Notes under the pieces: generated by a model
What the model saw: the letters and a program-made list of their open reading frames with translations, nothing else
Database searches by the model: none
Told to the model about the DNA's origin: nothing
Position numbers and translations under genes: made by a program
NCBI GenBank assembly: GCA_029211065.1
Contig: JARGFK010000023.1
Span: 1 to 51,856, forward strand
DNA length: 51,856 nucleotides
Source: Desulfobacterales bacterium
GTDB lineage: Bacteria > Desulfobacterota > Desulfobacteria > Desulfobacterales > JARGFK01
Direction: 5' to 3'
Part shown: positions 1-51,856 of the stretch, in pieces
Layout: the number at the start of each line of letters is the position of its first letter
Numbering within the stretch: the stretch's first letter is position 1

Positions 1-178
1 TGCCGCCAAAATCCCACATGGCCGCCCAGAAGTCTGAAATATTCTCGATGGACCATCCGTACAGCCCGTCATAGTCCGCAAACCTGCGGCCATACCGGGT
101 GTTGACCGCGGCTATAAACCGATACAGGTTTGTGTTTTGAATTCTTTGCTCTGAAGGTTTCCATAACAGTTCAGCCAT
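1..178 (-). CDS. Acetoacetyl-CoA synthetase, N-terminal part (cut by window start)
   Basis: Only the first 59 codons are present; the gene runs off the left edge. The product begins MAELLWKPSEQRIQNTNLYR and continues with an FxxxW-type segment (DFWAAMWDFGG), which matches the N-terminal ACAS_N cap of acetoacetate--CoA ligases (ANL adenylating superfamily). The family activates acetoacetate to acetoacetyl-CoA with ATP. The ATG is well supported by an AAGGAGGTTG ribosome-binding site just upstream on the minus strand. It is transcribed divergently from the threonine aldolase gene. The catalytic part is not visible, so the family assignment rests on the N-terminal cap alone; another acyl-CoA synthetase is possible. 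Confidence 0.75.
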   Translation of the reverse strand, partial: MAELLWKPSEQRIQNTNLYRFIAAVNTRYGRRFADYDGLYGWSIENISDFWAAMWDFGG

Positions 179-454
179 CTCAACCTCCTTATGTGTAGCG
201 AGAAACACTTCTCTGAAAAAAAATAGATTTTCATATTTTGTACATTTATCCGATCCAAATAGTCAAGCCAAGACCATCGGCCGGATCATTTTCAATTTTT
301 TTCTTGCAGGGTCCCCGGATTTTTTATAGAGGTGCAATGGTACTTTCCGTTTCAAACCCTGTGGGATTCTGCTTTGCGGTCTGCCGCCACAGAACCGCAT
401 AGGGCAATCGGGCGGTTTTAAATATCACTTTAATGATTGAAGGAGAAATCGACC

Positions 455-1492
455 ATGCGTATTGTGGACCTGCGTTCGGATACCGTTACTCAGCCAACCG
501 CCAACATGCGGCGTGCCATGGCTGAAGCCCCTGTCGGCGATGATGTGTTCAGAGAAGACCCCACCGTCAACCGCTTGGAAGAACTGGCGGCCGAAAGGCT
601 GGGCAAAGAAGCCGCCCTGTTTGTTGCCAGCGGCACCATGGGCAACCTGGTGAGCCAGCTGACCCACTGCGGCCGGGGCGATGAAATCATCCTGGGAGAT
701 GAATCCCACATTTTTTTCAGTGAGCAGGGCGGTTCCGCCGCCCTGGGGGGTATCCATCACCGCACCATCCCCAACCAGCCCGACGGCACCTTGAAGTTAG
801 GCGATATTGAAATCGCCATCCGGCCGGATGATATTCACTTTCCCCGCACCCGCCTGATCGCGCTGGAAAATACCCACAACCGCTGCAACGGCGGCTTTCT
901 GGACGCCGGTTATATGCGTGCCGTCGGAGACATTGCCCGTCGCCACGGGGTTAAAATTCATGTGGATGGCGCCCGTATTTTCAATGCAGCCGTCGCCCAG
1001 GGGGTTCCGGCCGCTTCACTGGCGGCGAATGCGGATTCCATCACGTTTTGCCTGAGCAAGGGCCTGGCCGCCCCGGTGGGCTCTTTGATTTGCGGGCAAG
1101 CCGATTTTATCGCTCAAGCCCGCAGGCTTCGCAAAGCTATCGGCGGGGGAATGCGCCAGGCCGGGATCCTGGCGGCCGCCGGTATTGTGGCGCTGAATGA
1201 AATGGTCGACCGCCTGGCGGATGATCATGCCAATGCCCGCAAACTTGCTGAAGGAATTGCGGCTATCGAGGGTCTGTCCATTGCGCCGGAGCTCATCAAA
1301 AGCAATATTGTCTTTTTTAAAATTACCCGGGCGGATTTAACCCCGCAGGAATTAACGAAGCGGCTTAAGGCCGAGGGGGTTCTGGTGGGGCCCAAAGCAC
1401 CTGATCAGATCCGGGCTGTAACGCATTACCATATCTCTTCGGATGATATCGACCATGCCTTAAATATCCTTTTAAAGGTTTTGGCAGGGTGA
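455..1492 (+). CDS. ltaE: Low-specificity L-threonine aldolase
   Basis: 345-residue PLP enzyme of fold type I (beta-eliminating lyase family) that cleaves L-threonine or L-allo-threonine to glycine and acetaldehyde in the cytoplasm. The N-terminus MRIVDLRSDTVTQPT is the family signature, and the PLP-binding lysine lies in LSKGL (about K202), followed by APVGS. Length is normal for the family (about 330-350 residues). I chose ATG 455 rather than the longer TTG-started frame at 437 because GAAGGAG lies 9 nt upstream of ATG 455 and the family consensus begins at this Met. It is a single gene, divergent from the acetoacetyl-CoA synthetase gene and convergent with the oadB remnants. Confidence 0.93.
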   Translation: MRIVDLRSDTVTQPTANMRRAMAEAPVGDDVFREDPTVNRLEELAAERLGKEAALFVASGTMGNLVSQLTHCGRGDEIILGDESHIFFSEQGGSAALGGIHHRTIPNQPDGTLKLGDIEIAIRPDDIHFPRTRLIALENTHNRCNGGFLDAGYMRAVGDIARRHGVKIHVDGARIFNAAVAQGVPAASLAANADSITFCLSKGLAAPVGSLICGQADFIAQARRLRKAIGGGMRQAGILAAAGIVALNEMVDRLADDHANARKLAEGIAAIEGLSIAPELIKSNIVFFKITRADLTPQELTKRLKAEGVLVGPKAPDQIRAVTHYHISSDDIDHALNILLKVLAG

Positions 1493-1599
1493 TTGCAGCG
1501 GTAACATCCCGGTGAAAAAAAATAGCCCATGATCGACAACCTTGTCGCAGCCGGGTCTCGATTTAACCCGCCCGGTCGCTTTTACGGTCTATACCGAGA

Positions 1600-2109
1600 C
1601 TATTTCAACAGGGTCATAAACATGCCCGCCGCCACCGCCGTACCGATCACGCCGGCCACGTTGGGCCCCATGGCGTGCATCAGCAGATAATTGTGTTTAT
1701 CCGCCTCCTGTCCCATCTTCTGTGAAACCCGCGCCGCCATCGGAACCGCCGATACCCCCGCCGACCCAATCAATGGATTGATCTTTTCCTTGACAAAAAG
1801 ATTCATCAGCTTTGCCAGCAGGATGCCGCCGACGGTTGAAAAGGCAAAGGCGATCAGCCCCAGTATAAAAATAAAGATCGGCTGGGGTCTTAAAAATTTA
1901 TCGGCAGACATGGTTGAACCGACGCTGAGCCCCAGAAATATCGTCACTATATTGAGAAGTTCGTTCTGGGATGTTTTTAACAGTCTTTCAACCACACCGC
2001 ATTCTCTGAAGAGGTTGCCGGCCATTAAAAGGCCCATCAGGGGAGCAACCGCCGGCGTGATCAGGCAGATCACGGCGGTGGCCAGCAGGGGATAGACAAT
2101 CTTTTTCAT
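1600..2109 (-). CDS. Sodium-pump decarboxylase beta subunit, C-terminal fragment (oadB remnant)
   Basis: 169 residues that match the C-terminal part of OadB/MmdB/GcdB, the membrane subunit coupling decarboxylation of oxaloacetate, methylmalonyl-CoA or glutaconyl-CoA to sodium export. Clear family blocks are [37 protein letters not shown] and [15 protein letters not shown]. The ATG overlaps the stop of the upstream fragment (ATGA). Compared with family members of about 375-430 residues, roughly 100 residues are missing between the two fragments, including the conserved GGADGPT segment with its essential Asp and about three membrane helices. The two ORFs therefore look like the ends of a gene that suffered an internal deletion, although the coupled overlap means translation of both is still possible. 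Confidence 0.8.
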
Positions 2110-2435
2110 AGAATAGTCTTGGGATTGGCGATCATGGGACCGAAATCGGTTAATGCGCCGACCCCTAAAAATATGAGACAGGGAATGACCTCCAATTCCA
2201 GCCCATAGTGATTGAAAATATTGAGAAGTTCCCCTTTGCCGGTCAGCGGCGCCAGGGGCATGTTCACGAGAAAGATGCTGAAGCCGATGGGGACCAGCAG
2301 CAGCGGTTCAAAATCCTTTTTGATGGCCAGCATCATAAAAAACAGGCCGACCCCCCACATGATGACATGGCCGAACGTCAGATGAAAAAAACCGGTCTTT
2401 AACAGTATCGTCTGAAAAACGTCAAAAGTGCTCAT
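2106..2435 (-). CDS. Sodium-pump decarboxylase beta subunit, N-terminal fragment (oadB remnant)
   Basis: 109 residues matching the N-terminus of OadB: an initial amphipathic/TM segment, the block [20 protein letters not shown], then [20 protein letters not shown], after which the frame stops at TGA. In intact homologs this block continues directly into LLLGAAAQ-like sequence and the GGADGPT motif, neither of which is present here. The start ATG overlaps the stop of the small OadG-like gene by four bases. The order OadG-like, OadB-N, OadB-C is a minus-strand transcription unit without a visible alpha (biotin-dependent carboxyltransferase) subunit. A functional sodium pump is unlikely. Confidence 0.8.
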
Positions 2436-2572
2436 GGCTCAACCCCCTTGGCTTTCTTTTCACCCTGCCTAAAAAAAAGGCTCATCAACCGCACACTGAC
2501 CGCAAGTACCCCCAGCGAAACAAAAACCACTGAAAACCCGATCGCAGCAACATTCAAAGCCTCTTGCCACAT
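2432..2572 (-). CDS. Small OadG-like membrane protein (gamma subunit of Na+-pump decarboxylase)
   Basis: 46 residues starting MWQEALNVAAIGFSVVFVSL: a single transmembrane helix (about residues 8-33) followed by a basic tail ending KKAKGVEP. Position upstream of an oadB-type gene, size and topology fit OadG, the small scaffold subunit of oxaloacetate or methylmalonyl-CoA decarboxylases. The ATG at 2572 is preceded by GGAGAGGAGAAAG, a strong site; a longer frame to 2644 lacks such support. Its stop overlaps the next ATG (ATGA), implying translational coupling. Sequence similarity cannot be judged well at this length, so the assignment depends on context. Confidence 0.65.
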   Translation of the reverse strand: MWQEALNVAAIGFSVVFVSLGVLAVSVRLMSLFFRQGEKKAKGVEP

Positions 2573-2972
2573 TGTCTTTCTCCTCTCCGGATCGCATCCA
2601 ATATTTTTTAAACGCCGAAAACACATCGGCACCGCGCAAAGCATGCTGCTGAAAGTAAAGCATGATACATGCCAACCAGATAAGCATATGATATATATAG
2701 AAACAAAAAATTTAGAGCGGCTATCGATGGAACTTTTTATTCTGAATTATTGCCGGGGATGTTTTGAATGTATCTCAATCTGTGCGCCTGAATTTAACTA
2801 ACTGATTGAAACAAATGAAGTTTTTTTATGATGACGGGACGGTTCCGGTTTTTTAAAATAATGACCGCAGAATTCCCAGAAAAGAAAGGGATGACACCCG
2901 CTGTTGTAGGTTTTACTTCTGAGATTCGGATGCAACAGATTCAGGCGGTCGCCTGAAGGTTTCCGGTCGGCC
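2573..2972. other. Gene-poor gap with a 24-codon Cys-rich micro-ORF
   Basis: About 400 bases with no convincing gene. The left part carries the OadG-like ribosome-binding site. The middle is AT-rich and includes a plus-strand micro-ORF (2727-2801) whose product has four cysteines spaced CX2CX2CX3C. A small palindrome GGCGGTCGCC lies near 2943-2952. No terminator with a clear T-run was seen. Confidence 0.5.
2727..2801 (+). CDS. Possible micro-ORF with a 4Fe-4S-type cysteine motif
   Basis: A 24-residue frame (ATG to TAA) contains YCRGCFECISICAPE, which has the CX2CX2CX3C spacing of a [4Fe-4S] ferredoxin cluster site. There is no good ribosome-binding site (AGAGCGG, poorly placed) and no second cluster or fold around it. 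It could be a remnant of a ferredoxin-like gene, a genuine microprotein, or chance. Low confidence as a real gene. Confidence 0.2.
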   Translation: MELFILNYCRGCFECISICAPEFN

Positions 2973-3299
2973 CTAATTGGGGCTGAAGGCCGGCGGCACG
3001 TCGACCTTCGGTTTGGGTCCATGCCCCTGGCTGTTTGCGATAAAAAACGCAAAGTTGTTACGCAGGGAAACTTCAGCCTCGCCGAATTCCTTAACATCGG
3101 TATAGTAGATGGCCGTGGCTCTGATCCCCTCTTTTTCGATAAAAGCAGCCATGTTGACAAAACCCGGAAGCCTCTGGAACACCGGGCCGGCAACGAACAT
3201 GAACAACAGGACCACGCCGATCCCCACCAGCAGTTTCAGCCACGCTCCGGACCGGGCCGCAGCCCGGTCCGGAGATATTTTCGTTTTTTCTTTTTTCAT
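2973..3299 (-). CDS. Small single-pass membrane protein of unknown function, partner of the YeiH-like transporter
   Basis: 108 residues: a Lys-rich cytoplasmic start (MKKEKTKISPDRAAARSG), one transmembrane helix at about residues 21-43 (LKLLVGIGVVLLFMFVAGPV), then a soluble, probably periplasmic domain ending in a Pro-rich tail. I do not recognise a named family. It starts 8 nt downstream of the YeiH-like gene, so the two are very likely co-transcribed and may form a complex. Codons 9-18 contain a perfect 13-bp inverted repeat (3245-3274) with a 4-nt loop, a strong potential hairpin near the start of the message. The ATG at 3299 has only a weak GCGGGG site in front. Confidence 0.65.
   Translation of the reverse strand: MKKEKTKISPDRAAARSGAWLKLLVGIGVVLLFMFVAGPVFQRLPGFVNMAAFIEKEGIRATAIYYTDVKEFGEAEVSLRNNFAFFIANSQGHGPKPKVDVPPAFSPN
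3245..3274. repeat. Perfect 13-bp inverted repeat inside a coding region
   Basis: Arms CTCCGGACCGGGC and GCCCGGTCCGGAG are separated by CGCA. It lies within codons 9-18 of the small membrane protein gene, just after the YeiH-like gene stop. There is no T-run, so it is not a classic terminator; it could lower translation of the second gene or stabilise the upstream message. Confidence 0.75.
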
Positions 3300-3307
3300 A
3301 TGCCCCG

Positions 3308-5059
3308 CTAAATTTTTGCGGTAATTTCCGGGAAAACCAAAAAGAACATAATATAAGCCATCAGCAGGGTTAGCATCAGGTTGAAGGATTGGCCGCAAAC
3401 ATAAAGGATAAGGGGCTTGCCGCCCTTGAAATACTTGGCCAGTTCCCGGAAGTTGGTTGCCAGGCCGATGGAGGTAAAGGCCAGCGCAAAGAACCATTCC
3501 CGCAGCAGGCGGCTGAATCCTCTTAAGACGCCGTAGTCTAAAATGGCGCTGCTGGCATCTTTACCCATGCTATCGTCGATCAATGAAAAAACAATGGAGG
3601 CCGCAATAAATCCCAGCACGAACTTGGGAAAACGATACCAGATTTCCATCCAGCTGACGGCCTGGCCCGGAATGTTCTCCACCCGGGCTACCCAGTAAAC
3701 CGCAACGGCGAAGGCAATAACGCCGATGAGAATGTTCTGGATCATCTTTACGGTGGCCGCTACATACAGGGCCCTGTCGCTAAGAAACGCGCCGGCCGCG
3801 GCGACCGCTCCGGTAGCGTCGATCGTACCGCCCATCCAGGCGCCGCCCAGGACGTGGTTCATCCCCACCGCTTTAATAAATGCCGGCATCGCCACCATCA
3901 TGATGGCGGTAAATACCATGGAGAGCCCTATGGCCAGGGTCAGTTCTTCTTTTTTGGCGCGGCAGGCGGCTGCCGTGGCAATGGCGGCTGAAACCCCGCA
4001 AACCGACATGTCGGCTGAGATCGTTATGTTAAGGGTTTTCGAAGGGAATTTAAGGACCCGCTGGCCGAACCAGAAGGTGCATATCAGAACAATCGGCGTC
4101 ACTACCCAGGCAACGAAAATGCCCGGAATGCCGATGGCCAGCATCTTGCCGAATAAAATCTCGGCCCCCAGCAGGACCAGCCCGGTCTTAATATAGTATT
4201 CGGTCTGCACCGCCGGCTTGATCCATGCCGGTGTTCCAATGGTGTTGCTGATCAGCATCCCGAACACAATGGCCCACAGCGGAAACCCGAAACCATAAAA
4301 GCTGACGGTTTGCTGCATCTCTGCCATGTAGGCCAGGACCGCCAGAAAAAAAACAAAGAAAAATCCCATAAAAAAGCTTCCAAACGGTTTTCCCATTACT
4401 GTCATACCGATACCGAAAAAGACAGCCAGAATGACGGCCAATCCGATCAAAGCGCCGATCCGGTTATAGGCCTTGTTTCCGACTTTGGCTTTGGCCTTTG
4501 ATTCGTTCTCACCGGCCTTCAACCAGGCGGCAATTGCGGTCTGGGCCTTATCATTGAGATCGTTGTCCTTGAATTCCGCACCGGCGGCGGCCTGTTCGGC
4601 GGTTTGGGCGGCGGCCAGCGCATCGGCTAAAGCGGCCTTGGCTTTATCATGGGCGTCTTTCCCCTTGGCATTGAGCGCATCAGCCGCATCCTTGCTTTGA
4701 TAAATGGAATCGATGGGATTGTTTTTCCATTTGGACGGCGGGGCCAAAAAGCCTTGAATCGTTTTGGCGTAGCCCTCGTTGCTGGCACGAATTTTCCGTT
4801 TGGCCGCTGAAGCGTCATGCCAGGCGATGGTTTTAAAAGGCGCGCGTTTGGCCTCTGCCTTCATGCCGGCATTGTACTTTTCAAAATTCTTTTCCATGTC
4901 GGCCGGCGGTCGGGAGACAAAAATGAAGAGCCCGACGATCAGGATGATAAACCCCAGCCAGATTGCCATGTAATCTTCTTTTTTCCAGAGATCTGAGAAT
5001 TGCCCCTTGCCATGATCGATTACTACATCGCTAGATTTTTGTTGCGTCATATCCGCCAT
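3308..5059 (-). CDS. YeiH/UPF0324-family membrane protein (putative sulfate exporter family) with large N-terminal insertion
   Basis: 583 residues; classic YeiH proteins are about 340. The C-terminal two thirds carry the family pattern of about ten membrane helices, with the block [25 protein letters not shown]-like ([10 protein letters not shown]), [16 protein letters not shown] and a terminal [22 protein letters not shown]. The N-terminus has one helix (about 31-50), then a hydrophilic Ala/Lys/Asp-rich stretch (about 53-195) that looks helical or coiled and is predicted to lie outside the membrane. Substrate is unproven; the family has been proposed to export sulfate or sulfite-like anions, which would suit a sulfur-metabolising host. 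Probably co-transcribed with the small membrane protein 8 nt downstream. Start ATG follows AAAGGAGAATAAAAA. Confidence 0.85.
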
Positions 5060-5114
5060 TTTTTATTCTCCTTTCTGTTCCCTGTCTTGGACACTTTATG
5101 GACCCGGCTAAATG

Positions 5115-5414
5115 TCAATTGTCCGGTGTTAAGCCTGAATTGCTTCCAAAGCTAAAAAAATCAGAAATAGTCAGGTATATTTTTGTTCCCACAACGTTTA
5201 ATGTCCCGACGACCGTAACTTCGTGCTCGATGAAATTCAGCAGTTCTTTTCCGGCCGGGTTATCAGTCACTAAATATTTATCTTCATTAAAAGATGCGAT
5301 GGACACTGCCACGACATTTCCGGTATCATCCCAGTCCGCAGGAATCACCAGGCCCCTGATTACAATCTTTTCCTCACCGGTTTTATCAGCGTTGTTTGAA
5401 TGTCTTAACTCCAT
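5115..5414 (-). CDS. Conserved small hypothetical protein, OB-fold-like pattern
   Basis: 99 residues, soluble, alternating beta-strand pattern: IVIRGLVIPADWDDTGNVVAVSI, then EDKYLV, then HEVTVVGTLN and KIYLTISDFFSF. The strand order and the V-x-G-T-L turn resemble small nucleic-acid-binding-like OB folds, but no specific family is claimed. The ATG is preceded by AAGGATC. It lies alone between the YeiH-like gene and the regulator, on the minus strand; its upstream region is AT-rich. Function unknown. Confidence 0.65.
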   Translation of the reverse strand: MELRHSNNADKTGEEKIVIRGLVIPADWDDTGNVVAVSIASFNEDKYLVTDNPAGKELLNFIEHEVTVVGTLNVVGTKIYLTISDFFSFGSNSGLTPDN

Positions 5415-5710
5415 TCGATCGGATCCTTGTGACTACCGCACGCTAATGGATCGAACACCCACCATGATTTTGCAGCAAATAATATATTATTTTTTTTCAG
5501 AGCAAATACTGTGCCATAAAATAACTACCTGTTTTTTATTATTAAATTTACTTTTTAGCTTTCAATTGCGGAGATACCGGGGACGCGTGTGAACCTCACG
5601 TTCGCTATTGGGGCAGACGCATGAATGCCGACAGGGAGGGTAACTCTTTGAAAACAAATTAGATATGATGAGATGGACTCTGGTGTTCCGGTTTTTGAAG
5701 ATTGTGGAAC
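5415..5710. other. AT-rich intergenic gap without recognisable features
   Basis: About 296 bases between the small OB-like gene and the sigma54 regulator stop. It contains long A/T runs and a palindrome GGAACTTAAAGTTCC (5706-5720) that overlaps the regulator stop codon but has no T-run. No gene or RNA recognised. Confidence 0.5.
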
Positions 5711-7141
5711 TTAAAGTTCCTGTTTTTTAGAGGAAACAGAGGGGGCTTTGAATGATTCTTTCTGAATGGCATATTTGCTTAATAATTTGTGAAGCTGGCG
5801 GGATGAAACACCGGCATCCACAGACGCTTTTCCGAGTTTGCCCTGATGCTTGACGAGCAATTCATTTAAATATGATTTTTCGGCAACCTCAATGGCCCTG
5901 CGTCTGAATTCCGAAAGTGTTTCTGACGTATCAACGGGCGCCATTGACGGGGAAAGCCCTGACTCAAAGATTTCGCCGGGAAAGTCCTGCCGGGTCAGCA
6001 TATGAGATTTTGCCAGTATATATGCCCGCTCCAGCATATTTTCAAGTTCGCGAATATTGCCGGGCCAGGAATACTTATTAAAGGCATCCATCACCGCCGG
6101 CTCAACCGCCTGAATATTTTTCTGACCATTTCGATTCAAGCGTTTTAAAAACAAATCCAGCAGCAGGGGGATATCCTCGATTCTTTTCGACAGTGGGGGC
6201 ACCAGAATCGGGAACACATTCAGCCGATAGTAGAGATCTTTTCTAAACTGTCCCTCGTCGCACATACTTTTCAGGTCCACATTGGTGGCCGAAATGACCC
6301 GGACATCCACCGCAAGGGTCTTCTCCCCCCCGACAGTTTGAAAGGTCCCGTCCTGCAAGACTTGCAGCAGTTTGATCTGGGCCGATGGGGTGAGGGTTCC
6401 GATTTCATCCAGGAAGATTGTTCCGCCATGGGCAATTTGAAATTTACCCTGCTTTTTCCGGACCGCGCCGGTAAAGGACCCTTTTTCATGACCAAACAGT
6501 TCGCTTTCCACCAGGGTATCGGGAATGGCGCCGCAATGCACGCTGATAAACTGCCTGTCTTTTCGGTTGCTGTGCCGATGCATCAGTTTGGCCAAAACGC
6601 CCTTGCCGGTGCCGGTCTCTCCCAAGAGCAGCACCGTTGTCTTGGTGGGTGCAACCAGGCTGATCCTCTCAAAAACAGCCTTCATATCCGTGTTTTGGGT
6701 TTGGACCAGCTCCCGGGAATCCGACTGCCAGAGTTTCTTGCGAAGATAATCCAGTTCGGACTGGATCGAAGTGTACTTGTTGATGTTTTCAACGACCAGT
6801 TTAACCTCCGCCGGCTGAACGGGATGGGTAATGTAATCCCTGGCGCCGGCCTTGACGGCCTTGACGGCTTCGCGAATCCGGTCTTTGGAAGACATCACCA
6901 CGACCTCGGAGGTCGCGCAAGCCTTCCAGATAAGCTGCAACCCCTGAATGGGGCCGTCCCTGTCATCCGACACGGACAGCAGCTCAATATCGATAAAGAT
7001 TAAATCCTTGTGGCAGGTATGCAGGCTCTCCAGCACGTCTGTAAGCTGGCGGGCCTCTGTGAGGGAATACGTAGACCCGAAAGCGTCGCGAAAGGCTGCG
7101 ATTGAATTTTGATCCGTAGACACAACCAGGATGGAATTCAT
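5711..7141 (-). CDS. Sigma54-dependent NtrC-family response regulator with a degenerate receiver
   Basis: 476 residues in three parts: receiver (1-120), AAA+ sigma54-interaction domain (about 150-380) and C-terminal Fis-type helix-turn-helix (about 420-465, ASVDAGVSSRQLHKLL). Walker A is GETGTGKG (174-181), the sigma54 loop is GSFTGA (221-226, variant of GAFTGA), and Walker B is TIFLDEIG. The receiver keeps the phospho-acceptor Asp (D51) but has Ser-Thr (8-9) where the Mg-binding acidic pair normally sits, and His106 where the conserved Lys sits. Phosphorylation may therefore be altered or lost. No histidine kinase is adjacent, so it is an orphan regulator whose targets are unknown. A candidate sigma70 promoter lies about 150 nt upstream. 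Confidence 0.92.
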   Translation of the reverse strand: MNSILVVSTDQNSIAAFRDAFGSTYSLTEARQLTDVLESLHTCHKDLIFIDIELLSVSDDRDGPIQGLQLIWKACATSEVVVMSSKDRIREAVKAVKAGARDYITHPVQPAEVKLVVENINKYTSIQSELDYLRKKLWQSDSRELVQTQNTDMKAVFERISLVAPTKTTVLLLGETGTGKGVLAKLMHRHSNRKDRQFISVHCGAIPDTLVESELFGHEKGSFTGAVRKKQGKFQIAHGGTIFLDEIGTLTPSAQIKLLQVLQDGTFQTVGGEKTLAVDVRVISATNVDLKSMCDEGQFRKDLYYRLNVFPILVPPLSKRIEDIPLLLDLFLKRLNRNGQKNIQAVEPAVMDAFNKYSWPGNIRELENMLERAYILAKSHMLTRQDFPGEIFESGLSPSMAPVDTSETLSEFRRRAIEVAEKSYLNELLVKHQGKLGKASVDAGVSSRQLHKLLSKYAIQKESFKAPSVSSKKQEL

Positions 7142-7285
7142 TTAATCAACCGGTTTGGTTTGCTGTTAGTATAACCCCTTCATGACACAATCGAAAGCGG
7201 TTATTGAGTGGATCAATACATCGTAACATATTGCGGCATATGTATGGTTTAGCAGCTTTATAACTGCTGCGTATTTTAGCGGCAC

Positions 7286-7314
7286 CCCATATGATAACCG
7301 TCTAAAAATGTCAA
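7286..7314 (-). promoter_or_regulatory. Candidate sigma70 promoter for the sigma54 regulator
   Basis: On the minus strand TTGACA (7314-7309) and TATGGG (7291-7286) are separated by 17 nt. The -35 is perfect and the -10 matches at the key first two positions. It would leave a leader of about 140 nt. The 7142-7458 gap otherwise holds only the hairpin at 7367-7400. Confidence 0.35.
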
Positions 7315-7366
7315 TGTAGAAAGCTTTTTTATGACCGGCGGCACACGCATTGATTTGCATAAAATG

Positions 7367-7400
7367 AATCTGCCCGGAGCGGATGAACCCCGGGCAGATT
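7367..7400 (-). terminator. Hairpin downstream of purH C-terminal gene
   Basis: Arms AATCTGCCCGG and CCGGGCAGATT form a perfect 11-bp stem with a 12-nt loop, about 60 nt beyond the AICAR transformylase stop on the minus strand. The downstream minus-strand sequence is T-rich (TTCATTTTATG) but lacks a clean U-run. Probably ends the purine/HD gene unit. Confidence 0.5.
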
Positions 7401-7458
7401 ATAATTTAGGAGTACCGCTGAATTTGGCGCTGTCATCAACCGGATTTTACAATGGCGA

Positions 7459-8709
7459 CTAGTGCTTGAAACTCCGCTGACCGGTAAAGACCATGGTGAC
7501 GCCGGCTTCGTTGCAGGCCTCGATGGACTGGTAGTCATTTTCGGAACCGCCGGGTTGAACCACCGCGGAGATCCCCTCCCTGATCCCGACATCGACCCCG
7601 TCCCGAAAGGGGAAAAACGCGTCGCTGACCATGGCCGACCCGATCAGACCCCCCTTTTCCCGCGCCACGCGCTGATCAATTTCGCTTTTTTTATCCGGAT
7701 CCTTTAAGTCGTTATAGGCGACGGCATGGGTTTCAAAGCAGTAGCGGTCGGCCAGCTTGCGGTAGGCCTTGTCCCGGGCAATTTCAGCGACACCCACCCG
7801 GTCCTGCTCTCCGGTTCCGATGCCGACGGTGACCTGGCCTTTCACATAGATGACGGAATTGGAAGTGACGCCGGATTCCACCAGCCAGCCGAACAGCAGA
7901 TCTTCAACCTCCGCCGGGGTCGGTACGCGCGCTATTTTGTATTTTCTGCCCTTGTATTCACTTTCGGCCAGCTGCAGGTCGGCGGCCTTGCGCGTTCGCG
8001 GTACAAATGATTCCTGTGCGATAATGCCGCCGTCCATCAGACTTTTGAAATCGACAAAGGTTTTGCCGGCAAACGCCTGCAGGCGAGCAATATTGGCAAT
8101 CCGGATGACCCTGAGGTTTTTCTTTTTGGCAAAAATGTCCATCACCCCCGCTTCAAAATCGGGGGCCACCACCACCTCGGCATATTGTTTGGCGATGGCC
8201 CCTGCCGTTGCCTTGTCCACCGGCTGGTTTACGGCGATGCAGCCGCCAAACGCCGCCACCCGATCCGCCATATACGCTTTTGCATAAGCGCTTTCCAGGG
8301 TGTCGCAGCGGGCCACGCCGCAGGGGTTGTTATGTTTGACAATGACAACCGCCGGACGCTCGTTGAAATATCTTAAAATGTTGAGGGCGTTGTCGGCATC
8401 GGTCAGATTGGTCTTGCCGGGATGTTTGCCGGACTGCAGCAGCTCGATATCGGATGCCAGATACTGTCCCGCCTGAATGGTCCGGGTGTCTCCCAGGACC
8501 AAGTTGCCGTTGGCGAGACGGTAGAGCGCCGCCTCCTGTCCGGGGTTTTCGCCGTATCGCAATCCCATTTGTTCGTCGCCGATGGTCCATAGTACCTTTT
8601 CATAAACGAGCGTCTGGCGCTTATCACCGTCTATAAAACTGATTTCCATCCGGGGTGAAAAATGATCCGCAACGATGGTCTTATACATTTTTTTAAGATC
8701 TTCGCCCAT
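7459..8709 (-). CDS. purH: AICAR formyltransferase (C-terminal half of PurH as a separate gene)
   Basis: 416 residues covering the transformylase domain of the bifunctional purine enzyme PurH, which formylates AICAR to FAICAR with 10-formyl-tetrahydrofolate. Diagnostic blocks are LRYGENPGQEAALYR, the catalytic VIVKHNNPCGVA (Lys-His), AFGGCIAVN and the C-terminal FPFRDGVD...AVVQPGGS. A short N-terminal segment before these is not part of the cyclohydrolase. The cyclohydrolase lies in the next gene upstream (8848-9534), so purH is split. ATG 8709 has a good GAAGGAGATAGGA site. Both halves look intact, so the pathway step is probably functional. Confidence 0.93.
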   Translation of the reverse strand: MGEDLKKMYKTIVADHFSPRMEISFIDGDKRQTLVYEKVLWTIGDEQMGLRYGENPGQEAALYRLANGNLVLGDTRTIQAGQYLASDIELLQSGKHPGKTNLTDADNALNILRYFNERPAVVIVKHNNPCGVARCDTLESAYAKAYMADRVAAFGGCIAVNQPVDKATAGAIAKQYAEVVVAPDFEAGVMDIFAKKKNLRVIRIANIARLQAFAGKTFVDFKSLMDGGIIAQESFVPRTRKAADLQLAESEYKGRKYKIARVPTPAEVEDLLFGWLVESGVTSNSVIYVKGQVTVGIGTGEQDRVGVAEIARDKAYRKLADRYCFETHAVAYNDLKDPDKKSEIDQRVAREKGGLIGSAMVSDAFFPFRDGVDVGIREGISAVVQPGGSENDYQSIEACNEAGVTMVFTGQRSFKH

Positions 8710-8847
8710 TCCTATCTCCTTCTGGCCTCTCTATATTTGCCCGTTTTAAAAAGAAAGTGGAGTCCGTGTTCAGTTGTCAGGTGCAAATCTAAATCCGTTT
8801 CTATGGATTTCAGCCGCGGACAACGAACAACCCACAACGGACCGTTG
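8710..8847. repeat. Repeat-like spacer between the two purH halves
   Basis: The 137-bp spacer contains short periodic words (GTTCAGTTGTCAG and GACAACGAACAACCCACAACGG), resembling the 7-8 nt periodic repeats at 20.9, 32.7 and 40.4 kb. No coding frame joins the two halves through it. Confidence 0.4.
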
Positions 8848-9534
8848 CTATGAAACCCGTTCCGGATAACCCTCCGCTACCGATGTAACGGGCGTTTTAT
8901 CTAAAAAGTTCGCAATGGCCCGATCATAACCGGCCGTGTGTTTAAAGGCCTTTTGGGCCAGTTGGAAGCGAAGCGTTAAAGAAATGCGGCCCTTGGCAGC
9001 TTCCATCCCTTCCATAATCAACGGATAGTCGGACGGATCCACCACCGCCGCGACCCGGATAAAATTCTTGGCAGCCGCCCGGATCATGCAGGGGCCGCCG
9101 ATATCGATATTGCCCCGGGCCGCTTCAAGGGTTACATCCGGTTTTGCGACCGTCTCCTTGAAGGGATACAGATTGACCACCACCATGTCCATGGGAACCG
9201 CAGCGGTGCGTTTTAAGTCGGCCTGATGGGCTTTATTGTATGTTTCCGTCAGCAGCCCCAGATAAATTTTAAAATCGAGGGTTTTTACCAGGCCGCCCTG
9301 GGTTTCAGGTTGTCCGGTGTAGTCCGATACCTGCTGCAGACAGCCGTCGGCTTTTTCTTTTAAGATCTCCCTGAGCCGGGTGAACGTGCCGCCGGTTGAA
9401 AAAATTCGGATGTCCGGGTTGACCTTCAGCAGCCGGGGAACAAATTCTTCCAGACCGCTCTTGTCGGAAACACTCATTAGAACACGCTTTACCTTTACGC
9501 TGTCATCTATTTTTGTAACCACATTGACGCCCAT
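8848..9534 (-). CDS. purH: IMP cyclohydrolase (N-terminal half of PurH as a separate gene)
   Basis: 228 residues corresponding to the MGS-like IMP cyclohydrolase domain, which closes FAICAR to IMP in the last step of purine synthesis. Typical blocks: KRVLMSVSDKSGLEEF, IFSTGGTFTRLRE, VSDYTGQPETQGGLVKTL, MDMVVVNLYPFKETV and ARGNIDIGGPCMIRAAAKN. In most bacteria this domain is fused to AICAR transformylase; here they are neighbouring genes in the order expected from the fused protein, 137 nt apart. The ATG has GGAAAGGAAT upstream and lies 5 nt after the HD-domain gene stop, suggesting one operon. Confidence 0.93.
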   Translation of the reverse strand: MGVNVVTKIDDSVKVKRVLMSVSDKSGLEEFVPRLLKVNPDIRIFSTGGTFTRLREILKEKADGCLQQVSDYTGQPETQGGLVKTLDFKIYLGLLTETYNKAHQADLKRTAAVPMDMVVVNLYPFKETVAKPDVTLEAARGNIDIGGPCMIRAAAKNFIRVAAVVDPSDYPLIMEGMEAAKGRISLTLRFQLAQKAFKHTAGYDRAIANFLDKTPVTSVAEGYPERVS

Positions 9535-9539
9535 GATCG

Positions 9540-10214
9540 CTATTCCTTTCCTTCATATTCTTTTAAAAATCGTCTGAAAAATTTTACCATAAATTCATGG
9601 CGCGCTTCCGCCAGTTTTCGGCCATGCCGTGTCAATATCCGGTCCTTTACCTTGCTGAGTTTTACTTTGAATTCACGATAGCCGGTATCGTCTATGGAAT
9701 AAGGCCTGGCCTCCTCCACGTTCATGTCCGGATTGTGCAGCCGGGCGCCGACCTCGCCGGCAAAGAGAAACGCCCGGGCCACGCCCACCGCGCCGATGGC
9801 ATCCAGCTTGTCGGCATCAAACAGCACCCTGGCCTCCAACGTTTCCGGCTGCCGGGGCCCGCGAAAGCGATGGGACCCCACGGCGTGGAGGATGTTCGCT
9901 TTTTGCTCCGATGACAACGCAAGCCCCTCTACAATCGGCCGGGCCATTTGCGCGCCCTTTTCGGCGTGGCAGACCTCTCCGTTGGAGCTATCCTGATAGC
10001 ACCGGCCGATGTCATGGAGATAGGCCGCCGCCATGAGAACATCCATGTCGGCGCCTTCCGCCGATCCGATCTGCCGGCACAACCGGCACACCCGCAGGGT
10101 ATGCTCCCAGTCATGGCTGCCCCGGGCACCTGCAAACAGTTTTTCGGCATGACGTTTAACAGTTTCGATTAATTCGCCCTGCTTAATGGGGGGACTGCTT
10201 TCCGGTCTTTTCAA
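9540..10214 (-). CDS. HD-domain phosphohydrolase
   Basis: 224 residues with an HD metal-dependent phosphohydrolase core: H34/H38 in GSHDWEHTLRV, H67-D68 in YLHDIGRC, and a downstream FDADKLDAIG (133-141). The pattern resembles the YedJ-type branch of HD hydrolases, whose substrates are nucleotides or other phosphoesters. It sits directly upstream of the IMP cyclohydrolase gene (5 nt), so a nucleotide-related role is plausible but unproven. The start is a TTG at 10214; the frame is open only to about 10259, with no ATG there, and the ribosome-binding site (GAAAG) is weak, so the exact start is uncertain. Confidence 0.82.
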   Translation of the reverse strand: MKRPESSPPIKQGELIETVKRHAEKLFAGARGSHDWEHTLRVCRLCRQIGSAEGADMDVLMAAAYLHDIGRCYQDSSNGEVCHAEKGAQMARPIVEGLALSSEQKANILHAVGSHRFRGPRQPETLEARVLFDADKLDAIGAVGVARAFLFAGEVGARLHNPDMNVEEARPYSIDDTGYREFKVKLSKVKDRILTRHGRKLAEARHEFMVKFFRRFLKEYEGKE

Positions 10215-10276
10215 TTCGGATTTCTTTCGCAGATAAAACGGGCCGCCTGAAACAATGGTTTATCCGGCGCCGTCTG

Positions 10277-10978
10277 TTATTCCAGGGACATCAGTGATTC
10301 CCAGCGCCGGTATTCGGTATCCACGGGCAGCCCTTTTTTCTCAAGCACGGCGATGATGCCGTTGTCATTAAATTTCAGATAGGGGTTGACCTGCAGTTCC
10401 TCCTGGAGCGATGAAAAAACCCTGTCGGGATTGTATTTCTTTAAAAATTGATCGATGCTGCGGTTTTCCGGCTCCAGCGATCGCGCAAAGGCCATGGCCG
10501 CCCGGATATAATCGTGGCCGGCATAAATCTCGGTCTTTGCCGGCAAGGCCATCAACCGTTTGATGGAACCCAAAAACCCCTTGAGATCGCCTGAAAAGCA
10601 GTTTCCGATGGTACCGTTAAAAAGCGTGTCGCCGCTGATCAGAACATCTCCAAAATAAAAGCAAAGTGAATCCGCCGTATGTCCCGGCGTTTCCAGGACG
10701 GTTATTTTTTGGCCCTCCAGTGCAATCTCTTTCCGGTTTCGCAACGTCTGACCGTCAAAGACAGGGGCCCCCGTCCGGTCCTTTAAGCGCCCGGTCCCCA
10801 CCGTGTGGTCCGCATGCTGGTGGGTGTTGGCGATAAACGCCGGCGTCAGGTTGCGGTCCGCCAGAAAGGCAAGGATCTTATCCACGGCGCCGCCGTCCAC
10901 AACCCCGGCAGCGGACTTACCGTAAATCACATAGGCAAAATTGTCGGACGAATAGCGAAACTGCTGGATTTTCAACAT
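10277..10978 (-). CDS. Glyoxalase II-like metallo-beta-lactamase-fold hydrolase
   Basis: 233 residues. The metal motif NTHQHADHT (H53, H55, D57, H58) is followed by ETPGHTADSLCFYFG, LISGDTLFNGTIGN and IYAGHDY, the full binuclear zinc set of the metallo-beta-lactamase fold. Together with a C-terminal helical region containing NPYLKFND, this is the layout of hydroxyacylglutathione hydrolases (glyoxalase II). It probably hydrolyses a thioester; whether glutathione or another thiol is used cannot be told. ATG 10978 is chosen because AAGGA lies 6 nt upstream; an earlier TTG (10984) would abut the ribosome-binding site. Confidence 0.85.
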   Translation of the reverse strand: MLKIQQFRYSSDNFAYVIYGKSAAGVVDGGAVDKILAFLADRNLTPAFIANTHQHADHTVGTGRLKDRTGAPVFDGQTLRNRKEIALEGQKITVLETPGHTADSLCFYFGDVLISGDTLFNGTIGNCFSGDLKGFLGSIKRLMALPAKTEIYAGHDYIRAAMAFARSLEPENRSIDQFLKKYNPDRVFSSLQEELQVNPYLKFNDNGIIAVLEKKGLPVDTEYRRWESLMSLE

Positions 10979-11113
10979 TTCCAATCCTTTTTCGAATCAC
11001 TTGATATCTTTAATAATCGTGTATTACCGCTTCCCGGAAATAATTGACATTATTCGGTAGGGTTGTCAAGCGTTCCGCTCCCAAATGGAAGATGAACCTA
11101 ATGGACATCGTAG

Positions 11114-11335
11114 TCATTTGACTTGCACACGAATGATCTTTTCTCCAAATTCTACGACATCGCCTGAAAAGATCTTTTTTCGTTTTCTGGTTTCGACCTT
11201 TCCATTTACGAGAACTTTACCTTCAGAGATCAGATATTTCGCTTCGCCGCCGCTATTGGCCACATTTACGAGCTTCAAGATTTTATAGAGTTCAATGGGC
11301 TCTGAGGCGGTCTGGCAAACGATTGGTGTTTTCAT
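11114..11335 (-). CDS. S4-domain RNA-binding protein (YbcJ/YaaA-like)
   Basis: 73 residues consisting almost entirely of one S4 RNA-binding domain: IELYKILKLVNVANSGGEAK, then the loop ISEGKVLVNGKVETRKRKKI and the closing strand GDVVEFGEKIIRVQ. Stand-alone S4 proteins of this size occur as YbcJ and the RlbA/YaaA group and bind structured RNA, often rRNA. The gene lies 35 nt downstream of the hypothetical membrane protein gene on the same strand. The ATG is clear; the ribosome-binding site is weak. Confidence 0.85.
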   Translation of the reverse strand: MKTPIVCQTASEPIELYKILKLVNVANSGGEAKYLISEGKVLVNGKVETRKRKKIFSGDVVEFGEKIIRVQVK

Positions 11336-11370
11336 TACTTGTCCGCTGCCCCCTTTTCCATCTTGTCAAA

Positions 11371-11841
11371 TCAGGCAACCCCCTGGGGCAGCCGTTTCAC
11401 CGTTTCAAATAAAGCCTGTTCGGCTTCCCTGGACACCTTGAATTTGCCGTGTTTGGAATTCCCGGAAAGTTGCCACAATCGAAATGTTATTGTCTTCCCT
11501 ATGGGCGAAAGCAGGATGGCAACAGGAACAAATTCACCCGGCCCGGCCCACTGGTCGAACAGGTTCGTCTCAAACTGCCACCGGGATCCCCATTCGCGGC
11601 GCTTGGACCAGTTCAGGATGATTGCATGGGCTTCGATGCGGGGCAGTATGTTTGTTTCTATGTAAACCTTCCAATTCGAACTATCCGAGTAAACAAACAG
11701 AATCGGTTTCCCATTTCTCCCGTACCGGAGCCAAAAGCGGACTTTTAGCCCGAACCGGTGCGCAAAAGGGATGGCGCCCTTAAATACCGTCGCACCCAGG
11801 AGGACGCCTATTGCCAGCATGCCGATTTGAAACCAGTTCAT
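11371..11841 (-). CDS. Hypothetical protein with N-terminal membrane anchor
   Basis: 156 residues. An N-terminal hydrophobic helix (about 4-25, GMLAIGVLLGATVFKGAIPF) is followed by a soluble domain rich in Trp and beta strands (KPILFVYSDSSNWKVYIE, ILPRIEAHAIILNWS, EFVPVAILL). I do not recognise the family. It may be co-transcribed with the S4 protein gene 35 nt downstream. Inferred topology is cytoplasmic domain with a membrane anchor or an uncleaved signal. Function unknown. Confidence 0.6.
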   Translation of the reverse strand: MNWFQIGMLAIGVLLGATVFKGAIPFAHRFGLKVRFWLRYGRNGKPILFVYSDSSNWKVYIETNILPRIEAHAIILNWSKRREWGSRWQFETNLFDQWAGPGEFVPVAILLSPIGKTITFRLWQLSGNSKHGKFKVSREAEQALFETVKRLPQGVA

Positions 11842-11928
11842 GACATTAATACCTGAATCTTGCAGGAAAATTTTTAAGATTGAAAAGCATCATCATACAG
11901 ATTTTCTGAAAAATATTTTTGCATGGGG

Positions 11929-12072
11929 TCAGGGGAAAACCGTTTGGGCGTGCGTCCGCCGCATCCGTGTGATGTGGCCTTCGATGCCGGCAATAACCGC
12001 GTCGACGTCTTCAGTCTCATTTTCGATGTGGGGCCGCATGGCGGTGTTGAGTTTTTTTTCAGCCTCGCTCAG
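11929..12072 (-). pseudogene. Open-frame continuation past an in-frame TAA
   Basis: 47 sense codons in the same frame as the preceding gene, directly after its TAA and ending in TGA. The composition (EAEKKLN, ETEDVDAVIAGIEGHITRMRR) is protein-like, amphipathic and coiled-coil-like. No ribosome-binding site or convincing independent start is seen, so it is best read as the lost C-terminus of the 12073-12513 gene. Confidence 0.5.
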
Positions 12073-12513
12073 TTAATCGAGGGTCAGAAGGTAATGGGAG
12101 CGGCTGCGGTAGGCTTGCCTGACCAGCGCGTCAAAATCGTCCGCCTGGGCCGTTAAAAGTTCCCGGTAGTGGGCCATGAGAACCGTGATCCACTCACGAT
12201 AAGTGCGCTGGGCCTCTGGTGAGGGAAGTTTGGCCTTGGCAGACAGCGCATCGAGATTTGCCGGCCGGTTCTGCCAGAGCGCTTCCATGGCTTCGTCCGC
12301 GACCCTGCGCCTTGAAATCATGAAATTGGCGGAAAAAACCCGGCGGCCTTCCATGTATTTTTTGTGTCGGAAGATATGGAAAACGAAGTACATCGGGATC
12401 AGGATCATCCAGAGGCTCACCTTGGGCTTGGGGATGATCACCAGCCCCAGTTCGTTGGCAAAACGCTGTTCGTAATCCAAAATCAGGTTCTTTTTGGCCT
12501 CTATGGTCGGCAC
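12073..12513 (-). CDS. Hypothetical membrane-associated protein, interrupted by an in-frame TAA
   Basis: 146 residues. It begins at a GTG with GGAGG four nt upstream. One hydrophobic segment (about residues 34-47, LWMILIPMYFVFHI) is followed by a helical, charged C-terminal part ending YLLTLD. After the TAA at 12075-12073 the same frame stays open for 47 more codons to a TGA at 11929, and this extension (begins LSEAEKKLNTAMRPHIENE) has the same helical, charged character. It therefore looks like an original protein of about 194 residues cut by a nonsense mutation. Family not recognised. It could still work as a shortened protein. Confidence 0.6.
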   Translation of the reverse strand: MPTIEAKKNLILDYEQRFANELGLVIIPKPKVSLWMILIPMYFVFHIFRHKKYMEGRRVFSANFMISRRRVADEAMEALWQNRPANLDALSAKAKLPSPEAQRTYREWITVLMAHYRELLTAQADDFDALVRQAYRSRSHYLLTLD

Positions 12514-12743
12514 GGTTCCTCCGGTGTGTTCTCTTCCCTATCAGATCTGTTTCGGGCAAGAACGCACATATAGGGCTTGTCAAAATTATATTGTGTATCG
12601 AGCCAAGACAATTCCGTTTGAGCGGTAAAAAACTTATCCGCCGACGTTCTCTGGTGGGCGCCTCGATAAAAAAACGTGTAAACGCAAATCTTGTTTCGGT
12701 TTTATAGAAAAGGCGAGGTGTTGTCAACCGACAGTCGCCGGGG

Positions 12744-12785
12744 AAAAAACCGAGACCCTGCAAGGGAGGCTGCCCGGGTTTTTGG
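12744..12785 (-). terminator. Probable intrinsic terminator of the patatin-like gene
   Basis: Read on the minus strand, AAAAACCCGGGC, an inner CCCTTGCAGGG mini-hairpin and TCTCGGTTTTTT form an imperfect stem ending in a six-T run. It lies about 140 nt past the patatin-like gene stop. The stem is not perfect, so confidence is moderate. Confidence 0.45.
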
Positions 12786-12802
12786 GTTGAAGAATCAAAA
12801 GG

Positions 12803-12844
12803 TCAGGTCATGGCGCTTGAAATTTATCAAGATTCAAGACCTGA
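12803..12844. repeat. REP-like inverted repeat
   Basis: Outer arms TCAGGTC and GACCTGA enclose nested CTTGAA/TTCAAG halves, giving a 42-nt hairpin-like unit in the 12514-12922 gap. It resembles small extragenic palindromes. The rest of that gap, apart from the terminator at 12744-12785, shows nothing I recognise. Confidence 0.5.
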
Positions 12845-12922
12845 TCATTTTGTATTTTTTATATGCAATATCAATTATATATCGTGGAACGACCCCATGC
12901 GCCTTCAAAAACCCCTGTATCA

Positions 12923-13855
12923 TTACTGTGTTTCCAGCAGCATCCTGATATCGTTGACCTTGTTCCGGGTGGCGATATATCCTTCTTCGATGGCGTGTTC
13001 AACCTGATCATAATCAAGCCTTTTGAGATCGCCCAGGCGGGGTGTGATCAGGATATCCGGCGGATTAACAGCGAGATTGACCTGTGTGATCCGGTCCTGC
13101 ATGAGTTGTATGGCAGCGTTAATAACTTGCCGGGTGCCGGGCGTCGACCGTTTCTTTATTTTCTGGAGTTCCAGACGGTTCCGGATTTTTTTCTCCGCTG
13201 CTTCATAGCGGGCGGCCAGATTTTTTAAAAATTCGTTGCGGACCGGAGGGGGTTTTATATCAGGAACCGCCCCGGTTTTCTGGTGGCGTTTGCGTGACAC
13301 CAGTTCAGAATTCAGGTTAACGGCGATCACGATGTCCGCGCCCATGGCCCGGGCTACCCCCACGGGAACCGGGTCGACCACCCCGCCGTCTATCAGCCAT
13401 CTGTCCTTGTGGCATACCGGTGCAAAAAGACCCGGGTAGGACATGGATGCCCGAAGCGCTTTGAACAGGTCTCCGGAATCCAAAACCACCTGATCGCCGG
13501 AATGCATGTCGGCAGCAACAACTTTCAACGGAATCTCCAGTTCGTCAAAATCCTTTTTATCGCTATGCATGCAAAAAAGTTCCCTAAGTTTTTTATCGCC
13601 GTCCAGGAGCCCTGGCCTGATAAGGTTTAGGTCTGAAAACGAAAACACGCTTTCGCCGTCCATGTTAATGACATATTGCTTCAACTGCTCCAGGCCGCCA
13701 CTGGCAAATATCGCGCCGACAAAAGCGCCGACGCTGCACCCGGCCACAAGATGAATAGGAATCCCCACATCCTGCAAAGCTTCGATGACTCCGATATGGG
13801 CCCATCCCCGGGAGGACCCGCTTCCCAGCACCAGTCCTACTTTATAGGTATTCAT
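12923..13855 (-). CDS. Patatin-like phospholipase (RssA/NTE family)
   Basis: 310 residues. The oxyanion-hole loop GSGSSRGWAH (11-20), the nucleophile elbow GCSVGAF (Ser41) and the second catalytic residue in DGGVVDP (Asp156) are all present, so the Ser-Asp dyad of patatin-like hydrolases is intact. The C-terminal third is a charged helical region. It probably hydrolyses lipid acyl esters at the cytoplasmic membrane. ATG 13855 is preferred over the longer frame starting at 13927 because family members begin a few residues before the GxGxxRG loop. A terminator-like hairpin follows at 12744-12785. Confidence 0.88.
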   Translation of the reverse strand: MNTYKVGLVLGSGSSRGWAHIGVIEALQDVGIPIHLVAGCSVGAFVGAIFASGGLEQLKQYVINMDGESVFSFSDLNLIRPGLLDGDKKLRELFCMHSDKKDFDELEIPLKVVAADMHSGDQVVLDSGDLFKALRASMSYPGLFAPVCHKDRWLIDGGVVDPVPVGVARAMGADIVIAVNLNSELVSRKRHQKTGAVPDIKPPPVRNEFLKNLAARYEAAEKKIRNRLELQKIKKRSTPGTRQVINAAIQLMQDRITQVNLAVNPPDILITPRLGDLKRLDYDQVEHAIEEGYIATRNKVNDIRMLLETQ

Positions 13856-14030
13856 GAATATCTCGTTTCCAGGCCGCCCATTAATTTCTGTTATGAATGA
13901 AGACGTGCCCCCCACTGTCTTCCGCAAGCGGGGCCTGGGGTCGCCAAATAGAGGACAACCCCAATCCTCGCAACCTAAATGGCAAAACCAGACGAATTCC
14001 CTATTCCTTCAGTTTTCGATCTTCTCCTTT

Positions 14031-15734
14031 TTACGGATTCATTTCATACGTATCTTTCAACGCTAATACCTGGCTTTCCCAGAACCGCTGAAAACGGGTC
14101 GTGTCGGCAAACGGTTTTTTAATCATTTTCATGCACAGGTCCATCTGTTTGTCCGTGCTGTCCGGCTTGGAATAAATCTGAAGCGCGAATTTGGAAAAAT
14201 CCCGAACCATGAAATCAAAGATTTGCTCCATCAGATCGTCATATAGTTTTTCCATCTTGTATTTTTCCAGAATAAGCTGCCCATAGGCCACCAGGGTGAA
14301 AAGTTCGCCCAGGGACAGCAGAAAATCAATATTCTGGGCCTGTTCCGCCGTCGGCGTAGCTGTCATGAGAAATTCTTTGAGCAGGTCAATCTGCTGTTTG
14401 AAAATTTTTACGTTTTCAAGGGAGACGTCGGCATAGGCGGCGTTATAATCATGGAACTGAATTTTCCCCAGACCCTTGGTCGGCCCCTGGCTGAACAGAA
14501 AGTCGTCATTTTTCGGGTCATTGCGATGGGGGATGTCCGGAAACCGGCCGGGGTTGAAGAAATAATTGGCCATGAACTTGATGATCAGGGCCATGTTGAC
14601 ATGCACCGTGCCTTCGAGCTTTGGCAGGGACCGGATGTCTTTGACGGCCAGCTCAAAATACATGTCTTTTTCAAACCCCCGGGCCGCGATCACGTCCCAC
14701 AGCAGATTGATGACCTCTTCGCCCTGGGTGGTGACCTTCATTTTCACCATGGGGTTGTACAGCAGATACCGGCGGTCGGTTTCAGACGCGCTGCGCTGGT
14801 AATCCGTGGCTCGCTGGGCAAAGAGTTTCATGGCCACCAGGCGGCAATAAGCGTCGGTGAACAGCTGCCGAATATGGGGAAAGTCCGTGACCCATTTGCA
14901 GAACAGGTTGCGGTGGCTGGCGTGGTTGATGGCCTCATAGAAGGCGTGGGTGGCAATGCCGATGGCGCCCCAGCCCAGGTTGAACTTGCCGACATTGATG
15001 GTGTTGAGCGATGAGTCCCAGGCGTCCCGGCCGGTGGTCAGGATGTCGTCCTCGGTGATGGGATAGGCGTTTAAGGCATACTCCGCCACATAGCCCTCCC
15101 AGTTCACCACATTCTGGACCAGATCGTAATTGGGGTGTTCGGGGGTTACCACAAAAAACACATATTCATCGGTTTCCGAATTTTTGGCGAAGGTGGACAC
15201 CAGGGCCGCCTTGTTGCCGTTGCCGATGTAGTATTTGCCGCCGTCGGCCACGTATTTGCCGTCGCCCAGGGGCGTGAGCATCATTTCCGATGAATACAGG
15301 TCCGCACCGTGGGCCCGCTCGGAAAGACCGAAGGCGAAAATCCCGCCATCCTTGAGGAGTTGCGCGGTTTTATGCTTTACCCCTTCGTTCTTGCCCATGA
15401 AAATCGGCCCCAGCCCCAGAATGGACACCTGCCAGGTGTACCAGTGGGACAGGTTGTAAAATCCAAGAATTTCATTAAAATCGCAGTTCCGGAAGGTGTC
15501 CCAGCGCGTGTCCGGGTCACCCTTCGCATAGGACTCGGGGGTCAGCAGCGTGGACAGGACCCTGTTTGCCTTCATGAACTGAATGAAATCATCATACCAG
15601 ATGCGTTCATGGCTGTCGTGCTTGAGGCGTTTTTTACCCCGGGATTCAAAATAATCAATGGTTTTGCGCATGATTTCCCGGGATCGTGGATCCAGATGGG
15701 CGAAGGTTTCTTTTTTGGGGTTGAGCAGTGTCAT
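14031..15734 (-). CDS. Acyl-CoA dehydrogenase, large form
   Basis: 567 residues of the FAD-dependent acyl-CoA dehydrogenase fold. The middle domain shows FAFGLSERAHGADLYSSEMM (FAD/substrate block) and GGKYYIGNGNKA; the C-terminal helical domain carries LPKLEGTVHVNMAL, whose Glu is at the usual catalytic-base motif, and RGFEKDMYFE. A C-terminal extension of about 120 residues beyond the usual 380-400 is helical. It oxidises an acyl-CoA to the enoyl-CoA and passes electrons to ETF; chain-length preference cannot be told. ATG 15734 has AAGGAG 7 nt upstream. No ETF gene is adjacent. Confidence 0.9.
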   Translation of the reverse strand: MTLLNPKKETFAHLDPRSREIMRKTIDYFESRGKKRLKHDSHERIWYDDFIQFMKANRVLSTLLTPESYAKGDPDTRWDTFRNCDFNEILGFYNLSHWYTWQVSILGLGPIFMGKNEGVKHKTAQLLKDGGIFAFGLSERAHGADLYSSEMMLTPLGDGKYVADGGKYYIGNGNKAALVSTFAKNSETDEYVFFVVTPEHPNYDLVQNVVNWEGYVAEYALNAYPITEDDILTTGRDAWDSSLNTINVGKFNLGWGAIGIATHAFYEAINHASHRNLFCKWVTDFPHIRQLFTDAYCRLVAMKLFAQRATDYQRSASETDRRYLLYNPMVKMKVTTQGEEVINLLWDVIAARGFEKDMYFELAVKDIRSLPKLEGTVHVNMALIIKFMANYFFNPGRFPDIPHRNDPKNDDFLFSQGPTKGLGKIQFHDYNAAYADVSLENVKIFKQQIDLLKEFLMTATPTAEQAQNIDFLLSLGELFTLVAYGQLILEKYKMEKLYDDLMEQIFDFMVRDFSKFALQIYSKPDSTDKQMDLCMKMIKKPFADTTRFQRFWESQVLALKDTYEMNP

Positions 15735-15802
15735 AAGAGGCTCCTTTTTCTAAATGAATCAGGGTTTGTTGTTTGTCTGCAAACAAAACAGACTGAAAAA
15801 CG

Positions 15803-15922
15803 CCACTAACTTTTCCGATAGCCCCCGTTTTTATATCAAAAAAAAGATGTTATTGCCCTGAAACAAAGCTATTTCAAAACAAGATAAATTTTATTTCCAA
15901 ATAATTGGCTTGGTCCGACCCT
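15803..15922. repeat. Diverged direct repeat, copy A (downstream of kamA)
   Basis: About 120 bp aligning with 17384-17505 in the same orientation. Shared words include CACTAA, ATATCAAAAA, TTGCCCTG and TTTATTTCCAAAT. By eye about three quarters of positions agree, with a few small gaps. Confidence 0.65.
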
Positions 15923-15958
15923 ATCGGCATGGCGGGTATCTTTTTATTACTTTTAAGT

Positions 15959-17116
15959 CTATTTAAGGTGTTCGTTTGGTGTCCTTCGGATTCTCCATTT
16001 TTTCCCTTCTATTTTTTCAATTGGATCATTTACATATACTTTTCCGAGTCCAATCGGTGACGTAAAAGTTCCGCCTTTTTTTTCTTCACTAATTCCATCT
16101 GAAAAACTGAGATCTACAGGTACTTTACCTCTTCCACCCTGCGCATCTACTACATAAACCGGACGCAGGAAACCTGTAGTGGATCCGCAAAGATCTCTAC
16201 AGATTTCTTTTCCTATGCTTACTTCTGTTCTAAAATGACCTGTTCCTTCAACAAGGTCAGCATAATATAGATAATATGGTTTTATTCCCATTTTACCGAG
16301 GCCGTGCAACAGGTTTCTCATTACATCTTTGTCATCGTTAACACCCTTCATCAAAACAGTTTGATTTCCTATTGGAATGCCCAGTTCTCTTAAAACTTTT
16401 ATGGCCTGATAACTTTCGGAAGTTATTTCATTAGGATGATTGAAATGTGTGTTTATGAAAAGCTGCGGTTCTTTAAGTGACCGAGGTGTATGTTTTCTTA
16501 GCACCTCGATTAGTTCTTTGTCTTCAATAATCTTTTGTGGCCAGACGCATGGGACCCTTGTCCCGATTCTTATCAATTCAAGATGTTGAATTACTTTTAG
16601 TTTTCCCAAAACCTCATCGATTCTGTTATTGGACATCAATAGCGGATCACCACCGGAGATTAATACGTCCCTAATTTCCTCGTGAGATGCAACGTATTCA
16701 ATCCCCTTTTTTATTTCCTCTATCGTTGGATTCTTACGGTCATCACCTACTTTTCTTTTTCTGGTGCAAAACCTGCAATACATTGAACACTCGTTTGAAA
16801 TAAGCAATAAAACCCTGTCTGGATACCTGTGGACTATTGTCCTTGGCCCGCCAAGCGGAATATCTCCTTCCTCATCCAGTGGATCTTCAGAAAGGTCCTT
16901 ATAATGCTCAAGCTCCCCGACACCGGGAATTGCCTGTTTCCAAATACCGTCATTCATTTTTTCAATGAGGCGAAGGTAATACGAATTTACTCTCATAGGA
17001 TATTTGGCAATCACTTCCCTGAGCCTCGGGTCAACCGCAACCTTCCGGCCGGCAAGCCATTTCTCTAAATCCTCGAATGTCCTGATAGAGTTTCTTAAAA
17101 TCTCTTTGTATGCCAT
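15959..17116 (-). CDS. kamA: Lysine 2,3-aminomutase (radical SAM, PLP)
   Basis: 385 residues. The radical SAM cluster motif is C110-x3-C114-x2-C117 (CSMYCRFC), followed by DVLISGGDPL. The substrate region keeps YYLYYADLVEGTGHFRT and VYVVDAQGGRGKVPV, whose Lys is the PLP site; the two Asp residues that read the lysine side chain in true lysine 2,3-aminomutases are both present, which argues against glutamate 2,3-aminomutase. It converts L-lysine to beta-lysine, used in lysine fermentation or for the osmolyte N-acetyl-beta-lysine; no ablB-like acetyltransferase is adjacent. Codon use is clearly more AT-rich than its neighbours, and diverged direct repeats flank the gene, so horizontal acquisition is likely. 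ATG has GGAGG upstream. Confidence 0.9.
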   Translation of the reverse strand: MAYKEILRNSIRTFEDLEKWLAGRKVAVDPRLREVIAKYPMRVNSYYLRLIEKMNDGIWKQAIPGVGELEHYKDLSEDPLDEEGDIPLGGPRTIVHRYPDRVLLLISNECSMYCRFCTRKRKVGDDRKNPTIEEIKKGIEYVASHEEIRDVLISGGDPLLMSNNRIDEVLGKLKVIQHLELIRIGTRVPCVWPQKIIEDKELIEVLRKHTPRSLKEPQLFINTHFNHPNEITSESYQAIKVLRELGIPIGNQTVLMKGVNDDKDVMRNLLHGLGKMGIKPYYLYYADLVEGTGHFRTEVSIGKEICRDLCGSTTGFLRPVYVVDAQGGRGKVPVDLSFSDGISEEKKGGTFTSPIGLGKVYVNDPIEKIEGKKWRIRRTPNEHLK

Positions 17117-17532
17117 AACTGATCCTCCATTTGGCTTTCCATATTCAAGGGCTTTTTCCCGTTAATATTGAACGAATCTGTCGGGTATTTACTTCAGTAT
17201 CCTAAACGCATAACGGCGAACTGGGCAGCGCGGCTTTTTTGCGCTCGCAACAGTTACGGGTTATAAAGTACGATTCAGCTAATTATTAGACGGAAATCGT
17301 ATCAGATTCAATTTTTTAAAAATAGGCATTTGTCAGCATTTGGGATCGGGACACAACAACTGAATATAATGTCGATTACTCGTGTCACTAAATTTTCCTA
17401 TATCCACCATTTTCATATCAAAAACAAAGTTGTTGCCCTGGAACAAGCTTGTTTAAAAAAAAAGAATATTGTTTATTTCCAAATGATAAGTTTGATCCAA
17501 CCCCAGTGTCGCCCAGTGCCCGCAACACGTGG
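17117..17532. other. AT-rich gap upstream of kamA
   Basis: 416 bases with the kamA ribosome-binding site at its left edge, then featureless AT-rich sequence, then repeat copy B (17384-17505). No gene or riboswitch recognised; in particular no lysine riboswitch was seen. Confidence 0.45.
17384..17505. repeat. Diverged direct repeat, copy B (upstream of kamA)
   Basis: Second copy of the repeat at 15803-15922, same orientation, about 1.58 kb away, bracketing the kamA gene. Ends near TTTGATCCAACCCC, where copy A has TTGGTCCGACCC. Confidence 0.65.
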
Positions 17533-17871
17533 TTAAGCGCCAATTATTTCATTCAAACCATCAATAATGAGGGCCGATTCTTCCTCCGATGCTTTGGCTA
17601 TTTTCTTGCCGATGCGCTTTTTAGAAAGGATTCGAATCTGGCTGATCTTTACCCAGGATTTTTTAGGAAGCTTGGCATCCCCAAGTTCCAAAGTCAGCGG
17701 GAAACCAGCCCTTTGCGGCTGACTGGTTATCGCAACCGCAATGACCGTCCCAGATCTCTCATTAAACACATTGTGACTTAAAACAAGAACAGGGCGTAAA
17801 CCGCCCTGTTCGCTGCCAATGACTGGATTTAAATCAGCCCGGTGAATGTCTCCCCTTAATATTCCGGCCAT
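17533..17871 (-). CDS. MazF/PemK-type toxin
   Basis: 112-residue type II endoribonuclease toxin. Signature blocks are [26 protein letters not shown] (Arg26 in the catalytic loop), [10 protein letters not shown] (Thr in the second catalytic block) and [16 protein letters not shown]. MazF toxins cleave single-stranded mRNA at short sequence motifs in the absence of antitoxin. The start overlaps the antitoxin gene by 16 nt, the usual antitoxin-first coupled layout. Full length and catalytic residues intact, so probably active. Confidence 0.92.
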
Positions 17872-18098
17872 TCTTCTAACTCCGATGAAAAGCCTTCCTC
17901 CGCTAAAGCAAGTTCGAATTCGGGATCAAGCTTGGCGCACTCCCGGGCAAGACGGCTTTTCTCCATGCGCATTAATTTTTCAGAAACCGCCTGCTGGATA
18001 GCTTTGCTGCGGTTTGGAAAAAATTTCGACTTAACGAGAATATCGAGTTGTTTAAGCGTCTTGTCGTCAATTGTAATAGCGATTTTTGATGCTCCCAT
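17856..18098 (-). CDS. Antitoxin of the MazEF-like pair (ribbon-helix-helix)
   Basis: 80 residues. The N-terminus ([20 protein letters not shown]) with [14 protein letters not shown] is a ribbon-helix-helix DNA-binding domain; the acidic C-terminal tail ([19 protein letters not shown]) is the kind of flexible segment that wraps the toxin. I chose ATG 18098 because GGAGGTG lies 6 nt upstream; a GTG at 18107 would overlap that site. The promoter and a palindromic operator lie immediately upstream (18112-18146), consistent with autoregulation by the antitoxin or the toxin-antitoxin complex. Confidence 0.88.
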
Positions 18099-18111
18099 TT
18101 CAATCACCTCC

Positions 18112-18146
18112 GGTATGATATTAAATCATACCCGGACCATTTTCAA
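18112..18146 (-). promoter_or_regulatory. Toxin-antitoxin promoter with overlapping palindromic operator
   Basis: On the minus strand TTGAAA (18146-18141), 17 nt, TAATAT (18123-18118). The -10 sits inside a perfect palindrome GGTATGAT-N5-ATCATACC (18112-18132), which abuts the antitoxin ribosome-binding site. Binding of the ribbon-helix-helix antitoxin there would block the promoter. Confidence 0.7.
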
Positions 18147-18323
18147 GCATAATTTTGTTGACGGGCGGCCAGGGGGCCAGGGGGCAATTTTGCAGTTTTC
18201 AGTGTCAACAAAGGGAATATAAAGACGATTTGCTTGCGCCACGGCTATAATGTTGTTTTTGGCAAGTTAGCTTGCCCCGCCCCCATATGCCCATTTATAA
18301 TCGGTCTCCTTGTTAAGCTATGC

Positions 18324-19070
18324 CTATTTTGCAGATTGCTTACGCTTGGCTTTAATATACATGACCGAATTATTATTCCGCATCTCAATCTCAAACAAGT
18401 CACTCACCCGGATCAGATCACTCCATTTTTTATACCCATAGTTAATTGGTGATAACGAGGTATTATTGGAAATATACTGGCCGACCCGCCCAAGATGCGA
18501 CCAGCCATCATCCTCGGCGGTTTGCTCCACCGCCGTTCGTAGGATATTGACTAACCCCGTCTCCCCCCGCAGCTCATTCCGTGAGTGTTTCGCATCTTTT
18601 CGCGTGTCCGCGGCTTTCCCCGGTTCCACATCAGAAATCTCAAGATTTTCGGTATTGATAAACAGCGAACAGGCTTTCACAAAAGGCTCCGGCGTTTTCT
18701 TCTCACCAAATCCATAGACTTTCAGGCCGTTGGTAAGAATGCGCATCACGATGGGCGTAAAATCACTGTCACTCGTCATGAAGGCAAAGGCATCAATCGA
18801 CTGGGTATAGAGCAAAACCATGACGTCAATAATCATGGCGGCATCGGTCGCGTTTTTTCCGGCGGTGTAGGCAAATTGTTGAATCGGTTTAATAGCAAAG
18901 GGGTGGAGTTGTTATTCCCACCCTTTCATCGTGGTGCTCTTCCAATTTCCATAGGCCCGCCGAATATTGGTCACGCCATATTTGGCGAGTTCGTTCAGAA
19001 CACCCGGGATGGCGCGGTAACTGACATTGTCACAGTCAATCAGTAAGGCAATGTTTTGTTCTTTCTCCAT
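18324..19070 (-). pseudogene. NYN-domain / OST-HTH (LOTUS) protein, broken by an in-frame TAA
   Basis: The frame 19070-18324 would encode about 248 residues: NYN (PIN-like nuclease) domain first (IALLIDCDNVSY, later AFAFMTSDSDFTPIVMRI, the conserved acidic residues) and a C-terminal OST-HTH/LOTUS RNA-binding domain (about 175-240). A TAA at 18914-18912 interrupts it after MKGWE; the frame continues without shift through QLHPFAIKPIQQFAYTAGKN, which is normal family sequence, so this is a nonsense mutation rather than a frameshift. LabA/DUF88-type proteins of this architecture are putative RNases. ATG 19070 has GAAGAGGAA upstream. Probably inactive unless the stop is suppressed or is a sequencing error. 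Confidence 0.82.
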
Positions 19071-19224
19071 GATAGATTCCTCTTCCCTTTTCACGCCATG
19101 GTTGTGTTTAAAGGTCGCATCTTAATGTGAAATCAATGCCAATCTTTTGATTATTGTCAAGTGTTGAGACCCGACCCCGTTGTCTCGACCCCGTTGTCTG
19201 CGATAAAACGCGGGGAGTTTCACT

Positions 19225-20526
19225 TCAGCGTTTAAAGACCACATGTTCCAGCGCGAGCACCGCCGCAACGCCCACCACGAAGCCGTTTCCCAGAATCGGT
19301 CCGAGAACTGCGGGAAAGGTAGCGATGACCGCCCCCGGCAGAAAGGCGACCACGGTGCCCAGCAGCACCGGGAGACCGATCACCAGGCCGCTGTTGAATT
19401 CAAAGCTGCCGCCGGTTTCAGCCTGAAACGCCACCACAAGGGCAGCGGCAATCTGGGAGGAAAGAATATAGGTCAGCACACAGCCGATGAGCACCGAGGG
19501 GACATAGGCGATAACACCGATAAAGCCCGGAAAAAACGCCAGGAGCCCCATGATCGCCGCTGCGGGCAGAAGGGCGAAGCGTGAGGCGCAGCCGGTGGAC
19601 GCGATCACCCCGGGGCTCAGCGAAAAGTTCACAATCCCCAGGACCCCGAAAAAACCGGCAGCGACATTTGCCAGTCCGGTAATCGCAATCCCCCAGGTCA
19701 CCCGGCCGCCCGTTTCCGGAAGATCCAGCAGGGCGTGCATCGACTGGATCGATCCGAGATCGTTGATCGACAGCGCCACAAAGCAGAAAAGAAAAGAAAT
19801 CAGCACACCCGGCTCTAAAACTAAACCCAGGGTCATCCGGCTGAAAAATCCGGAAATGAATGACGTCTGGGAAAACAGGCTCCGGGTCGCGGCTTCCGGA
19901 AACAACAGAAGGTAAGCCCCGCTGCCCAGGAGCATGGACCAGATGATCAGGGTTGATTTCCAGACCCCGGTCAGCACCCGGTGAAGCAGGAACATCGCCG
20001 AGATCATGGCCAGAGCGAAGGTAAGATTGGATAGCGGCGCCACGCCGCTTTTCGCGTCGGTTATCAGGTTGAGGATCGTGGGGGTGAGGGTAAGGGCGAT
20101 CAGCATCAAAACCGTGGCGACGACCCTTTTGGTAAAAAGTTTCTGGATGAAGCCGAACAGGCCGCTGGCGGCGATTATGGCAAGGACCACCCCCCCGGCC
20201 ATGATCGACGAATAGATGGCATTGATTTCAAAACCCCGACTGGAGATAACGCCGATGAGCAGCACCGTCGCAGGTCCGCAGATCACCGGCAGGCGATGGC
20301 CCCACCATAACTGGCAGGCAAGGGTGACCCCCGTCAGAAAAAACATCTTCTGGAGGTAGACGATCAAATCGGCCGGCCGGCTGAAATTCAGACTGCCGGC
20401 CACTTTTCCGAGGATAATGATCAGGGAGATCGCGATGGCCGCCCATTGAAGGCCGTAAAGAAATGATTTGGCAAAGGGCGGGCGCTGCTCCAGGCTGTAT
20501 TCGAATTTCATGCTGCTGCTTTCCAC
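19225..20526 (-). CDS. NCS2-family nucleobase permease (uracil/xanthine type)
   Basis: 433 residues with about 12-14 membrane helices. Blocks typical of the NCS2 (nucleobase:cation symporter-2) family: a first substrate loop near INDLGSIQSMHALLDLPETG, the region GFFGVLGIVNFSLSPGVIASTGCASRFALLPAA and a C-terminal GLPVLLGTVVAFLP. It likely imports uracil, xanthine or uric acid with protons or sodium at the cytoplasmic membrane. A GTG start at 20526 is used because AGGAAA lies 5 nt upstream; an ATG 15 nt further (20511) is the alternative. A TATAAT-like -10 occurs around 20584-20589 without a good -35. Confidence 0.85.
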   Translation of the reverse strand: MESSSMKFEYSLEQRPPFAKSFLYGLQWAAIAISLIIILGKVAGSLNFSRPADLIVYLQKMFFLTGVTLACQLWWGHRLPVICGPATVLLIGVISSRGFEINAIYSSIMAGGVVLAIIAASGLFGFIQKLFTKRVVATVLMLIALTLTPTILNLITDAKSGVAPLSNLTFALAMISAMFLLHRVLTGVWKSTLIIWSMLLGSGAYLLLFPEAATRSLFSQTSFISGFFSRMTLGLVLEPGVLISFLFCFVALSINDLGSIQSMHALLDLPETGGRVTWGIAITGLANVAAGFFGVLGIVNFSLSPGVIASTGCASRFALLPAAAIMGLLAFFPGFIGVIAYVPSVLIGCVLTYILSSQIAAALVVAFQAETGGSFEFNSGLVIGLPVLLGTVVAFLPGAVIATFPAVLGPILGNGFVVGVAAVLALEHVVFKR

Positions 20527-20700
20527 GGGTTTCCTGTGTTGAATACCGATGGGGATGCCAACAAGACCTGTTCTTGACTCTTGATTATAGTACCCAGATA
20601 TTTTTATGCATTTTTTGCCTTTTCCGAATGTTTTCTGTTTTTATGCGTTACAGTTTGCCGTAAAGCGGTCTTGGGCGAACCTCTCCCCCTTAAAAACACA

Positions 20701-20736
20701 AAACCCCTTCTTCTCATTTAAAAGAAAAAGGGGTTT
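20701..20736 (-). terminator. Orphan hairpin with T-rich tail
   Basis: Arms AAACCCCTTCTTCT and AGAAAAAGGGGTTT pair with one mismatch around a short AT loop. On the minus strand it is followed by TTTTGTGTTTTT, a terminator-like tail. No gene ends here on that strand, so it may close a small RNA starting to its right (before 20900) or be a relic. Confidence 0.5.
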
Positions 20737-20885
20737 TCAGATTCGATCGCCATTGATCAATCCTTTACAAGCATGAAGCCATCAGGCCCGGATGACGGCG
20801 GCGCTTCCTGTACTATTTGTGATACTTTTTGTTACGCCAACTTATTTGATTTGTCAAGGATATTGAAAGATTAAGAGCGGGGGAT

Positions 20886-21153
20886 CCCGCAAGGATTCGA
20901 GGGTTCGAGGATTCCAGGGTTCAAGTAAAATGCAAATAGGTTGGGAGGCTGATGAGCTGTTACGCAAGATGAGCTGCGATAAGAAATAGAACATTAATGT
21001 TTAGACAGGATTGAACCGCGAAGGCGCAAAGGACGCAAAGGGGTTTTGGTTTGTGCCGGGCCTGCAAGAAAGATACAGGCGCGGCACTCGCCATGCCCTG
21101 CCGGGCAAATGCCATTCCCCGGAACCCTTGAATCCCTGACCCCTTGACCCTTT
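20886..21153. repeat. Facing blocks of short periodic GGGTTC/CCCTTGAA words
   Basis: A GATTCGAGGGTTCGAGG-like block at the left and an ACCCTTGAATCCCTGACC-like block at the right are partly complementary, separated by about 200 bases. The same word family recurs at 32728-32822. Confidence 0.5.
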
Positions 21154-21258
21154 TTTTTAAAATACAACCACAATCCTCCACATCAGTTTTTTATTTGTCT
21201 TGACCATTTAAGCTTTTTTAATTATTATAAAAATCAAATTGATTATTTTATTTTTTCC

Positions 21259-21287
21259 TTGACAGTTGCACCAAAATATAGTTTATT
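21259..21287 (+). promoter_or_regulatory. Candidate promoter of the dcw cluster
   Basis: TTGACA (21259-21264), 17 nt, TTTATT (21282-21287), in an AT-rich stretch 40-70 nt before mraZ. The MraZ boxes lie just downstream, so MraZ would hinder transcription. Confidence 0.55.
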
Positions 21288-21320
21288 GTGTGAAAAGTGG
21301 TTTAAAGTGGTTTAACGGGG
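21286..21320 (+). promoter_or_regulatory. MraZ operator boxes (10-bp spaced repeats)
   Basis: AGTGG (21296-21300), AGTGG (21306-21310) and CGGGG (21316-21320) recur with an exact 10-bp period, with a weaker TTGTG at 21286-21290. MraZ in other bacteria binds repeats of a TGGGN/GTGG-type core with 10-bp spacing upstream of its own gene; here they lie between the -10 and the mraZ start. Confidence 0.75.
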
Positions 21321-21326
21321 TGTAAT

Positions 21327-21770
21327 ATGTTTCGCGGAAGTTCCTTTCATACCCTTGACGCAAAGGGACGCATTATCGTGCCGGCCCGCTTTCGGGATAT
21401 CATCCGGGCCAATGGCGACGGGGTCATGGTGTCCCGGATGGACAGCTGTCTGCTGGCCTATACCTTCCCTGAATGGCACCGGATTGAGAGCCGGATCCTG
21501 GCCCTGTCCGAAAAGAGCGAAACCATGCGCCGGTTCAGACGGGTGTTCATCGGGGGCGCTTTTGAATGCACCTGCGACAAGCAGGAACGGATCCTAGTTC
21601 CCCCATCCCTGCGGCAATATGCGGAGCTGGACAAGGAAATCGTCCTGGTGGGGGTGTTGGATCACTTTGAAATATGGGCCCGCGACAGATGGGATAGCGA
21701 AAATACCCACATGGAAGACGACATGACCAAGGAGGTTGTCCGCAACGAAATCGCAAAACTGGGGCTTTAA
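21327..21770 (+). CDS. mraZ: Transcriptional regulator MraZ
   Basis: 147 residues with two SpoVT/AbrB-like DNA-binding repeats: FRGSSFHTLDAKGRIIVPAR (2-21) and FECTCDKQERILVPPSLRQY (about 76-95). MraZ is the first gene of the dcw cluster and represses or modulates it by binding direct repeats in front of itself, which are visible at 21286-21320. ATG 21327 has GGGGTG upstream, overlapping the last box. Followed after 3 nt by rsmH. Confidence 0.97.
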   Translation: MFRGSSFHTLDAKGRIIVPARFRDIIRANGDGVMVSRMDSCLLAYTFPEWHRIESRILALSEKSETMRRFRRVFIGGAFECTCDKQERILVPPSLRQYAELDKEIVLVGVLDHFEIWARDRWDSENTHMEDDMTKEVVRNEIAKLGL

Positions 21771-21773
21771 GCC

Positions 21774-22712
21774 ATGCCCTATCGACACATCCCCGTTATG
21801 CCGGCGGAAGTTCTGCATTATCTCGACTGCCGACCAGGGACAATCCATGTCGATGGGACCCTGGGGGGCGCTGGCCATGCGGTGATGGTTTTAGAAAAAA
21901 TTATGCCGGGCGGGTTGTTGATCGGCATTGATCAGGACCGGGATGCCATCCAAAACGCCGAAACGGTTCTGGGCGACCATGCCGCTGATGTTCGGCTGTT
22001 TCAGGGAAACTTTGTGCGGCTCCCTGATTTTCTGTCGCAACTCAATATCGCCGGGGTCGACAGCATCCTTTTGGATCTTGGCATTTCGCTCTACCAGATT
22101 GAATCCAGCGGCCGGGGGTTTAGCTTCATGACGGACGAACCGCTCGATATGCGCATGGATGTCACAGCACGCACCAAAGCTGAAGATATTATCAATGGCG
22201 CGGAGGAAAAAAATCTTAGGAAGATTTTCCAGGAATACGGGGAGGAACGCTGGGCGCGGCAGATTGCCCGGAATATTGTAGCGGGGAGAAAAGAGAAAAA
22301 AATCACCTCGAGCCGACAGTTGGCAGAAATTGTAAAGAGCGCTGTTCCCAGAAAGGCATCCCTTTCTCAACGGATTCATCCTGCAACGCGTGTATTCATG
22401 GCGCTGCGAATTGCCGTCAACCAGGAACTCGAAGTGTTGGCGTCATTTCTGGATGGCGCAATGGATTTCCTGAATCCGAAGGGCCGTCTCTGTATCATCT
22501 CGTTCCATTCCCTGGAAGACCGCATCGTCAAGCACCGCTTCAAAGCCATGGAAAAGGGATGCAGCTGTCCGCCGCGATTTCCGCAATGCGTCTGTGGTCG
22601 AACAAAATTGGTGCGGTCCCTGACGCCGAAGGTTGTAAGGCCGACAGATGCAGAAGTTCGTAAAAATCCCATGGCCAGGAGCGCCCGCTTGCGGGCCTTT
22701 GAAAAACTTTAG
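21774..22712 (+). CDS. rsmH: 16S rRNA (cytosine1402-N4)-methyltransferase RsmH
   Basis: 312 residues, SAM-dependent methyltransferase of the MraW/RsmH family that methylates N4 of C1402 in the ribosomal P-site. Motifs: HIPVMPAEVL at the N-terminus, SAM loop DGTLGGAGHA, ILLDLGISLYQIE, DEPLDMRMD and the late SFHSLEDRIVKH with a Cys-containing CVCGR block. Length is normal. Starts 3 nt after mraZ and is followed by ftsL. Confidence 0.97.
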   Translation: MPYRHIPVMPAEVLHYLDCRPGTIHVDGTLGGAGHAVMVLEKIMPGGLLIGIDQDRDAIQNAETVLGDHAADVRLFQGNFVRLPDFLSQLNIAGVDSILLDLGISLYQIESSGRGFSFMTDEPLDMRMDVTARTKAEDIINGAEEKNLRKIFQEYGEERWARQIARNIVAGRKEKKITSSRQLAEIVKSAVPRKASLSQRIHPATRVFMALRIAVNQELEVLASFLDGAMDFLNPKGRLCIISFHSLEDRIVKHRFKAMEKGCSCPPRFPQCVCGRTKLVRSLTPKVVRPTDAEVRKNPMARSARLRAFEKL

Positions 22713-22720
22713 GGGTGTCA

Positions 22721-23017
22721 ATGGCAGCCAAACCCAACCGAAAAATCCAACCGCAGCAATCCATCGGCGTGTGGATTGTGTTGCTGGTGGTCTTGATCTC
22801 GGAGATGCTGCTGTATACTTGGAGCCGGGTCCAGTGCACGCGCCTGGGATATGGCATATCCGTCGCCATTGAAAAGCAGCGGGAGCTGCTGCTGTTGCAA
22901 AACAATTTGAAAATCGAACTGGCGCGTCTGAAGTCGCCCGACCGCATCACCAAAATCGCCAGGGAGCAGCTGGGACTAAGACAGCCAAAACCGGAGCAAA
23001 CAGTCATTATCCCATGA
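22721..23017 (+). CDS. ftsL: Cell division protein FtsL
   Basis: 98 residues: short basic N-terminus, one membrane helix (about 16-36, IGVWIVLLVVLISEMLLYTW), then a periplasmic coiled coil (IEKQRELLLLQNNLKIELARLK) ending RITKIAREQLGL, the leucine-zipper layout of FtsL. It bridges FtsB and FtsQ in the divisome and activates FtsWI. Identification rests on topology plus location between rsmH and ftsI. ATG 22721 is chosen over GTG 22715 because AGGGG (22711-22715) is then correctly spaced. Its stop overlaps the ftsI start by 4 nt. Confidence 0.9.
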   Translation: MAAKPNRKIQPQQSIGVWIVLLVVLISEMLLYTWSRVQCTRLGYGISVAIEKQRELLLLQNNLKIELARLKSPDRITKIAREQLGLRQPKPEQTVIIP

Positions 23018-24759
23018 AAGCGACAGAGAACAGCCATTTAAAATATATCGGGTTGCGCACCTTTCTGGTGGGCCTGATGTTTACCCTTCTTTTCGGCGCC
23101 ATCGGGGCAAAAGCAATGGTCGTCCAGGTCTTCCGGGGCCCGTGGTTATCCCAAAAAGCGGCCGATCAATATGAAGCCTCCTTTCAGCCTTATGGAAAGC
23201 GCGGCACCATCTATGACCGCAACCACAAGGAAATGGCCGTTAGTATAGAGGTGACCTCCATCGCCGCTCATCCGCAACTTATGGAAAATCATAGGGCTGC
23301 GGCCAAAGCGCTGGCCGCTAAATTAAAACTGAAAGAAGGCGCACTTTACCGCCAGTTAGCTTCCAAAAAGCCGTTTGTCTGGATCAAACGCCAGGCGACC
23401 CCCAAAGAAACCGAAGCCGTCCGGGCGCTGAAACTCAGCGGCATCGTATTCAAGCCTGAGCAGAACCGTTTTTATCCCAACCGTTCAATCGCCGCCCAGG
23501 TCCTAGGGTTTTCCGGAATCGACGGCAACGGGTTGGAAGGGGTCGAGTACTATTACGATGACTATCTGAAGAGTACCAATGGAAACCTGACGGTTCTGCG
23601 GGACGCGCTGGGTCGCGAAATCGTTGCCGAAAAAGACATTGCACCGGATCAAAGCGGGAAAAATATCATTTTAACCATCGACCGGACCATTCAATACATC
23701 GCTGAAAGCACGCTGGCCGATACGGTCAAGGAATTTGAGGCCGTCTCAGGGGTAGCTATCGTGATGGTGCCCAAAACAGGCGCCGTTCTGGCCCTGGCGC
23801 ACGTGCCGCTTTTCAACTCCAATACTTATCAGGATTTCAGTCAGCAGCAATGGCGCAACCGGGCGATTACAGACCCCTTTGAACCCGGCTCGACCATGAA
23901 GATATTCAGCGCCGCCGCCGCCATCGAGCGGGGCAACAGCACCCCCAATTCCATTTACTTTTGCGAAAACGGTGAGTACCGCATCGGCAGCAACATTATC
24001 CATGACACCCGCCCCTACGGCTGGCTGTCGTTGCAGCAGATCGTCAAATATTCCAGCAACATCGGTATTGCCAAAGTGGGTGAACTGATGGGTGCGGAAA
24101 CCCTTTTCATGACCCTGCGCGATTTCGGGTTCGGCGAAAAAACAGGGATCGACAGCCCGGGGGAGACCTCCGGCAGTCTGTCCTCTCACAAGTACTGGTC
24201 CAAAATAGATGCCGGCGCCATTGCCTTTGGCCAGGGCATTTCAGTGTCCGCCATCCAACTGGCAGCAGCCGTCGGCGCCATTGCCAACGACGGCATCCTG
24301 ATGCGGCCTTACATCCTCCAGGCCATAACGGACAATAACGGTCGCTTGATACGGAGCACACAGCCCCAGGCGGTTCGCAAAGCGATTTCGCCCCAAACGG
24401 CCCGGGTCATAAAAAAGATCCTGCAAACCGTGACGCAGGAAGGAGGAACCGGTACCGATGCCGCCATTGAAGGGTTTACGGTCGCCGGCAAGACCGGAAC
24501 CGCCCAGAAAACGGATGAGAGCGGCACCTACGCCAAAGGAAAATATATTGCATCTTTTGTCGGCTTTACACCGGTTGAAAATCCGGAGATTGCGATTCTG
24601 GTGATGGTCAACGAACCCAAGAAACACCACTATGGCGGGACTGTCGCAGCCCCGGCGTTTAAAAAAATTGCCATTGAAACATTGAACTATCTCAACATAA
24701 CCCCGGACAAGAGCAAGCACAATTTAACGGCTGCCCTTCAGGATGAGGTCAACGGGTGA
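23014..24759 (+). CDS. ftsI: Peptidoglycan transpeptidase FtsI (PBP3)
   Basis: 581 residues, class B penicillin-binding protein that cross-links septal peptidoglycan. N-terminal membrane anchor (about 17-37), PBP-dimer domain with RGTIYDRNHKEMAVS, then the transpeptidase domain with S293-x-x-K296 (EPGSTMKIF), the S347-S-N349 motif and K493TGT. No PASTA domains. Overlaps both ftsL (ATGA) and murE (GTGA), as usual for translational coupling in dcw clusters. Works with FtsW encoded downstream. Confidence 0.97.
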   Translation: MKATENSHLKYIGLRTFLVGLMFTLLFGAIGAKAMVVQVFRGPWLSQKAADQYEASFQPYGKRGTIYDRNHKEMAVSIEVTSIAAHPQLMENHRAAAKALAAKLKLKEGALYRQLASKKPFVWIKRQATPKETEAVRALKLSGIVFKPEQNRFYPNRSIAAQVLGFSGIDGNGLEGVEYYYDDYLKSTNGNLTVLRDALGREIVAEKDIAPDQSGKNIILTIDRTIQYIAESTLADTVKEFEAVSGVAIVMVPKTGAVLALAHVPLFNSNTYQDFSQQQWRNRAITDPFEPGSTMKIFSAAAAIERGNSTPNSIYFCENGEYRIGSNIIHDTRPYGWLSLQQIVKYSSNIGIAKVGELMGAETLFMTLRDFGFGEKTGIDSPGETSGSLSSHKYWSKIDAGAIAFGQGISVSAIQLAAAVGAIANDGILMRPYILQAITDNNGRLIRSTQPQAVRKAISPQTARVIKKILQTVTQEGGTGTDAAIEGFTVAGKTGTAQKTDESGTYAKGKYIASFVGFTPVENPEIAILVMVNEPKKHHYGGTVAAPAFKKIAIETLNYLNITPDKSKHNLTAALQDEVNG

Positions 24760-26354
24760 AACTCTCCGGTTTATTAAAAACAGATGCACCATCCCCGGAC
24801 AGCGATACCACTGTCGTGACGGTTCCCTTGGGATTGGAATCAATGCCGGATGCCGACCCTGAGATCAGCACCATCCATTATCGCGCCCAGGATGTGCAGT
24901 CGTCGGGACTTTTTGTCGCCATCCCCGGCCTGGCGGTGGACGGCCACACCTATATTGATGCGGCCATCGACAGGGGCGCCGCCGCTATTGTGGCCCAGCG
25001 GCCGGTTCAAAAAAATATTGTGACGGTTCAGGTTCAAAACACGCGAAAAGCCCTGGCCCGAATCGCCGGCCGATTCTACCAGAACCCGTCCCAAGGGCTG
25101 TGCATGATCGGCATCACCGGCACCAACGGCAAGACAACCACGGCATTTTTAATTGAAAGCATCCTTGCGGCCGCCGGTTATTCCGTCGGCGTGATTGGAA
25201 CCATCGACTACCGCTTCGCCGGCAGACATTATGAGAACCCGGTTACAACACCGGAATCCCTTGACCTGCAGCGAATTCTGGCCCTAATGCGACAGCAGGG
25301 TGTCAGCCATGTGGTCCTGGAAGTGTCATCCCACGCCATTGATCTTCACCGCATCCTCGGCTGTCAATTCGACATCGGCGTGTTTACCAATCTCACCCAG
25401 GACCATCTGGATTATCATGGCGACATGTCGCACTACTGGGGCTGCAAGAAAAAATTTTTCACGGACCATTTAAGCACCGGACCCAAAAAGGAAAAAGCGG
25501 TTGCCGTTGTCTGCGCCGATCATCCTGAAGGCGAAGAACTGCTGGCCGCCCTCGACATCAAAACCCTGTCCACCGGATATTCCCAAAGCTGTCTGATCAA
25601 ACCCGATCATACGGCTGTGGATCTATCCGGCATCAGCGCCGACATTTCTTTTCCCACCGGACGCATTAAACTCAAATCCGCATTGATCGGCGCCCATAAT
25701 CTGGAGAATATGCTGTGCGCCGTGGGCGTGGGGCTGGCCCTGAATATCCCCCCTGAAACAATCCGCACCGGCATCGAAAGCCTGACGCATGTGCCGGGAC
25801 GGTTGGAACACATCGCAAATACCGTTGACCGCTTTGTGTATGTTGATTATGCCCATACACCGGATGCCCTCAGGAATGTCCTATCGGCGCTGCGATTAAT
25901 ATCCGAAAACAGAATCATCTGCGTGTTTGGCTGCGGCGGGGATCGGGACAGGAGCAAGCGGCCCCTGATGGGTGAAATTGCCGGACGCATATGCGATCTT
26001 TCCATTATCACGTCGGACAATCCGCGCACAGAGGATCCGATCCGTATTATCAGCCAGGTCCGCGACGGCATCCGTTTGACATCCGCGGCTGAATTCAGCG
26101 CGGCTGAAATTGCATCCGGTTTCGGCAAAAAAGGGTTTGTGGTGGAACCGGACCGCAAAGCGGCCATCCGTCTGGGGCTCTCGGTTTCAAGGCCCGGCGA
26201 TATCATTTTAATTGCCGGTAAAGGCCATGAAACCTATCAAATCGTGGGAAAACAAAAGCAGCCGTTTGATGATCGCAGCGAAGCCCGTCAGGCCCTGGCA
26301 ACCCTCGGCGAGGGCTCGGTAGAATCTGCTGCAACCAGAACTGTTAATGGTTGA
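24756..26354 (+). CDS. murE: UDP-MurNAc-tripeptide synthetase MurE (meso-DAP-adding)
   Basis: 532 residues, Mur ligase that adds the third stem-peptide residue. ATP-binding loop GITGTNGKTTTA (119-130), central domain with NLTQDHLDYHGDM, and C-terminal SDNPRTEDP, whose DNPR signature marks meso-diaminopimelate specificity, in line with a Gram-negative wall. GTG start overlaps the ftsI stop by 4 nt, with GAGGT upstream. The N-terminal 20 residues are variable and slightly longer than usual. Confidence 0.97.
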   Translation: MKLSGLLKTDAPSPDSDTTVVTVPLGLESMPDADPEISTIHYRAQDVQSSGLFVAIPGLAVDGHTYIDAAIDRGAAAIVAQRPVQKNIVTVQVQNTRKALARIAGRFYQNPSQGLCMIGITGTNGKTTTAFLIESILAAAGYSVGVIGTIDYRFAGRHYENPVTTPESLDLQRILALMRQQGVSHVVLEVSSHAIDLHRILGCQFDIGVFTNLTQDHLDYHGDMSHYWGCKKKFFTDHLSTGPKKEKAVAVVCADHPEGEELLAALDIKTLSTGYSQSCLIKPDHTAVDLSGISADISFPTGRIKLKSALIGAHNLENMLCAVGVGLALNIPPETIRTGIESLTHVPGRLEHIANTVDRFVYVDYAHTPDALRNVLSALRLISENRIICVFGCGGDRDRSKRPLMGEIAGRICDLSIITSDNPRTEDPIRIISQVRDGIRLTSAAEFSAAEIASGFGKKGFVVEPDRKAAIRLGLSVSRPGDIILIAGKGHETYQIVGKQKQPFDDRSEARQALATLGEGSVESAATRTVNG

Positions 26355-26372
26355 AGGGAATTTGAAACCGCT

Positions 26373-27827
26373 ATGCTGGCTTTAATGATGTTACAAGATA
26401 GTCCTTCGGTCTCCGGGCCGATCCCCTGGACGACAGCCGACCTGCTGGCGGCCACCGGCGGCGACCTGTTGAGCGGGGATATGCGGCAGTTCTTTGGGGA
26501 CATTTCCATCGATTCCCGCAGCATCGCCGCCGGCAGTTTGTTTGTCGCCATCCGGGGCCAGGTCCATGACGGTCATCGGTTCATACCCCAAGCGTTGGCC
26601 GCAGGCGTTCGCGGCATTATCGTGGACGGATCAATGCGCGAAACCCTGGCCCTCGATATCTTAAAAAAGCAAGGGGTTGTTGTGATTGCCGTAAAGAATA
26701 CCACCCGGGCTTTGGGTGATCTGGCAGGATTTAACCGCAAGCGGGCCGGGATTTCCGTTGTTGCCATCACCGGATCAAACGGCAAGACCTCCACCAAGGA
26801 AATGACGGCCGCGGTGGTCGCCCAACGATTTCGGGCCCTAGCCACCAGCGGCAATTTAAACAATGAAATCGGACTGCCGCTGACGCTCCTGAAGCTTGAG
26901 CCCCGGCATCAATGGGCGGTGCTTGAACTGGGCATGAACCACGCCGGTGAAATCCGCCGGCTGGCGGAAATCTGCCGGCCGGATGTGGGCATCATAACCA
27001 ATATCGGCCGTGCGCATCTGGAGGGATTGGGGTCCTTAGACGGCGTCATGCGGGCCAAGGGGGAACTTCTGGAAAAAATAAACCCGGGGGGAAGGGCCGT
27101 CTTAAATGCCGATGACCCCCGGGTGATGGAACTGGCGAAAAAAACAGATCTGGCCGTCACGTTTTTCGGCTTTTCCGAAGATGCGGCTGTCCGCGCTCTG
27201 GCAGTCAAAAGCACCGCTGCGACCGTCAGCTTCCGCCTGATTCTGCCGGCCGAAGAAATCAACATCACCCTGGCTGCTGCCGGACGATTTATGGTTTACA
27301 ACGCCCTGGCCGCCGCAGGGGTCGGTTTAACCTTGGGATTTTCAGCAGCGGAAATCAAGACCGGCCTGGAAAGTTTCAAGGCTGTCGGCGGCCGCATGAA
27401 CATCATTCAAACCCGGAAAAACGTTTCCGTCGTCGATGATACCTATAACGCCAATCCGGCGTCCATGCAGGCGGCCATCGCCGCTTTAGGCGAATTGAAG
27501 GGAAACAAACGCGGCATCCTGGTGATAGGCGACATGCTGGAGCTTGGCCACGGGTCTGAAACCCTTCACAGAGAGATCGGTGCGTTCAGCGCCCGGGCCC
27601 ACACCGACCGGCTGTATCTCACCGGAGACTACGCCGAAGCCGTTAAGGCCGGCGCACTGGAAGGGGGGACGGACGCCGGGACCATATTCAGCGGCACTCA
27701 TGCAGAAATCCTGGCGGATCTGACCGGGCGCCTGAAAACAGGCGACTGGGTCTTGGTGAAGGGCTCCAGGGGCATGGCAATGGAAAAAATCGTCATCGGC
27801 CTCAAGGTCTGGGGAGATACGCAATAA
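26373..27827 (+). CDS. murF: UDP-MurNAc-pentapeptide synthetase MurF
   Basis: 484 residues. Adds D-Ala-D-Ala to the UDP-MurNAc-tripeptide. Blocks: [23 protein letters not shown] loop [48 protein letters not shown], and C-terminal [19 protein letters not shown] 26373 is 18 nt after murE; a second ATG at 26385 is possible. The D-Ala-D-Ala ligase gene (ddl) that often accompanies this cluster is not in the window. Confidence 0.97.
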
Positions 27828-27828
27828 T

Positions 27829-28908
27829 ATGTTTTATTATTTTTTATATCCGCTGAGCTCCACCCTGTCGGTGTTAAACGTTTTTCGTTACATCACGTTC
27901 CGGACGATCTACGCCAGCCTGACGGCCTTTCTCATTTGTTTTCTGCTGGGGCCCTGGGCCATCCGAAAATTAAGCAGCCTGCAGGTGGGGCAATATATCC
28001 GCGATGACGGCCCGCAGTCCCATCTTACCAAGGCCGGCACGCCCACCATGGGGGGCGCGTTGATCATCTTTTCAATTGCGCTGTCCACGCTCCTGTGGGC
28101 CGACCTGACCAACGCCTATGTCTGGATCGTCCTGCTGGTGACGGTGGGCTTCGGCACCATCGGTTTTACCGATGATTATTTAAAGCTGGTCAAAAAACAG
28201 AGTAAAGGGCTGGGGGCGCGCAGCAAATTCCTGGCGCAATCCGTTCTGGCCCTTGCCACCGGTCTGCTGGTCTATTGGAGCCTCGACTTTAATACAATTG
28301 TAACCATTCCATTTTTTAAAAAAGTTTCACCGGATCTCGGCTGGGGTTACATTCTTTTTGCGGCGTTTGTGATCGTGGGCACTTCCAATGCGGTCAATTT
28401 AACCGACGGGCTGGACGGCTTGGCCATCGGACCGGCCATCATCGTGGCGGCAACCTATATGATCTTCGCCTATGTGGCCGGGCATGTCCGGATTGCAGAC
28501 TATCTACAGATCAATTATGTCGCCGGCAGCGGCGAACTGGCGGTTTTCTGCGGCGCCATCGCCGGCGCCGGGGTCGGATTTCTGTGGTTCAACACCTACC
28601 CGGCCCAGATTTTTATGGGGGACGTGGGGTCGCTCTCCCTGGGAGCGGCCATCGGTTCGGTCGCGGTCATTACCAAGCAGGAAATTCTGCTGGTCCTGGT
28701 GGGCGGGCTTTTTGTCATCGAAGCCCTATCGGTCATCTTTCAAGTGGCTTTTTTTAAAATGACCCACGGCCGCCGCATATTCAGGATGGCGCCCCTGCAT
28801 CATCACTTTGAACTAAAAGGGTGGGCCGAGCCCAAAGTGATCGTCCGCTTCTGGATCATTGCGATTATCCTGGCACTGATTGCCATGAGTACGTTGAAGT
28901 TGAGGTAA
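27829..28908 (+). CDS. mraY: Phospho-MurNAc-pentapeptide transferase MraY
   Basis: 359 residues, about ten membrane helices. Makes lipid I by moving phospho-MurNAc-pentapeptide onto undecaprenyl phosphate. Catalytic blocks [33 protein letters not shown] and the late [12 protein letters not shown] (histidine-rich loop) are all present. The ATG is 1 nt after the murF stop. Followed by a 140-bp repeat-containing gap before murD. Confidence 0.97.
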
Positions 28909-28925
28909 GGAATAAAAATTTAATC

Positions 28926-29034
28926 TTGCAGGTTACGGGCTGACGGCATGTACATTTAACTATCGCGGAAACAAAAAAAGGCAACAACTAACCCTAAACA
29001 GACGGCAAAAAACAAAACGGCCCGTAACCTGCAA
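28926..29034. repeat. 15-bp perfect inverted repeat in the mraY-murD gap
   Basis: TTGCAGGTTACGGGC (28926-28940) and its exact complement GCCCGTAACCTGCAA (29020-29034) frame a 79-nt AT-rich centre. The whole unit fills the only sizeable gap in the first half of the dcw cluster and looks like a small inserted element or an extended hairpin. Confidence 0.7.
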
Positions 29035-29048
29035 ACTTATATAGCAGA

Positions 29049-30407
29049 ATGAATCTGACAAATACACATACCCTGGTTGTCGGTCTCGGTGTCACCGGCG
29101 TTGCCCTGGCGAAGTTTCTGAAAAAAAACGGCGCCAGCGTCACCGTAACGGACATTTCAGGTGAAGCGGCCCTGGGACCCCGGCTTGCAGCCGTCCGGGA
29201 AATGGATATCCGCCTGGAATTGGGCGGCCACCGTCCGGAATCATTTAAACAAGCGGAGCTCATTGTGTTAAGCCCGGGAGTTCCCCACACCCTTGGTGTC
29301 ATTGAATCCGCAAGGGCCAAAGGGGTTCCGGTCCTGGGAGAAATTGAACTGGCCAGCCGGTTTATCCGGGAGCCGCTTGTCGCAATAACCGGCACAAACG
29401 GCAAAACAACCACAACCGCGCTTCTGGGGGAAATGTTGAAAAAATCCGGACTGCGGGTGTTTGTGGGCGGCAATATCGGCACCCCTCTAATCAGTTATCT
29501 GGAGGGAGCGCAAAAGGCTGATGTTATTGTGGCCGAGATCAGCAGTTTTCAGCTCGACACCAGTGAGCATTTCAAACCCAAGGTGGCGGTGCTGCTCAAC
29601 ATTACCCAGGACCATCTGGACCGGTATGCGGACTTTAATGCCTACATCCGGTCCAAGGGCCTGATATTTAAAAATCAGCAGGAGGACGACGTTGCCATAT
29701 TAAACGGAGCGGACCCGCACATCCGCTCCTTGAGCAGCGGCATCAGAAGCCGGCAGCTTTTTTTCAACCATCACAAGAACGCTGGAACAGAGCCGGTTGA
29801 GGGCGCCGTGATCGACAGCCGCGAAATTGTCCTGCTGACAAAAGAAAGCGGGCGCCACTCGCTCCCCGTGGACGGGATCCATCTGCTGGGCAGGCATAAC
29901 CTTGAAAATGTGGCCGCGGCATCCCTGGCGGCGCTGGCAGCCGGCGGCAACTTTGCCGGGATCAACGCTACCGCAAATGAATTCAGGGGGCTGCCCCACC
30001 GGCTGGAGCATATTGTCACCCGAAAGGAGGTTCGTTATTTCAACGACTCCAAATCCACCACCCCGGATTCGGTTGTGCGGGCGCTGGAAGCCTTCAGCGA
30101 ACGGATCGTTCTCATCATGGGCGGACGTGACAAGGGCAGCGACTTTGGGTTGCTAAAAGAGCCGGCAAACCGGCAGGTCAAGCACCTGGTCGTCCTGGGA
30201 GAGGCCAAAGACAAGATCCGGTCGGCACTGGACCGTCAGGTACCGATATCAACGGCAGACACAATGGCGACGGCCGTTTTTGAGGCTGCCCGGGCGGCCG
30301 CCCCCGGGGATGTTGTCCTGCTGTCACCCGGTTGCACCAGTTTTGACATGTATCAAAACTACGCGGAACGGGGCAGGGATTTTTCTGAACAGGCTAAAAA
30401 ACTGTAA
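29049..30407 (+). CDS. murD: UDP-MurNAc-L-alanine:D-glutamate ligase MurD
   Basis: 452 residues. Adds D-glutamate to UDP-MurNAc-L-Ala. N-terminal Rossmann-like VVGLGVTGVALAKFL, the LSPGVP block, ATP loop ITGTNGKTTTTALL, NITQDHLDRYADF, HRLEHIVTRKEVRYFNDSKS-like block and MGGRDKGSDF. The gap before it holds a 15-bp inverted repeat, and no strong ribosome-binding site is visible (AGCAGA), so expression may depend on readthrough. Followed after 12 nt by ftsW. Confidence 0.97.
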   Translation: MNLTNTHTLVVGLGVTGVALAKFLKKNGASVTVTDISGEAALGPRLAAVREMDIRLELGGHRPESFKQAELIVLSPGVPHTLGVIESARAKGVPVLGEIELASRFIREPLVAITGTNGKTTTTALLGEMLKKSGLRVFVGGNIGTPLISYLEGAQKADVIVAEISSFQLDTSEHFKPKVAVLLNITQDHLDRYADFNAYIRSKGLIFKNQQEDDVAILNGADPHIRSLSSGIRSRQLFFNHHKNAGTEPVEGAVIDSREIVLLTKESGRHSLPVDGIHLLGRHNLENVAAASLAALAAGGNFAGINATANEFRGLPHRLEHIVTRKEVRYFNDSKSTTPDSVVRALEAFSERIVLIMGGRDKGSDFGLLKEPANRQVKHLVVLGEAKDKIRSALDRQVPISTADTMATAVFEAARAAAPGDVVLLSPGCTSFDMYQNYAERGRDFSEQAKKL

Positions 30408-30419
30408 CGGGAAACCACC

Positions 30420-31535
30420 ATGGCCATAGAGAAGCAGAAGACCGCGTCATTGAGATACGACATCCTGCTGCTGTTTCCGGTACTGCTGCTGGTGGGAATC
30501 GGTATTGTCATGGTTTACAGCGCCAGCTCGGCCCTGGCGCTTAAAAAATTCGGTACGGAGTATTTCTTTTTAAAAAAACAGGCCATTTTCGCCATGGGGG
30601 GCATTATCGCACTGGTGATATACAAGCATATCCCTTACCGCTGGTATCGATTTCTGGCATATCCGATCCTGCTGTCGGCGCTGGGTTTTCTCATTGCCAT
30701 CCTGGTTTCGGGATTGGGTTCCTCGGTGGGGGGGGCCACCCGCTGGCTGCGCTTTGGACCGGTGTCCTTTCAGCCTTCGGAATTCGCGCGGTTTAGCGTT
30801 GTCATCTTTATGGCCTATTCCATGAGCAAAAAAAAGGATCTCCTTAAAGATTTTTATATCGGATTTTTGCCCCATGTGCTGGTGCTTTCGGCATTTACCG
30901 TGTTGATATTTCTACAACCGGATTTTGGATCGGTCGTTATTTTAGCGGCATTGACATGGATCATGCTGTTTGTCGGCGGCGCGCGCCTGCTGCACCTGGC
31001 CTCGTCCCTGCTGCTGGTCCTGCCGGTATTATACTACTTTATGATTCATGCGGAATACCGCGTAAAACGGATTATGAGCTTTCTGGATCCCTGGCAGTAT
31101 CCCACCGAAGAGGGATACCAGATCATTCATTCCCTGATGGCTTTCGGCACCGGCGGGATATGGGGCGCCGGCATCGGCAAGGGTTACCAGAAGTTGTTTT
31201 ACCTGCCGGAACCCCATACCGACTTTATATTTTCGGTTATCGGCGAAGAGCTGGGACTCGTGGGCATTTTCCTGATCCTGGGGCTCTATAGCGTGATTGT
31301 CTGGCGCGGCCTTGCCATCGCCCGGAACACCGACGACCTGTTCGGATCGTTTGTTGCGCTCGGGCTGACCTCGGCTCTGGCGCTCCAGGTTGTTGTCAAT
31401 ATGGGGGTTTGCCTGGGGCTTTTACCGACCAAGGGACTGACCCTGCCGTTTTTAAGCTACGGCGGGACTTCCCTGCTGATCAACATGGCGTCCATTGGAA
31501 TACTGATGAATATCGAAACTGCCAGGGCCCGATGA
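30420..31535 (+). CDS. ftsW: Septal peptidoglycan glycosyltransferase FtsW
   Basis: 371 residues, ten-helix SEDS protein that polymerises lipid II with FtsI at the septum. Blocks: VMVYSASSALA, FQPSEFARFS, GYQIIHSLMAFGTGGIWGAGIGKG, HTDFIFSVIGEELGL and LGLLPTKGLTLPFLSYGGTS. Length is typical. The stop overlaps the murG ATG (ATGA). Confidence 0.97.
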   Translation: MAIEKQKTASLRYDILLLFPVLLLVGIGIVMVYSASSALALKKFGTEYFFLKKQAIFAMGGIIALVIYKHIPYRWYRFLAYPILLSALGFLIAILVSGLGSSVGGATRWLRFGPVSFQPSEFARFSVVIFMAYSMSKKKDLLKDFYIGFLPHVLVLSAFTVLIFLQPDFGSVVILAALTWIMLFVGGARLLHLASSLLLVLPVLYYFMIHAEYRVKRIMSFLDPWQYPTEEGYQIIHSLMAFGTGGIWGAGIGKGYQKLFYLPEPHTDFIFSVIGEELGLVGIFLILGLYSVIVWRGLAIARNTDDLFGSFVALGLTSALALQVVVNMGVCLGLLPTKGLTLPFLSYGGTSLLINMASIGILMNIETARAR

Positions 31536-32692
31536 ATCAACATGCTGCCAAAAGCCAAAATAATAACGCCGCCGCTATTCCCGGCGACGCACTGGGGATC
31601 ATTATTGCGGGAGGCGGCACCGGGGGGCACCTGTTTCCGGGAATCGCCATCGCCCAGGAATTCATGGCCCGCAACCCCCGCAATCGGGTCCTGTTTGTCA
31701 GTACCGGCAACCCCATGGAACGGTCGGTATTGGCAAAGGCGGGGTTCAGTCTCAAAACCATTGCGGCGGAAGGCATCAAAGGGCGGGGCATCTTCAATCA
31801 GGTTCAATCAATGCTGAAGATCCCCTGGGGAATAGCAGGGTCCGTCCGGGTCATCCGCGCGTATCGTCCGGATGTGGTCTTGGGGGTCGGGAGCTACTCC
31901 TCGGGACCGGTTGTCATGGGAGCATGGCTCATGGGCATTAAAATCGCGTTACACGAGCAAAACATATTGCCGGGGATGACCAACCGGATGTTGTCCCGTT
32001 TTGCCCGGCGCATTTTTGTTTCATTTAAAAATGCCTGCGCCCCTTTCAATCAGGCCAAGGTATGTGTCAGCGGAAATCCGGTCAGAAAGGAAATACGGGC
32101 ACTGAGGGCGCACCCGGAAGCGGCCGGAAGCGCCCCGCAGCCGAAGGAGCAATTCCGGGTTCTGATCATCGGCGGCAGCCAGGGCGCCCACCGCATCAAC
32201 CTGGCTGTCATGGAGGCGCTTGGGCATCTCAAGGACAAGGACCGCTTCTATTTCGTCCATCAGACCGGCATTCAGGATGAAGCGGCGCTGAAACAGGCCT
32301 ATCAGGAAGCCGGCGTGGCGGGTTTGGCGGCGCCCTTCTTTGACGATATGGCGCATCAGTATGGAGCGGCCGATTTGGTTGTCTGCCGGGCCGGCGCAAC
32401 CACGGTAGCGGAGATCAGCGTTGCTGCAAAAGGCGTGATATTTATCCCGTTTCCCTATGCCGCCGACAATCATCAGGAATTCAACGCCCGGGCATTATCG
32501 GAAACAGGAGCGGCTGAAATCATGCTGGAAAAAGATCTCGACGGCCGCGCTTTGGCCCGGCGCATTGAATATTATGCCGCCAACCCCGAAGCCCTGAGGC
32601 GCATGTCCCAAAAAGCCGGCGCCCTGGGCCGACCGGACGCGGCCCGGGTGATTGTGGATGGGTGTTATGAGTTGGCATTGGAACGAAATTAA
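31532..32692 (+). CDS. murG: UDP-GlcNAc:lipid I N-acetylglucosaminyltransferase MurG
   Basis: 386 residues, GT28 glycosyltransferase that makes lipid II on the inner face of the membrane. GGGTGGHLFPGIAIAQE is the donor/membrane loop, followed by GVGSYSSGPVVMGAWL, LHEQNILPGMTNR, GGSQGAHRIN and CRAGATTVAEI. A variable 20-residue Gln/Asn/Ala-rich leader precedes the first strand. The start is ATG 31532, overlapping ftsW by 4 nt; a longer open frame to 31409 is only overlap with ftsW. Confidence 0.97.
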   Translation: MNQHAAKSQNNNAAAIPGDALGIIIAGGGTGGHLFPGIAIAQEFMARNPRNRVLFVSTGNPMERSVLAKAGFSLKTIAAEGIKGRGIFNQVQSMLKIPWGIAGSVRVIRAYRPDVVLGVGSYSSGPVVMGAWLMGIKIALHEQNILPGMTNRMLSRFARRIFVSFKNACAPFNQAKVCVSGNPVRKEIRALRAHPEAAGSAPQPKEQFRVLIIGGSQGAHRINLAVMEALGHLKDKDRFYFVHQTGIQDEAALKQAYQEAGVAGLAAPFFDDMAHQYGAADLVVCRAGATTVAEISVAAKGVIFIPFPYAADNHQEFNARALSETGAAEIMLEKDLDGRALARRIEYYAANPEALRRMSQKAGALGRPDAARVIVDGCYELALERN

Positions 32693-32727
32693 GGACTGTT
32701 AGATGGGGTTATCTGCCAAAGGATTAG

Positions 32728-32822
32728 GATTCAAGGGGCCAAGGGTTCCAGGGGTCAAGTGAAATGAAGGAAACCCTTGAACCCTTGAACCCCGTCCTGC
32801 CTCGGCAGGATTGAACCCTTTC
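32728..32822. repeat. Short-period repeat block between murG and murC
   Basis: Left half GATTCAAGGGGCCAAGGG and right half ACCCTTGAACCCTTGAACC have an 8-nt period and are partly complementary, with GTGAAATGAAGG between; a CCTGCCTCGGCAGG hairpin follows at about 32797-32810. Same word family as 20886-21153. Confidence 0.6.
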
Positions 32823-32876
32823 TCCTAAGATGATCGGGAGAAAACGCTGTTATCAGAGAAGGAATAAAAATCGAGA

Positions 32877-34247
32877 ATGTATCTTAAAAAATACCATATC
32901 CATTTTGTCGGCATCGGCGGCATCGGTATGAGCGGCATTGCGGAATTGTTGCTCAACCTCGGCTACAAGGTGTCCGGTTCCGACATTAAATTATCGGATA
33001 TCACCGACAATCTGGAGCGGCTGGGCGGCGTGATTCATGAAGGCCATGCCGAGAGCCACACCATCGGCGCCGATGTCGTGGTGACCTCTTCCGCCGTCAA
33101 TGCGGAAAATCCTGAAGTTGTCGCCGCCCGCCGGGCATCCATCCCGGTCATACCCCGGGCCGAAATGCTGGCCGAGCTCATGCGCTTAAAATACAGCGTA
33201 GCCATTGCCGGCGCCCATGGCAAGACCACCACCACCTCGATCATTGCGTCCGTCCTGGCAAAGGGGGGGCTGGATCCCACCGTGGTCATCGGCGGAAAAT
33301 TAAAAGGGATCGGGTCAAATGCGGTACTGGGCAAGGGTGATTTTATCGTGGCGGAAGCGGATGAAAGCGACGGGTCCTTTCTCAAATATTCACCCGCCAT
33401 CGCGGTGGTTACCAATATCGACCGGGAACATCTGGATTTTTATGCGGACCTTGACAGCATCAAGGATGTCTTTATTAATTTTATCGACCGCATACCGTTT
33501 TACGGCCTGGCGGTCCTGTGTCTGGACAACGAATCCATCCAGAACATCATTCCCAGGGTTCAGAAGCGCTATACCACCTATGGCATCAGCACCCAGGCTG
33601 ATTTCCAGGCCCGGGAGATCCTCTTTGAAGGCTTAAAGAGCAGGTTCAGCGCCTATCATCTCGGCCGAAAGCTGGGCGACATCACCGTCAACCTGCCCGG
33701 CATTCACAATGTTCTCAACTCCATGGCCAGCATCGCCGTCGGCGTCGAACTGAACATTCCCTTTACGGTCATTAAAAGCGCGCTGGAAACCCTTGGCGGC
33801 GTCCAGCGCCGCCTGGAAATTAAAGGGGAAACAGCCGGCATCACGGTTCTGGACGATTATGGCCACCATCCCACAGAGATCAAAACCACATTGCAGGCCA
33901 TAAAGGAAAGCTGGCCCGGCCGCCGGATTGTGGTTGCCTTTCAACCCCATCGGTTTACGCGCACCCAGGCCTTGTTTGGCGAGTTTACGCGCGCTTTCTA
34001 TCAGTCGGATCTGCTCATGGTCCTGCCGATTTATCCGGCAGGCGAAAAGGTAATCCCGGAGGTGGACGGTCCGGTGCTGTGTGAAGCCATCAAGGCCCAT
34101 GGACACAAAGAAGCGCATTATTGCATAGACTTCGCGGCCGCCATCCGTTTATTTGAAAAAGTCTTAAAAAGCGGCGACATTCTGCTGACCTTGGGGGCAG
34201 GTGACGTTTGGAAAATCGGTACACAAATTTTATCTTTAAAGTTCTGA
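32877..34247 (+). CDS. murC: UDP-MurNAc:L-alanine ligase MurC
   Basis: 456 residues. Adds L-alanine to UDP-MurNAc, the first peptide step. HFVGIGGIGMSGIAELLL at the N-terminus, ATP loop IAGAHGKTTTTS, AEADESDGSFL, VTNIDREHLDFYAD and C-terminal LDDYGHHPTEIKTTL. Preceded by a 184-nt gap filled mainly with periodic repeats, and by GAAGGAATAAAAATC. Confidence 0.97.
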   Translation: MYLKKYHIHFVGIGGIGMSGIAELLLNLGYKVSGSDIKLSDITDNLERLGGVIHEGHAESHTIGADVVVTSSAVNAENPEVVAARRASIPVIPRAEMLAELMRLKYSVAIAGAHGKTTTTSIIASVLAKGGLDPTVVIGGKLKGIGSNAVLGKGDFIVAEADESDGSFLKYSPAIAVVTNIDREHLDFYADLDSIKDVFINFIDRIPFYGLAVLCLDNESIQNIIPRVQKRYTTYGISTQADFQAREILFEGLKSRFSAYHLGRKLGDITVNLPGIHNVLNSMASIAVGVELNIPFTVIKSALETLGGVQRRLEIKGETAGITVLDDYGHHPTEIKTTLQAIKESWPGRRIVVAFQPHRFTRTQALFGEFTRAFYQSDLLMVLPIYPAGEKVIPEVDGPVLCEAIKAHGHKEAHYCIDFAAAIRLFEKVLKSGDILLTLGAGDVWKIGTQILSLKF

Positions 34248-34279
34248 TGAGTCGAACTGTTTTAAGGTGAAGGTGTTTG

Positions 34280-35230
34280 ATGGTTTTAGATAGAACTGCC
34301 CGAAAATGGCTCCAAAATCGATTTGGGGAAGATGTGCGCTTTGATGAGCCCATGTCCCGGCACACCTCCCTGAAGGTCGGCGGACCGGCCGAAGCTTTTG
34401 TGGCCCCGGCGACTCTGGAAAACTTGCGGTTGCTGATCCAATGGACCGGAGAGGCGAAGCTCCCCTTTCTGATCATCGGCGACGGAACCAATTTGCTGGT
34501 AAAAGACACGGGTATTGCCGGAATCGTCATCGTTTTAACGAAGTGCCTGAATCAGATTTCAACGATTGCGAGCAGGGGCAGCGGCGTGGTGGTAAGGGCC
34601 ATGGCGGGCGCCCGCCTGCATAAGCTATGCGCTTTTGCCATGGCCGCTAATTTAAAGGGGATGAATTTCGCCCAGGGAATCCCCGGCACGGTGGGCGGCG
34701 CCATCATGATGAATGCCGGGACCTCCCATGGGTGGATAGAAGATGTTCTGGAAGGGATCACCATTCTGGCCCCCACCGGCGAAACCCAAACAGTTTCAAA
34801 GGAGCGACTCGACTTTTCTTACCGGAAGCTTTCTTTGAAAAATGAAATGGCGCATCTCACGCCCGGCTACCCCGTCATCATAGACGGCCATTTTTATCTT
34901 CAACCGTCAGACGAACGGCAATTGCAGCATGAGGCCGATGAAATTCTAAAAAAGCGCAGGGCGAGCCAGCCGACGCACCTTCCCAGCGCCGGCTGCTTTT
35001 TCAAGAATCCGGCTTCCGGCAAACCCGCCGGCGAACTGATCGATCTGGCCGGATTAAAAGGGAAAAAAATCGGCGGCGCCCTGATTTCGCCCAAGCACGC
35101 CAATTTTATCATCAACAGCGGCGGCGCATCGGCCGGCGACATTCTGGCGCTGATGGAAACCGCCCAAGCCGCCGTACTGAATATGTTTAACATCGCTCTG
35201 GAGCCGGAGGTTAAAATTGTTGGCAGGTAA
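34280..35230 (+). CDS. murB: UDP-N-acetylenolpyruvoylglucosamine reductase MurB
   Basis: 316 residues, FAD enzyme that reduces enolpyruvyl-UDP-GlcNAc to UDP-MurNAc. Blocks: SRHTSLKVGGPAEAFV, IIGDGTNLLV, NFAQGIPGTVGGAIMMNAG, SAGCFFKNPASG (Ser/Cys active-site loop) and KIGGALISPKHANFIIN. ATG 34280 is preceded by AAGGTGAAGG; an overlapping TTG lies at 34277. Its end overlaps the ftsQ start by 14 nt. In many bacteria ddl follows here, but not in this cluster. Confidence 0.96.
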   Translation: MVLDRTARKWLQNRFGEDVRFDEPMSRHTSLKVGGPAEAFVAPATLENLRLLIQWTGEAKLPFLIIGDGTNLLVKDTGIAGIVIVLTKCLNQISTIASRGSGVVVRAMAGARLHKLCAFAMAANLKGMNFAQGIPGTVGGAIMMNAGTSHGWIEDVLEGITILAPTGETQTVSKERLDFSYRKLSLKNEMAHLTPGYPVIIDGHFYLQPSDERQLQHEADEILKKRRASQPTHLPSAGCFFKNPASGKPAGELIDLAGLKGKKIGGALISPKHANFIINSGGASAGDILALMETAQAAVLNMFNIALEPEVKIVGR

Positions 35231-36071
35231 ACCCTCTCGAAAAAATTATTATAAGAACAGCGCTTTAAAAGAATCGTCGCTGCGCAAGCGTCGCTGGATC
35301 CAGATTATCAAGACGGTTGGGTTCCTGTCCGCCCTGACGGTCATGAGTCTCGGGTTTGTGTTATGCCATGATTTTTTAACGCAATACGACTATTTTAACG
35401 CCCAGGACCTCGTCGTTACCGGCGGCAACAGACTGACTGCGGATGACATCATCCGCCAGGCGAATATTCAAAGGGGGATCAACATTCTGTCGCTGAACCT
35501 GACAAAGACCCGAAAAAGACTCTTGGCCCATCCCTGGATTGAAGAGGCCGATATCAGTCGGAAGCTGCCCAATGAAATCCATATTCACATTAGAGAGCAG
35601 CAGGCCATGGCCGTTATCGATCTGGGTCGCAAATTCATCATCAATGCAGGGGGGGGTATTTTCAAGGAATGGGGGCCGACGGACCCCGAAAACCTGCCCG
35701 TCATCACCGGGCTTCAGTTCAGCGATATCAATGCCTCCGGAACACACCGCACCCCCACCTTTGAAGCGGTCATGACGGTGTTGACCCTGGGGCGGGAAGG
35801 CAATAGTGTTTTGCCCAACAAATTCATTCAAACCATCCGCGTTGACCGCGAAATCGGTCTGACGCTGCTCGCTTTTGGCGAAAATAAACAGATCAAGCTG
35901 GGGTACGACGACTATCCCGGTAAATATGAAAACTTAAAGAACATTCTGATTCATCTCAGGGCAAGGTCGGCCATCCCTGACTTTATGACAATTGATTTAA
36001 ACGATTTAAACCGCGTGGTTGTCCATCCGGTTAAAACGCCCCCAACGGGCTTGGATCAAAAGGAGGTATAG
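35217..36071 (+). CDS. ftsQ: Cell division protein FtsQ
   Basis: 284 residues: basic cytoplasmic tail, one membrane helix (about 33-53), POTRA domain (about 62-132, FNAQDLVVTGGNRLTADDI...NEIHIHIREQQ) and the FtsQ/DivIB beta domain. FtsQ recruits FtsL/FtsB to the divisome. The start is a TTG at 35217: GGAGG ends 6 nt before it, the next codon is also TTG, and the frame overlaps murB. The C-terminus runs to the ftsA ribosome-binding site. Confidence 0.92.
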   Translation: MLAGKPSRKNYYKNSALKESSLRKRRWIQIIKTVGFLSALTVMSLGFVLCHDFLTQYDYFNAQDLVVTGGNRLTADDIIRQANIQRGINILSLNLTKTRKRLLAHPWIEEADISRKLPNEIHIHIREQQAMAVIDLGRKFIINAGGGIFKEWGPTDPENLPVITGLQFSDINASGTHRTPTFEAVMTVLTLGREGNSVLPNKFIQTIRVDREIGLTLLAFGENKQIKLGYDDYPGKYENLKNILIHLRARSAIPDFMTIDLNDLNRVVVHPVKTPPTGLDQKEV

Positions 36072-36072
36072 G

Positions 36073-37299
36073 GTGCAGGGGCAAGAAAATATTATCGTAG
36101 GCCTTGATATCGGAACGACCAAAATCTGTGCCGTAGTGGGCGAAATCTCCGGCAAGGACCTTAATATTATCGGAATTGGAACGCATCCCTCCATCGGGCT
36201 GAGAAAAGGGGTGGTCGTCAATATCGAGTCCACCGTCGATTCCATTAAAAAAGCGGTTGAAGAAGCCGAGCTTATGGCCGGATGTGAAATTTCATCGGTT
36301 TACGCCGGGATTGCCGGCGGCCATATCACCGGCTTCAACAGTCGCGGAATTGTTGCCATCAAAGGACCGGAAATCACCCAGAATGACGTCGACCGCGTCA
36401 TCGATGCGGCCCGGGCGGTGGCCATTCCCATGGACCGTGAAGTCATCCATGTCCTGCCCCAGGAATATATTGTGGACGATCAAACCGGAATCCAGAACCC
36501 CATCGGCATGTCCGGCGTTCGCCTGGAAGCAAAAATTCACATCGTTACCGGTGCGGTCACCTCGGCCCACAATATTGTAAAATGCGCGAACCGTGCGGGT
36601 CTGGATGTTTGCGACATTGTTCTGGAATCACTGGCTTCGGGCGAGGCGGTCCTGACGGATGAGGAAAAGGAGCTCGGGGTGGCCCTGCTGGACCTTGGCG
36701 GCGGCACCACGGATCTCGCCATTTTTTCCGAAAAAAACATCAAGCATACGTTTGTTCTGGCCCTTGGCGGCAACAACCTGACAAACGACATTGCCATCGG
36801 GCTGCGGGCGCCCATCGCCGAGGCCGAGAAGATTAAAATAAAATACGGCAGTTGTCTTGCCCAGAATATCAGCAGTGACGAGAGCATTGAAATTCCCGGC
36901 ATGGGGGGCCGCAAACCCAGAAAGCTTCCCCGGCAGATCCTGGGTGAAATATTAGAGCCGCGCATGGAGGAAATCTTCACCTTGATCAAAAGAGAAATTT
37001 ACCGCGCCGGCATGGAAAACGTCATCGCATCCGGATTGGTGGTAACCGGCGGTTCCGCCCTGCTGCAGGATGTGAGCGAAGTGGCCGAATCGATATTAAA
37101 TCTGCCGACCCGGCTGGGTCAGCCGGTGGGTATCACCGGGCTGGTGGATGTGGTCAACAATCCCATGTATGCCACCGGTGTCGGTCTGGTCTTATACGGC
37201 GCCAAAAACCAATCTCCCAAAAAGTTCAGAATTCGGGATACCAATATTTTCAACCGCGTCATGACCCGCATGAAACGCTGGTTCAAGGATGTGATTTAA
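36073..37299 (+). CDS. ftsA: Cell division protein FtsA
   Basis: 408 residues, actin-like ATPase that tethers FtsZ to the membrane. GLDIGTTKICAVVGEI (phosphate 1), SVYAGIAGGHI, LLDLGGGTTDLAIF (phosphate 2), VTGGSALLQDV (adenosine loop) and a C-terminal amphipathic helix (RVMTRMKRWFKDVI) for membrane binding. The start is GTG 36073, directed by AGGAGG 6 nt upstream; longer in-frame extension into ftsQ is not needed. Confidence 0.96.
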   Translation: MQGQENIIVGLDIGTTKICAVVGEISGKDLNIIGIGTHPSIGLRKGVVVNIESTVDSIKKAVEEAELMAGCEISSVYAGIAGGHITGFNSRGIVAIKGPEITQNDVDRVIDAARAVAIPMDREVIHVLPQEYIVDDQTGIQNPIGMSGVRLEAKIHIVTGAVTSAHNIVKCANRAGLDVCDIVLESLASGEAVLTDEEKELGVALLDLGGGTTDLAIFSEKNIKHTFVLALGGNNLTNDIAIGLRAPIAEAEKIKIKYGSCLAQNISSDESIEIPGMGGRKPRKLPRQILGEILEPRMEEIFTLIKREIYRAGMENVIASGLVVTGGSALLQDVSEVAESILNLPTRLGQPVGITGLVDVVNNPMYATGVGLVLYGAKNQSPKKFRIRDTNIFNRVMTRMKRWFKDVI

Positions 37300-37306
37300 C
37301 ATAACC

Positions 37307-37324
37307 GGGCACATAAAAGTGCCC
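37307..37324 (+). other. Small hairpin between ftsA and ftsZ
   Basis: GGGCAC-ATAAAA-GTGCCC forms a 6-bp stem 30 nt before the ftsZ start and just before its very strong AGGAGGGGGGGG site. It could tune processing or ftsZ translation; no T-run, so not a terminator. Confidence 0.45.
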
Positions 37325-37354
37325 ACAACACCAACAAGTCAGGAGGGGGGGGAA

Positions 37355-38542
37355 ATGATGTTTACCTATGTTGACAACGAAAAGTCTGCTAAAATTAAAG
37401 TGATCGGTGTCGGCGGAGCAGGCGGGAACGCGATCAACAACATGATCGCTTCCAAACTCCAGGGCGTTAAATTTATCGCCGCCAATACCGATGCCCAGGC
37501 CCTTGAAATCTCCAAGGCACCCGTCAAGATTCAGCTTGGCGAAAAATTGACGGAAGGACTGGGCGCCGGTGCGGACCCGCAAATCGGACGGGATGCCGCC
37601 CTGGAGAACAGCCAGGCCATCATCAGCGCACTGGAAGACAGCCATATGGTATTTATCACGGCCGGTCTGGGGGGTGGAACCGGTACCGGGGCCGCACCGA
37701 TTATTGCCGAAATCTGCAAGGAGCTGGGCGCCCTGACGGTCGCCGTCATCTCCAAGCCGTTTTCGTTCGAAGGCAAAAAACGTGCGCGCCAGGCCCAGGA
37801 AGGGATTGAAGCATTAAAGAAATTCGCCGACACGGTCATCACCATTCCCAATGACCGCTTAAGGGGTCTGGCCGCCAAAAACGCCACCATGATTGAAATG
37901 TTTCGCAAGGCCGATGAGATCCTGCTCCATTCCGTCAAAGGAATTACAGATCTCATCATGATGCCGGGGCTGGTGAATCTTGACTTTGCCGATGTCCGCA
38001 CCACCATGTCGAAAGCCGGCATGGCCATTATGGGAATCGGCATCGCTTCCGGTGAAAACCGCGCCATCGAAGCTGCCGAAAGAGCCATCTCGCACCCCTT
38101 GCTGGAAGACATCACCATCAATGGCGCCAAGGGCGTCTTGATGAACATTACCTGTGGACCGGATCTGACCATGGAGGAAATGACCGAAGCCTCCGAGCGG
38201 ATCTACCATGAAGTCGGTGAAGATGCCGACATCATCTGGGGAGCGGTGGTGGACGACAATATGAAGGATGAAATGTGCGTGACGGTCATTGCAACCGGGA
38301 TCGGGGAAAAGCTCGACGCCAAAAAACCGCTGCGGCACGGTGAAGCGCCCCTGCGCGGAAAATTACGGGACGTGACCCCTGCGGATCTGGATAACGCCAT
38401 CGATTACGATGAGCCGACCTTTATCCGTCAGCAGGAGGCGGTGGGCGAATCCGGCGGCGCCACCTATCGCGGGTACCGCGGAATCGTTATCGACAAGAAC
38501 GACCTGGACGTCCCCACGTTTTTGAGAAGAAAAGCCGATTAA
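37355..38542 (+). CDS. ftsZ: Cell division protein FtsZ
   Basis: 395 residues, tubulin-like GTPase that forms the division ring. KVIGVGGAGGNAINNM, the tubulin signature GGGTGTGAAPIIAE, NDRL and the T7 loop NLDFADV are present. The C-terminal tail LDVPTFLRRKAD is the conserved peptide that binds FtsA. The start is ATG 37355 (or the adjacent 37358), behind AGGAGGGGGGGG, the strongest ribosome-binding site in the cluster, suiting the high demand for FtsZ. Confidence 0.98.
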   Translation: MMFTYVDNEKSAKIKVIGVGGAGGNAINNMIASKLQGVKFIAANTDAQALEISKAPVKIQLGEKLTEGLGAGADPQIGRDAALENSQAIISALEDSHMVFITAGLGGGTGTGAAPIIAEICKELGALTVAVISKPFSFEGKKRARQAQEGIEALKKFADTVITIPNDRLRGLAAKNATMIEMFRKADEILLHSVKGITDLIMMPGLVNLDFADVRTTMSKAGMAIMGIGIASGENRAIEAAERAISHPLLEDITINGAKGVLMNITCGPDLTMEEMTEASERIYHEVGEDADIIWGAVVDDNMKDEMCVTVIATGIGEKLDAKKPLRHGEAPLRGKLRDVTPADLDNAIDYDEPTFIRQQEAVGESGGATYRGYRGIVIDKNDLDVPTFLRRKAD

Positions 38543-38611
38543 CCCGGCCGGCGATTGTGATATTTTTTTACGGTTGTAAAGCGTCCGGGATAATTGTATT
38601 TACTGGAACAA

Positions 38612-40351
38612 ATGGTTTTCCAAACTGAAACATCATATGCGAACTTGCTGGAATCAGAAAAGGGAACGGTTCGAAAAAACTGGAGCGGTCGCACGAAGAT
38701 TGCCCTCGTGTATCCCAATCAATACCATGTGGGCATGTCCAACCTCGGTTTTCAAGCCGTTTACCAGCTCCTCAACCGGATGGACGCTGTTGTCTGCGAA
38801 CGCGCTTTTCTACCGGACGATGGACCGAAGGCCCAACGTCTGGTCTCTCTGGAATCCGGCCGTCCGCTGGGCGATTTTGATATCGTCGCGTTTTCAATCT
38901 CATTTGAAAACGATTTCCCCAATCTTCTCACCGTACTTGAAAAGGCAGCGCTCCCCCTTAAAGCCATTGACAGAGGCAACCCCCACCCCCTCGTCATGGC
39001 AGGGGGAGTCGCCTGCTTTTCCAATCCGGAACCGATTGCAGAATTTATCGATCTTTTTGTCATAGGAGAAGCAGAGCCCGTCCTGACACAGTTTGTTGAA
39101 CGCTTTGATCCCGGGGTCGACCGGGCAACGCTGTTAAAGAGCCTCGCTCAAAATATACCCGGTATTTATGTGCCGGCATTTTATCAGCCCCGCTACCGAA
39201 CCGACGGCACCCTCTCCTCTTTTAGGCCGCTTGGCGATGTACCCCCTACAATCAAGCGCGTCTTTTTGGACGATCTCTCCCGCGCCCCCACCACCAGTGC
39301 AATTATTACGTCCCATACCACATTCGGCCGTTCTTTCCTGGTGGAGACCGGCAGGGGCTGCCCCCATGGGTGCCGGTTCTGCAGTGCCGGCTATATTTAC
39401 CGGCCGCCGCGATTCGTGCCGCTGCCGATCCTGGAGAGCTGTCTGGAAAAGGGCCGGTCGCTGTCCGACAAGGTCGGCTTGGTGGGCGCGGCCGTATCCA
39501 ACCTGCCTGAAATCGAAGCCCTCTGCAGCCGCATCCTCCATAGCGGCATGACCGCTTCCTTCAGTTCATTAAGGGCCGACGCCCTTTCAGCCGGGCTGGT
39601 GGGCGTCCTAAAGCAAAGCGGCGTCAAGACCGCCACCATCGCTCCGGATGCAGGGTCCCAGCGTCTGCGCGCTGTCATCAACAAAGGCATTTCGGAGGCG
39701 GACATACTCAATGCCGCCCAGATGCTGATTCAGAACGGCATTCCGAATTTAAAGCTCTACTTCATGATCGGGCTGCCCACCGAAACATCGGAAGATGTAG
39801 ACGGCATCGTGTCGTTGTGCAAGCGGATCAAACACACGTTTTTAAAGTCCAGCAGGGCCCGGAAACGCATCGGCGATATCACCGTCGGCCTGAACTCCTT
39901 TGTCCCCAAACCCTTCACCCCCTTTCAGTGGGCCCCCATGGATGAAGTGCCTGTTTTGAAAGACAAGATCAAAACCGTCCGAAAGGGATTAAAGCCGGTG
40001 GCAAACGTCCGCCTGCACGCGGATATTCCCCGCTGGGCCTACCTCCAGGCCTTGTTTTCCCGGGGGGATCGCAGGGTTGCCGATCTGTTGCTCGCAGCCC
40101 ATTCCAATAGGGGAAACTGGCCCCAGACCTTTAAAGAATCCCCCCTGAACCCCGCTTTTTATGTTCACCGGGAGCGATACCTGCAGGAACGCTTCCCCTG
40201 GGATTTTATCGAGCATGGCCTTAATAAATCGTTTTTAGAAGCAGAATATAAAAAAGCGCTGAAGGCTAAACCATCGCCCCCCTGCCCCATGGAATCCTGC
40301 CAAATCTGCGGCGTCTGCAGGAAAAGTGATCCTCTGATCCCTATCCCCTGA
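38612..40351 (+). CDS. Radical SAM protein with N-terminal B12-binding-like domain (TIGR03960-like)
   Basis: 579 residues. The N-terminal third (KIALVYPNQYHVGMSNLGFQAVYQLL, DFDIVAFSISFENDFPNLL) is a B12-binding-like Rossmann domain, without a clear DxHxxG cobalamin motif. The core carries GRGCPHGCRFCSAGYIYRPPR, a CX3CX2C cluster motif, and LYFMIGLPTET. The layout matches the TIGR03960 family of unknown substrate. The C-terminus has a Cys-rich tail (CPMESCQICGVCRK) that may hold a further metal site. Starts 69 nt after ftsZ; TTG 38594 is an alternative start, both with weak ribosome-binding sites. Function of the family is not established. Confidence 0.82.
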   Translation: MVFQTETSYANLLESEKGTVRKNWSGRTKIALVYPNQYHVGMSNLGFQAVYQLLNRMDAVVCERAFLPDDGPKAQRLVSLESGRPLGDFDIVAFSISFENDFPNLLTVLEKAALPLKAIDRGNPHPLVMAGGVACFSNPEPIAEFIDLFVIGEAEPVLTQFVERFDPGVDRATLLKSLAQNIPGIYVPAFYQPRYRTDGTLSSFRPLGDVPPTIKRVFLDDLSRAPTTSAIITSHTTFGRSFLVETGRGCPHGCRFCSAGYIYRPPRFVPLPILESCLEKGRSLSDKVGLVGAAVSNLPEIEALCSRILHSGMTASFSSLRADALSAGLVGVLKQSGVKTATIAPDAGSQRLRAVINKGISEADILNAAQMLIQNGIPNLKLYFMIGLPTETSEDVDGIVSLCKRIKHTFLKSSRARKRIGDITVGLNSFVPKPFTPFQWAPMDEVPVLKDKIKTVRKGLKPVANVRLHADIPRWAYLQALFSRGDRRVADLLLAAHSNRGNWPQTFKESPLNPAFYVHRERYLQERFPWDFIEHGLNKSFLEAEYKKALKAKPSPPCPMESCQICGVCRKSDPLIPIP

Positions 40352-40428
40352 CTTCTGCCTTCTGACTTCTGGCTCCTGTCTTCTGCCTTCCCCCACTGAC
40401 CCCTGACCCCTGATCCCCGACCCCTGTC
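40352..40428. repeat. Low-complexity short-period repeat between convergent genes
   Basis: Words CTTCTGACTTCTGGCTCCTG and CCCCTGACCCCTGATCCCCG repeat with a period of 7-8 nt and fill the whole spacer between the radical SAM gene and the SPOR gene. Confidence 0.7.
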
Positions 40429-41301
40429 CTACTTATTGACCCTGACCGGCATCACAAACGCCCGGTCGCTTTTTTTCTGATGATGAATTTCTCCGGTATA
40501 CAGCATGACGGTATAGGCCCGGGCGGAGGGAGGGTCGGGCCTGATTGTCGGGCCGCCGGAAACCGCAAACTCGCTTTGGGACCAGTAAGGCATATGAATG
40601 ATGATGTTTTCAAAGGGATTCGGCTCCACCAGGGCGGGCGCCTGCCGCTCGGTCTCGATGAGTGTTTTCCATTCATCAACAGATGAAAGCCGCCAGTCGG
40701 TATGGCCGCCCAAGTTGAAATTCCTGCATTTTTCCATTGCTTCCGACCATGTCAAGGCCGACACAAAATCCAGCCGCCAGCCGTTTTTAACCCACATCAA
40801 ACCCGTTTGGGTGTCGGTCACCGTCCCGTTCTGATTGTCAACAAATCGAGGAGTTGTCGGTTTCGATGCCGGGGGCTGCTCCGTCGGGGGTAAAGGCTTT
40901 TCAATGGACAGTTCCGGCGGCTTCAGGGACGCTACACTCTCCTTGAATTCATAAACGCCGAAATAACTCACCGCCCCTTCCTGGTTTAATTTTTCCCAGA
41001 AGCGGACCGCCGCTTCCCGGGTGGCGTATTTCCCCAGAAAAACCCGGTAAAAAATCCCCTTACCGGGGATATCGACCTCTTTCCAAAAAACCAGTTTCCC
41101 TTTTTCCTGGAGCGAATTCACATGCCGGTTGGCGTTCTGCAGGTATTTAAAAGAAGCCAGGTGGATACTGTAATAGCGCTCCCCGGCGCCCTCAGCCAGG
41201 CCCCCTGTTGCCGGCATCACTAAAGCAACCAAAACGCCAAACCTGAACAGGCTCATCCGAATCACCTTCGATACTGAATATTCTTTTATCTTTATCCGCA
41301 T
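40429..41301 (-). CDS. Exported SPOR-domain / DUF1566 protein
   Basis: 290 residues. A signal-like segment (about 15-37) is followed by a SPOR domain (about 43-115, YYSIHLASFKYLQNANRHVNSL...FYRVFLGKYATREAA), which binds denuded septal peptidoglycan, a Pro-rich linker (about 128-150) and a C-terminal DUF1566 (Lcl-like) domain: FVDNQNGTVTDTQTGLMWV, HTDWRLSSVDEWKTL and a final MPVRV. The same DUF1566 module ends the pseudo-caspase protein at 47359. Likely periplasmic or envelope-attached. It opens the signalling island on the minus strand; function unknown. Confidence 0.82.
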   Translation of the reverse strand: MRIKIKEYSVSKVIRMSLFRFGVLVALVMPATGGLAEGAGERYYSIHLASFKYLQNANRHVNSLQEKGKLVFWKEVDIPGKGIFYRVFLGKYATREAAVRFWEKLNQEGAVSYFGVYEFKESVASLKPPELSIEKPLPPTEQPPASKPTTPRFVDNQNGTVTDTQTGLMWVKNGWRLDFVSALTWSEAMEKCRNFNLGGHTDWRLSSVDEWKTLIETERQAPALVEPNPFENIIIHMPYWSQSEFAVSGGPTIRPDPPSARAYTVMLYTGEIHHQKKSDRAFVMPVRVNK

Positions 41302-41662
41302 GTTTCCGCTCCTATGTTATTATCTGAATTTTGCGCGAGCGGGAGAATTTAAGCGCGCCCGCATGTCCACCCTTCCGTCAGCACCTTTCCAGCCAGTCAA
41401 GCCGTCTTACGGAGGGCCACCTTTGCTGGTTGAAGTGATTTTAGCACAAACAGTACGCCTTGGCAAAGTCCGGCGGCAATACGGCCGGAGCCCGCCGGTC
41501 ATTGCCTCGTCGGGCTTAACCGGGTCATCGATGGGGGCCTGAGGCCTGCTGCTAAGACCAGCTGCCGGATATGCGTTTTATTTTTCCATTGACACAACAG
41601 CAACAATTCTATATCTAACTTTGTATTTACTGTCGATTGACCTATTACTCCATGAGGTGGCT
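41302..41662. other. Intergenic region with promoter for the cyclase-FHA gene
   Basis: 361 bases between divergent genes. An 80-codon open frame at 41300-41542 lacks protein-like composition and was not accepted. The right end carries a sigma70-like promoter (41589-41617). The GC-rich centre has no structure I could assign to a known riboswitch. Confidence 0.5.
41589..41617 (+). promoter_or_regulatory. Sigma70-like promoter of the cyclase-FHA gene
   Basis: TTGACA (41589-41594), 17 nt, TATCTA (41612-41617). The expected start of transcription is about 40 nt before the ATG at 41663, which has GAGGTGG in front. Confidence 0.6.
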
Positions 41663-42562
41663 ATGCCTCGCGAAACCGCTACCCTTGCCATTTTATTTGC
41701 AGACATTGCAAAAAGCACCCATCTTTACGAAACGCTGGGTAACGCCACAGCCCAACATCTCATCGGCGCCTGTCTTTCGCGCATGGCGGACGTGACCAAA
41801 AAGCACAAGGGTGTCGTCATCAAAACCATCGGTGATGAAATCATGTCGACATTTCCCAGCGCCACGGATGCCATCGCTGCCGGAAAGGAAATGCACCAGT
41901 CCATTGAACAGATGACCTTGCCTGATCAACCCGCCTTTTCTCCTCCCAATATTTACGTCGGTATTCAGATCGGATCGGTGGTTAAAGAGGAGGGGGATGT
42001 CTTTGGAGACGCCGTCAATGTCGCCGCTCGAATGGTGGCGCTGGCCAAGCAACGGCAGATTCTAACGACCGAAGAAACGATAAACGCACTTTCAGCGGAT
42101 TTGCGCGAATCCGCCCATTGCATTGACAGGACCACCATCAAAGGCAAAAGCGGAGAAGTTAATATCTACGAAATCATCTGGGAACAGCATGATGTGACGG
42201 TCATGCTGGACGGCTCTTTAGAAGCGCTTGCCATTCGGTCCCGGCTGGAACTGTCCTTTGCCGGAAGCACCATGGATGTCGATATCGACCGCCCCAGTGC
42301 CACCCTTGGACGACAAGCGCACAACGATATCGTGGTCAATGACAATCGCGTCTCAAGATCTCATGCCCGCATTGAATATCGCCGCGGCAAATTTGTTCTG
42401 ATCGATCAAAGCTCAAACGGAACGTTTGTCTTGATCCAGGGCAAAAAAAGTATCCAGATAAAACGCGACGAAACACCGTTGCTGGGAAACGGCGTGATTG
42501 GCCTGGGTCGCGACGTGACCCTTGATTCGGACATGGCGGTGCACTTTTCCATCAAATTCTAA
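41663..42562 (+). CDS. Class III nucleotidyl cyclase with C-terminal FHA domain
   Basis: 299 residues. The cyclase domain (about 5-170) has both metal Asp residues (D14 in FADIAKST, D58 in KTIGDE), the adenine-reading Lys54 and Asp112 in GDVFGDAVNVAARM, and transition-state Asn119/Arg123, so it should be an active adenylate cyclase. The FHA domain (about 200-299) has GR (216-217), SRSHA (231-235) and SNGTF (251-255), the phosphothreonine-binding set. FHA binding to a kinase target could switch or localise cAMP production. ATG 41663 is chosen for GAGGTGG just upstream. First plus-strand gene of the signalling island. Confidence 0.9.
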   Translation: MPRETATLAILFADIAKSTHLYETLGNATAQHLIGACLSRMADVTKKHKGVVIKTIGDEIMSTFPSATDAIAAGKEMHQSIEQMTLPDQPAFSPPNIYVGIQIGSVVKEEGDVFGDAVNVAARMVALAKQRQILTTEETINALSADLRESAHCIDRTTIKGKSGEVNIYEIIWEQHDVTVMLDGSLEALAIRSRLELSFAGSTMDVDIDRPSATLGRQAHNDIVVNDNRVSRSHARIEYRRGKFVLIDQSSNGTFVLIQGKKSIQIKRDETPLLGNGVIGLGRDVTLDSDMAVHFSIKF

Positions 42563-42599
42563 GAGACCTTAAAAATGCTCAATTTAGTTCAACCCCATG

Positions 42600-42634
42600 A
42601 AAGTGGATCCCGCCGCGGCGGGATTAAACTTTGA
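42600..42634. repeat. REP-like perfect palindrome
   Basis: An 18-bp perfect palindrome ATCCCGCCGCGGCGGGAT (42608-42625) flanked by complementary AAAGT and ACTTT. Lies in the 206-bp gap between the cyclase-FHA and VWA-FHA genes. It lacks a T-run but could stop or stabilise transcripts. Confidence 0.7.
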
Positions 42635-42768
42635 AACCGGCCCTGGTACTATACCCGGCATTTCATATAGGGCAGCGTCCGAAATTGGACAAAAGAGGTC
42701 GTATTAATAATGGTATCGGAAAGGGCATCGGGCGGGCAGCCTGTTAAGTAATAAGGGGAATTTTATTC

Positions 42769-44697
42769 GTGAAACCAAAAAGATCAAAATTTAATTTCCC
42801 ATTCGGCTTTATGGTTGTTATTGCAGCCGTTGTGTTGCCCGCGGCAAGCGTCCCGGGACAGCCGGTTGAACAGGTAACCATCAATTATATTGAGGCTGCT
42901 GCCGTTGCCGATCAATATGCAAATGAAGTCCGCGCTTACATCACGGTTACGGCAACAGGCCAAAAACCGATCAGCAATCTGGCCCCCTCGGATTTTAAAG
43001 CGCTCGAGGACGGTCAGTCCGTGACCATTAAGAAAGTAGCCCCCACCGCCGATCCCATGTCCGTTGTGCTGGCCATTGATACCAGCGGCAGCATGCAGGC
43101 GCGTGATACCGCCGGCCAGACCTCAATGGAAGCGGCCAGGAAAGCCGCTGCCGATTTTATCGCGATGCTTTCTGCCGATGACCGTCTGGCGCTTTTCAGT
43201 TTTAACAGGGACCCCCGGCTCCACTCCGATTTCAGTTCCGATCATGACGCCGTAATTTCAGCCGTTAAAGGACTTGAGGCCAAACCGAATGCCTATACCT
43301 GCCTTTACGATACCGCTTTTGAAGCCGTCAAAAAGGCCGCGGAAATTCCCAGGGGCCGACGGGCCGTTATTCTGCTCACCGACGGAAAAGACGAGCGCGG
43401 CGACGGGCCCTGCAGTACGCATAACGTCACCGATGTCATCGATCTGGCTACCACCAAAACAATCCGGGTCCCGATCTACACGATCGGTGTCGGGCCGAAA
43501 GTCGACGCCAAGGAATTGGGACGTATCGCCAATTTGACCGGCGGCCGCAGTTTGCTGGCCGCCTCGCTGGAGCAGTTGCAAGGCTTCTATCAAACGCTGG
43601 CCGATCAGCTGAAAAACCAGTACCTGCTGACATACAACTCCCAGACTCCCAGCGGTGAACATTCACTGGTAATAAAGGTTCAGCACCAGGGCCGGCAGAG
43701 TCAGGACGAAAAGCGGTTCTGGGTTCCGCCCCTGCCGGTCCTCCAGCCGCCGTCAGTGAATTTCGCCGATATTACGCCCAGTGATCAATCCGCCGATATC
43801 CTGAAGGTGAAAGTAAACATTGTACCGGAGCAAACCACCGCAAAGCTCCGTTATTATGTTGATGGCGCCCTGAAAGGGGAAATTACGTCCCCGCCGTTTG
43901 ACACATTCGATTGGCCTACCGCAGAACTGTCCGCCGGATTGCATGTTCTTCGGGTGGAGATAATCGACATCAAGGGACAGAGCGGGATCACCGAAATGAC
44001 CCGGGAGGTGGCGGCGGCGCCAATTTCCCCGGTGCTGCCGCCGGATTCAACCGCGCAAAAAGAAGGACCTGCCGGCGGATTTATCGTTCAACTGGCAGCA
44101 TTAACGGCATTGCTCCTTGCAGCGGCCGGGGGCGTCTTCTGGTGGTTTCGCCGACGGCAAAAAGGCGCTGCAGCGGCCGTGCAAATGCTTGCCCGGACCG
44201 ATTGTCCCGAACCGCACGGGAAAATCGCGCGGGATATTGAGGATGAAACCGTATTTTGGGGGAATGCCGAGAATGCAGATAAAGTCGGTGCAGTCGCGGA
44301 AATAGCGGTTCCGGCGGCCACCCTGACGGTTGTTGAAAATCAAGGTCTGGATAAAGGAAAAACTTTTGAGCTGACCGGCGCCATATCGATTGGACGCGGC
44401 GATGACAACGATATCGCCATCCCGGACAAGGCCATATCCAGAAGGCATGCTGAAATTTATTTAGACGCCAACCGGTTTTTTATTCGGGATTTGGGCAGTA
44501 AATACGGAACTCAGATCAATGGACGCGACATTGCTGCCGGCCGTGAACCGATTGCCGATGGAGACCGGATACAGTTGGGTCCCCGAACAGTTCTAAAATT
44601 TAATGTTTCAGCTCCGCCGGAAGCGGTCGACAATACCAAAACCAAAAGTTATGACCTGGGCATCGATGAAAAGACCCAGGTTGTTGATCCGGACTGA
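42769..44697 (+). CDS. Membrane VWA-FHA protein
   Basis: 642 residues. Signal-like N-terminus (about 11-30); VWA domain (about 95-285) with an intact MIDAS (D104-T-S-G-S108, TDGKDE at 204-209); an Ig-like segment (about 325-415); one membrane helix (438-460, followed by RRRQK); then a C-terminal FHA domain (about 518-612: GRGDDND, SRRHAE, LGSKYGT). Inferred topology is VWA outside and FHA inside, so it could couple an outer ligand to kinase signalling. The tail (GIDEKTQVVDPD) and EDETVF after the helix look like FHA-ligand threonine sites. Start GTG 42769 with AAGGGGA upstream. Followed 17 nt later by a PP2C gene. Confidence 0.88.
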   Translation: MKPKRSKFNFPFGFMVVIAAVVLPAASVPGQPVEQVTINYIEAAAVADQYANEVRAYITVTATGQKPISNLAPSDFKALEDGQSVTIKKVAPTADPMSVVLAIDTSGSMQARDTAGQTSMEAARKAAADFIAMLSADDRLALFSFNRDPRLHSDFSSDHDAVISAVKGLEAKPNAYTCLYDTAFEAVKKAAEIPRGRRAVILLTDGKDERGDGPCSTHNVTDVIDLATTKTIRVPIYTIGVGPKVDAKELGRIANLTGGRSLLAASLEQLQGFYQTLADQLKNQYLLTYNSQTPSGEHSLVIKVQHQGRQSQDEKRFWVPPLPVLQPPSVNFADITPSDQSADILKVKVNIVPEQTTAKLRYYVDGALKGEITSPPFDTFDWPTAELSAGLHVLRVEIIDIKGQSGITEMTREVAAAPISPVLPPDSTAQKEGPAGGFIVQLAALTALLLAAAGGVFWWFRRRQKGAAAAVQMLARTDCPEPHGKIARDIEDETVFWGNAENADKVGAVAEIAVPAATLTVVENQGLDKGKTFELTGAISIGRGDDNDIAIPDKAISRRHAEIYLDANRFFIRDLGSKYGTQINGRDIAAGREPIADGDRIQLGPRTVLKFNVSAPPEAVDNTKTKSYDLGIDEKTQVVDPD

Positions 44698-44714
44698 ACC
44701 ATAGGGCAAACGAA

Positions 44715-45506
44715 ATGAAAACAACCGAGCGCGTTCATATGAAGGTTAACATGCCGCACATTCATGCCAGCGGCATCTCGGATCCCGGTCGCTCCCGGGG
44801 GGACAATCAAGACCATATCCTTATTGATGAATCCGGTCATTTTATGCTGCTGGCGGATGGAATGGGGGGGCATGAACGCGGTGCCGAAGCCAGCAAAACC
44901 GCCATCGGGGTCTTGAAGGAGCGTCTACACCCGGACATTTTATTGCAGGAACTCGCCGATATCACGGATGCCGAAGGAATCCCCACGGAAGTGATATGTC
45001 TTTCCGCCATTGTCGAAGATGCAGTCAAAGAAGCCAATCAACTGCTCTATGAGCGCAATGTAAAATACAACCTGAAGCGGTTCATGGGGACGACGATTGT
45101 GGGTCTGGTTCCGGTCAAAGAGGATTTCATGCTGTGGTTTCACGTGGGAGACAGCCGCCTGTATCGCTGGCGGGTCGGCAATCTCAAGCAGCTGACAACC
45201 GATCACTCCGCTCTTGCACAATGGGAAAAAAGCGGCCGACAGGGCGCCGAGCCGGCCAAGCATGTTATTACCCGGGCCATCGGACCCAATAAAATGGCAT
45301 CGGCGGACATCTCCTGGGAGAAATGGCAGGCGGGCGATGTTTACCTTCTGTGCAGTGACGGCCTCACGGATATGCTGACTGATAAAAACATTTTAAAAAT
45401 TCTGACCGATCTCCATGAGGTCGACCAGATTGCCACGCATCTGGTTGATGCCGCCAACGCGGCCGGCGGCAAGGATAATGTCAGCGTGGTGGTGTGCCGG
45501 GTCTAA
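44715..45506 (+). CDS. PP2C-family Ser/Thr protein phosphatase (first)
   Basis: 263 residues. All PP2C metal motifs are present: RGDNQDH, LADGMGGHERGAEAS, HVGDSRLYRW, CSDGLTDML and GGKDNVSVVV. It dephosphorylates Ser/Thr phosphoproteins with Mn or Mg and should oppose the kinase at 50881. Starts 17 nt after the VWA-FHA gene, so probably one unit with it. ATG 44715 is used; ATG 44739 is possible. No extra domains. Confidence 0.92.
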   Translation: MKTTERVHMKVNMPHIHASGISDPGRSRGDNQDHILIDESGHFMLLADGMGGHERGAEASKTAIGVLKERLHPDILLQELADITDAEGIPTEVICLSAIVEDAVKEANQLLYERNVKYNLKRFMGTTIVGLVPVKEDFMLWFHVGDSRLYRWRVGNLKQLTTDHSALAQWEKSGRQGAEPAKHVITRAIGPNKMASADISWEKWQAGDVYLLCSDGLTDMLTDKNILKILTDLHEVDQIATHLVDAANAAGGKDNVSVVVCRV

Positions 45507-45566
45507 AAATAAATTTTCCCATAAGCCTCTTTTTTTTACTCCCCGAGACCTATAGAGAACGCCCCA

Positions 45567-47141
45567 TTATCTGACCCTTTTGATAATATACGCTTCCAGA
45601 TCGGGTTCTTTGTCCGGATGTTTGGTCCTTATCATCTTTGGCAGGACTTCCACCATCTGGTAAACACGTTCATATACGGACTTGCTGATGATGATCTCGC
45701 CCGGATCTGCGCCGTCACAAAGGCGGGCGGCCATATTGACGGTATCCCCGATGACGGTGTACTCCATGCGTTTGGCGGATCCGATAAACCCATGGATGAC
45801 TTCGCCGGAGTGAATGCTGATACCCACTTGGAAAACGGGCAGGCGTCGAACCTTTCTGCCTTCACATAGTTTTTCGATGGCCTGTTGCATTTCCATAGCT
45901 GCCCGCATCGCCTTTTCCCATTGGCGGTCGTCGTGGTCCGGGCTGCCGAAAACCGCCAGGACCGAATCACCAACGTATTTATCAACGACGCCGTCGTACT
46001 CAAATATGATCGGAACAAAAGCGTCAAACATCTCGTTGAGCATGCGGACAACATCGTCCGGGTCCATTTGGGCGCTCAGGGATGTGAAATTCCGGACGTC
46101 CGTCACAAGGATCGTCACCGGATCGACCCTTTCGCCGCCGCCGCGCATGCCGCCGTATTTGTCCATCACCCGCTTGGCGCTTTCCGATGAAAATTGCCGC
46201 ATCAGATTGTTCTGGGCCGCTTCTTTGCGTCTGAGATCTTCACGCAAGACATGATCCCTTAAAAATACGGATACCTGGCCGGCTATGGCCCTGAGCAATT
46301 CCAGATCGGCAGGGCAAAAGGCTTCCCGGCTCAAATAGTTGTCCACATAGATGACACCCAGCGCCTGCTCGCCGATTGTCAGTGGCACATATATGGCCGC
46401 CTGGACTTTGAAGTAAACAGCGCTGTGCGGGGAGGCCGGTCCGGTTTTAGCTTCCGACGGCGCAGCCCAGATAAAGGCTTCGCGATTCGCAAAGGCCCGC
46501 TTGGACAAGGTCGTACTGACGGAATGGTCCCCCGCCGGCCAGTGTGCCTTAAGGAGCAGTTCCCCGCGCGAATCCGGCATTAAGATGGCGCCGCGCTGGG
46601 CGCAGGGCATCGCCTGCTTAAGCTGATCAACCAGAACTTTATCCAGCATATCGATGGTGCCGGCCTTGCCAATGCTTTGGCAAAGATCGTTAAACGCTTT
46701 CAGCTTTCGCCATTCCTGGGCCGGCATCCCAAAGGCGTCCCCCCGCTCGGTCTTTGTAATCGACATCATTACATCATCGGTATTGATGATGGTCCCTTCC
46801 AGCTCCTCCTGATCCACGGTTGCTGCCGCAACGGGAGCCGCCTCCATCTGGACGGTCATAACCGTTTCCCCGATCTGCAGTATTGACCGGGGAGTGAGGC
46901 GAGTTTTTTTAGAAATCGCTTTTCCGTTTACAAGGGTGCCGTTGCGACTGCCGAGATCCTCAATCCAGTATTGATCGTTCCCAAAGGTCAGGCGGGCATG
47001 CCGGTGAGACGCATATTCATCCTGCAATAAATCCAGATCAATCGACTGGCCGTCCTTTTGGCTGCGGCCGATGATGATGGTGTCTGCTCGGGATTCAAAT
47101 CGTTCGGGCGTATGAGGCGGAATGGAATAGTAAATAATCAT
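45567..47141 (-). CDS. FHA-GAF-class III adenylate/guanylate cyclase
   Basis: 524 residues. N-terminal FHA domain (about 1-98: GRSQKDG, SHRHARL, LGSRNGTLVNG), a GAF domain (about 150-300, including YVPLTIGEQALGVIYVDNYLS), a helical linker and a C-terminal class III cyclase (about 340-510: VTDVRNFTS, DKYVGDSVLAVFG, YTVIGDTVNMAARL). Metal Asp residues, Lys and Asn/Arg are all present; a Thr at the second base-reading site is common in bacterial adenylate cyclases. The domain order is the reverse of the other cyclase in the island. A threonine-rich stretch EELEGTIINTDD follows the FHA domain. Convergent with the PP2C gene and divergent from the pseudo-caspase gene. Confidence 0.92.
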   Translation of the reverse strand: MIIYYSIPPHTPERFESRADTIIIGRSQKDGQSIDLDLLQDEYASHRHARLTFGNDQYWIEDLGSRNGTLVNGKAISKKTRLTPRSILQIGETVMTVQMEAAPVAAATVDQEELEGTIINTDDVMMSITKTERGDAFGMPAQEWRKLKAFNDLCQSIGKAGTIDMLDKVLVDQLKQAMPCAQRGAILMPDSRGELLLKAHWPAGDHSVSTTLSKRAFANREAFIWAAPSEAKTGPASPHSAVYFKVQAAIYVPLTIGEQALGVIYVDNYLSREAFCPADLELLRAIAGQVSVFLRDHVLREDLRRKEAAQNNLMRQFSSESAKRVMDKYGGMRGGGERVDPVTILVTDVRNFTSLSAQMDPDDVVRMLNEMFDAFVPIIFEYDGVVDKYVGDSVLAVFGSPDHDDRQWEKAMRAAMEMQQAIEKLCEGRKVRRLPVFQVGISIHSGEVIHGFIGSAKRMEYTVIGDTVNMAARLCDGADPGEIIISKSVYERVYQMVEVLPKMIRTKHPDKEPDLEAYIIKRVR

Positions 47142-47256
47142 GGCTCACAAATGCAGATCCGTTTAAGGTTTTTGGGTGTCGGTCTGAGCCAGATGAACGG
47201 ACGCATGTTTTATAACTACAAATCTAACATGAAACCCGGTAGAATATCAATCATTT

Positions 47257-47300
47257 CTTGACAGTTGCCGATTCTCAACCTATAATTTGGAACTGTCAAG
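47257..47300 (+). promoter_or_regulatory. Consensus promoter embedded in a 10-bp inverted repeat, possibly divergent
   Basis: Plus strand: TTGACA (47258-47263), 17 nt, TATAAT (47281-47286), a perfect consensus. Arms CTTGACAGTT (47257-47266) and AACTGTCAAG (47291-47300) are exact complements; the right arm supplies TTGACA on the minus strand, 17 nt before GAGAAT. The region sits between the FHA-GAF-cyclase and pseudo-caspase genes, so it may drive both and bind a dimeric regulator. Confidence 0.8.
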
Positions 47301-47358
47301 ACAGTGCAATTAAATCGCCCGGATTTACTTAAAACCCCCTTTTGACGGACAGTAGTTA

Positions 47359-50067
47359 TTGATGACTGTTTCTAAATCAATCGCTATAATACTCGCCGGC
47401 CTTGTCGTTTTTTTCTGGGCAGGTTTTGCCGCAAAAGGAATATCTGCGGTCGCAGATAAAAATGTGGCTGATAGCGGCACCAATCATGCACTGATCATCG
47501 GTATCAACAAGTACGATGCCTGGCCCGAACTGAAAAGCCCCGTCAAAGATGCTGAAGCAATAGCCAAAGTTCTCACCGAAAAATATGATTTTAAAAAATC
47601 AAACATCGTCCTGCTGACCGATACCACCAAAGAAAAACCCGACCTGGTCAACATTTTGACCTACCTGGACAAGTTTGCGACAGGGTTGACCGAAAAAGAC
47701 AATCTGTTGATCCTCTTTTTCGGCCACAGCAAAGAAGACGACCAGGGCGAAACCTACTGGATTCCCAAAAACGGCAAAGAAACGTCCAAAATGACCTGGA
47801 TCAATCATGCGGCCGTATCCGAAGAAGTATTCGCTTCCGACAAGTTCAAGGCTAAAAACCTGTGCGTCATTACCGACTCTCCCTTCTCAAGCAAGCTCTT
47901 CAGACCCCGGGCCACGACCGTTTCACCATTTGACCTGCGCTACACCGAAAAAGTTTTGGAATTGGCCGGCCGGCGCTCACGAGAACTCATTGCCTTCGGC
48001 GACCAGCATTGGCCCGGCAGCAAGAATACCGACGATCTGGGTCTGTTCGCCTATTCCATCCGCAAGGCGCTGCTGGACAATACTTTCGATGTGCTCGATT
48101 TTGAAAACCTGATTTTTGATGAAAATATCATTTTTCAAATATCCAAAATTGCCGGCACCAAAATTGCGCGGGGCCGATTCAGAACCGACGTTGATCAGCG
48201 CGGCCAGTTTGTCATCAATAAACTCTCCGTGGTTCCGGCAGTTGAGATTGTCGCCGCCGAAGTCAGCCCGGACAAGGGGTATCCCGGCGACACCTTCCTG
48301 GTAAAAGCCAAAACCAGCGCCCCGGCATCCGAAGTCCTGATCGATATCGATGGACAGAAACACCGCATGAAAGGCGCCGGCACGGAATGGACCTACAGCG
48401 CAACCGCCGAAAAAACAGGGAAAACCGCATACAAAATCGCCGCGTTGAATGAAAGAGAGATCAGCGGCAAACCCCGCCCGGGTGAGTTTACCATCATCCC
48501 GAGACGAGCGGAAGTCGCCAATATTGAAGCGTTGACAGTGGAACCCCAACGGGGCGTCGAAGGCGAAAATTTCAAGTTTAGCGCCAGAACGGACCAGCCG
48601 GCGGATACGGTTGAAATACTCATCAAGGGCAACCGCTATAAAATGCAGGGTTCCGGTACGAACTGGTCTCTGACCAGGGCCCTTGAAGACACCGGCAGCG
48701 TTGACTTTTCAGTTGCCGCACTAAACAAAGACGGCGTCAAGGGGCGCGCCAAAGAAGGCAACCTTGTCGTCAAGGCAGCCGCGGTGAACATCGTCCAGGT
48801 GGAGACCACCCCCCGGGAGGGATATGCCGGCGAAGAATTTACCATCACGGCCAGGACCAACCGCTCGGCAAATACCGTCGCCATTCAGATCGACGGTCAG
48901 GAATTTCCCATGGAAGGCGCCGGGAATACTTGGCGCTTTAAAAAGACCATTGCGGATATCGGCAAAAAACAGTTTACCGTTATTGCCAAAAATACGGACG
49001 GCGCAACCGGGCAATCCCGCGGCGGTGATTTGCTGACGAAGCGAAGCCCGCTGCCCATCCCCAATGTTGCGGCGGTTGATGTGAATGTCGTCAGCCCCGG
49101 CAAGGGATATTCCGGCGACAGCTTTGAGATAAATGCCAAAACCACCGCACCATCCGAGTCCGTATTTATCGCCATTGAGGGCGATGTCTATCAAATGACG
49201 GGCTCCGGAATCGACTGGAAATACGTTGCCAAGATAGACAAGCTGGGGGAAAACAAATACCGGGTCGGCGCAAAAAACAAGGACGGCGCCCAGGGCCAGT
49301 CCCGTGAAGGCATTATCACCACCACCAAGAAACCACTGGAACCGGTCAATGTCCTTGCCGCCCAGGTGAATCCGCCCAAAGGCTATGCCGGCAAGGAGTT
49401 TACCTTTACAGCCAGCACCGACAAGCCGGCCAAGGGGGTTTCGCTTTTAATCGGCCGCGACCGTTATGACATGACCGGTTCCGGCACCAGCTGGCGCTTT
49501 ACTAAAAAGTTGGATATTACCGGCGACATCAATTTTTCAGTGGCGGCCCGCAATGCCGATGATGCCGAGGGGATAGTAAAGACGGCATCGCTTTCCATCG
49601 AAGAAGAACCCAAAGGATTTGCTTACATCGGCGATGGAAAAGTCAAGGACCGCAAAACCGGAAAAGTGCTCGCCCGCTTTGTGGAAAACGGCGACGGCAC
49701 CGTTACGGATCGGGTCACCAGTCTGATGTGGCTGCAAACCCCCAAAACCATCGCCGTGTCCTGGGACGATGCCAATGAATTTTGCCGGACGCTTGAAGTC
49801 AAAGGCTACGCAGGCTGGCGACTCCCCACCATAGAGGAATTAAGAGTCCTGGTGGACACGAAGAAACAGAACCCGGCCCTGCCCACGGGACATCCCTTTA
49901 CGAACGTATTGACCCATGTGGGATACTGGTCCAAGACCAAACATAAGTTCGGACCGCAATATGTCTTCCAGATGAACCTGTGGTACGGCAAAGACGGCTA
50001 TGTTAAAAAAGAAGAAAACTCCATCGTTTGGCCGGTCCGGTATGCCGAAGAGCTGAATAAGGGATAA
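47359..50067 (+). CDS. Caspase-fold protein with lost catalytic Cys, five Ig-like repeats and DUF1566
   Basis: 902 residues. Signal or anchor helix (about 7-27); caspase-like C14 domain (about 40-285) with NHALIIGINKYDAW, KDAEAIAKVL and LFFGHS (H123), but the usual D-x-C-x-S turn reads TDSPFSS, with Pro175 in place of the nucleophile Cys. Five repeats of about 92 residues follow (about 292-765), each with a (K/E)GY-x-G start and a M-x-G-(S/A)-G-x-x-W centre, then a DUF1566 domain (about 785-900: FVENGDGTVTDRVTSLMWL, YAGWRLPTIEELRVL, VWPVRY). Likely a secreted or membrane-anchored binding protein rather than a protease. First gene of a unit with PP2C and kinase. Confidence 0.85.
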   Translation: MMTVSKSIAIILAGLVVFFWAGFAAKGISAVADKNVADSGTNHALIIGINKYDAWPELKSPVKDAEAIAKVLTEKYDFKKSNIVLLTDTTKEKPDLVNILTYLDKFATGLTEKDNLLILFFGHSKEDDQGETYWIPKNGKETSKMTWINHAAVSEEVFASDKFKAKNLCVITDSPFSSKLFRPRATTVSPFDLRYTEKVLELAGRRSRELIAFGDQHWPGSKNTDDLGLFAYSIRKALLDNTFDVLDFENLIFDENIIFQISKIAGTKIARGRFRTDVDQRGQFVINKLSVVPAVEIVAAEVSPDKGYPGDTFLVKAKTSAPASEVLIDIDGQKHRMKGAGTEWTYSATAEKTGKTAYKIAALNEREISGKPRPGEFTIIPRRAEVANIEALTVEPQRGVEGENFKFSARTDQPADTVEILIKGNRYKMQGSGTNWSLTRALEDTGSVDFSVAALNKDGVKGRAKEGNLVVKAAAVNIVQVETTPREGYAGEEFTITARTNRSANTVAIQIDGQEFPMEGAGNTWRFKKTIADIGKKQFTVIAKNTDGATGQSRGGDLLTKRSPLPIPNVAAVDVNVVSPGKGYSGDSFEINAKTTAPSESVFIAIEGDVYQMTGSGIDWKYVAKIDKLGENKYRVGAKNKDGAQGQSREGIITTTKKPLEPVNVLAAQVNPPKGYAGKEFTFTASTDKPAKGVSLLIGRDRYDMTGSGTSWRFTKKLDITGDINFSVAARNADDAEGIVKTASLSIEEEPKGFAYIGDGKVKDRKTGKVLARFVENGDGTVTDRVTSLMWLQTPKTIAVSWDDANEFCRTLEVKGYAGWRLPTIEELRVLVDTKKQNPALPTGHPFTNVLTHVGYWSKTKHKFGPQYVFQMNLWYGKDGYVKKEENSIVWPVRYAEELNKG

Positions 50068-50073
50068 AGACAG

Positions 50074-50877
50074 ATGAGCCAAATTACCATCGGAGCGGCT
50101 TCCGATCCCGGAAGGAAGCGAAAAGAAAATCAGGACTCCCATGCGTTTTTCTGCCCCCCGGAGGGCACCGCCCACAAAAAAGGAATTTTACTGGCATTGG
50201 CCGACGGCATGGGGGGTCATGCCGGCGGGTCCATTGCCTCCAAATTAGCAATCGACACGCTCATTCAGACCTATTATGACGACACCGGCGCCGGCATCCC
50301 GGAATCCCTTGAAAAGTCAGTTCAGGCGGCCAATCAAAAAGTTCTGGAGAAAAGCCGGAGCGACCCTGACGTACAGGGGCTGGGTTCCACCCTGACGGCG
50401 GTTGTTTTCCAGGGATCCGACATGTACCATGCCCACGTCGGCGACAGTCGGGGATATTCCATTTTCGCCAATCAGATCACCCAGTTTACCGAAGACCATT
50501 CTTACGTTGCCAGCCTGGTTAAGGCCGGCGTCATCAGCGCGGAAGAAGCCCTGACGCATCCCGAAGGAAACATCATCACCCGGGCGATCGGTGTTCAGGA
50601 AGACTTGAAGGTGGACACCTCCCCGACGCCCGCAAGAATCCATAAGGATCAATTTGTCCTGCTGTGCTGCGACGGCCTCTATAAAGAGGTTCCCGATCAG
50701 GAAATACTGGCAACCGTTTATGAGTTCAGAGACCCGGACGCTATCAGTAAAAAATTAATTGAAAAAGCCAATGAAAACGGCGGCAATGACAACATTACCG
50801 TTGTCATTGCGAGAATCGACACCGTTGAAGGTGCCCCGACCTGGCTGAACCGGTTTCTGCGCCTCCTGAGGAAATGA
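50074..50877 (+). CDS. PP2C-family Ser/Thr protein phosphatase (second)
   Basis: 267 residues with intact PP2C motifs: KRKENQDSH, LADGMGGHAGGSIAS, HVGDSRGYS, TRAIGV, CCDGLYKEV and GGNDNITVVI. A basic tail (WLNRFLRLLRK) may associate with the membrane. It lies 6 nt after the pseudo-caspase gene and 3 nt before the kinase gene, the usual phosphatase-kinase pairing. Clearly distinct from the first PP2C of the island, so it may serve a different phosphoprotein or location. Confidence 0.93.
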   Translation: MSQITIGAASDPGRKRKENQDSHAFFCPPEGTAHKKGILLALADGMGGHAGGSIASKLAIDTLIQTYYDDTGAGIPESLEKSVQAANQKVLEKSRSDPDVQGLGSTLTAVVFQGSDMYHAHVGDSRGYSIFANQITQFTEDHSYVASLVKAGVISAEEALTHPEGNIITRAIGVQEDLKVDTSPTPARIHKDQFVLLCCDGLYKEVPDQEILATVYEFRDPDAISKKLIEKANENGGNDNITVVIARIDTVEGAPTWLNRFLRLLRK

Positions 50878-50880
50878 TAC

Positions 50881-51856
50881 ATGATTAACGAAAAGATAGG
50901 GGACTATGATGTAACCAATGCCCTTGGCAAGGGCGGCTTCGGCAGCGTCTGGATGGCCACATCTTCCGAGGGCGCTACCGTTGCGCTGAAACTGCTGAAC
51001 CCCCAGGCGCTGGACAATCAAAAGGTCGTCAAGAAATTTTTCCACGAGGCCATGATCCTGGCCAAACTCGACCATCCCAATATTACCAAGCTGCTGGAGT
51101 TTTTCCCGGACGGCGACAATTATGCCATCGTCATGGAATATGTGGAAGGGATTGAATTAAAAAAACTGCTGCAGCAGCAAAAAGGGCTGTTGCCTTTTAA
51201 TCATGCCTATAAAATCGCCATGCAGTCCCTGGATGCCTTTCAATATGCCCACGAGCACGGCATCCTGCACCGGGATATCAAGCCCGCCAATATCATGATC
51301 AATAAAAACGGCGACGCCAAAATCATGGATTTCGGCATTGCCAAAATGGGCACCACCGCATCCCATGATACGGCCGCCAGCATGCTATCGGTTCACTACA
51401 CGCCGCCGGAACGGTTCGACAAATCCAGAGAAATCGATCAGCGTTCGGACATTTACTCCCTGGGCCTGGTGTTCTATGAAATGTTTGCCGGCCGCAGGGC
51501 CTTTTCCGCCACGGAAACGTCCCAAATCATGTTTTCGCACCTCAATGAGATCCCTGAGCCGCCATCCAAGTACGCGCCGAACCTGCCGCCGCAGATCAGC
51601 AAGGCTATCTTCAAGGCCCTGGAAAAGGACCCTGAAGACCGTTTTCCTGATTTTAAAGCTTTCAAACAGGCCATTCAGGTGGACCAGGCCGAAATTGATG
51701 ATGCCACCAGCATGGTGGATCTGGAAGCCACCATGGCCGATGCCACCATTGACGTGGGCGCTGCTGGCCTGCCGCCCCCGAAAACAGCTCAAGCCCCGGC
51801 GGAAGAAAAAAAGAAAACACCCACGGCCATGCTGGCCGCCGTCATTGCGTTGGTTT
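50881..51856 (+). CDS. Ser/Thr protein kinase (Hanks type), cut by window end
   Basis: First 325 residues; the gene runs off the right edge. Kinase domain (about 7-265): glycine loop LGKGGFGSV, Lys37 in VALKLL, Glu56, catalytic loop LHRDIKPANIM (H130-R-D132), D150FG and PPERF, so it should be active and is of the RD type. After the domain comes an acidic threonine-rich segment (DDATSMVDLEATMADATID, 273-291), a Pro/Lys linker and the start of a hydrophobic stretch (MLAAVIALV) that probably becomes a membrane helix, giving the usual PknB-like topology with an outer sensor not visible here. Starts 3 nt after the PP2C gene. Confidence 0.95.
   Translation, partial: MINEKIGDYDVTNALGKGGFGSVWMATSSEGATVALKLLNPQALDNQKVVKKFFHEAMILAKLDHPNITKLLEFFPDGDNYAIVMEYVEGIELKKLLQQQKGLLPFNHAYKIAMQSLDAFQYAHEHGILHRDIKPANIMINKNGDAKIMDFGIAKMGTTASHDTAASMLSVHYTPPERFDKSREIDQRSDIYSLGLVFYEMFAGRRAFSATETSQIMFSHLNEIPEPPSKYAPNLPPQISKAIFKALEKDPEDRFPDFKAFKQAIQVDQAEIDDATSMVDLEATMADATIDVGAAGLPPPKTAQAPAEEKKKTPTAMLAAVIALV

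Follow-up and report, generated by a model that had tools for sequence, protein, structure and literature searches.

A conserved kinase, phosphatase and FHA-cyclase locus of Desulfobacterota with a possible role in envelope-to-cytoplasm signalling

In a Desulfobacterales contig we identified a locus built around six core genes, which encode a SPOR-Lcl_C (DUF1566) protein, a class III cyclase-FHA protein (Cya-FHA), a PP2C phosphatase (PP2C-a), a secreted pseudo-caspase-Ig-Lcl_C protein, a second PP2C phosphatase (PP2C-b) and a Ser/Thr kinase. This core was found again in 18 other Desulfobacterota genomes, as far as their contigs reach. Its probable function is to convert an outside signal into cAMP, and we see roughly even chances that it is a conserved envelope-to-cytoplasm signalling system in which a sensing kinase recruits FHA-cyclases and PP2C phosphatases provide the reset. 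The individual families are known; the conserved combination appears to be undescribed, as no published description of this gene set was found in the literature searched, the coverage of which was incomplete.

The window, meaning the whole stretch of DNA analysed, is one complete contig (G000:C23) of 51,856 bases, in which a murC-ftsZ cluster and a radical-SAM (rSAM) gene precede the eight genes of the island. In a domain search, all domains named here for these eight genes scored above Pfam cut-offs. The SPOR-Lcl_C protein (40429..41301, minus strand; Pfam SPOR 1.6e-9, Lcl_C 5.9e-19) has a hydrophobic segment at its N-terminus, and its orthologues, at 44-55%, are adjacent in 9 other loci. It is followed by Cya-FHA (41621..42562, plus strand; Pfam and motif alignment), a signal peptide-VWA-TM-FHA protein (VWA-FHA; 42769..44697, plus strand; Pfam), PP2C-a (44715..45506, plus strand; Pfam, orthologues at 51-60%), an FHA-GAF-class III cyclase (45567..47141, minus strand; Pfam, catalytic residues by motif alignment), the pseudo-caspase-Ig-Lcl_C protein (47359..50067, plus strand; Pfam and an AlphaFold model), PP2C-b of the Stp1/IreP family (50074..50877, plus strand; Pfam and NCBIfam Stp1) and the Hanks-type kinase (50881..51855>, plus strand; Pfam). 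VWA-FHA and the FHA-GAF-cyclase are an accessory pair. The pseudo-caspase gene is separated from PP2C-b by 6 bases, and PP2C-b from the kinase by 3 bases. Because the window is a whole contig with its 3' end inside the kinase gene, the kinase is truncated at residue 325 and its C-terminal half is absent here. A sequence-only reading of this DNA had placed two DUF1566 proteins, two PP2Cs, three FHA proteins and a caspase-fold protein correctly, and Pfam bore out its statement that two of the FHA proteins are class III cyclases with opposite domain order; the SPOR domain of the first DUF1566 protein was missing from that account. A foreign-island origin of the locus is unsupported, since base composition is ordinary (GC 53.0% in the island versus 52.3% in the remainder of the window).

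The neighbourhood of these genes is non-random: across genomes the core keeps its gene order and, for the most part, its strands. Twelve other genomes of the order have full-length relatives of the caspase-Lcl_C protein, 50-57% identical; the relative in G008 is split into two frames. Screening 84,980 species genomes added six further relatives at 41-50%, all from genomes labelled Desulfobacterota/Deltaproteobacteria MAGs. We read the neighbourhoods in the resulting 19 genomes, the window's own included, by ORF and six-frame search. The gene-neighbourhood check proposed in the sequence-only reading thus came out in its favour, as homologues across Desulfobacterota have a common neighbourhood and are not scattered. 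The usual layout is SPOR-Lcl_C/Cya-FHA/PP2C-a, with PP2C-a mostly divergent from the genes for caspase-Ig-Lcl_C, PP2C-b and kinase; the strand of PP2C-a in the window is unlike that of most relatives. Where contigs suffice, the core is complete (G111, G014, G153, G008, L097, L101, L103 and the window), and its partial state in the remaining loci is due mostly to contig ends. The caspase gene is missing from the core of G070 (L152), no SPOR-Lcl_C gene adjoins the core in G198 and G190, and at L099 only the caspase, PP2C-b and kinase operon and downstream genes are visible. Within the core, inter-gene distances are correlated, which is no proof of interaction because general relatedness and a few close pairs of genomes inflate the correlations. 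A Cya-FHA relative is present in 62 of 291 genomes of the order, in many of them without other core genes, and therefore need not depend on this kinase.

Additional genes were seen around the core. Receiver/metallo-beta-lactamase-fold, DnaJ/DUF1232 and SprT/DUF2786 proteins recur near it (L038, L071, L152), and a 299-aa ORF in L152 was rejected as a gene because it is the antisense of PP2C-a. Divergent operons of a caspase-like gene and a kinase-FGE gene (L160, L159, L082; family f67), with ~28-33% caspase identity to the window protein, are a wider family of the same idea.

The eight genes had been taken as one block. They are indeed contiguous in the window, but in relatives VWA-FHA and the FHA-GAF-cyclase are usually a separate pair elsewhere in the genome, and the window block is therefore two linked modules joined, not one ancestral block. 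Strong relatives of VWA-FHA (E up to 1e-40) occur in 11 of 291 genomes, and 10 of these 11 belong to the 13 genomes with the full core caspase protein; the hypergeometric value of 3e-15 ignores relatedness and so is no proof of interaction. VWA-FHA adjoins the FHA-GAF-cyclase in 7 other genomes (G032, G014, G008, G254, G082, G198 and G231), and in G111 and G036 it lies near the core. Behind the pair, both G254 and G082 encode a large kinase together with a PP2C and an FHA protein. The window's own genome encodes a trio of CHASE2-Ser/Thr kinase, PP2C and double-FHA protein on another contig (G000:C87; L040:8674-12967), homologous to the genes directly beside the pair in G254 and G082.

Judged by their active-site residues, the secreted "enzymes" of the locus, the caspase and the FGE domain, are dead. 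The pseudo-caspase protein consists of a caspase (C14) domain at residues 36-290, five Ig-like repeats at ~297-748 and Lcl_C at 780-894. Since a Foldseek search with the whole protein was swamped by its Ig domains, the caspase part was resolved separately: residues 40-292 of the AlphaFold model superimposed on metacaspase 4 with Z 17.9 and rmsd 3.1 over 216 aligned residues, and the predicted domain matches metacaspases and MALT1 at Z 15-18. While the caspase fold is present, the His-Cys dyad of active metacaspases and orthocaspases is not. In the motif alignment the catalytic Cys position is P, V, L, F, M or H in all orthologues and never Cys, despite ~55% identity elsewhere and the retained fold, and the His is replaced by Gln in several. 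Orthologues of ~1360 aa with extra Ig-like repeats (L097, L098, L099, L103) indicate that repeat number varies between lineages.

The second such domain is known from the orthologous kinases, as the window kinase is truncated before it. These carry a periplasmic FGE-sulfatase domain after the TM segment (PF03781, 1.6e-59 and 9.1e-53). In FGE, a CxxxxC pair of Cys after GGS is copper-binding and catalytic; in the orthologues' kinase FGE domain this pair is absent, the sequence being KGGSFIEG.ESLRS, with no Cys. An FGE fragment on contig C216 of the same genome was rejected as the missing kinase end, with 35% identity versus ~63% among orthologues. The Lcl_C fold we take to be lectin-like from general knowledge of the family, because the structure model of SPOR-Lcl_C is poor (pLDDT 50). 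We infer a binding role for the parts outside and a signalling role for those inside. The earlier description of the locus as envelope-sensing fits this anatomy, which combines a SPOR protein, a secreted caspase-Ig-Lcl_C protein and, in orthologues, a kinase with TM segment and FGE ectodomain.

In the orthologues aligned, the kinase VAxK, HRD and DFG motifs are intact, as are the metal/phosphate Asp motifs of PP2C-a and PP2C-b. PP2C-b reached 247.5 bits with the NCBIfam Stp1 model versus a cut-off of 230, and PP2C-a remained under it at 189. By motif alignment, both window cyclases keep the two metal Asp, the Lys/Asp specificity residues and Asn-Arg, and Cya-FHA is a predicted adenylate cyclase from its K/D substrate-specifying residues. 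Nearly all relatives retain the metal, specificity and Asn/Arg residues; in one Cya-FHA orthologue (L038), two catalytic positions hold E and Q, and an FHA-GAF-cyclase (L035) carries an E substitution. The Arg/Ser/His residues of the FHA domains are likewise intact by motif alignment. A Pfam search found no cNMP-binding domain among the eight island proteins; the genome as a whole has 15 cNMP-binding matches, candidates for receiving cAMP. Elsewhere in the same genome, contig C118 (L039:4981-6543) encodes an FHA-kinase fusion followed by a HAD hydrolase gene, and the catalytic domain of the fusion is 55-57% identical to the window kinase or its orthologue.

Two linkers contain conserved Thr motifs that are candidate phosphorylation sites. 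In the kinase, the stretch from the catalytic domain to the TM segment is poorly conserved save D273-D274-x-T276-xxx-D280 (D273 14/16, D274 14/16, T276 15/16, D280 14/16). Similarly, the VWA-FHA linker between TM segment and FHA domain is variable save around E493-T494-x-F496 (DET-V-F), with E493 in 10/11, T494 in 11/11 and F496 in 10/11. Thr494 is a candidate phospho-switch by analogy with GarA/OdhI; GarA is the nearest solved FHA to that of VWA-FHA (1.2e-12), with Thr494 outside the aligned part. The conserved Thr motifs support kinase-dependent FHA docking, without proving it.

We propose that non-catalytic binding modules outside the inner membrane, namely the pseudo-caspase-Ig-lectin-like protein, the SPOR-lectin-like protein and, on the kinase itself, the FGE-like ectodomain, would sense the state of the cell envelope or surface and alter the activity of the transmembrane kinase. 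The kinase would then autophosphorylate its juxtamembrane DDxT site (Thr276) and phosphorylate the VWA-FHA linker (Thr494). The FHA domains of Cya-FHA and of the accessory FHA-GAF-cyclase may dock on these phosphothreonines, and docking would localise or switch cAMP production, with PP2C-a and PP2C-b resetting the system. The cAMP would act via CRP-type receptors encoded elsewhere in the genome, and we count against this mechanism that no cAMP receptor lies within the locus. Were the wiring true, it would connect eukaryote-like Ser/Thr phosphorylation directly with bacterial cAMP, which are usually studied apart, and bacterial caspase homologues would gain a conserved function without proteolysis, serving kinase signalling as an ectodomain.

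The proposed circuit recalls several known systems. It resembles the actinobacterial PknB/PknG-GarA/OdhI/FhaA phospho-switches in having a Ser/Thr kinase with FHA proteins that would read its phosphothreonines, and it resembles GarA in the Thr motif upstream of the FHA domain, GarA and OdhI being phosphorylated by PknG at Thr21 and Thr14 (PMC8546545). However, the FHA domains here are fused to VWA-TM or cyclases instead of a metabolic-enzyme inhibitor, and the kinase ectodomain is FGE-like, not PASTA. Indeed, no PASTA ectodomain as in PknB/Stk1 kinases was found in the orthologues, and an orthologous kinase reached 275 bits with the PknB_PASTA model versus a cut-off of 450. The locus is also similar to Stp1/PrkC-type pairs, as PP2C-b exceeds the Stp1 cut-off and directly precedes the kinase, but it differs by the lack of PASTA repeats and by the extra pseudo-caspase, second PP2C and cyclase. 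Bacterial caspase homologues with the caspase fold linked to FGE/lectin-like domains, including catalytically negative members, have been reported (PMC3501461); here, in contrast, the kinase carries FGE and the caspase protein carries Lcl_C, and a whole kinase-FHA-cyclase locus is conserved alongside. Lastly, sets of kinase, PP2C and VWA genes occur together in GTPase/MoxR-centred conflict systems (Kaur et al. 2020, PMC7159879), unlike the present locus, where no GTPase/MoxR partner was seen.

A plausible target or monitored client of the circuit would be a neighbouring two-partner-secretion (TPS) system. An OmpH/Skp-like gene directly follows the kinase in all 12 loci reaching that far (L071, L072, L073, L075-L079, L098, L099, L101, L103), convergent to it in most, and a giant repetitive TpsA-like gene adjoins OmpH in most loci. 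As most contigs break off within this repetitive gene, its N-terminal TPS domain was seen directly in one relative (G008, where a ShlB-type transporter gene precedes). The window's genome also has contig C63 (L165:3-4713), which opens partway through a TpsA gene at 63% identity to the G008 TpsA; a LuxR-type regulator and TpsB come after it. Most simply, the gap between C23 and C63 would hold OmpH, the remainder of the kinase and the greater part of TpsA, although this join is hypothetical. Beyond the kinase, a 225-aa "conserved ORF" was rejected as the antisense of OmpH. The same genes allow a different explanation, in which the locus is an adhesin quality-control or expression circuit that monitors secretion of the OmpH-assisted giant protein, the lectin-like and Ig proteins touching it in transit. 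The TPS domain and ShlB of G008 and the TpsA/TpsB pair with its LuxR-type regulator on C63 favour it; however, the two transcription units converge, so that the link may be mere proximity, and G153 has other genes behind OmpH and no TPS gene in its available sequence. We regard this explanation as unlikely, and equally so the most extended form of our own proposal, a chain from dead-enzyme ectodomains (pseudo-caspase, pseudo-FGE) through the kinase, phosphothreonine-recruited FHA-cyclases and cAMP to control of the giant surface protein.

Still less probable is a checkpoint for cell division or peptidoglycan. PknB/Stp1-like kinases frequently act on the cell wall, the locus carries a SPOR domain and is positioned directly after ftsZ, and the dcw/rSAM neighbourhood recurs in part (window and G143; rSAM in G198 and G231, ftsZ also in G198). 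Yet in most relatives the locus lies elsewhere in the genome, and in some loci (G198, G190) SPOR-Lcl_C does not adjoin the core. It appears very improbable that the locus is a conflict system for defence or programmed death (Pycsar-like, VMAP/vWA-like or with a caspase effector): class III cyclases, caspase folds, VWA, PP2C and kinases are all used in such systems, but the caspase catalytic residue is lost in all orthologues, the chromosomal site is beside housekeeping genes and composition is ordinary. PADLOC returned no complete defence system, only generic single-domain matches including a generic PycC, and the neighbourhoods examined held no Pycsar effector (a cNMP-binding membrane or TIR effector gene accompanying the cyclase), MoxR, VMAP or nuclease. 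The earlier suggestion of a defence-related circuit accordingly finds no support here. That reading had also set the locus apart from the T6SS regulators PpkA/PppA/Fha, rightly so: the kinase, phosphatase and FHA triad and weak TagH matches, far below cut-off, recall that set, but the sheath gene VipB/TssC (PF05943) is absent from the genome assembly (E. coli control positive) and no T6SS genes were recognised in the neighbourhoods examined, leaving this explanation a negligible probability.

In G143 (L154:9469-10458) a Cya-FHA gene stands right after murC-ftsZ-rSAM without the other core genes, which suggests that the cyclase position beside the dcw cluster may be old. The carrier genomes also include two labelled Olavius algarvensis Delta 3 and Delta 4 symbionts, and the locus may therefore bear on the surface behaviour of uncultured sulfate-reducer relatives. 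In the Delta 4 symbiont genome the caspase-Lcl_C gene lies in two overlapping frames (L079:8952-11682), either a frameshift or an assembly error, and TpsA is likewise in two frames (L083).
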